From Utricularia gibba (taxonomy: Eukaryota > Streptophyta > Magnoliopsida > Lamiales > Lentibulariaceae): DNA of 64,000 nucleotides. The translations under genes were made by a program, and so were the position numbers. This document shows, piece by piece, positions 1-64,000 of the stretch; within the stretch, counting starts at the first letter, position 1; each line of letters starts with the position of its first letter. The stretch spans positions 1,798,001 through 1,862,000 of the forward strand of contig NEEC01000007.1 of NCBI GenBank assembly GCA_002189035.1, given 5' to 3'. Under the pieces are notes generated by a model, which made no database searches, was not told where the DNA came from, and worked only from the letters and a program-made list of their open reading frames with translations.

Positions 1-425
1 CCATAGGCCCACATCCTGATCATGATGAACCTTTTTTGACTGACAAATACACATATTGTCCCACAGACGCAAACGATCATAGATAGCTCTGTTGTTGACG
101 ATAAGGCATACATTTGAAAGCACAAAAAAACTCCCGTGTAGGAGAAGGCTGGACAAAATAAAAACTTTGCTCTACCCACAGCAACAACAACAAATTAGAG
201 ATCTGCGGCTAGGCAACAACATGAGTTACGCAGATTCTAGGGATTTAAATTAAAAAAATAAAATAAAACCGAAGCATTTACATAACCACAAAAGAAAAGG
301 AAGTCGGAGCTCAGGTTCCCAGAAATTCAAAAAGAAAAAGAGATTCAGTGATCAAATACCGCAACACTCCAGATGAAGAAATCAATAGGCTCTGGTGTCG
401 ACTTCTCTTTCTTATCCTTGCTCAT
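1..425 (-). CDS. SAM (sterile alpha motif) domain protein, 5' part only
   Basis: The first exon runs from the ATG at 425 to 360 and encodes a lysine-rich start followed by PEPIDFFIWSVA. A GT donor lies at 359-358. An intron of about 340 bases ends in CAG at 18-16, and the second exon begins at 15 with DVGLW before leaving the window. The joined stretch FFIWSVA-DVGLW matches the opening of the SAM domain in a small plant family of single-SAM proteins of roughly 100-130 residues; the rest of the domain lies outside. SAM domains are protein-interaction modules, and the role of this family is not established as far as I know. An in-frame ATG at 572 would add 49 residues rich in Ser and Arg, so the true start is open. 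The substitution of A for the usual acidic residue at the exon junction is a single-residue change. Confidence 0.72.
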
Positions 426-941
426 AGCCGCCGAAAGAACGATCCAACGACCAGACGATTTCGTGCAGCGCGTGCCTGAACTGAAAGAACGAGCTATCGG
501 AGTAAAGAAATGCTGTTGATAGCCTTTCGAAGCCCCTGACTCGCTCAGACAGCCATAAGCCCCCGCCCCCATTTGGATCTAGAAGAAGCAGGACAAGATC
601 CATTGGGCCTACGGAACCTCAGAAAAAGTAGTCTGGTAGTTTCCTTGTACTCGTCGGATCAAGCGGCCCAAATAATTAACATTTTTTAATTAAATTATTA
701 TATGATAATACATTATTTATATAAAGATATTAAGCAAAGAGGAAATTATAAAAACGTGAGGCACAAAAAAAAAAAAAAAACCTCTTTCTAGAACAGCGTA
801 GTGTTATGGTTAATACAGAATCAAATGATTTGCTGTAAAAACGACACCAGAAGCACAAAAAGAGTGACTTTCCAGGCAAGATCAATCACTTGTACAACAA
901 TGAACCTCACCAAGCAGTGCTGCTCAGAAGAAAATCCAGCA
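426..941. other. Intergenic: SAM-gene upstream region and VPS11 3' flank
   Basis: The stretch holds the promoter or 5' leader of the SAM-domain gene, an AT-rich core around 670-740 and a run of A near 765-780. Short open frames here have no recognisable similarity. I see no other gene. Confidence 0.5.
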
Positions 942-3900
942 CTAATTTTCAATCTGCCACAAATTGCTCTCGTTGCTTTGCTGAACATCTTCAGCAGTTG
1001 GCACTCTGCTGCCCTTGCTGATGATCCCTTTTCCGAAGTACTCTGCAATCACAGAGAAGCCATCCTCGGAATTTTTAAGTTGTTGAAAGAAGTGTTTTTC
1101 ATTTCTGCTGTTCTGCTCTAGTTTTCTCTTCATTTCGGACACGCGTCTGTACTCGGGCTCGCACTCTGGGCATTCCTTTTCGTTGTCACCAAGACAATGT
1201 TGATGGAACGAGTGCATGCACATGAAATGAACTGCGGGAAGGTTCAGTGTGAAGGTACAACGTGTACACTTGCTCAGCTGGAAGATACTGGCATTTGTTC
1301 TTAGATCCTGAGTTTCTTTCCTCATGGAAATAGTCTGTTCCTGCAAATAAAACATCATTCAGTGTCATCCAAAAGGGATTGCGGGAAGAACGATAATGAA
1401 AAGCATGCCACGAGGAAATGCGTTGTAATGAACCTGGTATTTTTCAATGGCTACCCTGGAGTCCTCAATCATCCTCGTTTCCTGTTCTAGCTTTCTGGAA
1501 ATGTAATCCTTAATTACAGACACCGTGAGGCATGGATTTCTGGACAATATTTGAAGAACTATAATTGGAGGCAGAATGTCATCCCTCTCTATGTAACTCA
1601 AAACCTGTTTAACTTCTACCGAGCAATCTTCTCCAAGTTCACTGAAGTACTTCAATAGGTCTACCCAAAGCGAAGGGTCTCCACTAGTACCTGAGTCCCC
1701 GAGTCTCTTGCAGCAAGCAATTAAACCTTCATGGTCATGGGATTGCATGTAGCAGGCAATCACCTCCTTATATAGTTTCAACTTCTCATAAAGAAACAAT
1801 AGACCCTCTTTGAAGTGGTTGCTTTCACATAAAATAAGAGCGAGGTCAACATCATATAGAGGGTGCTCCTGGTCCGACGGCCATGCACTTTCAAGTAAAA
1901 GTAGAAGCTTTCGACACCGCTCTTGGAAACTTTTCTTCTCTGTGTTTAACAGAGCATCAACATAAGATTTTGTTTCTTCTCTATGAAATCTGTTTTCATC
2001 TTTTGTGGCATGCGAGAGTGAGAGCGAATCCAAGTCATTCGATAAATACAATTCTAGCAAAGTGTTATGTATTTCAACTTGAGCAGGAGAATCTTTCACT
2101 TTTTCTATGTACTTTTCAAGAAATTCCATAAGGGCCAGTGGACTATGGACAAATATATTGAGGAAATCAACTGGAGATGGCAGCATGGATAAAAACTGAC
2201 CATTCGATGAACCCATCCTGTCTGATTCCCCTTCAGTGCAAATCTTCATCAATAATTGAATTGTTTCAGCGGGCTTGTGTTCTATCAGAATTTTTCCATA
2301 CTCTTTCACAGTCACACCAGCTTGGCTAGGCTCAAGGCTATTTATGTAACGCAAAGCCTCGTCATACCTACCCAAGTCCTCGAGTAAAATCTTCAGGTAC
2401 CATTCATGCCTCCCTGACTTTTGGGCAACATAAATTGCATGTTCATGGTAATTGGCAGCCCGACAAACCCTTATTGCTGTTTCTACATCAAATTTGTGCT
2501 CCCCAACGCTGTCTTCACTTTTAATGAATACATTCAGCTTCTCCACATCTTTAAGCTTAGTATAGCAGTTGAGCAACAGAGTGGTGTGATCTTTGGAAGC
2601 ACATCCCTTTTCATGCAATTTTTCCAAGTACTGCGTTAGGTTGTGAATCCACTGTGCATCCAGAAACTTTTGTATCACATATGAAGGTTCAAGATGCCCA
2701 ATGGTATCCATGTACTGTTTCATTGCTTCATCATAAGATTGTTTGCTATATAAATGATCTCCATATTTCCTAAGCACCTCAGCAGTTGCTGCAGCATCAG
2801 CCTGCTGCCTTTGGACCAAATCAATAGCTATGGCATAGAGGTTCTTCTTGAAAAGCATATCTAATTTAGTTTCCATATCCTTCTCTGAAACAATAGTAAC
2901 AGACCTGTCAGCCATTATCAGAACTACACTACCCCATTCAGATACCATGTGCGAAACTTTTTCAACTGCAATACTGTGAGCTATTAAACGATTCTTCAAA
3001 TCATAAATGTTGAAGGTGTTCTTCTCAGTTCTCTGGTCAGCAATTACACAGATGAGGTATCCTCGAAACCATCCCACAAACTTCTTCTCTCCCTCAAAGG
3101 CCCAACATGGTCCTCTACCATCAACCTCATAAAAGAAAATGGCCTCAGGACGCCCGATGATCAATTCCTGCTTCCATAGTAATGCATATCAACTATTGCA
3201 TGAGCACACTAAATGAGTATACTGTGTACGGAGGATGATTAAAAACAATATAGCAGCAATCTTACCGAGTGATCACTCATCGCAACACACGAAATTTCAG
3301 AATCAATTTGATCCAGGATGTGACATTTAGGTGTATGGGCCTGTAAATTAAATAAGCTAACAGAGCCAGGTGTGACAGCAAATAGTTGAATTTCTTGACC
3401 ATCCACTCGAAAACCAAGCCCTGTAACAGCCGAACGTACTCCACCCGACTGACTGTTAACAACTTCAAGCTTGAAGCGCTTAATTCGTTCCCGGGCTATA
3501 TCACCATGAATGCAATAAATATGTCCATTATCAAGTCCAAGAGCAATCAGAATCACTGGCGGAGCTTCCTCAAGAACTACAAACGACGTGATCTGTATCG
3601 CAGCAAAAGAGGCTATTTGTTTTTCAAAGCTCAATATACTGAAAACATGGCGCCAGAATAAAAACTATACCTTAGCTTCCGGGAATTGGGTAGTGAATAT
3701 CCGCAAGATCTGAATACATTCTGGACCTGACGTACTTGATCCCTCTTCTTGCCTTCTGTCGAGGTCAAAAACCTTTAAACAAATAGAAGATTTCTTTTGT
3801 GCGATTTGCTCATCCTCTCCCACAGTCAATAACAAATTGCATTGCTGATTCAAACGCAAAGCCACAGGATCATATCACATAAGAAAACAGAATACTTTAA

Positions 3901-4169
3901 TTCCCCTCCCGACTAAAAAAGATGGAATGGCGCAGCGGATTAGCAAAACTTTGTACCTTCAGTTGCCGGAGAAAAAGAACGGAAGAGGAGTGAGCGGAGA
4001 AGGAGAACTGCAGCTGAAGAGCACGATCCAAGAGTGAAACGACGCCGTCGTCGGTGCCCAATACGATTCGGCCTCTCCCGCTAGAGCAGCAACAGATTTG
4101 GCCCTCAACCTCGTCCGGGATCTTCGAATTCTTCTCTTCGAAGAACTCGAACTTCCTCAATTGATACAT
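942..4169 (-). CDS. VPS11: VPS11, core subunit of HOPS/CORVET tethering complexes
   Basis: There are five exons on the minus strand: 4169-3957, 3844-3671, 3592-3266, 3167-1434 and 1340-942. All junctions are phase 0, giving 948 residues, close to the usual plant VPS11 length. The N-terminal third is a beta-propeller-like region with conserved stretches such as TVGEDEQ, ALGLDNGHIYCI and IIGRPEA. A long helical clathrin-repeat region occupies most of exon 4. The C-terminus carries a RING-type zinc finger read from CTRC, CMHSFHQHC and CPEC. VPS11 is a shared core subunit of the class C Vps complexes that tether endosomes and vacuoles before SNARE-driven fusion. The start is the ATG at 4169, in MYQLRKFEFF. 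Nothing looks broken. Confidence 0.96.
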
Positions 4170-4735
4170 AATTCAACCTTCCCCTTCGCCGTTTCGGTAA
4201 TTCATATCATATATGCATCAACAACAATGGCTGAAAACTGTAAAATAAAAACTAAATATATCTCTGAATGGAAATTACGCTTTTAGCCATAGATCGATTC
4301 ATTGAAGTTTCCAGTGTATGACTCGAATATGCGAGACATTTGGCCGGTCCGATCGTTCAAAACCAACACTAGAACTAAACACCGTATGGACCGGTGCACT
4401 TCAAGCCGGTTTAACCACCCTGTGTTTGGAACCAATTCGGTTCAACCGATTTTACGAGAGATATGTGATATTTCAGTTCGATATCAACCGGTTTAACTAT
4501 CATGCGAGTGACACTTGAGTTGGATTTGATTCGGTTCAACAAGGTCCTAGAACACATCGGAACCGAGAGAGAATTTTTTTGTAAGCAGCAAGTCAGGAAC
4601 TGGGAAGTATACATAACCGCATCTGTATCTGTTTCTGATCACCAAGACAGAGACCATATAGCTACCAAAAGGGAAACACAAAGGCAAATAGAATCACTAA
4701 TCGCAGTTGCACGTAGAATTTTGATCTGAAATGGA
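4170..4735. other. Intergenic with repeated CGGTTYAAC-like motifs
   Basis: This is the VPS11 upstream region and the 3' flank of the RING gene. Between about 4340 and 4540 the words CCGGTTTAAC and TTCGGTTCAAC each recur twice, together with related CCGGT words. No coding similarity is seen. Confidence 0.4.
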
Positions 4736-5359
4736 TCAGAAGATGTCAAGAATTTCAGCAATGGAGTTGTTACAAAGAGGGCAGCTACCTCTCTGAACCC
4801 ACACGTCCCTGGAGCACTGCCGGCAAAAGGTATGCCCGCAAGGAATGAACGCCGCCCCCTTGTGTCTCACCATACACACACAGCACCTGTTGTTGCAGTC
4901 CCCGTTCTCCAATTCCACTGACTCTTCCCCGTTTATCCTCACCTCCGATTCCGCCCACATTTGCCGATCATTCTCCGCCAGCAGCGCCATCAACGACACC
5001 CTCGTCGGTTCACGATCCGGCTGCGGGTCCCCGGAAGAAGCACCCTGGGCCTCCCCGCCGCCGCCTCGGCGAAGGAGACGGATCTTGTCTGCCAAATTAC
5101 GCCAGCTTTTTCTAGCGTCTATTTGGGAAGGCGCGGCTGAGACTCGTTCCTCGTTGATAATGTCAAGCAAGGTCCTAGTTGACTGGTTCCGCGTTTCGTC
5201 GGAAGGCTCCGGCGCGGGAGTTAACCGTCGTTTTTCCGTGAGAACGGCGTAGAGAGTCAACCCAGATGATGAACTATCCCGCTCTTCCTCCCTGAGCCTC
5301 AACAAGTCTCCCAAATTCCGGGAGTAGAGCTTTTCCCCATTAACGCCCAAGATCTCCAT
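4736..5359 (-). CDS. RING-finger (C3HC4) protein, probable E3 ubiquitin ligase
   Basis: A single coding exon of 207 residues starts at the ATG at 5359 (MEILGVNGEKL). The upstream extension of the same frame has no ATG, and a TGCAG acceptor near 5440 suggests an intron in the 5' leader. The first two thirds are low-complexity and charged, with a basic stretch KIRLLRRGGGG and a conserved-looking segment SLMALLAENDRQMW. The last 50 residues form a RING finger: CCVCMVRHKGAAFIPCGHTFC, then C-x2-C in CPLCN, with a short tail. This C3HC4 spacing is typical of E3 ubiquitin ligases, in which the RING docks the E2 enzyme. Substrates cannot be inferred. Rich G+C content in the middle contrasts with the AT-rich flanks. 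Confidence 0.85.
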   Translation of the reverse strand: MEILGVNGEKLYSRNLGDLLRLREEERDSSSSGLTLYAVLTEKRRLTPAPEPSDETRNQSTRTLLDIINEERVSAAPSQIDARKSWRNLADKIRLLRRGGGGEAQGASSGDPQPDREPTRVSLMALLAENDRQMWAESEVRINGEESVELENGDCNNRCCVCMVRHKGAAFIPCGHTFCRQCSRDVWVQRGSCPLCNNSIAEILDIF

Positions 5360-6375
5360 CCACCCACAAACCCCAACCACCAAAAAACACTCCGATAACT
5401 CAAGAAACCAGATCTGATACGCAAGATTTGGGGCCAAACCCTGCAGAATGAAAAGAAAAACAGAAGAAAAGCGTCAGATCTGATACGGGATTGGAGCGGA
5501 AACTTGAGGAGAAGAGTGACACGCGGTGAAGCGGAAGACGAAGATATAAATTTTGTGGGCACAAATGAGTGAAAAAGGATGGTAAGGGAAGCTAATGTTG
5601 TACTCTGATTTTTGGTACCATTATTCTACTGCATTTAATAATTAACCATATTCGAAATTCAAGATATTTGACCCTATCCACCTACCTTTAATTTCAAACC
5701 CACACTTTGAAAACTGCCATAAATTTAGACTTTTTAAATGCCCATTTGTCTCATCCCTTAATTAGGCTCATTTACAAGTCTCTCCCACCTTAAAATTAAA
5801 AAATTATATTAAAAATAATCAATTTTTTCAATTAAATTTGAAATCACCCATCTAATTTTGAAATTTCAAGTGCAATCATGACACCTTTCAACTATCAAAA
5901 TCATACAATTAGCATTTTAAAATCCCTGAATTTTGTACACTTAGTAGTTAGCCCGATTCCATGATTTTTTGGATTCGGGTCCAATATTTTTATAAAAATA
6001 AAAGATCCGAAATTTAAGAACATTTAAATTTAAATATTATATTTTTTATAATATATATTATTATATATTATTAAAATTATATATATTTTTTATTGAGTAT
6101 TGTAATAATAATTTCAATAAAAAGAATAATTATTTTCAACCGTGTGTTCGACCGAGGAATATTACAAAGGTGATGAAAATTTGCTTCCTACGTCGTCGCG
6201 GATCCTCTCTTCATTTCTCTGGTTTTTGTTGCATTTCTCCCTCGGGTAGCGACGAATGGAAAGCACCAAAACCAAAAGCTCTCTTCATTTCGCTTAATGT
6301 TTGTGAGATTTTCTTGTAATTTCGTTGTTCCCATGATTTGATTGTTTTCCATCCTCCGATTTTTTTTTCATCACG
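5360..6375. other. Divergent promoter region between RING gene and fimbrin
   Basis: The two genes are transcribed away from each other. The stretch holds the 5' leader of the RING gene (to about 5560), a strongly AT-rich block at about 5600-6150 and a pyrimidine-rich leader before the fimbrin ATG. No further gene is visible. Confidence 0.5.
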
Positions 6376-9300
6376 ATGTCTGCTTTCGTGGGCATCCTCG
6401 TCTCGGATCCCTGGCTCCAAACACAGTTTACTCAAGTGGAGCTTCGAAGACTCGAATCACGAGTAATGAATTGGATTTTTTTCGACTAATCAATCGATTG
6501 ATTCTATATTATGTTTTGATATCGTGAATATCCCATGTATGCAGTATCGCTCTGCGAGAAATGAATCAGAAATTGTGGTTCTTGGAGCCCTCCCTGGAAT
6601 TATGGTGCAGTTGAAGGGCATTAGTGGCACGCTTTCTGAGGAGGAGGTTAAGAGCATCTTGAGCGAGTCCTGTTCTGATTGGGACCGAGAAGTTGATTTT
6701 GAGTCCTTTCTTCGGGTTCCTTTTCTGTTCATACCTATACAAGACGTTGCACATACTTTGTTGTCTGAATGATTAGATTGCTCTGTTTTGTAATTGTGAA
6801 GGCTTATGTGGATGTACAAGCTAGGGTGCCTGCTAAAAAGGGTGACTCGAGAAGCAGATATTCGTTCCGCTCGACTTCATTCCTCAAAGCTTCGACGACA
6901 ACTCTTCGTCACACGATCAGCGAATCCGAGAAAACTTCTTATGTTTCCCACATCAACAGTTTCCTTGGAGAAGATCCTTTTTTGGAGAAGTATTTTCCTA
7001 TAGATCCCTCGGGGAATGCTCTCTTTGAGCTCGCTAAAGATGGTGTTCTTTTGTGGTAACTTGGAGTTCTTCATATTAACTAAATCGCGACTCCTGTATT
7101 CCATTCTTTATTCTCTCTGTGCCTGCAAGCTGGGTTGCATTTTGAAAGTTGATTCTATTTGCAGTAAACTCATCAATGTAGCTGTTCCTGGCACCATAGA
7201 TGAGAGGGCTATAAATGTGAAACAGCCATTGAATCCATGGGAAAGGAATGAGAACCACACCCTGTGTCTCAATTCTGCTAAGGCAATTGGATGTACTGTT
7301 GTTAACATTGGAACACAGGATCTGGTGGAAGGGAGAGTAAGCTACTGCGTTCTTTGTAATTCATCGGAGCAAACTCAATAGAACGCTAAACTGTGTTACT
7401 GAGTGTTAGTTATTTTGCAGCCCCATCTGATCCTTGGGTTGATATCTCAAATTGTCAAGGTAAATGCGGTGTTTCAAATTGATAACTTCCAAGTGTTACA
7501 TGCTTTTTAACGCTGGTGAAAAATTTCCACTTTTGGGTTTCTCAGATCCAGTTGCTAGCTGATATTAATCTGAACAAGACTCCAGAACTAGTTGAGCTAG
7601 TGGAGGATGACAAGGTAACAAAATACTGATTCTAAATTTTGAATATGTGGCATAAGAAACGCGCACTACTCATTGCATTTGATCACTTTTGAGTAAACGG
7701 AAAAGGGTTGTTGTGCACTGGAATGCGGATCTCAATGTCAAGAGTGACAAACTAACCATTTATGAGTAACTAGATGTCATCATAGATTTGGATTTCATTC
7801 CATTTGTTTTCTCTGATTACAGAGTGTTGAGGAGCTTATCAACTTACCACCAGAGAAAATTCTTCTCAAGTGGATGAACTTCCATCTTAAAAAAGCTGGA
7901 TACAAAAAAGTTGTGACGAATTTCTCATCTGATCTAAAGGTAAATTAATGAATGCAGACAACCCTCATTCACAATCTCCGAAGCTTCTTTTGTTGTTTTT
8001 CTGAGATGTCAACAAGCTGTGGTCGTTATTCAATAGTAAAAAGATGGTAGTCATGGTTCAGAAGCTATGAGTGTAATCAATCATATTTTCTGATATAATC
8101 TGATTTACTTTTCACTTCAGATATAACAAGTTCATGCAAACTGCAGGATGGGGAAGCATATGCTCACTTGTTGAATACTCTTGCCCCGGAATATGGCACA
8201 AAAGCAACACTGAATACAGATGATCCTGCTGAGAGAGCAAATTTGATTCTCCAACAAGCAGAGAAAATGGATTGCAACAGATACGTAACTCCAAATGACA
8301 TTGTTGAGGGCTCTACAAACCTGAATTTGGCATTCGTTGCACATATATTTCAACACAGGTTCTTTTATTCCAAGTTACTTACATGCAGTGACCATACCTT
8401 AAAATGCATGCTATACACTACAACACAAGCATTTCATTGAAATTTGGAGGACTCATTATTTGTTTTTATTTATTCTCAGAAATGGATTATCCGCCGAAAA
8501 CAAAACCAGTTCATTTGCTGAGATGATGACATATGACACTGAAACTTCTAGGGAGGAAAGATGTTTCCGGTTGTGGATCAACAGTCTGGGAATTGAATCC
8601 TTTGTCAATAACATATTTGAAGATGTTAGGACAGGGTGAGATTTAACATTATTTTCTGTGTCATAGAGTTGTACTTTGGCTTGATTTTGATTCACGACAA
8701 GTGCAGATGGGTTCTGTTAGAGCTGTTAGATAAAGTTTCTCCTGGAAGTGTAAACTGGAAGTTGGCAACAAAGCCTCCCATCCAGATGCCTTTCAGGAAG
8801 GTTGAGAACTGCAACCAAGTTATAAGTATCGGAAAGGAACTGAATTTCTCCCTTGTGAATGTTGCTGGCAATGACATTGTGCAGGGAAATAAGAAGCTTA
8901 TATTGGGTATGAATCTTCCTTGAATGTTTAACAGCTAGCTTTTCCAAGGATTCTATTGATCAGCATCTTCCCTCTCCTCTGTAGCTTTTCTATGGCAGTT
9001 AATGAGATTCACAATGCTCCAGTTGCTGAGGAACTTGCGATCTCATTCCCAGGGAAAGGAGATAACTGATGCTGATATTCTCCGTTGGGCAAACAACAAG
9101 GTCAAGAAATCCGGTAAAGATCACCAGATGGAAAGCTTCAAGGTTAGAAAAACAAAAAAATCAATCTCTTGATGAATCGATGGGATGTCATAATGGGATT
9201 GTAACGAACAGGATAAAAGTCTCTCCAGTGGGACATTCTTCCTTGAGCTTCTAAGTGCAGTGGAGCCGAGGGTCGTCAACTGGAGCCTTGTAACAGACGG

Positions 9301-9657
9301 CGAAACAGGTAGGTATACACTTTCACCAGAAAAATCATAACTTTAATCTTCTTCCTCATCAAAAAAACAAAAAATGCAGATGAGGATAAGAAGCTGAATG
9401 CAACTTACATCATAAGCGTTGCTCGAAAGCTGGGATGCGCGATCTTCCTGTTGCCTGAAGACATCATGGAGGTATCTGCTGTGACTGTCTGTAAGTGATT
9501 TGCTGCGCCAACTTTCAAAGTGTGGCAAAAATATGTTCCCTTGTACGGACAGGTGAATCAGAAGATGCTGCTCACCCTTACCGCAAGCATCATGTACTGG
9601 AGCCTGCAGAGGGGGACTGAAGAAGAGACTGAACCAGCGTCCCCTAGCAGTATATGA
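6376..9657 (+). CDS. Fimbrin/plastin-type actin-bundling protein
   Basis: Fourteen exons are read: 6376-6462, 6545-6715, 6802-7055, 7165-7336, 7421-7459, 7546-7614, 7823-7939, 8147-8358, 8480-8635, 8707-8906, 8985-9142, 9212-9308, 9380-9471 and 9553-9657. They sum to 642 residues, the normal size for plant fimbrin. After a short N-terminal region (GTLSEEEV) come two actin-binding modules, each built of two calponin-homology domains. CH1 starts around [15 protein letters not shown], and CH-type phrases such as [30 protein letters not shown] and WANNKVK follow in order. Fimbrins cross-link parallel actin filaments; plant members lack working EF hands, as appears true here. The C-terminus after the last CH domain is short and acidic. 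The gene looks intact. Confidence 0.94.
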
Positions 9658-10144
9658 GCGACTGCAGCGTAGTACATTGAAACTATAATTTGTATACAAT
9701 TTTATTAAAAAAAATACACAATAATCACGCCTACTTATTCAAGCATAGCTATTTGTTGATTTTTAAGTTCTAATTCCACATTAATAAATCTGAAAAATTA
9801 ATAATTTAAAAAAATTAAAGAGATTATTTATTTTAAATATTTAATTTTCATTATTTTATGTTATTTTATTTCAAAAGTACTCATACAAAATCAAGAAAAT
9901 TATTAAAAACGGGCTGTGGGTGCTGCTCTCTCTCCCGCCATTTTGCCACATGGGGATGTGCCCTTTCTGGAATTAGCAGTTTCATTTCACTGTCTCCGGT
10001 GGGTACCGGAGTGTGTAGCAGACGCTTTGGTGTTTTGTCTTCGTGGGTTCCTTGAGGGAGCTGTCCGCAACTTCTTGGTCTCTGAAGAAGGTTGAAATTT
10101 GAGTTCCTAGGGTTGGCGTTTCCCCCAATCAGGATTTGGCGAGA
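9658..10144. other. Intergenic: fimbrin 3' flank and SMC1 5' leader
   Basis: AT-rich sequence to about 9905 is followed by a G+C-richer leader reaching the SMC1 ATG. A TTG nine bases upstream of the ATG is in frame but is not a start. No other gene is visible. Confidence 0.5.
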
Positions 10145-13100
10145 ATGTCGTCTTTCGGCAGGATTATCCGTCTTGAACTTGATAATTTCAAGTCTTACAG
10201 AGGGAAACAGACCATAGGCCCCTTCTACAGTTTTACAGCAATTATCGGGCCTAATGGTGCGGGAAAGTCCAACTTAATGGACGCCATAAGTTTTGTGCTT
10301 GGTGTTCGTACAGGGCAGCTCCGTGGAACAAATCTTCTGGACCTCATTTATGCCTATGACGACCGGGAAAAGCATCAAAGGGGACGCAGGGCTCATGTCA
10401 AGCTTGTATACCAGACGCCTGAGGGTTCCGAGATTAAGTTCACACGCTCCATACTACCTACTGGTGGTAGTGAGTACCGACTTGGTGATGCGAATGGGGA
10501 CCTGGTCGTGAACTGGGATGAGTACAATCGGAAGCTCAAATCTATTGGCATCCTTGTCAAAGTTCGGAATTTTCTCGTTTTTCAGGTGATTAATTCTATT
10601 TTTGGTTGCCAAGCTCTGGGAAGTTACAGGAAAATGGATATGCCTTTAATATGGGAAAATGAATTTCAATCACTAACATAACCTAGTTACCTGAGTTTAC
10701 TGGTTTGAGAGAAGGCATTAGGATAAGATTATTAAAATAATTGTAGAATCCTTTCTTATCCATCCAATGGGTGCTGTATCAATTTCTAAGAAACTTCTGT
10801 TATTTAATGTAGCTCGCTTTTCGAATATTCACCCAGTTTAGACATAAACGAATGTCTCCTGTCGCCAAGACCAGTTCACGTGGCCAATTGTGCTTACTTG
10901 ATAAGAAGAATCCAGAATGTTTAAATTTTGATCTGGTTTGTTGGATTTTTGTCATCGAGTTTTTTTTATTCCAGGGAGATGTTGAGTCTATTGCCTCGAA
11001 AAATCCCAAGGAACTGACAGACCTTGTAGAACAAATTTCTGGCTCCGAAGAGTATAAGAGAAGATATGAAGAATTACAAGTACAAAAAGGCATGGCTGAT
11101 GAAAAAGCAGTGCTTGCTCATCAAAAAAAGAAAACCATTTCAGCTGAGAGAAAACAGAAGAAATTGCAGATGGAGGAAGCTGAAAGGCATCGCAAGTTGC
11201 AAGAGGAACTGGTATCTATGATGTTTTGTCTTTTAGTGCGTAATGTATGCACTAAGTTTAGTGTGATTCCGTAATTTATTTTGAAGGTTCAAGTTTATTG
11301 CTTTTACCATTTGATGTGCTATTCTTCATATGTCCAACTAACATAGAATTTGTATAGAAAAAATGGCTTCTGCTTGTTCTATTATTCAGCTGGATTCACC
11401 TTGACATCTCAACAGAAGTTGGTAATTCTTCATTCTAAATTCTGTGTTCTCTTTGATATTCCCATGCAGAAATCTTTGAAACAGGAACATGCATTATGGC
11501 AACTGCTGAATATAGAGAATGATATTGACAAGGCTAACGAGGACCGAGGTGTTGAAGATGACAGCTTGAAACAGATTCTTGCTGAACTGGAGGATTATGA
11601 GAGTGAGTTAAAGAGCAAGAAAAAAGAACAAGACGGGCATTTGAAAGAGATGGAAAAGTGCCAAAAGAGGATAGTTGAGAAACAAAAGAAAGTCGATAAT
11701 GTATATGTCCTTTTTCTATTTTCTGGGTTTTACCTATCTCCTAGTTTTCGATATGCTTTTGGTGATTGTAGGCCAGAAAAATGCAATACTGTCTGCCCAT
11801 GGATTGCCTACACCTTATGTTGTTTATATTCTAGCTGTTCTTCTAGCATAAAGAAGCGTGTGTGAAGTATTCCTTAATGCTAGTTCATTTCCTTTGATGA
11901 CAGCAACAATTGGAGCTTGTAAAGCAGAGAGAGGAGATATCACGTTTAAGTTCTAAAATAAAAAGTACTGAGAAGGAGTATGGTAAGAGAAAGGAAGAAA
12001 GAGAGAGACATTTACTCGAGGTTAAAAAACTTGAGAATGACTTGTTAGGCGTGACCAAGCAACTTCAAAGCTTACGGGAAAAAAGTGAGGATGCTGGTGG
12101 AAAGATTCAGTTGGTTGACAGTGAATTGGCAACATATCACCAGATGTAAGCAATACTCATATAATTGTTTTCTCAATGTTGCCAATTCCAGCGAACTTTA
12201 GTGATTACATAAGAGCCTTTTTTGTAGTAAAGAGGAGGCTGGGATGAAAACAGCTAAATTGAAGGATGAGAAAGAGGTTCTGGACAGGCAACAGAGTGCT
12301 GATATTGAAGCCAAAAAAAATTTAGAAGAAAATATTCAGCAGTTGAGAAACCGAGTGGATGAACTGAAGTTACAAAAGGAGCAAATGGAAGATAGACAAA
12401 AAAAGAATGTTCTGGCAGTTGAAAAGCATAAAGCAGATATTGAGCGTGCCAAAGAGGAACAGAGGAAATTGAAGGAGAAGCTTGCAGAGTCTAGGTAAGT
12501 TGGAATCTACTTCCCTTTCACTTATTTTGTGACACCAAGATTTTTTTTTTGTTTTTGTTTGAATACTTAATGCACGTTTTCAGGCATAAGCATGAAAATC
12601 TGAAAGCAAGGATTAGTGAAATTGATAGCCAGCTACGTGAAATGCGGGCTGACAGACATGAAAGCGAGAGAGACAAAAAGTTATCTCATACAGTTGACAC
12701 ACTTAAACGCCTGTTCCCAGGTGTTCATGGCCGCATGACTGATCTCTGTAGGCCTACTCAGAATAAGTATAATCTTGCTGTTACTGTTGCCATGGGGAAA
12801 TTCATGGATGCAGTGGTTGTAGAGGATGAGCAAACAGGAAAGGAATGCATCAAGGTAAACGAAGATTTTCAATATCAACTTGTGCCAACAATTTAGGAGT
12901 ATTTGGCTACATCACAGCTTCTCTCACGTCTTATCCTTTTTTTTTTAATTTTCTTTCTGGCATAGCATGCCACGAGCATTTATATATTTCTTTAACAGGA
13001 GTGTGGAATTATTTCATCCGCTGTTTTCTTTTCTATGGACGTCCTTTTAATTCCTTTTGAAGCTTACATGTATTCTCAATGGTTTATTCTTGTGCATGTT

Positions 13101-16100
13101 GCTTTTTTATTCTTTTTTTGTTTTATCGTGTTAGTTCTGATGTAACATGTTATCGTCTTTGTCTCTCAAAATGTAGTCTTGGTTGCGTATTTTGATTTTT
13201 GTGCAAAATTGAAAAATTGTTGCCTACCATTATGATAATTTATGTGCACGCTTACAGTATTTGAAAGAGCAAAGGCTTCCTCCTCAAACATTTATACCAC
13301 TTCTCTCTGTGCGTGTGCGACCTGTTGCAGAGAACTTGCGCAACTTAGGTGGCACTGCAAAGCTTGTTTTTGATGTTATACTGTATCCTTCCATAGCTGA
13401 GATGTTTAATCACAATCAGTTCTTATGCACATGCTGTGCCCCTTCTCCTATCCATCCTCCTTTGAGATTTCTTGAATTTTGTGGAGCAGAATAGGTGTCT
13501 TATACGTGGTTATAAGGTTGGTTAATCCGTAAAATTGTTGAAGCCTACTTTTTTTATAATTATGATTTTTTTATTGATTACTTATAAACTTAGGACAGGT
13601 TAATGAAATGGCTTCAATAAAACAAGTACACCACTGTAATGCCTTAAAGGCTGTACTGTATTATAAACATCTAACTCATACTAGAAATCTCAAAGTCTGA
13701 CCTCAGTTAACCGAGTGCCACAAAGAATCCATCTATGTAGCTGCAAAGATCAAACTTCCTGAACTTCTGTAGATTTGATCGTGTGCTGGAAAATGCTATC
13801 TTGTTTGCTGTCGGGAATACATTAGTTTGTGATGATCTAGAAGAAGCCAAACATCTTAGCTGGAGCGGGCAGAGATTTAAAGGTGCAATATTTTATATCC
13901 TTGTCACCTTGAGCTATCGCTATTCATCTAATTTATGTTTTCTGGATTTACTTTGCAGTGGTCACAACCGATGGGATCTTATTGACCAAGTCAGGTACAA
14001 TGACTGGTGGCACTAGTGGAGGCATGGAGGCACGTTCACACAAATGGACTGACAAAAAAGTTGAAGGTCATCTAATTTAAATCCTTCAACATGCTAGCAG
14101 TGTATGCGCTGTTGTTCAACCTAGTTGATTTTTTTCCTTGGCTCTCAGGACTCAAGGAAAAGAAGGAACAATTGGAGTCTGATATGGAAAAGCTTGGATC
14201 TATAAGGGACTTGCAACTTAAGGAATCTGAAGCATCTGGGAAAATCAGTGGCCTTGAGAAGAAGATTCAGTATGCGGAAATTGAGAAGGTATATATGGAT
14301 AACTAATCTTTCAAGTAATCAGTATAGAAGGCATATATAAATTCATTATGCGGAAATCAGTGGCCAAGGGTTTACTAATGTTGCAAGTTGATTGGAGCTT
14401 TAGTTACATAATATATATATATATATATGCGAATGTGCAATGCAAAAACCGAATGGACAAAATTGCACTGAAAATTACTAACGCTACTTGCAGAAAAACG
14501 GAAACTAATAATCTGGGAGCCATGCTGCTTGATATTCTTGATGCATTATAGATGCTTTATATGCTTAAGGAACATTCGTTTTGCAGAAAAGTATTGAGGA
14601 TAAACTTGAAAAATTGAATGTGGAGAAGCTTGAAGATGAAATTGCTCGTCTCATGCCTGAACTTGAAAAGGTGCTTTTGTCTTTATTTGTTGACACAAAA
14701 GACTTCAATTTGTTTATTATTTTCCCTTTCCCCTCATTCCAGCTTGAGAAAATAATTGATGCAAGGGCAGGGAAGATCCAATCTCTTGGGCAGAGGATTG
14801 ATGAGATTGTTGAGATAATATACAAGAAATTCAGTGACTCTGTTAGGGTTAAAAACATTCGTGAATATGAAGCAATCAATCTCAAGGCCATAGAGCAGAT
14901 GGCTGCGGAAAGAGTAAACTTACATAATCAACAATCAAAGCTCAAATACCAGTATGAAAGTTTGTCACCTTTTTTCTACTATCATTCTTGCACTTATCAT
15001 TCCAAATGAAGTTTTGTAGTATCTGAATGTTTTCCTTGAGGCTGCCTCGTATCTGATGGGAAGTGTTTACGCATATATCATGCATCTATGCCATAGCTAA
15101 TCGTCTGAAGATTTGGATTTTGAAAATTTGCTTACTTGAGAATTTTGTATTGAATTCCCAGCCACTGGAGCTGTGTTTTCCATTTCTTAGAGTTGTTTGC
15201 ATCTTTGCACAATTTTGTCTAGGTTGGAGTATGAGAACAAGCGTGATGCAGTTTCACGTATTGCAAAATTGGAATCAACACTTGGTAGCTTGCGGAGTGC
15301 ATTGCAGGATGCTGAAAAAAAGAAAAGGGAATTAATCTCTGCTATAAAGAATGCGAATTCTGGGGTTGAAGATCTGAAGAATGAAGTAACTGGTGCAATT
15401 ATTACTTCCTCTTTCTACATTCTTTATATGCAATACGCTCCTCATGATCAGCATGCCGTTGGTTGGGGTTAATTACCTGCATTGCCATTTCTTGGAGATA
15501 ATTATGCGCGTTGAGGCAAAAATAACTGTCTGAAAGATTATAATATTAAAAATGATATAACTGCAGCCGGCCACATGATGTCATAATGCTCGGAGTTGGG
15601 AATCTGCATAATAGATATTTCTGCTTCTTCACTGTCGCATAGCTAGTACCATGATCTTTGCCGCTTTTTTTTTGTTCTTAATGTCTTTAGTCATGCTTTT
15701 GTGTCTCCATCATCTCTATATTGCACAAACAAGTTTCACCTTCTTTGTTTCTTAGATTGGAAAACCAAGGCAGATGAATGCGAAAACAACATCCAGGACT
15801 TGAGGAAAAAGATATCGTCTGCTACATCTAATATTACGAAGCACAATCGCCATATTAAGTCGAAGGTTGGTCTCAGAATCTTCTCAAAATGAAATTCGTT
15901 TACCTAGGTCATTCCAAATACGTTTACCTAAATGATTTCAAGAGGTGTTTACCTGTTCTGTTTTTTCTTTTTCAATAATTTTCAGGAGGCATTGATAGAC
16001 CAGCTGACATTGCAGAAACAAGAAATATTAGAGAAATGTGAAGTAGAACAGATACACATCCCTACTATGGGGGATGATGACATGGACACAGGAGAATCAA

Positions 16101-17376
16101 GTGATGACCCAGCTATTGATTTTAGTTATCTGAGTGATTCTTACAAGCAGAAATCAAGGCCATCTGATAGAGACAAGATTGAAAAGGATTTTGCACAACA
16201 GATTTCGTCTTTAATATCAGAAATTGGCAGAACTAATCCAAATATGAAGGCACTTGTTCAGTATGAAGCTGTACTGGAGAAAGAAAGATCTGCAACGGCA
16301 GAATGGGAAGCTGCTAGGGATGAGCAGAGCCAAATAACTGCTGAATACAACAAAGTGAAGCAGCGCAGGTACACCCATGCATTCTGCAGGACAGCTCGTG
16401 TGAATTGTGCATACTTCCTTGACTTGTTGGCTGACAGTCACTTAACCGTTATTTCAGGCAGGATTTATTTATGGAAGCTTTCAACCACGTATCACTTAAT
16501 ATTAACAAAATATACAATGAACTTACGAAGAGCAATATCCACTTGGTTGGTGGGCAGAGCAGCACTCATGCTGTAGGTGGAACAGCCCATTTGAATTTGG
16601 AGAACCCCGACGAGCCTTACTTATATGGGATCAAATACACTGCCATGCCACCATCCAAGAGATACAGGGACATGTCTCAGCTTTCCGGCGGTGAAAAAAC
16701 TGTTGCTGCACTTGCGTTGCTCTTTGCAGTCCACAGGTACATGAAAAAGCTCAATAAGTAAATCAAATTAAAGGATACAAAAACTTGAAACAAGGGAAAA
16801 GTTTCAAGCAAGTTGCTCAAACACCGGTACTCTCTGTTTTTGCTGAGTCGTGCGTGATCTCGAGAGTTATTTTCTGTCTACCTTTCATTTCATCTGTTAG
16901 TTAGATTGAATGGTAGGATGTTATTGGGTTCCACTTTAGCAGGGCATCATTACCTTCGTTTGACTCTGTGGCAACCTCTAATTCTGTCTGCCTCAACTCT
17001 TGGGCGTCACAGTTTCAAGCCTTCCCCTTTTTTTATACTGGATGAAGTGGATGCGGCATTGGATAATCTAAACGTTGCCAAAGTTGCTAGCTTCATCCGA
17101 TCAAAGTCCTGTGGAGGAGGAGTGCCGGGCGAAGAGGATGCAGCCGATCTGGGTCGTGGATTTCAGAGCATTGTGATTTCTCTCAAAGACAACTTCTACG
17201 ACAAGGCGGAAGCTTTGGTTGGTGTTTACCGGGATTCAGACCAAAAGTGAGAAAACCCATCAACCCTCTTTACTTCTGATGCCACCTTTCCCTTCCTCAC
17301 TCACATCTGTTTCTGTTTGTGTCGCAGCTGCTCGAAAACACTCACCTTTGATTTGACGAGGTACCGGGAGGACTGA
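10145..17376 (+). CDS. SMC1: SMC1, structural maintenance of chromosomes subunit of cohesin
   Basis: Eighteen exons: 10145-10585, 10975-11211, 11470-11700, 11904-12145, 12228-12494, 12584-12854, 13258-13382, 13773-13882, 13959-14066, 14149-14288, 14587-14670, 14743-14951, 15223-15392, 15756-15865, 15986-16368, 16458-16736, 17013-17246 and 17328-17376. The phases chain correctly to 1229 residues, full length for SMC1. The Walker A loop GPNGAGKS is at residues 35-42. Two long coiled-coil arms flank a hinge with [13 protein letters not shown] and [15 protein letters not shown]. The ABC signature LSGGEKT is near residue 1118 and the Walker B element [12 protein letters not shown] near 1145. SMC1 pairs with SMC3 to form the cohesin ring that holds sister chromatids and also shapes chromatin. 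The donor of exon 13 is ambiguous (15385 or 15392); phase requires 15392. Confidence 0.95.
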
Positions 17377-18106
17377 GTGGAAGAAGCGGCTGGAACCCGG
17401 CTTAGGTACCACTACAACATTATGTATCAGTCGTTAACATGCAGTACATATTGTTTGCTCTGAAAACCCTCTCCCTTGGAAGGTAAATTGCATAGTTAAA
17501 GTCTCTGATCAGGATTAAACAGGCATTTTCAGCACCTGTCACATGTTATAATTATGTCATAAGATATTTTCTTAATTTTCCAAATTTTGTGATTTGCAAT
17601 AGAATCATCCTCTATACCATTGCCTTGGAGTGAGACACATAGGAAGCCAGAGGGAGCATGATTTCTAATTATTTTGGAAAAAAAAGGATTGAATAATTAT
17701 TAGGTTTTTACCGTTTCATCCTTTCACTCTGAGGGTTTTGTGAGGTGAAATTTGTAATTTGCATAAAAAATGTCTGTTGTTTTTTTCTTTACAAATCATT
17801 TGTATTTGCTTTAAAAAAATTGAATGAATGTGTAACGTTGGCGCTCCTCTTGTTCTTACACCACGTTGAAGTACTCAGATTTCAACGTCTCCGCAAGCGT
17901 AGGTCTCTGAGCAATGTCCCCCTCCACAAACATTCCGTATCATCCCGATTCTCACGCTCGATTTTCCGAAGCGATTAATCAAAAAAACTCGGATACTCCT
18001 TTCGTCGGGGATTTCCTCCGGTGGCTGTGAAATCATGTGACGGAGGCGCAGCCAATTGTAGGATCATCAGATGTAGCAGGGGTTGCTGGTTTCTTGAAAA
18101 TCTCAG
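17377..18106. other. Intergenic: SMC1 3' flank and myosin upstream region
   Basis: The SMC1 3' flank and AT-rich DNA lead into a more mixed stretch from about 17820 that probably holds the myosin promoter and leader. No coding similarity was recognised. Confidence 0.4.
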
Positions 18107-21100
18107 ATGGTATTATGTCCTTGGGATGTTTTTCGGATTCATTTGTTCGACATCATGCTACAAACATAAAGATCTGAATAGTTGAAGAAGTGAAAAGATA
18201 CTAAACAGAGAGTTGCCTTTGAATTGAATTTTTTTCGGTTTGTGGTTCGTTCTAAGATGATCTTGTGCAGTTAACGAAGCAATGCTAAAGCTTTGTTCTT
18301 CAACATATGATCTTACCGCGTTGAAGTCAATTCCGAAAGTTAAACAGTAGGATGGTGTATGGAACTAGAAGCTTGCAATACAAAGTTCCAACTTGGTAGT
18401 TGGTAGTGATTGAGTTATGAATGGCAATGTGATAGTTATCAAGTATTCAAATTTTTCATTATTTCCGCTATGTCATTTGCACATTCCTCAAGGCAGCGTT
18501 TTGTTTACGAGTACAGGGCACCCAGTTCAACTTTGTTAAAGGTTCTCACGTTTGGATTGAAGACCCAGAACTAATTTGGATTGACGGGGTGGTTAAAAAG
18601 ATTAGGGGACTGGATGAAGTCAAAGTCCAAACATCTGATGGAAAGAAGGTGGGCTTTCATATGTGATGAAACTTTAGCAAACCCATGTTTGTGCAAATGT
18701 CATGAGATATTTCCTGGTGCTTTGTTGCCTTTCAAATTATTGGTAAACTCCTAAATGAACCTAATTATGTCTTCCATGAATAGCGCAGCACATATAAAGT
18801 TCTTTGATCCTTCTTTTCCCATATGATGGAGCTTTATTTTAAAAAGGACTACATCTTTTTTTTTTTTTTGAGTTGCGCCTCCGCATTCTGTTCTTGGAAA
18901 GCTTGATATTTGTGGAACATACAATTTCTTATTCGGACTTCTTCCATGTAGCTCATTTTTCCTTCGCCTCTGTGTCAATTTTATAGGTCATTGTTAACAT
19001 ATCCAGAATATATCCCAAAGATGAGGAGGTGCCTGCTGATGGAGTTGATGATATGACAAAACTTTCCTACTTGCATGAACCAGGAGTGCTTCATAATTTG
19101 ATAACTAGATACCAGCTGGATATGATATATGTAAGCTAATATGCTTCACAGTCTTTATTGTTATTTTCCATCCTTCTCCCATTGAATTAAGAATATAGAT
19201 TGGTATCATTCTTATTAGTTTTTCTCTTGCTTTATTTTTTTTTTCCAACCATGCTGCAGTATATAAGTCAATCACTCATATTATTACTGTATCATACTCT
19301 GAAATTGTGTCAGACATATACTGGAAGGATACTTATTGCCATCAATCCTTTCAAAAGGATTCCTGACCTGTATGATGCTCAGATGATGGAACTCTACAAG
19401 GGAGCATCTTTAGGAAAATTGAGTCCCCATGTGTTTGCCATTGCAGATGTTGCTTTTCGGTGAGACTGCTGTATACTTCAGTTTCAAGGATTTGTGAATA
19501 AGGTAGCTTCAGTTATTATTTCTGATTCTGGTCTGACGAGCCAGGGCAATGATTCATGATGGAAAAAGCAACTCAATATTAGTTAGTGGAGAAAGTGGTG
19601 CTGGCAAGACCGAAACAACAAAGATGCTTATGCAATACCTTGCCTTTTTAGGTGGCTACAAAGGAGTTGAAGGCAGAACAGTTGAACAGCAAGTGCTTGA
19701 GGTAAGATGTCCACTAAATTCCCTCTTGGTTAACTGTATCTCACTCACAAAAATTTATTGGCCTCATTTCTACGAAAATGACTATGACTATTCTGCCATT
19801 TTCTGTATTTTTTGTGTTTTTTTCTGGAAAAATATTGTTGATGCTATTGGAATAGTATCATTTATGGCATTCTCACAGATTGAAAAAGTGGTTCAAGCAG
19901 GCATTAATCTAATTTCTTTGAAGAAACTTTCTAATATTGAAGTTTTAACATGAAAACTGAAATTCTTATAGTCAAATCCAGTTACTGAAGTATGTGTTTG
20001 TCGTTATTTTTATTTTTGTGAGCTTACTGAGTGGCTTTCCCTAGTCAAATCCAGTTCTTGAAGCATTCGGAAATGCAAAGACCGTCAGAAATAACAATTC
20101 AAGGTAAGATTCCTCCTTTTTTACTCTTTGTGTGTGCATGGGTAAAGGAGGTTGGCAATGTGCTACTTAGGAGATATGACACTTTTTGGTGACTTTTCAT
20201 ATTTAAAAGTGACTTGGGGCCTAGGAGAACCCAAATGTCAAACATGATTGAGGTGGTCGAAAAATGGTCAAGGAAAAAGTGAAATGGTGAGAAATATACT
20301 GTAAGCTGATATTGTCAATCTTGAGGAAAATGTTGACAAGATAAATAGTCTCATTGTGTGCGGGGCAGTACAAGGGGGTCATGAACAAAATGGATTTCAT
20401 TAGCATTTGGAGCCTGAATAACTAAATAAAATTATTCACTTCATGCAGCCGATTTGGAAAATTTGTTGAAATCCAGTTTGACAGTCATGGAAGAATATCA
20501 GGGGCAGCTATTCGAACGTATCTCTTGGAAAGATCTCGAGTGTGCCAAATTTCAGATCCTGAACGAAATTATCATTGTTTTTACCTTCTTTGTGCAGCAC
20601 CTCAAGAGGTAGGCTTGCTTGAAGAATCCATCTTCATGCTCATCATACCTTCTATAAATATGTAACATGCTCCTTTTCCATCAGGATATTGAGAAGTATA
20701 GGCTTGGAAATCCAAAGACGTTTCACTACCTTAATCAGTCTAACTGTTATGAACTGGTTGGTGTGAGTGATGCTCATGATTATTTGGCAACTCGAAAGGC
20801 CATGGATATTGTTGGAATAAGCCAAAATGAGCAGGTATAGTCACTACATCGTAATTTCTACCATCTGGGTAACATTGAGTTTGATAACGTGACTAGGGAT
20901 CTTCTGATTCTCCAGGATTGTATTTTCAGAATAGTTGCGGCTATTCTACATCTGGGTAACATTGAGTTTGATAAGAGTGATGAAAGCGATTCTTCAGCTC
21001 TCAAGAATGATGAGTCCAAATCCCATCTTCAGATTGCCTCGGATCTTCTTATGTATACAAGATTGTTTGTGCTGTTTGTAATCCAGTGTTCTCATTTGAA

Positions 21101-24100
21101 GTTGTTCTTTAAGCTGAACATGTTTACCAATATTTAGGTGTGACTCTAATGCACTGGAAAATGCCCTGTTGAAGCGTGTTATGGTTACTCCAGAAGAAGT
21201 TATAAAAAGAAGTCTTGATCCAGATGGTTCAATAGTGAGCAGAGATGGGCTTGCTAAGACCTTATATTCCCGATTATTCGACTGGTAATGGATGTTTTTG
21301 TGTGTGATTTATAATTTATTTATCCACAATATGTGTTGCAATTTTCTCCATTCTAAATAAGTCACAATATGGTTGCAAAACCGGCAGGTTGGTGGACAAA
21401 ATAAATATCTCAATAGGGCAAGATTTAAATTCAAAATCTGTGATTGGAGTTCTTGATATATATGGGTTTGAAAGTTTTAAAACCAACAGGTAAGCAAGCA
21501 GTCAACAAAGGCATTGCTTAAATATATCATGCCCTCTACACTCTAGAGCTAAATCATTTTTTATTATCCAGCTTTGAACAGTTCTGCATTAATTATACCA
21601 ATGAGAAACTGCAGCAACATTTCAATCAGGTTCTTCTGATCTTAAAAGTTTTAAACTGTAGCAGTAATTATCTTCCTACAATTTTAGACATTATTTATTT
21701 TCTCAGTACATTTTCAAGATGGAGCAAGAGGAATACGTGAAAGAAGAGATTGACTGGAGTTATGTTGAATTTGTCGATAATCAAGATGTCTTGGATCTCA
21801 TTGAGAAGGTCCAGCTCGCTATGTTGCATGACAGTGAATTCCCATCCATCCAGTGAATACCTTTTTTTAACAATACTGGTCTCTCTGCTTTGAGAAGTTT
21901 TACTTTAAACAGGCACATTCCATGAAAGACCAGTTTTTTATATCTCAACTTTTAGCTTTTATTTCATTGAGATTTTTGTGGGTTGATGACTTTTTTTTTT
22001 CTATCTTGATGTAGTTTATGCCAGCACATAAAATGCTTCCTAATGTTTGTATTCTCAAACTTTAGCTTTTACCCCAAGAAAGGCTGGATTCTACATTTTA
22101 ATTACCCATGAAGACTATGGTTTCTGTGATGCTATTGCCATGGCCTTATTTTTTATTTTTTATTTTTTATTTTTCAGAAACCTGGAGGGATTATTGCTCT
22201 TCTAGATGAGGCCTGGTGAGCCGTAGTTTGTAATGTTTGATGATAGTTTGTCTTTGCTTCTGTAACTTGCTGGCTAGCTCTGTTTCTCCTGTTATAGTAT
22301 GTTTCCAAAGTCAACGCATGAAACATTTTGTGAAAAGCTTTATCAGTCATTCAAGTCTCACGGACGTTTCACAAAACCAAAATTGTCACGCAAAGACTTT
22401 ACCATTTCTCATTATGCTGGGGAGGTAAGCAACTCTTGCTCATCCGTTTAAGGTTTTTAATTCTTGTAACACACTTGTATTTCCTTGCAGGTTCAGTATC
22501 AATCAGATCAGTTTTTGGATAAGAACAAAGATTATGTAGTCCCTGAATATCAAGATCTGTTGACGTATTCTAATTGCCCATTTGTGGCAGCACTTTTCCC
22601 TCCTGTTCAAGATGAAATTCTCAAGGCATCAAACAAGTCATCTAAGTTTTCGTCAATAGGCTCTCGTTTTAAGGTCCTTTTAATTGTTTAAACTTTCCAA
22701 CCAAAAAATTCCAACAATAATCTGAACAGTGAATGATTCTTTATAAGGATACTGAACCTATTGACACCATTCTCTGATGCAGCAACAACTCCAACAATTG
22801 ATGGATACCTTGAATTCAACAGATCCTCACTACATTAGATGTGTGAAACCTAATAATCTTCTTCAGCCTGCTATTTTTGAGAGCTCTAATGTCTTGAATC
22901 AACTCCGCTGTAGTGTGAGTGCAATTTGATCTTCACCTGGTATGCTATTATTTTTTCAAGATTTTTATACACAAAGCTGAACTGTTTTATCTGTTTCCAT
23001 CGACAGGGTGTTTTGGAAGCAATTAGAATTAGTTGTTCCGGTTATCCTAATCATAAGACATTTGATGAATTTCTACATCGATTTGGTATTCTAGCTCCTG
23101 AGGTCATGAAAGAGAAGTTAGCTACTGTACTTCATTATTGTTGTTTTTTTTTTTTCCTTTGGAAAAGTTTGATATGGTAAAACATCTTCTTCTGCTTTAA
23201 TGTGTGTAGTAATGATTGGAAGGTTGCTTGTGAAAAAATAGTGGCAAAGCTGGGTGTATCTGGGGCACAGGTAAAGTCAGTTCTAGTTTTTTTCTCTTTA
23301 TTTTTACTGCAGCCACCTAGCATTCTGATGCTGAAGTTTTGTATTATATATACACTCTAGAGAACACTGGGTTTCCTGTTTCTTGTGACCCTTAATATTT
23401 TCTTTCTTGTATCTTGATAAAAATTTCGAGGTTTTTTTTTTTTTAGTGTTTGTGGAAATATTGATCATTTGCATTGTAATTTCAGATTGGAAAAACTAAG
23501 ATCTTCCTTAGGGCTGGTCAGATAGCTGATTTAGATGCTCGGAGATCAATAATACTTGGTGATGCATCAAATAAAATACAGAGAAGGTTTAAAACATACA
23601 TTGCTCAGAAACATTATGTTGCAGTGGTCAATGCTGCAGTTACTGTGCAATGTGTATGCAGAGGTAATTTTGTGTTCTTAGTATTTAATTACGTGTTCTT
23701 AATAGAATAAAATCTTTTTTGTTTTCATGCCTATTTGAATGATAACCTAGGCTCATACAAACTTCATCTAGAGTTTGGTTTCATTGGCTTGGCTTCCAGG
23801 AATACTTTCTTGCAAGACCTTGAAAAGGTTAAAATGGGACTCAGCCTCTCTTAAAATCCAAAGTAACTTGCGAGGGCACATTTTTAGGAGGAGCTATGGA
23901 AGAGTTAGATACTCAGTCATTGTATTGCAAACTGGCATAAGAGCAATGGCTGCCAAGGAAAAATTTAGGAGCAGGAAGCGAATGAAGAAAGCAACGTATA
24001 TACAGGTTCGTAATTTTTTCATCTATTATTGGTTTATCATGTAAACATTTAGGCTAATGAAAAAAGGGAGCCCTTTTAGGCTCATTGGCGGCGCCATAGA

Positions 24101-25549
24101 GATTTCTCACGCTACAGAAAACTCACAGAGGCATCGACGTGGATTCAATGTGGATGGAGAAGATTGGCTGCAAGCAGAATGCTTAAAGATTTGAGAGTTG
24201 TAAGGATTGGAGAGCTGAGATGTTTCTTGCTTCATGAATTCATCGTTCTACAAGAAAATATGATCTTAAACTCTTCAATAATGCATATCTAAAATACCTG
24301 CAGGCAGCAAGAGATGCGGGTACACTTCAAGAGATAAACTTGAAGCTCCGAAAGCGTATTGAGGAGTTGATTCTCGATTTACAGCTGGAAAGACGGCTGA
24401 GGGTTAATCACTGCCTTGTTCTTGTTTTTTTTTTTTTTTTCCTTCTATACTAAAATGAAGTGTGGAAGGTTGTGATTCACTTATGTAACTCAGAATGAAT
24501 CACGGAGTGATGATGGTTCCATTATTTTTTATAAGTATAATATTTTTCTTATTAAGAGCGATCCATTTCCAGGCTGAAATGGAAGTGGCCAAGGACCTGG
24601 AATTAAGTAAGCTGCAGAACTCCGTGGCAGCTTTGCATAGGAAAGTACATGGAACAGGGAGTGATTCCTTTGAAGAATGTGCAACTCATCCTGGAGCAAG
24701 TGAACACTCACTTACCATAGAAACACCGGATCGAGTCGAAGACTTGGAGAAGATGAGAAGTTTGACATCAGAAGTAGGAAGTATGAAGGTACTGCTCCCC
24801 CTTGTCATGTTATTCTTGTTAACGAACCCCCTAAACAATTTGTCTTCGTAGATATTATTGCAATCTGCAAAACAACGTGCTGATGATCTAGAGAAGATGT
24901 ACTTCGAAGTACTTGAATCCGAAGATAGAAAGCGTCAGAAGTTAGAGGAAACTGAAATAAGAGTTCATCAGCTTCAAGAATCTCTGAATAGGTACCCACA
25001 AGTCTTGTAAACTATCATTGTACTTGTATCTTCTATAACCCAGTTCGTTTTCATCATGGTATGGAATATTGTCATATGTTTGTAGACGTATATACACTAT
25101 GTGCTGTTTAGTTAATAATAAATACGATCTAGTGTGCCTCAGGATGATGTACAGCATGTCAGGCCAATTTTCGGAGCTAAAAATGTTATTATGCACAACC
25201 TCAACCAAGATGGGTTCAGCTTCGGGACGTGATCCTAAGGATGTGGATGATGATATTTATGCGTCATCTGATTCATCTACAGATTCTGATTTCACTTTTC
25301 CAGCCCCAACCTCAATCCCTGAAAATTTCTCCACTTTCAGTTCGGGTGCCTTCCAGCTCATTGTACAGGATCTCTCAACACATGAAAATTCCGGTGAGTC
25401 AAACACTCCATTGCTCCCTCATTGAATGCATACGATTCTTGGGCTATGTTGTATGAAGATAATGCTACGATGCTTTTTTTGATGATGCCTTGCTGTGTGC
25501 AGGGAGGGGAGAACGCGATAGGGAAGGGGCATTTGATGACTATTTCTGA
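18107..25549 (+). CDS. Class XI myosin heavy chain, short-tailed form
   Basis: Proposed exons: 18107-18109 (ATG alone, tentative), 18517-18648, 18987-19130, 19314-19459, 19545-19701, 20045-20103, 20449-20608, 20685-20834, 20916-21052, 21138-21284, 21388-21489, 21572-21629, 21707-21808, 22178-22215, 22298-22424, 22491-22673, 22783-22914, 23007-23116, 23210-23270, 23486-23663, 23800-24005, 24080-24199, 24304-24402, 24573-24788, 24852-24991, 25143-25393 and 25503-25549, for 1134 residues. The motor domain shows the P-loop GESGAGKT (157-164), switch I NNNSSRFGKF and switch [10 protein letters not shown]. Six IQ motifs for light-chain binding lie at about 750-880, followed by a broken coiled coil to about 1050. 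The protein then ends in a Ser/Asp-rich segment and GAFDDYF. The globular cargo-binding (DIL) tail of most class XI myosins is absent. The motor should move along actin; cargo linkage is unclear. Confidence 0.88.
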
Positions 25550-25834
25550 TGGAATTTTCATGCTCTTGTTTGCACAAAATCTTGTACATAAAATCTCTAG
25601 TACTAGCCTACCAACAGAGCCTGCTAGTCTTCAAAATCAAAATGAGAATAGGCTCCCGGAATATTGGATACAAGGGATTGCATTGTGGTTGTATGAATAC
25701 ATCTTCATCTCTTTTCATTGAACAAATAAATTAATGAAGTCAACAGGACGACAAACCACATTGCAGCCAAGGCATGGGGACCAGGAACATGTTTATCTTA
25801 ATATTTCATTCAACTACATTGCCGCATGCATCAA
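25550..25834. other. Convergent 3' flanks of myosin and lipase genes
   Basis: Only about 285 bases separate the two stop codons, so their 3' untranslated regions must be short or overlap. No other gene is seen. Confidence 0.45.
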
Positions 25835-28608
25835 TCAGTCCGACCCAGGGAAACCTTTTATTACATCTCTAAGAGCATGGTAATGGCTATCACACTTGTG
25901 ATCTGAAATAAGGTTGCTGGAAAGGAGTATTCTGGTAGGGAGTTCACCAGGTCGGCTCTTCAACATGGTGAAATATTCAACGGCAGGTATGTCTGAATTT
26001 TCAGCCTCAAAGCGTCTCTGCAAGTAGTACACAGTCCCTGGTACAAACAGATCATCATCTACCTTCTTTGCGACCTTCCCTTGGTCACTATTCCAACTGA
26101 CCTCACGGTCAGAAGCTTCATCTACAGGAAAATATGCAAATTGAAAACATATATAACTTGGAAACACTGCGTCTAGTAGATAAGGAGAACTAGGTAGTAA
26201 CCGTAGAGTTTCGACTGCCCTCTAATCTTGGTATATTCAGCAAGTTTCCCAGATATGTCTTGTATGGATGAAACAACTTGCTTAGCACTGGAAACAAGCT
26301 CAAGGATGCCCTTCCAATCTTCTCTACTAAAGACACTTACCCTGCAAGATCATTTAAACATTCAAGACATGGGATAGCTCACGAGCCAATCTGAAAGTAC
26401 GGGATTGAGATGCTCAAAAAATGAATATTTCCATTACCAATCTGTTCCAACAATTTCATTCCGCAGTCTTTTTACAGAAGCAGCGCTGAGTCTTGGGACT
26501 ATGTCCCCCTACATGAAAAGGTAATATAAGATTAACAGTTTGGTGCCATCGACTTTGAAAATGATATATATACTAGAGAAGCATGCCTGCATCACCACTG
26601 TAGTCACAAAATCAGAACAGCTTTCAGCAAGCTCCTTAGAAACACAAGGAGGTGTCCCATATGTAATCGCAGTGACAACATCAGGACTGAATCCAAGCTC
26701 TATGGATGACTTCCTCCTAAGCATGATAGCAAGCAAGGCAGCAATCGCACCTCCAAGAGAGTGGCCAACAAGCCTCAATCTAAAACCCTGCCAAATCATT
26801 AGTCTAGCAAACACTGTGTTATGAAATGATGAGACAGGATAAAATTGACAGTGGAATGAAGAGATTGTTAAACAAACCTTGTGTTTGTCCAGGTACCACC
26901 TGATGGTATCTATCTCATAGGTGAGAAACCAGCGAGATGCCTCTGCGGTTCCAAAATGGGTGGAATAGCCTTCAAAAGTGACTTCTTCATGGCCAGAGGA
27001 TACAATATCTGTAATAATGTCGTAGACATTTTGTGTTCCACGGATACAAAGAATGACAAGTTTCTTCCGTCTATCGATGCCAATATAATAACCAGGCCTC
27101 AACACACTTGATCGTCTTGTGAACTTCACTACATCTTTTACTCGAAGCATGCTACTCCTAGCGACACCAGCAGCATTATCCCTATAAGAGCCTCTTGCAA
27201 GTTCTAAATGGTATATAAGTTCATGAACCTAAAACACCAAAAGACAATATGTTTAGATGTTATTTAAAATAAGAACAATGCGTGCCTTCACAGAAAAAGA
27301 AGATAAAGGTGGACAGAATTGATTTGCCTACTCAAAAATATGGAACTGACGAAGATCAAAGTGCGTGGCAATTCATCTCAAATTGCTAACTATTTTACAA
27401 ACTCATAACATTTTTATGAGACAGGCCACGCATATAGTTAACTAGGCTTCAAGTTCTAAACATTACCTACATTGGAAAACAAGATAATCCTCATGGTATG
27501 AGAAACTCAATTTTAAATCATCTGATCATTTGCACCTTAGTTTCAAGTACTACAGTTATCACGAAAATGCTGAAAGGACAATTCTCCATTTTTTTTCTGT
27601 GGTATCTGGCAACGTTGCTCATAAACTTCTGCAATGCTCATCAGTTGCAAGGGTTTATAAAGGTAATTAGGCACTCACTAATGATTCCGAGGTGATGACT
27701 TCCCCCTTCACATCATCCACGGAACTCTCAGAAGCTTGCCTAAGATACAAGAGATATAATCCTATTGTAAGGTCACTCAGAGTCCAATCCTGAAACCCAA
27801 GTTTGCTCCTTTGTATGCTGGCAAATATTTCAGCAACCGATCTATCTGTAGGCGGGAGCTTGCTCGATACTCCACTTCCTAAAAACATTGACTCTCTGAA
27901 TAAGTTTTTTGCTGAACCTAAGTGAAAGTCAATAGTAAAGCTACTAGATATTTCTCAAGCTACGCCATTATAAGCATCCACTCTTTGAGCTCAAAAGGAA
28001 ACTAACTCAAAGAAATCCGCATCCTCAAGCGTCAGTAATAAAAACATCCCAAACGTCCCGATTTCAGGGTAAAACATGACTTTCCAAAGAAGAAGCAGCT
28101 AACAAAAGTCACAACATGAAGTTGGAGAGAAACTAAACCTGCGGGAAGCACCCACTTGTACAACTGCAAAGCGGGTTCAAGAGCTTTAGAAAGCCAAGTA
28201 ATTTCAGGCTTCCACCTGTAGCTATAAAGGCCCGAATCTTCGTTATCCACGACAGGGGTAACACTGCCGGGAATGTCTTCCAAGCTCTTCTCTTCCTTCG
28301 AATTGGACCACTTCAATCTACTCAAAAAAGTGTGCTCGTACTTCTTACATAAGTCTTTGGACAATCTCAAGCTTCGTCGAAAATCTGCGAACAAAAAGCA
28401 AGCTTAGTTGCGCGATGGATGATCATACGTACACAAGGAAACAGAAGTATAAAAGACCGACCCATTTTCAAGAATCATTTTTCTGCCCCACCACCATGCA
28501 ACCGATCAAAGAAGACCAGAAATGTATGCACAGCGACAGATTCATGGTGAAGGCAGCCTTGATCAGAACCCGCTTGAAATAGTGGTAGCAACCGCCGCCG
28601 TTCGCCAT
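25835..28608 (-). CDS. Class-3 (alpha/beta hydrolase) lipase, diacylglycerol-lipase-like
   Basis: Exons on the minus strand: 28384-28139, 27878-27679, 27228-26878, 26787-26587, 26508-26438, 26341-26202 and 26121-25835, with phases that chain. A first exon from the ATG at 28608 must end in phase 1; the only fitting GT is at 28502 (exon 28608-28503), so this exon is tentative and the total would be 533 residues. The N-terminus is hydrophobic (FTMNLSLCIHFWSSLIG). The central region has the lipase_3 features LVILCIRGTQN and the nucleophile elbow GHSLGG, then AITYGTPPCVS and VPRLS. The family cleaves acyl chains from glycerolipids, often as sn-1-specific diacylglycerol lipases; the substrate here is not known. 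The donor at 26586-26585 is GC rather than GT. The predicted product appears intact. Confidence 0.85.
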
Positions 28609-29259
28609 TCCGAAGATGTTCAACGGTGGCCCAAAATCTCAATTAACGGATGGGCACAAGCTCACCCAATCACTCGGCCCGTCTAAAATACACGGCCCAG
28701 TAACCGTTTGTTAAAATAACTGTTAGAATATATTAATTTGATCGTATTTAACCCAATAATTTTCATGAATGATTCACAACCTACAACAATTTAAACATCA
28801 TTTAATTACAGTTTTTTAAACATTGGACTCAAGTTATTTTGAATTGAGCCTGAATGGGGCATATCTTTTTTTAAATAATATGTATAAATGCAAATAAAAC
28901 ATTAAAAATACAAGAGATTATCAAAATGGATGATGATGAAAGTTTTACTGGATTATTTTGGTCTTTATCTCTATTCCCATGATTGTGATTTTTGAATTGA
29001 TTTCATTATCTTTTAAATAACTTCTTGATATTAAAGAATATTTTTTTGGAAATTATTTGATTCACATGATATGGTGGATAAAAAGAAAAATCAATTGATT
29101 GTAGCTTTAAACTGGCACACAAATTAATTGCCAAAGGAAGAAAAAGGTCTTCGCGAAATTGAAAAAATAATATTAAGAATTTTCAAGAGGGAAAAGTTTA
29201 CAATTCTTGCTACGTTAAAAAAATCAAAGAATGAATTCAGAAGCTGAAAAGATCAGCTT
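28609..29259. other. AT-rich intergenic stretch
   Basis: This is the lipase upstream region (28609-28700) and AT-rich DNA up to the edge of the GDSL inverted repeat. No gene or transposon end was recognised. Confidence 0.5.
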
Positions 29260-30631
29260 TGATTCCTCAGGAGAAGGCGGTTGGCAGGGCGGTGCAGTTG
29301 AGAGCTTGGAGGGTGGGTATGATGAGGCTTTGCTCGATGCGGACGGCGATCTCCTGTGTGAAGTGAATGCCGTCCCAGAACATGTGGCGTTCGGGATGGG
29401 AGCATGCGGGCACTCCGGCGCTGCCGCAGAATCTGTTGCTGCTGTAGTTGTACGCGCCTCCGATCCCGCAGCAGGTTCTCAGGGCGGTGGCTGCGTGTCC
29501 CTCTGCGCATGAACCAATTCAATGGTAAATAAATGATGAGCATCTATGCTGACAACAGATCCAGAATGAATGCGAGGGCTTGCCTTGATTCAGTCTGTCG
29601 AGGATTTGGAGGAAGCCCTCGTCGAAGGCACCGTAGATGAGGGTGACGTTGGGAACTCCCTGCCCAACTCGTTGATGGCTTGCCGGAGGTAGTTGTTTTT
29701 CATGGTGATGAGCCTGTTGACGCTGCTGAGGCATCCCAGGCGATCGTAGGCGGTGGGGTCGCCGGAGGGCATCGCGGTCAGGATGTAGGGGAAGCAACCC
29801 AGAGGGGCGCTGCCCGGGATGACGATGAGCCTTGCTCCCATCCCGATGAGTTGCTGCGAGTAGGGAGATTATATCAGTATGAAGGAATGGCCACAACTGG
29901 TATTTTTTGTGTGACGAAAAAGGGATTGATTAGTTACCCTGGTGGCCTGGATCTGTTCTCTGGTGATGGGGCCGACGTAAGACTGCGCTTCCTGAAGAGT
30001 CTTTCCCTGCGTGAGGGCGTACCCGATGTCGTTGGCCTCGAGGTCTCCCAGCAGCACCAGCGAATTGGCGAGCCTGTCAGCGATGCAGTCGGAGGAGTTT
30101 GCGCCGCCGCAGACGGACCGGAGGTGGGTTTGGAACCATTCGAGTTGAGTGGCGAGGGAAGTGGCGTAGCGTGGGATCCGGATGCCTCTCCGCGAGAAGA
30201 AGCCGTGGTCCATCACCGGACTCCTGGCGACCGAGAAGATGACGCCGTTGCTGGAGTTGGCCCTTTCGGAGAGAGAAGGAACGATATCCGGGAAGCCGAA
30301 GTCGAAAGCCGCGAAGTCGAAGTCGACGAGGCCGTCAGACCATCGCCCGTTGGGGGTGCCGGGGTACGTCCGCCCGTAGGGTGCACGTGTGGGCGGGAGT
30401 GAATCCTGAATGAGGACGGAGTTTCCGACGTCGGTGGCGCCGTCCCCGAAGTGGTAGAGGTAGGGAAATGGGCACACGGGATTGCCACCAGTCCGTGAAG
30501 AAGCAACCGCAGCGCTACTACAAGTACTCACAGCAACGATCGCGAAGAGGAGAAGGAGCTGAGAGGAGAAACCCATCATCATCTGAACTGATCTGATCTG
30601 ATCTGCCGTTGGTTGTTGAGGTTGAATGATG
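29260..30631 (-). repeat. Left arm of GDSL inverted repeat
   Basis: Read on the minus strand, this arm matches 31001-32378 on the plus strand. It covers the 5' leader, three exons and both introns, and ends seven bases past the stop codon. By eye the first ~930 bases from the ATG are identical, including all 84 bases of intron 1. Differences start at a missing C (29651-29653). After it I count one substitution in exon 2, at least four in intron 2 and four third-position changes near the end of exon 3. The leader has one fewer AGATC unit than the right arm. The spacer between arms is 369 bases. Confidence 0.93.
29267..30582 (-). pseudogene. GDSL esterase/lipase-like gene, copy A, frameshifted
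   Basis: Exons 30582-29938, 29853-29584 and 29502-29267 mirror the intact copy at 31055-32371. Exon 2 is 270 bases instead of 271: a run of four C in copy B is three C here (GGG at 29651-29653 on the plus strand). The frame then shifts and meets a stop at 29592-29590, giving about 300 residues that lack block V with its Asp-His pair. The N-terminal 215 residues, including a secretion signal and FGDGATD, are identical to copy B. A TATATAT box lies on this strand at 30661-30655. Either this is a recent pseudogene or the lost base is a sequencing error in a C run; both remain possible. Intron 2 has a GC donor. Confidence 0.82.
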
Positions 30632-30654
30632 CAGTGTTCATGAAATGGTCGAAC

Positions 30655-30661
30655 ATATATA
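30655..30661 (-). promoter_or_regulatory. TATA box of GDSL copy A
   Basis: TATATAT on the minus strand, about 75 bases before the ATG at 30582. Sequence shared with copy B begins 24 bases downstream, near the expected transcription start. Confidence 0.6.
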
Positions 30662-30970
30662 GGCATGGAGGACTCGAAGAAGTCAACTTTCGTTTCATGG
30701 ACCGGTGACTGTCTTTTTCCATGTGTTTCTCTATCCAACCGCGTTAGAATTTGGACAAAAATACCTAATCTATTCATCCCAACTTGTAACCCAGTTGCTA
30801 GATTCAACCCATTGACAAATGTGAATGAGCATTCAATGCGAGGATTTGGTCATCTTCTTGGTCTTCAGACGCGCCCAAGCTCCGGCCGTGTTTCGGGTTC
30901 CTACACAGACACGGAGAATAGAACAGGTCCATGTCCATGCCCTTCCAGGAAAAGCCTTTCTATGGAATAC

Positions 30971-30977
30971 TATAAAT
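30971..30977 (+). promoter_or_regulatory. TATA box of GDSL copy B
   Basis: TATAAAT, about 80 bases before the ATG at 31055. The shared repeat begins 24 bases downstream, the same spacing as in copy A, although the surrounding promoter sequences differ. Confidence 0.6.
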
Positions 30978-31000
30978 TCCACGCACCCCCAGTTCATCTC

Positions 31001-32378
31001 CATCATTCAACCTCAACAACCAACGGCAGATCAGATCAGATCAGATCAGTTCAGATGATGATGGGTTTCTCCTCTCAGCTCCTTCTCCTCTTCGCGATCG
31101 TTGCTGTGAGTACTTGTAGTAGCGCTGCGGTTGCTTCTTCACGGACTGGTGGCAATCCCGTGTGCCCATTTCCCTACCTCTACCACTTCGGGGACGGCGC
31201 CACCGACGTCGGAAACTCCGTCCTCATTCAGGATTCACTCCCGCCCACACGTGCACCCTACGGGCGGACGTACCCCGGCACCCCCAACGGGCGATGGTCT
31301 GACGGCCTCGTCGACTTCGACTTCGCGGCTTTCGACTTCGGCTTCCCGGATATCGTTCCTTCTCTCTCCGAAAGGGCCAACTCCAGCAACGGCGTCATCT
31401 TCTCGGTCGCCAGGAGTCCGGTGATGGACCACGGCTTCTTCTCGCGGAGAGGCATCCGGATCCCACGCTACGCCACTTCCCTCGCCACTCAACTCGAATG
31501 GTTCCAAACCCACCTCCGGTCCGTCTGCGGCGGCGCAAACTCCTCCGACTGCATCGCTGACAGGCTCGCCAATTCGCTGGTGCTGCTGGGAGACCTCGAG
31601 GCCAACGACATCGGGTACGCCCTCACGCAGGGAAAGACTCTTCAGGAAGCGCAGTCTTACGTCGGCCCCATCACCAGAGAACAGATCCAGGCCACCAGGG
31701 TAACTAATCAATCCCTTTTTCGTCACACAAAAAATACCAGTTGTGGCCATTCCTTCATACTGATATAATCTCCCTACTCGCAGCAACTCATCGGGATGGG
31801 AGCAAGGCTCATCGTCATCCCGGGCAGCGCCCCTCTGGGTTGCTTCCCCTACATCCTGACCGCGATGCCCTCCGGCGACCCCACCGCCTACGATCGCCTG
31901 GGATGCCTCAGCAGCGTCAACAGGCTCATCACCATGAAAAACAACTACCTCCGGCAAGCCATCAACGAGTTGGGCAGGGAGTTCCCCAACGTCACCCTCA
32001 TCTACGGTGCCTTCGACGAGGGCTTCCTCCAAATCCTCGACAGATTGAATCAAGGCAAGCCCTCGCATTCATTCTCGACCTGTTGTCGGCAGAGATGCTC
32101 ATCATTTATTTACCATTGAATTGGTTCATGCGCAGAGGGACACGCAGCCACCGCCCTGAGAACCTGCTGCGGGATCGGAGGCGCGTACAACTACAGCAGC
32201 AACAGATTCTGCGGCAGCGCCGGAGTGCCCGCATGCTCCCATCCCGAACGCCACATGTTCTGGGACGGCATTCACTTCACACAGGAGATCGCCGTCCGCA
32301 TCGAGCAGAGCCTCATCATACCCACCCTCCAAGCCCTCAACTGCACAGCCCTGCCAACCGCATTCTCCTGAGGAATCA
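31001..32378 (+). repeat. Right arm of GDSL inverted repeat
   Basis: This is the counterpart of 29260-30631 in opposite orientation. It starts at CATCATTCAACC and ends seven bases past the stop codon of copy B. The leader has four AGATC units against three in the left arm. Introns are retained in both arms, so the duplication was DNA-mediated and not via mRNA. Confidence 0.93.
31055..32371 (+). CDS. GDSL esterase/lipase-like secreted protein, copy B, catalytic Ser replaced
   Basis: Exons 31055-31699, 31784-32054 and 32136-32371 encode 383 residues, the usual size of plant GDSL proteins. A hydrophobic signal peptide (LLLLFAIVAVSTCSSA) points to secretion. Block I reads FGDGATDVGNS, so the residue that is the nucleophilic Ser in FGDS is Gly48. 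Block III reads LEAND (181-185) where GGND is usual, while block V WDGIHFTQ keeps Asp349 and His352. The family hydrolyses esters of lipids, polysaccharides or small metabolites in the wall or vacuole. With Ser and the oxyanion Gly changed, this may be a non-catalytic member or use another chemistry. Intron 2 starts with GC. The gene diverges from its near-identical frameshifted twin. Confidence 0.9.
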
Positions 32379-32717
32379 CATCATTTTTTGTCCTTCTCTT
32401 TAACCATTCTTTCATTAGTTCTAATGTAAAATGACGTGCTTAATGGAATGCATTCATTCACATGTTCGAGTTGCCCTGTTCCCATTCCAAAGAAACCGAG
32501 ACTGCCGCCACATCACGATGTTCTGAAAAAACCACTATTCTGTGGGCTACTTGCAGAGCGAAGACATGTCTAATCCAGGTCTAGATCCATAACCCCAAAG
32601 AAAAAGATGCACACAAAGTCCATCACGAGGGGTAGCAGCAGAAGCGATGTTCGTACGAAAACCGAAAACGATAAACCAACTCGGAGTTGGGGGCGAACCG
32701 GTCGGAATTCAGTGAAG
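32379..32717. other. 3' flanks of GDSL copy B and RZ-1-like gene
   Basis: The two genes converge here. The sequence holds their untranslated ends; no further gene is seen. Confidence 0.45.
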
Positions 32718-33207
32718 TCAATACCGGTCGAAGGAAGGTGGCCGGCCTCCCCTTCTTGGGCGGTCGTAGGGGCCAGGTCTCTCCCTGTAGTTTCTGCCTT
32801 CGTATCTTGGAGGTCCACCGGCGCTGCCGCGGGCGCCTCCTTCACGGTCGTAACCCCTCTCCTTGCCATATCCATTCTGTGGGTATCCTTCTGGGGCGCC
32901 GTACCTGTCATCCGGAAAACGGTCTCCGGGCGGCGGGTACCTGAACAATCATAAGAATTGATATGGTGGATAAGGTGTGGGGGTTGGCTCGGCCATGAGA
33001 ATTAAGCATGTACCTGTCGTTGAAATATCGGTCTCGGTTTCCAAATCGATCATCTCTGCTTTCGAAGCGATCCCTGTCGCCATAACGGCCCCTGTCGAAT
33101 CGGTCGTTTACATATCTCTCACGATCATCCAGGTAGCGATCCCCATGGTTACCAGGCCCTCCGAACCTGGGGCGTGGGGGGGAGAAAGGGCGACCGCGAC
33201 CACGACC

Positions 33208-33239
<32 letters not shown>

Positions 33240-35836
33240 TGCCAGCAGATGGGCAATCTCTTGCCCAGTGACCGGACCGACCACATCTGAAGCATTCATC
33301 CTGCCCAACAGATCTATTCCCACCAGCATAACTGCTCCTCACTCCTGCAGAATAATTACTGAAACCATGCCCAGGCTCTTCACCTCCCATCTTGGGCTCA
33401 GCCTTGTTAACGGAGATGACCCGATCACCAAACTCCCGACCGTGCATCTCACTGATGGCATCCTCCATGGCCCTCCGATCAGCAAAAGTCAAGAAACCAA
33501 ATCCACGAGGACGCCCAGTATTCCTTTCCAGCATAATCTATACCACAGTGTGTATCAGAAAACCATACAGACAAAAACAAAGACAAGATTCAAGCATCTT
33601 TCGAAGACTGGTGTCCCACAGATTTCAAGCAACTCTAATCAGTTCCTTGAATTCACAGGCTGCACACTGCTTTCTATTTCAAACAGCTTACATTTCTCGT
33701 CATTCCGCAGCAGTCAGATTACATAATATGTAATAAATCCCTCGTTAGGAATGGAATGGGAGCAGTTCTCACATGCACATAAGAACAGATGCCAAAAAAA
33801 TGCAGATACCTTCATCTCACACACAAAAAAAGACGTAATCAATCAGATCATGTACGATTTACTGAAACCTCACAACCAACAGAGCAAAACCCCCACCAAC
33901 AGATCACACAGCCAAGAAAGGAGAGGGCTAGGAAACAAAACAGCTATGATCTCCCCATTTGATATCATTCATTTTCCATTAACCAGCCGCTGTCAGTCTC
34001 CTACACACAACGGATCCCAGGCGAAGTTCTGCCATCTGAAGTCACAAAAGACTAGACGGAAGATGCTATCAAAGAGTATCATCGACATGCATGATGAAAA
34101 GTTACACTAGAGGTCATTACTTGTGCTTTTTTCTTCATATATTGTAGTGAAATATACAAGGCACAGATTGCAACTGAAGCTATAGTGTTATGACAAGTTT
34201 TTCAAGACAAGACGGACTATTGGAAGGTCAATACATATTTTAGTATGTGAAATTGTTGCTGTAATCAACACAACCTATTTTATTGAGATGTTCGCTTCCT
34301 TCTTCGACACTACAAGGCCAAAACCAGTATCAAGAAAGACAGCAACTTATACATGATAGAAACTGAACATGTCTTTCAAAATCAATTGGCCTTCAACACA
34401 AAAAACTGGAAACCTTGACTTACTCAGTCCAAATACTTGTTCTTTACTGCATTGACGCAACAATCACACAACATTGATTTTTAATGTTGTACCTCAGCTC
34501 TGATTTCGTCAATACAGATGGTAATCAACTGAAATTCTGAACCTCAGCCCGAAGTAACTCACAGTTAAGATGCTGTACCTCAGTAACTGAATGCATTGCA
34601 CAAAAAGAGTGCATTATGCAAAAAGCCACCATGAAATTTCCAAGCAGTGCAATGAAGACTCAGCTGATATTCAAATACATAAACGCCGATTATGCCAATC
34701 TTTCCACAAACTAGTGATGTCAAAAACATACCCCAGTTCCTTCCATTCCCCGTGCACACATTACAACTGCACCAGAATCTGGCTTAAACATAATTCAATC
34801 CTGGAAACCAATGCTGGGAACGCAATCTGATTTGGCGGACAAACCATATTTATAACACAAATGCTGGTAATGTTACACATGCTGGCCAGGATCAGTGATA
34901 CACCAATCAGTTTAACAAATTTTTTTCAGGAGAAGCTTGCAGCCACGTTGCTTAAACACTTCCTCACTAACCTACTTTACAAATGCTCAGAAAAGCAACC
35001 CACTGTCATTTCAACTGAAAACATCAAGGTTGAGGTGAGAGAGTGTGTGTCCAATCAGCGAAAGTTGAATTCAATGACTCATGGCACTATCGTACAAGCC
35101 AGAATGCATACACTAGCCGATGACTCATCTTAAGTAAACCCAGAATCGACTGCAACGGAAACTATGGTCCAACTAAAGCTGAAAAAATCCACAGAGAAAC
35201 TGGCAGAAAAAGACACAGGAGCGGCAAATTCACCTATGGGGGTAGAATCACAAAGCCCTTTAGATGTATAATTTTTAAAAAGCTAAGAATTTATCTCAAG
35301 GATGGAACAACAGAATCTGTGCTTCCGTGTTCCTAGAACAATGGATCAATAATACTCATCAACATATGATACAACGATTTATAATCGATGAAGAAATGCA
35401 GTAGATAGTTAATTTTAGGTGAAAATTCTTGATAATACAAATTAAGCTAAATCCCATTCGCAGAGAAAATCTCCATATGCATGCACTGAATCTCAAAGAG
35501 ACCCATTCTACAACCCATAAAGAATAGATATCACCGCAACGCTACAACTCACATGTCTGGAATAAGTTAGAAAGCCCGCATCGAGAAAATAAGAAAGCAA
35601 ATTTAACACAAGTAGAGACAACACTAGAAACAAGCATAAAACTCCACTTGAAAGTCACACAACCCAGATATGCATCGTAAATCCATTAAAACGAATATGA
35701 AGAAAAAGAACAACTAAATCTTCACCTGACTGTCAATAACTTTCCCGAAACGGCTAAACGCGTTTTCCAGCTGCCGCTCTGTGACGTCCGCCGCTAATCC
35801 ACCGACAAATATGCGATTTTCCTGCTCCGCCGCCAT
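32718..35836 (-). CDS. Glycine-rich RNA-binding protein with RRM and CCHC zinc knuckle (RZ-1 type)
   Basis: Exons 35836-35726, 33537-33014 and 32940-32718 give 285 residues. The RRM covers about 1-80, with RNP2 IFVGGL near the start and RNP1 RGFGFLTF just after the first intron, which splits the domain. A CCHC knuckle [14 protein letters not shown] follows. After it comes a run of Gly and then an Arg/Asp/Tyr-rich tail with many DRY and RDRF units, ending in RPPSFDRY. This order matches the plant RZ-1 proteins, nuclear factors that bind nascent RNA, interact with SR proteins and affect splicing and cold responses. Intron 1 is 2188 bases, much longer than any other in the window. The protein appears complete. 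Confidence 0.92.
33214..33239 (+). repeat. CCG trinucleotide repeat coding for poly-Gly
   Basis: About eight CCG units within exon 2 of the RZ-1-like gene; on the minus strand they code for part of the Gly run after the zinc knuckle. Such repeats vary in length between alleles. Confidence 0.8.
33538..35725 (-). other. Long first intron of the RZ-1-like gene
   Basis: The 2188-base intron has a GTGAAG donor and an ATAG acceptor. I found no open frame with recognisable similarity and no transposon ends. Long first introns in plants can hold expression enhancers or alternative exons, but nothing here shows that directly. Confidence 0.7.
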
Positions 35837-36322
35837 CTCTAAACTCTTACATCAACGAAGGAAAAAGCATCAAGCAACAGCAGAGTAAAATTCAAAAAAC
35901 GCATTGGAAGAATCGCAGAACACTTGCCTCGGCCGCCGATCCACAAGAGACGAGATAGGTAAAGGTACGAGGGCGGAACTCCAAACAAAACTAGGGCAAA
36001 CCAAGAGTAACCATAATTCGGCTTTTTTCCATCCTCTTAAAAAAAAAAAAAAAAAACCCAACCCGGTGTAAGCCCGTGACCGGTTCGATAGAGACTCCAA
36101 TTGGGCATAGTCCAATGCGAAAGCCCAATTTTGAGCCCGTGATCCAACTGCTCTTCAAATAATATTTTTTAATGAAAATAATTATTTCGAAATAATCGAT
36201 TAATTTAATTATTTATTAATGAAAATTGAGAAAAAAAAAGGGCGCTTTCCAAAATATTAAAAATTTAAATTTTATTTTAAATTATACAACTAAAATTTTA
36301 AATAAAATACGAAATGCATCAG
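35837..36322. other. RZ-1-like upstream region and AT-rich spacer
   Basis: This is the leader and promoter of the RZ-1-like gene, then AT-rich DNA with a run of A near 36040. No gene was recognised. Confidence 0.4.
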
Positions 36323-37254
36323 TTAAATCTTTCCTACAATATCCTCTAAGGTAATGTTCAAGGAATCAGAAGACCCCTTCTTCACAGTCTCCCCACGAGA
36401 AGCCAGAAACTGTTCAACACTTCCTGGATCCCCAAACCATCCCAAACGATCAGCCATCAGATGCAAATTGTTGCACCCGTCGCATCTTGCAATGACGACG
36501 CCTTTGTTGTACGATTCCCGGCAAGCCGTCTTAACTGATCGGGTATCACAGACTTTGCAGGTGAACACCATCACCAAGTCATGTCTTTCAGATATCTTCA
36601 GCTTTGAGTTCACTTGGGGTATCACTGTGGTCTCTGTGTTTGCTGGAGCAGAAGCAAGAATCCCGGTTCCGGGTGCCGAGCTGCCGCTTCCTGCCTCTGA
36701 GAGTTCCTGGGGAAGAGCGGGGGTGGGCTCAGCAGGAGACTGAAATCTCCTGGAATACTGTCCACTGGTGGGAGAAGGATGCCGTGCAGAAGTGCCGATG
36801 CATGAGATATCTGCAACTTCAAAATGGTGGAAACGGTGAGTTCAAATGAGGTATTCATTGACACTGTTGAAATACATGAAACAGCACCTCAACTTCTATT
36901 TTCAAGATACGGAAAACAAGGGATACGACAGGATTTACAGCTCATGTAAAGGGAAATGAGTTATGACGCCTCAAATGCTCAACTCTAAAGCTTTGTGGAC
37001 AGGCATTTGAAAGAGATTTGAATATAGCGTGTCGAGTGTACATTCGTCTCAGCTATTAAGATGCAGCAAAATTCGAAACCCTAATGAAATCGAATTGCAA
37101 GGGAGTCCCTTCTCTGAATCAAAATCCAAACTTGGCAAAACCCAGATTAATAAAAAGAAAACCCACGCATGTGAGAGAAGGATGGACGACCTCTAGAAAG
37201 CGGGTGTGGATGAGATTTTGACGCCAGGAGATTGAGAACTCGACGAGCCGCCAT
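36323..37254 (-). CDS. DNL-type zinc-ribbon protein (Zim17/HEP family), probably organellar
   Basis: Two exons, 37254-37167 and 36810-36323, join in phase 1 to give 191 residues. The N-terminus MAARRVLNLLASKSHPHP is rich in Arg, Ser and hydrophobics with no acidic residue, as in a mitochondrial (or plastid) transit peptide. A Ser/Pro-rich linker follows. The DNL domain has C-x2-C in FTCKVCDTRS, then a second pair in ARCDGCNNLHLMADRLGWFG; the four Cys bind zinc. Proteins of this family are Hsp70 escort proteins that keep organellar Hsp70 soluble and active. In the final 40 residues the sequence is acidic and ends in LEDIVGKI. The gene is intact. Confidence 0.9.
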
Positions 37255-37950
37255 CGCTGAGCAGGCTTCTTGGTCCAGCTGCTCCACCACGGATCCAGGA
37301 CTCCCGAGTTTCTCAATTCAAATAAGACAGCTTAGGAAGAAGGTGGAGTGACCAACAAGCAAGACGTGGGCCGAACCGACCCCCTACATGGGCCGGACCT
37401 CCGGTTCACCATATCCAGCGCCGACTACCGGCGGATATCTCGATTCTGATCAAATTCCCGTAGAATCTGAATACCAAGGCGGCATGCCGGAGATTCGAGT
37501 TTTGCGAGTTACCGATGGAGTCCTACATGATCCTCCAGCCGGAACGCCATCAAAAGGAATCCGGGGGATTCGCAAATCATGAAACAAAATCAGAAAACCC
37601 ATCTAACAGACAGACAGAAAAGGCAAAAACCCAACGAATTCACTACATTTTGTTTTCCAAGAATCCAATTTCATGGAATGAACAGAATACGTATCTAAAA
37701 GCCGACACTCATCAGTTATCCAAAGCACACAAGAAGCATGATGCACATTTATAGTCCACCGCCCTTGAAAGTGCTGCTGCAAAAGAATCGTCAACCTGGT
37801 GGGACGTGGGAGGGGGACACGGATGCGTAATGTAAAACAAGAACCGAACTAGACAGGTAAAAGAGTAACGGATAACTGCTAAACAATTTAGAATGCGTCC
37901 TACTTTTTACCGCAACTGCTACCAGTGCCATTCCCAGGATGGCGTGCTGT
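37255..37950. other. Spacer between ELF6-like and DNL genes
   Basis: About 700 bases lie between the ELF6-like stop and the DNL-gene start, both on the minus strand. It contains the ELF6-like 3' untranslated region and the DNL-gene promoter. No separate gene is visible. Confidence 0.4.
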
Positions 37951-43322
<5,372 letters not shown>

Positions 43323-44691
43323 CACATCAATCCAAATTTCACTCAAACTCCATAACAAACGGTATACCTCACATGACCTTGCGATATTCCAAAACTTCCA
43401 GTCATCAAGATTCACACCCCCAAGAACCAAGAGCAGTCCTGGAAGCACCAAAAGACAACTATTACTAAAAAACCAGAACAGGAAAACGCCAAACCAGTGG
43501 GCGCAGTATGCAATGTATGACTTACCCTGCTACAAGGAATTAACAGCTCCCACTGATAAGAAGCAAGGGAGTGTGAATTCCAGCCGGCGATGAACCGATA
43601 ACAAGGGCTTTCGATTTGGGGATTAGACCATATCGAGAAATGCGAACTCCCCAGTACCTTCCTGAATCAGCAGAGCCTCAGCACTTCGGATTTAGATTGC
43701 TCGGTGGTGATGGGCGGCCCTTCCGGATTTGGGCTATCCCACAGAAAGATCCGCCAACAGAAAAACAACCAACTAATCTTATAAACCCAAAAAAAATAAA
43801 AAATTGGATCTAAAAAATTGTTTGATACTCAATATAATTAAAAATAATATTATTAAAATAAAAATATTATTTTAATTTCAAAATGTATTTTGTATGTAAA
43901 AATTATATTATATTGATTAATATAAGGATTATCTTATCACATATATTTAAAAATCGTTGTACAATAATTCCTCTTCACTATAAACATATTTTTCAACTTT
44001 AATAATCTTATTTATGAATTACACATTTTTATATATTATATAAAATCTCATATATTATGAGAATATTATTATATTTATTGAAATTTTTTTTTGAAAAAGA
44101 TTTTAAATATTTACTGAATAATGTGATATTTATTGTAACTCTCCAAACATATATTATAATTAAAATAATATAAAATAAATTCAATAATAATTTAAAAAGT
44201 GTTACTATATAAAACAAAAGTATACCACCACTTTTGAATAAAATCATATTACATCTTATCTTTATAAGCCACATTTTTTATTTGTGCTAAAAATTTGTAT
44301 TTTATAAATTTATAATTCAATAATTATTTTTTTATTTTAAAAAATAATAAAATGATTTTTAGTGAAAAAAATTCGAACTCTTAATTTTCTTGTTATACAA
44401 GAATACAATCAAATAATTCAATACGTATAATATTAAATATTTATTGTGTCACGTATTTAATACGTGTTCCTAAATTATTTTCGTAATACCATCCTTATCT
44501 TTTTATGAGATGTATTACAAATTTGGACATGATAAAGTGTGAAAAAAATTGGTTACCGTCAATTAAAAATTTTTGCGTAAATGAAAATGAGAGATTTGTC
44601 AATTTTATGAGATGGAAAACCGTCAATAAATAGTAGGACACAGTGCTGCTTGAATTCTGGACAACTACAGCTTCCTCTTCTGCTCTTCACG
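43323..44691. other. Long AT-rich intergenic region
   Basis: The first ~450 bases are the ELF6-like leader and promoter. About 43800-44560 is extremely AT-rich with no coding signal. The thaumatin-like promoter lies at the right end. Confidence 0.6.
44623..44633 (+). promoter_or_regulatory. Possible TATA element of the thaumatin-like gene
   Basis: TCAATAAATAG lies about 60 bases before the ATG at 44692, a plausible distance. Assignment is by position and composition only. Confidence 0.4.
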
Positions 44692-46107
44692 ATGAAGCCT
44701 GACGCCTTTCTGCTTCTGCTGGCCACTGCGATTCTCTGTGTTGTCGCCGGGGAGGTGTCCGGCGCGGCGATGACTCTGCAAAACAAATGCAGCTACACGG
44801 TTTGGCCGGGAATCCAGCCCGGCGGTGGGAGCGAGATTTTGGCGAACGGGGGATTTGAGTTGGCGAGTAACGAGGGGCGCACTATTGAGCTGCCCGCTGG
44901 GTGGTCAGGGCGTGTATGGGGCCGGAATGGGTGCTCTTTCGACGCCAGTGGGCGTGGGAGTTGCGCCACCGGCGATTGTGGTGGAGCGCTGCTCTGCAAT
45001 GGGTTTGGCGGGACTCCTCCGGCCAGCCTTGCCGAGATTACGCTTGGGAGGGAGAAGGACTTCTACGACGTGAGCCTCGTTGATGGATACAATATAGGCA
45101 TTTCCATGACGCCGATTGGTGGATCAGGTACAATATTTACCATCCTTTTCTTTGCATGCAATTTGATACCTCCATGTTTTGCATCAACAAGTAATCAAGC
45201 ATGTGGCCCTTACAATATTTTAAAACTGTTGGGTCAATATATTTTTTATATATTTGATTTTATATATATTTGCTATGATATTAGATAATAGATATGAAAT
45301 TTCATATTGTTAGTTGAAATGAATTTCAACTAATTTATATAATATGATACATTTTGAATTTTGATGAATTTAAGAATGAATTGAATATCGTATACGTATA
45401 GAATTTATTAGATTGGATTGATTTTTCGAAAACCTTTCAAAACTCAAAAAGCTACATGTATAATGATTTCTATGATCGAGATCATGTTCTCAAGTGCTCT
45501 CTTCAATGTTAGAGTATCGAAAAATCATTTAGAATATTATGTATACTTGAGTTTTAATCGTTTTTTTCATTTTTATATTCAATTTTCAACAATTGCATCA
45601 CTATGAATCCATGTGAAAACATAGATGTGGACAATGCACAAAGTTTTTCATTCTCATTTCTACTGAAAACTAAACAAAACAGCCAGAGGGAGATTCGAGT
45701 ACGTAGTGATCAAACCATTTGTGGCTATCATGTTTAAGAAAGAGCACAGATGAAAATGAAATGCGTGCACAGTCGGGGCGTGCTGATGAGAACAAACTGT
45801 TGTTGTTTCAGGGGACTGCGCCTACGCTGGATGCGTGTCGGATCTGAATGCCATCTGCCCGGCGGCGCTTCAGGTCCGATCGACCGACGGGCAACAGGTG
45901 GTGGCCTGCAAGAGCGCATGCCTCGCCTTCAACACTCCCGAGTACTGCTGCACAGGCAGCTATGGCAGCCCCGATACGTGCAAACCGACTGAATATTCAA
46001 GGATCTTCAAGGTCGCTTGTCCCAGAGCTTACTCTTACGCCTACGACGATCCCTCCAGTCTCGTCACTTGCACCGGCGCTAGCTATTCCATCACTTTCTG
46101 CCCCTAA
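44692..46107 (+). CDS. Thaumatin-like protein (PR-5 family)
   Basis: Exons 44692-45127 and 45812-46107 join in phase 1 to give 243 residues. A signal peptide ([20 protein letters not shown]) precedes the mature start [15 protein letters not shown]. Typical family stretches follow: [44 protein letters not shown], then C-rich [12 protein letters not shown] and the C-terminal YSITFCP. The many cysteines fit the eight-disulfide fold, and the residues of the acidic cleft (R, E, D, D, D) appear in order. Such proteins are secreted or vacuolar; several are induced in defence and some inhibit fungi or bind glucans. There is no C-terminal extension beyond the fold. Specific activity cannot be told from sequence. 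Confidence 0.94.
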
Positions 46108-47863
46108 TATGTAGCCGAGGAGATACTAAATACATGTAAGGGTTTTATAATATCTATTTCTTACAGCATTGTCGGATTATAAATTATGGGTTGACTGGTT
46201 GCAAATATATATTATTAAATTTAATATTTATATATTTCTAAAAATTTTAATTTTTTTTATCAAAAATATTGAATCGAGTCTAAAAATTATCATGGATTCG
46301 AATTCAATCAAAAGTTTAAACCCAATTTTAAAACATAATTAAATTGGACGATGGATATATCTATCGAGAGTATTATAGGATTTTTGATATTATAATATAT
46401 AAATTTATAGTTATATTTAAATATATATCATTTTTTGATTAATTAGTATATATGCATGATAATTTTGTATGATTATATTATTCATATACTCATTTTTTGA
46501 ACGTGTAGATGATATATATACAAATGGCAAAGATGTAATAATTATATTTATATTATTCATATACTTAAATTTCTATTCTTACTTATCAAATATTATATAC
46601 AATTAAATTATATATATATTTATTTAGTTATATTATATTTAGACATATTAATACATTAATATCAAATCAAAGTTATTGGATCGAATGAGACTCGTTAAAC
46701 AAGGCATAAGTACAGAATCTTAAATTCTACTGCCCACGGAAATGGAAAAAAAAAGAAAGTCAAATGAAGAAACAGGCATAGGGTGGAGGGAGACCTACAA
46801 AAACCGCTGATAAGCGAAGGTGGTTCAAGGACAGGGAGCTGCAGCTCATCCCTTCCACCTCTACCCACAGAAAGCAAGCAAAACAGTTTACTGGGTGCTG
46901 GTTCATAATTTCCAATGGGCGCCATAGGCAGTAGATCTAGTAGCCAGAGATTTATCACCCACAGAGAAATTGGTTCACGTGAAAACAAAAAAAGATCAGA
47001 GAGAATATCTTAAGGTGTTGTTGTCAACATTCCGTGAAGAAAGGGGAAGCCTTTGGAGTTCACTGCGTTTAAGTGCCATTGCCATTCAACGGTTACATCC
47101 CTATAAAATGGGAAACATCGTTTCTTCCAGCAATACGCTTCAGCCGTATCCGTATCTTGAGTTGCAGTAAAAGAACCGTGTTGTAAAATCGTAGTAAAAG
47201 GATTTCTTCCTCTTTCCCCGAGAGTAACTCTCTGTTTTTTTTTTTTGGCCCTCTTTTACTCATTACTGTGAAATGGAAGTGTGTGTTGTGAAACGTTGCT
47301 GAGTTTGTCTCCAGAGGCGGTGACAACACCAAGGTGGGTAACTTATTCATCTTCGACTGCTTTGGTTTTACAAAGTTTACTATTTTACTTCAGAAATTTA
47401 CGCGGGTCTGGGAAAGACTTTCACTTTCTGTCATCAGTACTCTGTGGTCGGGCATGCAGAAATCAAGAACCTGTTTTTCAACCTTTTATGTTACTATTAT
47501 CGTTCAAGAACTGATTGCAACTATCACTTTTTGTTGAGAGGAGGGTGTGATGGTGTAAAAACTATATCTTGATGATCTGAATCATATTTCTTCTTTCAGT
47601 ATCGTTGAGATTTAAAATTTCAAATGAAAGAGGTTATAGTTTGAATGTGTCGTATATGCATCGCTTCTATGCTAAGAGTTTTGTAATAACTGCAGCTTCG
47701 CGACGCACTCCAACCGTGCAGATTCGAATTTCTTCTGCTGGAGGAAAATTCGTAGGACCCGGCTAATTTTGCATGTAGCTTGAAATTTTGTTTTATTTGA
47801 TCCCGCAGTGGTGGATGGGAAGATCAAACTAGTGAAGCTTTATAGAGTTGAAGGACTGCGAAA
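46108..47863. other. Intergenic and probable 5' leader of the ZIP gene
   Basis: AT-rich DNA runs to about 46690, then mixed sequence. A GTGGGTAAC donor-like site near 47334 and a CCCGCAG acceptor near 47809 suggest an intron in the ZIP leader. Short open frames here show no similarity. Confidence 0.4.
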
Positions 47864-49953
47864 ATGTGTTTAAGAGCAATGTGGAAGGTTTTGCTTTTGC
47901 TCTTTGTAAGTTCTTTTGGTAATCTAGTGATTGCTAGGCATGAGGAAGAACCTGTAAGCAGATTGATAGCTGCCCCAAATTGGAAACCATGGGGCACTGT
48001 GATAGATGGGTCTGGCAAGGAGTACACCTTAGATACAAGCGGTGTCGATATGGGTCGAGATATAGGTGGAACTAACAGAGTGCCAGTGCTAACAGTTGCA
48101 TTTTGCACTTTGGCAATGGCTGCTGCCACTGGTTTTGGGGCTGTGCCTTTCTTCTTTGTGGAGCTTGATCCTCAGTGGGCTGGAATATGCAATGGGATTG
48201 CTGCTGGTGTGATGCTTGCTGCTAGCTTTGATCTCATAAGGGAGGGGCAAGATCATGGGAGTGGGAGTTGGGTGGTTTCGGGTATTCTGGCTGGGAGCAT
48301 TTTCATAATGTTTTGCAAGAAGGTGTGTTCCCAATTACACATTTCATCTACATTGTTTTCAAACGTAGTCATCTTTGTCATCTGTTATGTTGCTTCGCTT
48401 TACAGTTTCTTGAGAAATATGGTGAAGTCAGTATGTTGGACATAAAGGGAGCAGAAGCAGCTAAAGCAATTCTTGTTGTGGGAATTATGACACTGCATTC
48501 TGTTGGAGAGGGCTCCGGTGTTGGAGTTTCGTTTGCTGGCTCTAAGGGCCTGTCACAAGGGATCCTGATTGCTTTGGCCATCGCCGTACATAACATCCCG
48601 GAAGGATTAGCTGTTAGTATGGTCTTATCATCAAGAGGGGTATCTCCGAAGAATGCAATGTTATGGAGTGTGATCACATCACTGCCGCAGGTTTGAAGTT
48701 ATGAACTTTCACTAAATTTCCTCGCTTCCTTGTTAATGATCAGAAGCTGAACTTCTCTTTGTATTTGCAGCCCATTGTTGCTGTGCCATCATTCATATGC
48801 GCAGAGGCATTCAGCAAGCTCTTGCCATTTGCAACTGGCTTCGCTGCAGGATGCATGATCTGGATGGTGATGTCCGAAGTCCTCCCTGATGGTTTCAAGG
48901 TAATTCGAAGGCCTCACTTTCTATACTCAATTGTCTTCACGAAGCTTATGTGTTGAAACTCTGTTGTCCTCTGCTCATTGCAGGAAGCTTCCCCATCTCA
49001 TGTTGCGTCAGCAGCTACACTTTCTGTGGCATTCATGGAGGCTCTTAGTACTGCGTTTGAGCATTTTGGTCACAGTTACAAGTGAGACACCTCCTTCACT
49101 ATGCTTATTCGATCTCTCCGGTTTTTACTAAACTGAGTCGACTTTTCAGTCTTGAGGATGCTTCGGGTTTCGCTGTCTCTCTTCTGTTCGGACTAGGCCC
49201 CTTGCTTGGTGGTCTGGCCCTTGCGGCATTCGCGCTGTCGTTTAAAACTCATCCCTCCCTGCTCACGGGTGTGGCCTCCGGCATTGCTGCTGTACTCAGT
49301 TTATGGAGACCTCTCCAACTCTTTCTATCTTCCAAAATGGGCTTCTTCCCTGTTCTCCTTATCGGCATTGGATCAGCATCAGCTCACGCAGCCTTATCCT
49401 GCGCTACCAAGTTCAGAAATGAGCAGAAAACTTCAGCAGACATCATAAAAGGTTCACCATTCAGCCCCATGACACTCATCCATGCCATCCTTTTATCTGC
49501 CGCCATCTCTTTCCACGCTCTTGCCGAGGGACTTGCACTAGGGGTGGCTGCTCCGAGAGCGTACGGTCTAGGGAGGCACATTATCCTCCCGTATCGCTTC
49601 ATGGGTTCCCTCGGGGTGCCACGGCAGCCAGCTGCGTGCTAGGCGCGACCAACAACTGGTACCTGTCGTCCTTATCGGCTGCGGTCGTCGGCGTCGCGGG
49701 TCCGCTGGGCGCCATTGGAGCAATCCTTGGTGGGATTGGCTACAGTGGACTGGATCATGTGATGATGCTGGCTTGTGGTGCGCTTGTGCCTTGCTTTGGG
49801 AGCATCATTCAGCGAGGTGTGAAGCTGGATAAAAGGAGAAGTATTGGTGGTTTTCTTGTTGGTGCTGCCTGCGCAGCCACGTGTTTAATGTGCACGAAGC
49901 TTGTCTGCTTGCATACGCCTTACTGTAATTCTGCTCCAGAAGCAGTGAGGTAG
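47864..49953 (+). pseudogene. ZIP-family metal transporter with a one-base frameshift
   Basis: Exons 47864-48322, 48406-48690, 48771-48899, 48984-49081 and 49150-49953. Read without the break, the coding length is one base short of 592 codons. Frame is lost near 49587-49591: CTCCCGTATCGC would need one more C to keep the conserved phrase VSLHGFPRG. As written, a stop falls at 49640-49642 after 487 residues. Beyond it, the other frame stays open and conserved to CLHTPYCNSAPEAVR, the expected family end. A signal peptide, a luminal segment and several membrane helices are visible, with ZIP motifs HSVGEGSGVG and HNIPEGLAV (metal-binding His and Glu). The family moves zinc and related ions across membranes. 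A sequencing error in a C run is a strong alternative to true loss. Confidence 0.85.
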
Positions 49954-50100
49954 GCAGATGATGAGGAAGATGAGTTGTACGAAACGAGAGCTTTATCTGA
50001 AAATATTATTAAAAAAATCATTATATTATATATTACAAAGAAACGATTTTGCGACCATTCGGAGAATTGCACTCACGCCGGAGTTTGCGACGGGCCGGCC

Positions 50101-51765
50101 ATGGCGGTGCAGTTGTTGTACGCGGCGGCGCCCAACAGTCAGTGTTCATGCTTAGCGTTAACCATCAAGTCATCGTCGATTGTTCCAAGCAATTCCGACC
50201 CAGAGCCCCTGGAGATTCGCAAATGTACGCGCAGGGACCTGTCAAGGTTTTTGAGAACGGATGCCGCCATTCGAGCCATAGAGAAAAAGTCGAATTCATC
50301 AAAGCACACCAACCTCTGGCCAAGGGCTGTCTTGGAATCTCTTCACGATGCCATTCAAGATAACCGCTGGGAGACTGCTCTTAAGGTTTTTTATTCTGTA
50401 CTTTCAGACTTCTTGAAATTTATTGGAAGATATAGCAACATAAAAGGGAGCAAAAGTCATCCTGTGTCTTTATAATGTGCTATCCAGAGTATAGAGATGA
50501 TATAATAGTGTGGTTTAAGTTTCTATTATTTTTATCAGAAGTGAAAAGTTGGAGAGGATTGTGGGTCATTTTTATGTATTGGATTTAGATTCTAGGAAGA
50601 TGAAGCAAATGGAATATTACTGATTGGTCTGTTGCTCTTTCGGTCACTTTCTTTTCACGTTTGTTTGTAGATATTTGGTCTTCTAAGGAGGCAACAATGG
50701 TATAAGCCTAGATGCCAAACTTATACAAAGCTACTGATGATGCTTGGCAAATGTCGGCAGCCAAATCAGGCTAGCTTGCTGTTTGAAACCATGCGTTTTG
50801 ATGGGCTTCAACCAACAGTCGACGCCTACACTGCACTTGTGAGTGCCTATTCTTCCAGTGGCCTCTTGCATAAGGCAATACAAATTATTGCTGAGATGAA
50901 GTCAACACATGATTGCAAGCCTGATACTTTCACTTTCACAATCCTTATCAGGTCATGCCTTAAATTCAAGTGCTTTGATGTGATTGGACTAATTTTAAAG
51001 GAGATGTCAGATTTGGGAATTGAGTGTAGTAACGTAACCTACAATATTTTGATTGAAGGATATGGAAAAGCCAGGCGATTTGAAATGATGGAGGACTCAT
51101 TAATCAACATGATTCAAAGTGGAAATTGTTATCCAGATATTTTTACTTTCAACTCCACAGTAGGGGCTTATGGCAGATGTGGGAGGATTGCAGAAATGGA
51201 AAAATGGTTTGAGGAGTTTCAGTTGATGGGATTGAATCCTGATGTCATGACGTATAATATTCTTATTAAAGCGTATGGGAGCTGTGGGATGCACAATAAA
51301 ATGATGTCTGTATTTGATTTTATGAAAAAGCGCTTTATTTCACCATCTTTAGTTACCTATAATTGTATTATTGACGCATTTGGGAAGGCTGGTGACATCA
51401 AGAAGATGGATGATATGTTTCTGGAAATGAAGGATAGAAGTCTGAAGCCTAATTCAATTACATATACATCTCTTATCGGTGCATACAGCAAAGCAGGCCT
51501 GTTGGAAAAGATCAGTTCAGTTTTGAGGCAAGTGGATAATTCTAATGTAGTTCTTGATACGCCTTTCTTCAACTGTGTGATAAATGCTTATGGCAATGCT
51601 GGTCAGTTGGAAAGGATGATGGAGTTATTCACTGCATTGAAGGGAAGTGGATGCAAACCAGATGAGGCAACTTATGCTGCAATAGCTCAAGCTTATCGTG
51701 CTCATGGAATGACTGAATCTGCTCAGGATTTTGAGCATTATTTGATCCATCCGAAGAACACTTGA
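50101..51765 (+). CDS. P-class pentatricopeptide repeat (PPR) protein, probably plastid
   Basis: Two exons, 50101-50385 and 50671-51765, joined in phase 0, give 459 residues. The N-terminal region is rich in Ser and Arg with few acidic residues, consistent with a plastid or mitochondrial transit peptide, then a spacer with DLSRFLRTD. From about residue 95 there are roughly nine to ten 35-residue PPR motifs, seen as repeated phrases VDAYTALVSAYS, VTYNILIEGYG, MTYNILIKAYG, VTYNCIIDAFG and ITYTSLIGAYS. No E, DYW or SMR domain follows. P-class PPR proteins bind organellar RNA in a sequence-specific way and act in stability, splicing or translation. Its ATG lies only 148 bases past the ZIP stop, so the promoter must overlap the ZIP 3' end. 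Confidence 0.92.
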
Positions 51766-52196
51766 ACTCTGCTTACTGCTGTACAAGCTATCAATTTCCA
51801 CCATTGGTTCTCGATTTCACTGCTCCCAGATTGTTGCTCTTGGTGTTTTGTACTGTTCTTACAAGGCAAGAATGAGGAAATTCTTGAATGAGTATGGTAG
51901 TTCAGTTCTAGTTGGTACAGGAAGAAGCATGTTATTCTAGATTACTTTGTTAATTATCTGCCTTGTGGATATGCGAAAATTGAAGGTGAAGCTTCACTCA
52001 GAAGAATACCTTGTAAAACTACGAAACAGTACAGTATCCAATTATGGGAAAATTGAAAGCAGATTTCGTTGATCCCTGTGCTTTCTTTTTTAAAATGCAA
52101 GGGAATGTGAAAAGTTCGTCAGACCAGATAATAGTGGATGCTGAGATCATTGGAACTCAATTACAGCTTTAAGGGAAAGGAACTCAAGATCTATCA
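51766..52196. other. Convergent 3' flanks of PPR and reductase genes
   Basis: Untranslated ends of two converging genes; nothing else recognised. Confidence 0.45.
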
Positions 52197-53551
52197 TTAC
52201 AAATTAATCAGCTTCTTCTCCAGGAGGTTATCAATGGTGTCCTTAACACTCGTCTCAAGACAAGTGAATTCAACCCCCAACGACTTTGCTTTCTCATTCG
52301 ACACTTGGAAAAGAGGTGCCTCTAGTTGACCTGGAACCAAACTGCACAAGGAGAGCAAAGCTGAAGAAGATTCTGTGGAATATTTGGAGTGATAACATAA
52401 GAACAAGTATCATCATCTATGCTATTTACCACCTTGGTTGATGGTTGAGGAGAGTAGGGTAGTGCTGGTAAATGACCCTCAAAATATCAAACACAGTGAC
52501 TACTTTTTGCACAAGACAGTAGCGACCCTCAGCTGAAAGTTCCTCCAATGCCAAGATATGTGCTTGTGCAACGTCTCTGACATCGACGAAAGTAACATGT
52601 CCTAAAGGCATTCCATATGGAGCCACCTTTCCTGCAAGGTAAGAGAAGTAAGATCTAGTAAAGAAGCTTGATGTATGCAAACACCATACTTTGTGTGAGT
52701 AAGGAGAGGATAATGCCAGACGAAAAATTGATGCTTGGTTGAAGGGGAGGACCGATAGTTAATCCTGGATTCATGACAACCAAGTCTAAAGCACTTCCCT
52801 GCACAAACTGCGTGGCTGCTTCTTCTGCCAATGTTTTGGACAATGTGTACCATTGCTATCATGGAAGGAAGATTGACTCAGGTTTGAGCAAGATGAGAGT
52901 AAAAGAACAATGTATATACCTCGGTTTCTCTGCAGTATTCAGCGTCAGAGAACCAGGATTCATCGACTATGGCTCCCTGGGAAAAGACTTTTTTGCTAGC
53001 CATAACAGAAGACATAGAAGATGTCAAGACAACTCTCTTAATCGATGGCACCTTGGCACAAGAATGGAGAACATTGAGCGTTCCCTCAACAGCCGGGTCA
53101 ATGATTTCCTTCTGTTACATTGAAGTGCAGTGCAAGAGCACAAGATTCTGTGAATAAATGCAACTGGAAGAACAACCAAAACAGTGATATGGGGATGACA
53201 GGACCTGTGGATCAGTAATGTTCTCGAATTCAACTGGAGAGGCTGTGTGGAAAACACCATGACACCCCTCGACAGCAGCATCAAAAGATCCCTGTTCAAG
53301 CAAGTCTGCTTGGAACAAAAGCAGTCTCTCCTTAGCACCTTCCAGTGCTTTCAAGTGATCAACCTTGCCTGAATCCCCTGATGATGCAGCAAAATTATCA
53401 CAGATGCATCCTCGGATGCCAAAATGTGAGATGATTACTTACTGATATTCCGGACCGTCGCATTTACAGTATAACCCCGTTGAAGGAGAAGCTTGACAAG
53501 CCACGATGCTATGAAGCCGGAGGCTCCCGTCACACAGACCACTGTACTCAT
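52197..53551 (-). CDS. Cinnamoyl-CoA reductase / dihydroflavonol reductase-like SDR
   Basis: Six exons: 53551-53443, 53368-53205, 53111-52920, 52855-52690, 52631-52433 and 52341-52197, giving 324 residues, normal for this extended SDR family. The N-terminus has the NADP-binding Rossmann motif [16 protein letters not shown]. Then come [10 protein letters not shown], the central [10 protein letters not shown] (catalytic Ser) and [12 protein letters not shown], with the catalytic Tyr and Lys of the YxxxK motif. [16 protein letters not shown] is typical of this branch. These enzymes reduce CoA esters, aldehydes or ketones with NADPH. The lignin-specific cinnamoyl-CoA reductases carry NWYCYGK-like motifs, and this protein differs (QWYTLSK), so it is better called CCR-like. 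Its substrate is not known. Confidence 0.88.
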
Positions 53552-54138
53552 TTCTTCTGTCCAGCAAGAGCAAGAAACCAGCAGCTGCACAGAACCAGAG
53601 TAACTCTGGAACCTCTACTATGGCATTTCATTATAAATAGGCATTTCATTCGCTCACAACACACAGGTGAAAAGCAAAACCAGGATGTGGTGACATTCTG
53701 CTACGTTACCTTGGTAATAAATCTGTGGTAGCCCTGTTCTCAGTAGACAAAGGAGAAACAAACACCTGACATTTAGTTACAGGACACAGGTACTTGTCCA
53801 TTTTAGTACATCTAATTTTTCATTAATTGTAGACATTATTTCTTGATCATTGTCTGATATCACTAATTTATCAATATTTTGAAGATTATTTATTCAGTAT
53901 ATAACTTTCCGTTAAAATAAGTATACAATTCTTCCATTTATTACAAGCACCATATACTAACATTCTTCCTCCTAGAAATGTTTGGGGTAAAAAGGGAATG
54001 AATAACAAGTGTATGGGCTTTTCAGCAATTATGAAGAAGTTGAGGCCTTTTGATGCAAGTACCGACGAGCTTCATTTACTCAACCTACTGAAGTCAGTTT
54101 GTTTGGGTAACCAACTCCTTTCACTTCAAGGCTCCGCA
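53552..54138. other. Divergent promoter region between reductase and GPI-protein genes
   Basis: Shared upstream DNA, AT-rich at about 53760-53960. A minus-strand TATA element lies at 53639-53632. No gene was recognised. Confidence 0.45.
53632..53639 (-). promoter_or_regulatory. TATA element of the CCR-like gene
   Basis: TATTTATA on the minus strand, about 80 bases before the ATG at 53551. Confidence 0.45.
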
Positions 54139-55194
54139 ATGGCGAATGCAGGTGTCGGTTTTGGCTTTCTTGCCTGCATTCTCGTGGCTTCGCTCTCATC
54201 TGCCTCCGCTGCGCTGAATCGTAAGTTTTCTACGTGTAGTCTCGAATTGAATTCCCTGGTTTTAAAAAGAATGCAAAATTCGGATTGAAGATGATGACGA
54301 TGTCGTTTGTGAATCAAGAACTGAGTGTGTCGATGGATCTATCGTCTGATTTTCAAAATGTGTAATGTTATTAACGTGGTTTGATTCAAGCTGGAGATAT
54401 TTGGGAGAATTTGTGTTGATATCCTGTCGGTAGCTTCCAACTCCCGTTAGCCTGATAGTTCTCAACGCTAAAAGCCATAAAGTGATTGAGAAATTGCAGT
54501 AACTGTTTGAAGATTGTTAGCTAAATATGCCTTGCTGAGACTAAAGTAACGATTTTTTTTTTTTTTTTGTGGTTGGAACCCAGAAAAGGTAACAGATAAC
54601 CCTGCTGATCAGCTGGTGGCTGTGATCAATGCTAACAGAACTGCAAGCCACTCATCATCCTTGTACAGCAACCCGGGTCTGGGATGCCTAGCTCTACAGT
54701 ACATAAAGGCATATGAGGGTGACTGTAAGGCTGTTGGTGGACCAAATGCAATGAAACCTGCCGACTCCGAGTTTCCCAGATCATTTGCACCAAACTGTGG
54801 CGTTGAAGTCTCCACTCTGACACCGATCACAGGTCGCCTCCTGGCGTGCCAATCCAAATATGTCAGCCCTTCAGATGCCTTTTCTCAGATTCTGATGGAA
54901 AATGAGAGAAGCATTGCATTAGTTAATAGTAGGAACCATTCAGAGGTTGGTGCTGCTGTGACTGGCTCTGGCGGTGGAGGTCCCTATTTTTGGTGCGTAT
55001 TGTTCAGTAACGGAACATCAAATGCCAGCTTCGTTCTACAAGAAGGCGTTGAAAGGGTCGAACGGCCGGGGTGCTTCAGTGGCGCTGCGGATGCTTGTAG
55101 TGGTGCAGCCGCTGCATTCGCAAGAAGCATTCTTGATCTAATGTGGTTGGCTATTGCAGGATTTGTTGCATTTTCTTGTGGGGTGGGATTTTGA
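54139..55194 (+). CDS. Putative GPI-anchored extracellular protein (plant-specific)
   Basis: Exons 54139-54220 and 54584-55194 join in phase 1 to give 230 residues. A signal peptide (GVGFGFLACILVASLSSASA) begins the protein. The mature part has the pattern DQLVAVINANR, LGCLALQYIKAYEGDC and CGVEVSTLTPITGRLLACQSKY, with about eight cysteines. Several N-glycosylation sequons (NRT, NHS, NGT, NAS) are present. The C-terminus carries small residues followed by a hydrophobic end (LMWLAIAGFVAFSCGVGF), as expected for GPI-anchor addition. It resembles a family of plant uncharacterised GPI-anchored proteins. The function is not known; plasma-membrane surface location is inferred. Confidence 0.8.
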
Positions 55195-56295
55195 GATGAG
55201 CTGCTTGTCTCGATGATTCATTTGCTTGTAACTCAAACGTCACATCCGGTTTGGATGGACGTCCACTTGTCCTGGTTTCATGATTGTGTTTTCTTGACAT
55301 CATTTTTTTTTTTTGAACTAATTTGTAATAAAAAGACAAAATTTTCAGAAATCTGTTGAGACATCACGTTTCTCTCTCCTCTTTCCTGTGTTCACTCTCT
55401 CTCTCTCTCTCTTTCTGCGCATTTTCCCTCGTCTAGTGTCCATTGGAGTCCCGTATAAAATAAAACCACACAGCACAATTATTCTTGTGTCCTTCACCGA
55501 TGAATGTTGCTGCGCGTTTCTGCCAGGCTCACGGCATCGTCATCGGTAATCCATTCCATTTCCTCTTCATGTACCTGAAGTTTTTGAATTTCCTCTGGTT
55601 TGCATGTTTTTTTTTTTCAAAATTCACTGTTTTGTGTTAACCCAATCACTCTAGAGAGCGACCCTTTCCTTTTTTTGAGAATTTAGATTCAGGACGGAAT
55701 GCCCGTTTACTGCTTTATTCTGTTGTTTCTTTTGCCGGATACTTGATGGTTATTTTGTTTGTCTGGGATGTGTTAATTTTCTTTTGATTGCCAACTGATT
55801 CTTCCCCCTTTTGTTTTCTTGAATTATTCTGGTTTCTTCCCTTGCTGCACATATTCGATAAGGGCATTTCCAATTATTTCTCCTGTGACTGCTGGGTCAG
55901 CAGCTAGCCTTTGAGATAAAGGGTGCAGTTCTGTGTGTAACCTTTTCTTTTGTAGTGTTAATCATTTTATGTCGGTATAATTGATAGTTGAGGCAGCTGC
56001 AAAAGAAACACTTCTGTACATTTTGTTACAGATTCGGGCATTTGAATTGATTTTTCAAGCTTTTGTCTGCAAGAAAACATATCATCATCATTGAAAGCAT
56101 GATTCATACGGTTCTTATTTCTGCAAAGAATTTCCCATAGTAATATGGTTGTAAAAAATGTTTATTGCTGGTGTTTCTTACTTAGTTCCCAGGAAATTTA
56201 ATGATCAATATTTACGTTTGTAATCTAACTCCATATCCATCTTCTCTTAGGTGAATGACCTGCCAAGGCCATATCGTTGTTTGTTGTTTTGCTAA
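55195..56295. other. GPI-protein 3' flank and kinase 5' leader
   Basis: Contains an AATAAA-like signal near 55326, a CT microsatellite at 55395-55412 and the probable leader of the kinase gene with a possible leader intron (GTAATC near 55545 to TTAG near 56250). No other gene is seen. Confidence 0.45.
55395..55412 (+). repeat. CT dinucleotide repeat
   Basis: Nine CT units. Pyrimidine repeats of this kind are common near plant transcription starts and may belong to the kinase promoter. Confidence 0.75.
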
Positions 56296-58772
56296 ATGGC
56301 TTCAGCGGGCATGGCTTCAAACTCTTCATTGAAAGAGTCATATAGCCATGCCATAGGGGCTGAAGACTTATTAGAAGATATGAATAATATGAAACTACAG
56401 GAAGAACAGGTACATATTTCAGCTTTCAGACATTTTACCATTCAAATGAAACAGATTTGAAGGGGGGGACATCCAGTGAGACTGCTTTCCATCTGCAGGA
56501 AATGGAAGCAGCGATAGTAGATGGCAATGGAACTGAGATAGGTCATGTCATCGTGACAACTGTTGGTGGCCAAAATGGCCTGCCAAACAAGGTGATTCAC
56601 AATCTTGCATGGAAATTGGACGTTTTCTTTGTAAAAATGAAAAAATTTTCGATAAATTTTGAATCAATATAATTGGAGTCAAAGATGGAAAATTTGGGTG
56701 CACATATAAACTCCCACAGCTTTTTATTGAAGATGTCATATAGCTCGATGTTGGTGTATTCAAATTCCTACATGGTTTACTTTCAGACGATCAGCTACAT
56801 GGTTGAACGCATAGTTGGACGTGGATCATTTGGAGTTGTGTTCCAAGTCAGCATTTATTTCATGTTACATACGAAAAGAATGCAAATGTGCAACTTCAGT
56901 ACATGCTAAATATAGCTCCTTTTCTCATCCAGGCTAAGTGCTTGGAGAATGGGGAAACAGTAGCAATAAAAAAAGTCCTTCAGGATAGGAGATACAAGAA
57001 TAGAGAGTTGCAGATTATGCGTCTTCTTCATCATCCTAATATTGTTTCACTTAAAAATTGTTTCGTCTCCAAAACGGGAAGGGATGAACTCTATCTCAAC
57101 TTGGTACTTGAATATGTGCATGACACTGTTCACCGTGTTGTCAAACATTATAACAGGTTGAACCAGAGGATGCCTTTGATATATGTAAAGCTGTACGCTT
57201 ACCAGGTATATTTGCAACTCTTACTATAAACCCACGAGATTTGAGTGCTTTCATGATGGTTTAATGGACCTTTTACTTTCCCTGAGGTGCAATTCAACTT
57301 TTCCTGGAGATTTTGATTTTATTAACAATCTAACTAACTCGATATTTGCAGATCTTCCGAGCATTGTCATATATCCATCGTGGAGTTGGAATCTGTCACA
57401 GGGATATAAAACCCCAAAATATTCTGGTACATCTAGCATTATTTGCAAGTGAACATTTCATTCTTCTCTTTGATGATCCGCATGTCATGCCCAAATCTAT
57501 TCATTCTCCACATTTTTTAGATTTCAGGTGATGCAATATTTTTTTTACAGTTTTTGCACATATGGATTTATGCTGTCACCCAAAATGCCAAATATTACTG
57601 GGATTTCATGCTTTGAATTAGCCTTGTTCTATCTCTCTTTGTTGACATATTTGAACTGTTTGCTCCAAATATTGTTATAGATCAACCCTCACACCCACCA
57701 AGTCAAACTCTGTGACTTCGGAAGTGCAAAGGTTTTGGTAAGAAAATAGTCATGAAATCAAGATTGTGAGAGCGAATTTCACCGGCTAATTATGCGTCTC
57801 CACTTGTTTTCAGGTCGAGGGCGAGCCAAACATATCCTATATTTGCTCTAGATACTACAGAGCTCCTGAGCTCATCTTTGGAGCGACAGAGTATACTACG
57901 AGCATTGACGTTTGGTCAGGTGGATGCGTGCTTGCTGAGATGCTACTTGGACAGGTGCTTTACCATTTCACAGTAAGCTCTTTCAGACAGAGTGGCTTCT
58001 TGATCCTTGGCTTGCATATTACTCTCAGCCTTTGTTTCCGGGTGCGAATGGAGTAGACCAGCTTGTGGAGATCATCAAGGTTCTTTCTCCCTTCTTACTG
58101 CAGAAAACATGCGTTCAGCTTCAATGGATTCCATGACATGAGTCATAACTACACTCTATTTCCTCCTCCTGTCTCAGGTTCTGGGCACCCCAACACGGGA
58201 GGAAATAAGGTGCATGAATCCTACCTACAATGAGGCCAAGTTTCCTCAAATCAAAGCTCGTCCCTGGCACAAGGTGCTTCTTCTCTAGCAAGTTTATTCA
58301 TCTGGTTCTCACCATTCACTAGCCATTTCCTTATTCACCAGATCTTCCATAAACGCATGCCTTCCGAAGCAGTAGACCTGATTTCAAGACTGCTTCAGTA
58401 TTCTCCTAGCCTGCGTTGCTCAGCAGTGAGTCATCTAACCCCACATTTCTGATCAGCACGCAGAGCATTCAGTAGTTTCATGTTTTGGATTCCATTGCAG
58501 CTAGACGCCTTGACTCACCCCTTCTTCAACGAACTGCGCGACCCGACCGCTCGTCTTCCGAATGGTCGGCTGCTCCCCCCGCTGTTCAACTTCAAACCTC
58601 AAGGTAACAACAACCACCATCTACAATCCTCAGAGTTTTGAGTTTCTCAGAGCAGTAACCAGTCTTGGATGCTGCTGTTCTGCCTTCAGAGCTGAAGGGT
58701 GCGTCTCCTGATACGGTGGCAAAGCTGATCCCGGAGCATGCTCGAAAACAGTGCCCCTTCCTTGACCTGTGA
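56296..58772 (+). CDS. Shaggy/GSK3-like serine/threonine kinase
   Basis: Twelve exons: 56296-56409, 56499-56591, 56787-56846, 56933-57205, 57352-57426, 57681-57737, 57814-57954, 58029-58079, 58178-58273, 58342-58425, 58501-58603 and 58690-58772, giving 409 residues. The kinase domain shows the Gly loop [15 protein letters not shown] (catalytic Lys), the catalytic loop [16 protein letters not shown] and the activation-loop [11 protein letters not shown], whose Tyr is the conserved autophosphorylation site. The GSK3 end [15 protein letters not shown] and a C-terminal tail follow. The N-terminus with VTTVGGQNG resembles plant group I shaggy kinases rather than the BIN2 group. Plant GSK3s phosphorylate brassinosteroid-pathway factors and others. 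GRGSFG in place of the more common GHGSFG is a small change. Confidence 0.94.
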
Positions 58773-59532
58773 CCGCTCCTCCATTCCCTTGAAGACTCCA
58801 GTTCTCTTCCCCTGTTCTGCTGCTTTCCAATTGTAACCCCTGGGAACGCACTTCTCTTGTCTCTGTGCTTTGCTCATCTTGGATTTATATACTCTCCGGT
58901 ATAGTGAACCTCAACCACCAACACTATCGAATTCTTGGTTAATCCTGCAAATTTCACATTGATTTAATAATTTTGATGTAGTAAAAATGTTTGAAAATTT
59001 TGAATAATTATTTTTATTATTGGTAATACTTTTTACAATGATTTGTATTGAATTTAATTCAAAACTATACATGAAACTAAAGAATGGATTGAATATGATT
59101 TTAAAAACAATTGGGGATAAGGAAATGAAATAAAAAAAAACATGGACCTTTTACATAAACTTTTCTTTCATTAAAAAACGTAAAATAATGAAAAATTAAA
59201 TTCGTGCTAAAATATAATGAAGATATTTAGTTAATTTTATCTATTTAGTATCTACAAATCTATTTTCAAAATTATAACCCAAGAATTATAAAAGATGATG
59301 TTCTTTAAATAGAAAATATATATATATATATATATAAAAAAGCATTATAAACCACATGACGGACCACGTCCCTTATTTATTAGACAGACAAACAAGAAGG
59401 CGCAGGAGTACAATACAGCAATAATCAAACAGCAGCAATGCAAGGGAACAGATGGCGGCGCTGGTCCGAATGAAGGAACTTCATTTGAAGGGGCTTTTTA
59501 GGCATCCTTGACTTCCACGGTCGCACCGGTCT
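58773..59532. other. AT-rich intergenic stretch
   Basis: Kinase 3' flank, AT-rich DNA with a TA repeat at 59316-59336, and the 3' end of the DUF538 gene. No gene was recognised. Confidence 0.5.
59316..59336. repeat. TA dinucleotide repeat
   Basis: About ten TA units within AT-rich intergenic DNA. Confidence 0.75.
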
Positions 59533-60156
59533 TCACATCTCCCGCCGCCGGGGATCGGACACTTCCGCATCCTCATCGTCCTCTTCACCGACGTCCGCCT
59601 CGATCTCGATCGGCGCCGAGACGTTCTCCTTCCCCTCCTCCAGTTGAAAGGCCTCCACCGGAAACGAGCGCCACAAGCCGCTGAGAGCCCTGAAGTTGAT
59701 GTTTCCGGTGGGTGGATCATCGAGATCGATCTGTCGGATGCTGACCCAGAGGAGGAGCTCCTTGGCCTTCACCCCCGTCAGCTTCTTGATCTTCCCCGGC
59801 TCCACGTACGCCGTGATCTCCCTGATGCATGAGTTCAGATAAGAAACCTGTACAGGTATGGTAGAGATCTGATTGCGCAATCCTTTTCAGATGAAATCTA
59901 AGCACCTGGCGTATTGGACGAGTCTATCGATTTTGTCGAACCGGTGCTGCGATTTCTCCTTCTGGATGAGCCACACGAATCCGGTCTCCTTGATGTACCC
60001 GGTTTCCTCAATGTCCTTCAGGGGGAGGAGCCCGTTCGGGAGCCCCACTTCAGAGAGGAGGAACTGGGATTTCTCCTTGCCGATGGCGTCGCCGTGGTAG
60101 AGCTCGTCGGCGGCGGCCCTGATCTCATCGGTAATCTTGGACTTGAAGTTTGCCAT
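59533..60156 (-). CDS. DUF538 family protein
   Basis: Exons 60156-59906 and 59821-59533 join in phase 2 to give 179 residues, normal for the family. The N-terminal half contains the conserved phrases AAADELYHGD, LLSEVGLPNGLLPL and ETGFVWLIQK. The second half reads AYVEPGKIKKLTGVKAKELLLWV, with IDLDDPPTGNINF further on, then an acidic tail (GEEDDEDAE). DUF538 proteins are plant-specific beta-barrel-like proteins, found in stress-induced sets; no enzymatic role is firmly known. There is no signal peptide, so a cytosolic place is likely. A TATA box and a purine-rich repeat stand just upstream. Confidence 0.9.
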
Positions 60157-60195
60157 ATTACCGATGGTGGTGAGGACGGAGCAGACGACGCAGTG

Positions 60196-60204
60196 TTTAT
60201 ATAG
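60196..60204 (-). promoter_or_regulatory. TATA box of the DUF538 gene
   Basis: CTATATAAA on the minus strand, about 40 bases before the ATG at 60156; this implies a very short leader. Confidence 0.55.
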
Positions 60205-60222
60205 AGAGAGATTTTAGAGTCG

Positions 60223-60257
60223 TTTTCTTTTCTTTTCTTTTCTTTTCTTTTTTTTTT
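60223..60257 (+). repeat. TTTTC pentanucleotide repeat
   Basis: About six units, GAAAA on the minus strand, directly upstream of the DUF538 TATA box. Confidence 0.8.
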
Positions 60258-60995
60258 AAAAGTTTTTTAACTTCCACCAATAATCCAATCTAATTAATTA
60301 TTTTGCATTTATAAAATAAATCATATAGGAAATTACATTTTTCATTTAATTTATAATTAATTTTCATTTTTTCATCTCGGTGTTTTCGTACAACATAATA
60401 TATGTGCATGTAGGGTAATGCCAGGGTACTCTTTTTTTTTTTTTTTCTAAGTTCATGACATTCAATGAGACCACGTAACCGTACAATCACTAACAAAAAT
60501 GTCGCAGACAACTTTCGTGGATTTTATTTTATTCATTTTTTTTCCTAATTAGATCTAGAAATAAGATATTCAAACTATTGTGGGATGGAGATGTGCATTT
60601 GATAAACATTAAAATTATTTTAATTCTAAGAAAATTCTCTAAAAAAAACTACAAATGGGTCTACTTGCTTTAGAATACATGTTTTCAGAATAATAATGGA
60701 AAAACCATTTCTACAAATAGTTTTGAAAAAAAATAATTAAAATATTATACAACATGAATTTGAAAAAAAAAACATCTATCAAATAAACCTAATTTTTAAT
60801 ACATGTGTTTGAAATGGTAAATAAACACGTAGTTCTTGTTATTTTCGTTTTATATTTTTTTATTGAGAGTAATAGTGAAAATAGCGTGGGAACACGTGGA
60901 CGGCTGAGATCCGTTGTTGGAGTATGGTGTGACTCGTAATTAATGAGTGCGGTTACACCTATGAACCAACAACAACAAATACTGCTCCATTGTTT

Positions 60996-61014
60996 AATAA
61001 TAATAATAATAATA
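60996..61014 (+). repeat. AAT trinucleotide repeat
   Basis: Six units of AAT in AT-rich intergenic DNA. Confidence 0.75.
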
Positions 61015-61702
61015 AATGATGTTATTTTTCGATGGCCGAATTTTTTCTATCCCAAGGGATGGAGAGAGAGAGAGGAGAACAATAGTTGGCAATAATTCAT
61101 CATATTATTAATTAATAATATTTGTGGATGTTATTTTTTAAGTATCTTATTGTAGATAATGTAACAATTAATAATTTTTAGATATAATTTGTAAATACAG
61201 AAATTAAAAGTGGGGTTAAATATGAAATAAAGCTTGAAATTATAGCAATATTAATATTATGAAAATATTCGCCTCTTTTTTTTTGGCGAATCACCACCCT
61301 GAACTTTTAAAAATTACGAATTGCTCTACAAGGCGGATTTAGGGCTGTGTGGTGGGGTCTTGAAAGTTGCAATTTTGGGGATATGGGCCGAGTATGCATA
61401 TTTGGTATGGGCCAGTGTATATTGGGTATTGAGGATATGGGCTGAGTACGTAATTTTGAGGTTTATTTCTTGATGGGCCCAGTATCAGCTGGAATGTGCC
61501 CGCCCCCCATGTGGAGAGTTCTTTGTGTCGGAAATGCAAACCCCCTAAGCCCTAATTCTCTTCTGTTCGATTCCTCTTCCTTGATTCTTCTACTCAGCTT
61601 CTGGATTGTTGTGTCGGAATTCATCGCGTTCGATTGTTTCTACAATAATTTACGATATCCAGGATCCTTCTGAATGGGAGATGAGACATTGCCGTTTTCG
61701 CC

Positions 61703-61906
61703 ATGGAATTGAGCGGCTTCCTGTCGAGCCCTGGGTTTCGCGTGGCCGATTCAGGCGAGGCTGACCTTCGAAATGAGCGTGATCGTAATTTGGAACACGC
61801 AGAGCTGCAAAGATGCTTCTTTGCATGCGTACCATGGCTGAGTCCTGAGAAAGGAACCAATGTCCACGGTAAGCTCCGGCGGTCGGCTGCTGTCAGGAGT
61901 GTTTAG
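61703..61906 (+). other. Upstream open reading frame overlapping the PPR start
   Basis: An ATG at 61703 opens a 67-residue frame that stops at 61906, 46 bases inside the PPR coding region in another frame. It shows no similarity to known proteins. If the leader is unspliced, it could lower PPR translation. Confidence 0.35.
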
Positions 61907-64000
61907 CACAGCACAGCTCACGTCTATCATCACCACTATTCTTAGAAACTCAGCCTCCTCACCATCCTCCATTTACGCTGGACTTTCCTCGTACCTACCC
62001 TATCTCACCCCACCCATAATTCACTCTGTTCTCTCTTCACCGCTCCTCCATCGGCATCCATCAGCGCTTCTCTCTTTCCTGAACTGGGCACAAGCTCAGT
62101 CGTCTTTAGGGCGGGGTGTCACCCCTTTGCCTTTGGCGCCTCTCATCTCTTTACTCTCGTCCCTCATCCAGGCCCATAAATTTGACGATGCGAAGCGTAT
62201 ACTTCATTCACAAATTCTCTCCGAGCATCCCCAGCATCAGCTCCACCGACACCTACTCCACCCCGCTCCTCCCGTGCCACCGCCGACGAAAGTTTTTCTG
62301 GATATCTGCATTTTTTCATACTGCCGCGCCGGTTGGCCCCATCTTGGCGTGCAGATTTTCAAGAAAATGAAGCGGAACAGGATGCTGCCTAATGTGCTGA
62401 CTTTCAACACCTTGCTGACCTCCCTACTAAAGACAAGCCCGTATTCTCATTCTGTGAGTTTTTGCAAGGAGCTTTTTTGTGATGCTGTTAAGATTGGGCT
62501 TTTACCAACCGTGGTTACTTTTAATATTCTGATCAATGGATATTGTTTGGTGGGCAAGTACAAAGATGCAATGGAGTTGGTGGAAAAGATGGAGGTTGAT
62601 TTTAAATTAAAGCCAGACAATGCGACGTATAATACCATACTGACTGGTTTGTGCAAGAAGGGGAGGTTTCATGATGTCCGTAATGTGCTGTCCGATATGA
62701 AGAGCAAAGGGCTGTGTCCCAATAAAACTACATATAATATATTGGTTGATGGTTATTGTTCAATGGGGTTGTTGAAGGATGCCGCAAGTATTGTTGAGTT
62801 GATGTTTCAGAATCACATGCTGCCAGACGTTTGGACGTATAATATGCAAATCAGTGGAATGTGTAACTCTGGAAAGATTGATGAGGCATTTAGGCTGAAA
62901 GCAGAGATGGAGGAATCAAAGATGTTGCCAGATGTTGTTACTTACAACACTCTGATAAACGGGTGTTTTGAGGCAAAAAAAAGTTCCGAGGCTTTGAAGT
63001 TGGTGGATGAAATGCGAGATAAGGGTGTTCATCTTAATCAAGTGACTCATAACATCATGATTAAGTGGTATTGTAAGGAGGGAAGGATGAGTGACGCCAG
63101 TGAAGAAGTCGTGAGGATGGAAGAGGCTGGATTTTCTCCTGATTGTGTCACATACAACACCCTCATTAACAGTTTTTGTAAAGCAGGTAATATGGAAGAG
63201 GCTTTTAGAATGATGAATCAAATGGCTGCGAGGGGTTTGAAGATGGACACTGTGACACTGAATACTGCTCTTCACAATCTATGCTTAGAGAAGAAGCTTG
63301 AGGATGCCTATGAGTTGCTGAGTGCTGCAAGTAGGAGAGGATACATTGTGGATGCAGTGAGCTATGGAACTCTTATTGTTGGGTATTTCAAAGAAGAAGA
63401 TGCCGAGAAAGCTTTGAAAATTTGGGATGAGATGAAGGAAAAGGAGATAATCCCCAATCTCATTACCTATAACTCTTTGATGGGAGGGCTATGCAAACTG
63501 GGAAAGACAGATTTGGCTATAACCAAGTTCGATGAGCTCTTAGCAAATGGTTTAGTTCCTGATGAGACAACGTACAATACAATTATACATGGTTATTGCT
63601 GGGAAGGGAAAGTTGAGAGAGCATTTCATTTTCACAACGACATGATCAAAAAGTCCCAATTCCAGCCTGATACATACACTTCCAACATCCTTCTTCATGG
63701 ACTATGCAAGGAGGGCAGGTTAGATAAAGCCATCAAACTCTTCAGATCGTGGGTTGCAAGAGGCAAGAGCCTTGATGTTGTGTCGTACAACACAATAATA
63801 GCAGGATTATGCAAGGAGGGGAAGGTCGAGGAAGCCTTCGCCTTCCTTGCTGAAATGGAGGAGAAGGATATAGAGCCTGATGGTTACACTTATAACCCCA
63901 TTTTAAACGCTCTTAATGATGCTGGAAAAACCAAGGAAGCTGAGGAGCTATTGAAGAAATTTGCAAAGACTGAAACAAACCCGTCCACCGCACAGTCAGG
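61860..64000 (+). CDS. P-class PPR protein, 3' end outside the window (At2g16880-like)
   Basis: An intron-free frame runs from the ATG at 61860 to the window edge with no stop, 713 codons so far. A stop lies in frame 21 bases upstream and no other ATG intervenes. The first ~150 residues are a spacer with Ser/Pro/His-rich parts. From about residue 165 at least fifteen PPR motifs follow, seen as LTFNTLLTSLLK, VTFNILINGYC, ATYNTILTGLCKKG, TTYNILVDGYC, VTYNTLINGC and so on to YTYNPILNALNDAGK. The order and wording resemble the Arabidopsis At2g16880 type. The protein should bind organellar RNA; target and organelle are not determined. The sequence near the edge (ELLKKFAKTE) suggests the last repeats have been reached. 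Confidence 0.9.
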   Translation, partial: MSTVSSGGRLLSGVFSTAQLTSIITTILRNSASSPSSIYAGLSSYLPYLTPPIIHSVLSSPLLHRHPSALLSFLNWAQAQSSLGRGVTPLPLAPLISLLSSLIQAHKFDDAKRILHSQILSEHPQHQLHRHLLHPAPPVPPPTKVFLDICIFSYCRAGWPHLGVQIFKKMKRNRMLPNVLTFNTLLTSLLKTSPYSHSVSFCKELFCDAVKIGLLPTVVTFNILINGYCLVGKYKDAMELVEKMEVDFKLKPDNATYNTILTGLCKKGRFHDVRNVLSDMKSKGLCPNKTTYNILVDGYCSMGLLKDAASIVELMFQNHMLPDVWTYNMQISGMCNSGKIDEAFRLKAEMEESKMLPDVVTYNTLINGCFEAKKSSEALKLVDEMRDKGVHLNQVTHNIMIKWYCKEGRMSDASEEVVRMEEAGFSPDCVTYNTLINSFCKAGNMEEAFRMMNQMAARGLKMDTVTLNTALHNLCLEKKLEDAYELLSAASRRGYIVDAVSYGTLIVGYFKEEDAEKALKIWDEMKEKEIIPNLITYNSLMGGLCKLGKTDLAITKFDELLANGLVPDETTYNTIIHGYCWEGKVERAFHFHNDMIKKSQFQPDTYTSNILLHGLCKEGRLDKAIKLFRSWVARGKSLDVVSYNTIIAGLCKEGKVEEAFAFLAEMEEKDIEPDGYTYNPILNALNDAGKTKEAEELLKKFAKTETNPSTAQS

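Follow-up and report, generated by a model that had tools for sequence, protein, structure and literature searches.

Palindromic gene pairs that evolve in concert have been described in Drosophila (PMC3924832). In the Amy pair (Amy-p and Amy-d, and likewise Amy1 and Amy2 of D. kikkawai) the concerted evolution is confined to the coding sequence, and the flanks evolve independently. The Hsp70 genes form two palindromic pairs, Hsp70Aa/Ab and Hsp70Ba/Bb. Each pair is internally homogenized, and the duplicates are older than the homogenization. A precedent for the protein is found in Arabidopsis, where MVP1/ERMO3/GOLD36 (At1g54030), a member of the GDSL family, has a glycine in place of the block I serine and, according to the available text of its two reports, is a pseudoenzyme whose function does not depend on esterase activity (PMC3498303, PMC4757993).

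The locus described here, a pair of GDSL-like genes of Utricularia gibba named A and B, is similar to Amy in that the genes are linked as a palindrome, their bodies co-evolve and their flanks evolve separately. It is similar to Hsp70 in that there are two palindromic pairs, A/B and C/D, each homogenized within itself, with an older duplication. The properties by which the Amy and Hsp70 cases are recognized were found in the two loci of this one genome: inverted linkage, a likeness within each locus that exceeds the likeness across loci despite the greater age of the pair, and independent flanks. Unlike Amy, A/B is a plant gene pair with two introns, both of which are inside the homogenized tract, and its evidence comes from a sister locus that arose by duplication within the same genome, with a reversed spacer, and not from other species. 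Unlike Hsp70, which is also a different gene in a different organism, the promoters of A and B have diverged from each other. Thus the mechanism is already known from Drosophila, and the new elements are a plant host, introns within the tract and a spacer reversal that can be traced. A search of the literature on GDSL genes or gene conversion in Utricularia found nothing concerning the A/B locus. The sequence comparisons suggest, with a probability of about 0.92, that A and B are an old divergent pair in concerted evolution by gene conversion between the inverted arms.

The window, a 64 kb stretch corresponding to C213:1798001-1862000, is located 1.8 Mb inside a 3.7 Mb contig of the 100.09 Mb genome assembly, which has 516 contigs. 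Direct alignment and a repeat search show that, as the original prediction had it, the two genes are inverted and divergent (head-to-head). Each has three exons. Arm A occupies positions 29260-30631 on the minus strand and consists of the leader, three exons, two introns and the stop codon with seven further bases. Arm B occupies 31001-32378 on the plus strand and its reading frame, of 383 amino acids, is intact. Exon 1 of B (31055-31699) encodes the signal peptide and the block I motif FGDGATDVGN and is identical to 30582-29938 of A. It is followed by an 84-nt GT-AG intron (31700-31783), exon 2 (31784-32054), a second intron (32055-32135) that is predicted from the sequence to be of the GC-AG type (CAAG/GCAAGC), and exon 3 (32136-32371), which contains block V (DGIH) and the TGA stop codon at 32369-32371. 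The A/B alignment places the exons of A at 29938-30582, 29584-29853 and 29267-29502 on the minus strand, with TGA at 29269-29267. As assembled, exon 2 of A has a frameshift caused by a 1-bp deletion in a run of C at about 29654. The spacer between the arms is 369 nt long (30632-31000) and contains two unlike divergent promoters. No further inverted repeats of at least 60 bp were found in the 64 kb window. Long antisense open frames run opposite the GC-rich exons of both copies, at 29647-30402 on the plus strand (251 amino acids) and 31235-32068 on the minus strand (277 amino acids). They are probably a by-product of codon bias.

The two arms differ by nine substitutions and two indels, and the identity of the gene bodies is 99.3%. 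One indel is a 5-bp GATCA unit in the leader; the other is the C-run deletion in exon 2 of A. Exon 2 has one substitution, intron 2 four and exon 3 four, and all of the coding substitutions are synonymous. The original prediction described intron 1 and the silent sites of exon 1 as identical. Exon 1 and intron 1 are indeed identical, but intron 2, with its four substitutions, is not. The longest identical run comprises 942 columns. The differences are clustered outside this run with p ~1e-5 relative to an even spread, which rules out chance as its origin. Identity starts at 30631 and 31001, 24 bases past the TATA element of each copy (TATATAT at 30661-30655 on the minus strand for A, and TATAAAT at 30971-30977 on the plus strand for B), and stops seven bases past each TGA; both limits had been predicted correctly.

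A genome search revealed a second divergent pair on the same contig, 487 kb away and 97% like A/B. Copy C is located at C213:2316837-2318205 on the minus strand and copy D at C213:2318258-2319600 on the plus strand. Synonymous differences number 5 of 278 between A and B and 0 of 277 between C and D, compared to a Ks of 0.052 - 0.056 between the two pairs. The two loci are still homologous in the outer flanks on either side (window 28952-32890 and also 24862-25117), and the flanks match copy by copy. Alignment and trees show that the 3' flank of A (28952-29259, minus strand) is orthologous to the C flank and has diverged from its B counterpart, and that the 3' flank of B (32379-32890, plus strand) is orthologous to that of D. 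Because the outer flanks are orthologous on both sides, the pair was duplicated as a whole and both loci are derived from one ancestral inverted pair. A lipase class 3-like open frame (26509-27228, minus strand) lies within about 3.8 kb that the window locus has and the sister locus lacks.

The gene bodies give the opposite grouping. In a four-way alignment the bodies have 35 columns with the A+B and C+D grouping and 0 with the A+C and B+D grouping. From position 32379 onward the counts are 0 and 26, respectively, and the switch occurs at the first base past the near-identical stretch. Trees of the bodies and 3' flanks, for which other family members served as outgroups, were compared by likelihood (AU) tests. 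Forcing A together with C in the body tree costs 101.9 units of lnL (AU p 0.0006), and forcing A together with B in the 3' flank tree costs 78.8 units (AU p 0.0007). The support for the A+B node of the body tree is moderate (86/82), and the A+C alternative is rejected. The pair therefore existed before the segmental duplication that created C/D, and the bodies, including introns, were afterwards homogenized within, but not between, the pairs. Each 3' flank retained its own ancestry, and the promoters of the two copies are unlike. This conclusion on homogenization within each locus is drawn from one assembly, in which two paralogous loci take the place of orthologs. There is no sign of conversion between the two loci: introns and silent sites of A/B are about 5 - 6% apart from those of C/D (five columns in the 84 nt of intron 1), and the flanks are 3 - 13% apart. 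Judged by these alignments, homogenization is confined to adjacent inverted partners.

More distant relatives, with 76 - 79% DNA identity, were found by the genome search on C244, C451 and C3. Those on C244 are part of a palindrome (C244:1903255-1919898) with 5.35-kb arms that are 99.94% identical, and each arm holds a divergent gene pair whose members are 94.8% alike. The palindrome on C451 (C451:5638375-5663974) has 11.3-kb arms that are 99.97% identical. It also carries a gene with the canonical GDSL block (FGDS), and a third family copy is found about 32 kb further on. Apart from the outermost bases, the arms of these two palindromes differ only in four 1-bp G/C homopolymer lengths (C244:1905264 and 1904151; C451:5639919 and 5646829). 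Differences of the same kind occur at window position 29654 and at C213 ~2317928, and similar 1-bp deletions break the frame in A, in C and in one C244 copy. Since all 1-bp indels within the family's repeats are G/C homopolymer lengths, the frame-breaking deletions are probably residual long-read errors, and true pseudogenization of A and C is less likely. A truncated copy, E3 (C244:1897675-1898883), has a body nearest to that of copy E2 (42 sites versus 4) and a 3' flank nearest to that of E1 (32 versus 10), which is a second, though weaker, indication that bodies have been exchanged (AU p 0.066). The 5' side of E3 is joined to the apparent 3' end of a copia-type retrotransposon.

The regions just outside the limits of identity were compared across the family, and the matches were scored as z values against dinucleotide shuffles. 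A TATA element before the leader is common to the family; in A and B, as in the copies on C451 and C3, it is 24 - 25 bases away from the ATCATTCA-like start of the leader. The A promoter matches its relatives on C3 and C244 with z values of 7.9 and 8.1, respectively, compared to 1.8 for its match to the B promoter. The B promoter scores z 18 against that of C and, more weakly, z 3.1 against that on C3. The core of the family's 3' UTR (CATTCTTTGATT...AACGTAACAGCAAATGTAA-like) can be recognized separately in A and in B. The 3' flank of A is nearest to that of C244 copy E1 (z 4.0) and the 3' flank of B to that of the C451 relative (z 3.1), compared to a z of 1.3 between A and B. The original prediction was right in that the promoters and flanks are unlike. 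They are not unrelated, however, because each copy has a diverged version of the family promoter and 3' UTR, the resemblance to other family promoters being clear for A and weaker for B. The ancestral duplicated unit thus included these regions, and the limits of identity are the limits of conversion and not duplication breakpoints. The suggestion that conversion was limited to the transcribed unit is correct at the 5' end, near the likely start of transcription, but is not exact at the 3' end, because the tract stops just past the stop codon and excludes the family-conserved 3' UTR.

A recent inverted duplication was one of the two explanations originally offered. It would require breakpoints directly beyond the TATA box and the stop codon and no exchange since, and it accounts for the 99.3% identity of the bodies and for the unlike flanks. 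The sister pair, however, shares both outer flanks copy by copy, which makes the pair older than the locus duplication, and the diverged family promoter and 3' UTR run on past the identity limits at both copies. The conflict between flanks and bodies refutes this explanation unless identical breakpoints arose twice independently, and it is very improbable. Gene conversion in an older pair, the other explanation offered, is the one that the conflicting trees support. The sister locus, its reversed spacer, the frameshift of A (probably a sequencing error) and the loss of the catalytic serine had no place in the original prediction. Alternatively, the identity could be an assembly artefact, with just one copy being real, or with polishing having falsely homogenized two diverged copies. 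The sole coding lesions are indeed 1-bp C-run deletions, and all four of the 1-bp indels within the family's larger palindromes are G/C homopolymer lengths, as in unpolished long-read errors. Nevertheless, each of the two separate pairs has its own, internally consistent set of variants (35 columns), the flanks are unique, a typical long read is longer than an arm and the window is far inside its contig, all of which make an artefact improbable.

Strong selection on the RNA or DNA sequence itself, in place of conversion, might also maintain introns, leader and silent sites identical over 942 columns. The same introns and silent sites are nevertheless about 5 - 6% apart between A/B and C/D (Ks 0.05), and Ks reaches 0.65 - 0.9 for other family members. 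Between the loci, then, the sequence can change freely, but within a pair it cannot, and the chance that such selection is the explanation is negligible.

Conversion alone does not account for the 5' side of the sister locus, where C lacks an A-type promoter and an extra step is needed, be it inversion of the spacer or a long tract followed by deletion. The spacer of C/D is only 110 nt long (C213:2318152-2318261) and matches, in reverse orientation, the half-spacer 30947-31054 (plus strand) of the window in 103 of 108 columns. As a result, the B-type TATAAAT promoter is aimed at C, and D is left without a family promoter. The spacer is precisely the part that a crossover between inverted arms would reverse, and inversion by crossover followed by a deletion is therefore the preferred and probable history of C/D. 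A long conversion tract could instead have brought the B-type promoter from D to C, with a later deletion and no crossover. The same arrangement, in which the leader and promoter on the D side are missing, can be reached in this way. However, the tract would have to enter promoter DNA without recognizable homology and with one end free, whereas a crossover yields the reversal in a single ordinary step; the long tract is a possible but rather unlikely route.

Concerted evolution by conversion could have proceeded as follows. A break in one arm would be repaired from the other arm. Selection on the coding sequence would hold the bodies similar enough for strand exchange. Promoter and 3' UTR would have drifted past the limit of exchange and become excluded, which would place the ends of the tract close to the TATA/start region on one side and directly beyond the stop codon on the other. 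At the sister locus at least one exchange may have been resolved as a crossover, which would have reversed the spacer and swapped the promoters between the copies, and a later deletion would have taken away the other promoter. The simplest interpretation of the limits is that they are set by similarity: selection on the coding sequence maintains bodies that can still exchange, the leader and the short introns go along with them, and the flanks have become too different to take part. It is also conceivable, though doubtful, that the inverted pairs of this subfamily are a natural promoter-swap system. Exchange between the arms would maintain a common protein sequence, crossovers would reverse the spacer and so attach either copy to either of the two different promoters, and a mechanistic constraint, for instance from promoter nucleosomes or R-loops, would halt conversion where transcription starts.

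The protein has a Lipase_GDSL domain (PF00657, E 3e-14, above the curated cut-off) and appears to be secreted, with a predicted signal peptide in exon 1. Block I, FGDGATDVGN, has a glycine at the position of the catalytic serine, where it is aligned to the serine of FGDSLSDIGN in 5xtu. The block III asparagine (EAND) and the block V DxxH motif (FWDGIH) are present in the translation and conserved in paralogs. In a DNA-pattern search of the genome the FGDG block was found at 16 places, 15 of them in the A/B family, and the FGDS block at 57. The Ka/Ks ratios among paralogs, 0.07 - 0.16, show that the serine-less protein is under constraint (purifying selection). Two distant family members, C412:1568044 and C508:310940, also have glycine at this position (GDGVTDVGN), and the loss of the serine is therefore old. 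The block I sequence suggests a likeness to ERMO3/MVP1/GOLD36, in which serine is likewise replaced by glycine. The Arabidopsis protein, unlike A/B, belongs to the ER-body/PYK10 context of Brassicaceae, and the available text of its reports mentions neither an inverted pair nor conversion.

The A/B locus is an unusually clean plant case, in which the genealogies of flanks and bodies conflict at a sharp boundary. The later duplication of the entire pair is what allows the conflict to be demonstrated in a single genome. The case warns against dating tandem or inverted duplicates by their near-identity. At this locus, direct measurements can be made of how far conversion tracts reach, of spacer inversion and of promoter divergence. 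As for the proteins encoded by the family, their sequences make them a candidate set of constrained, serine-less GDSL pseudoenzymes.
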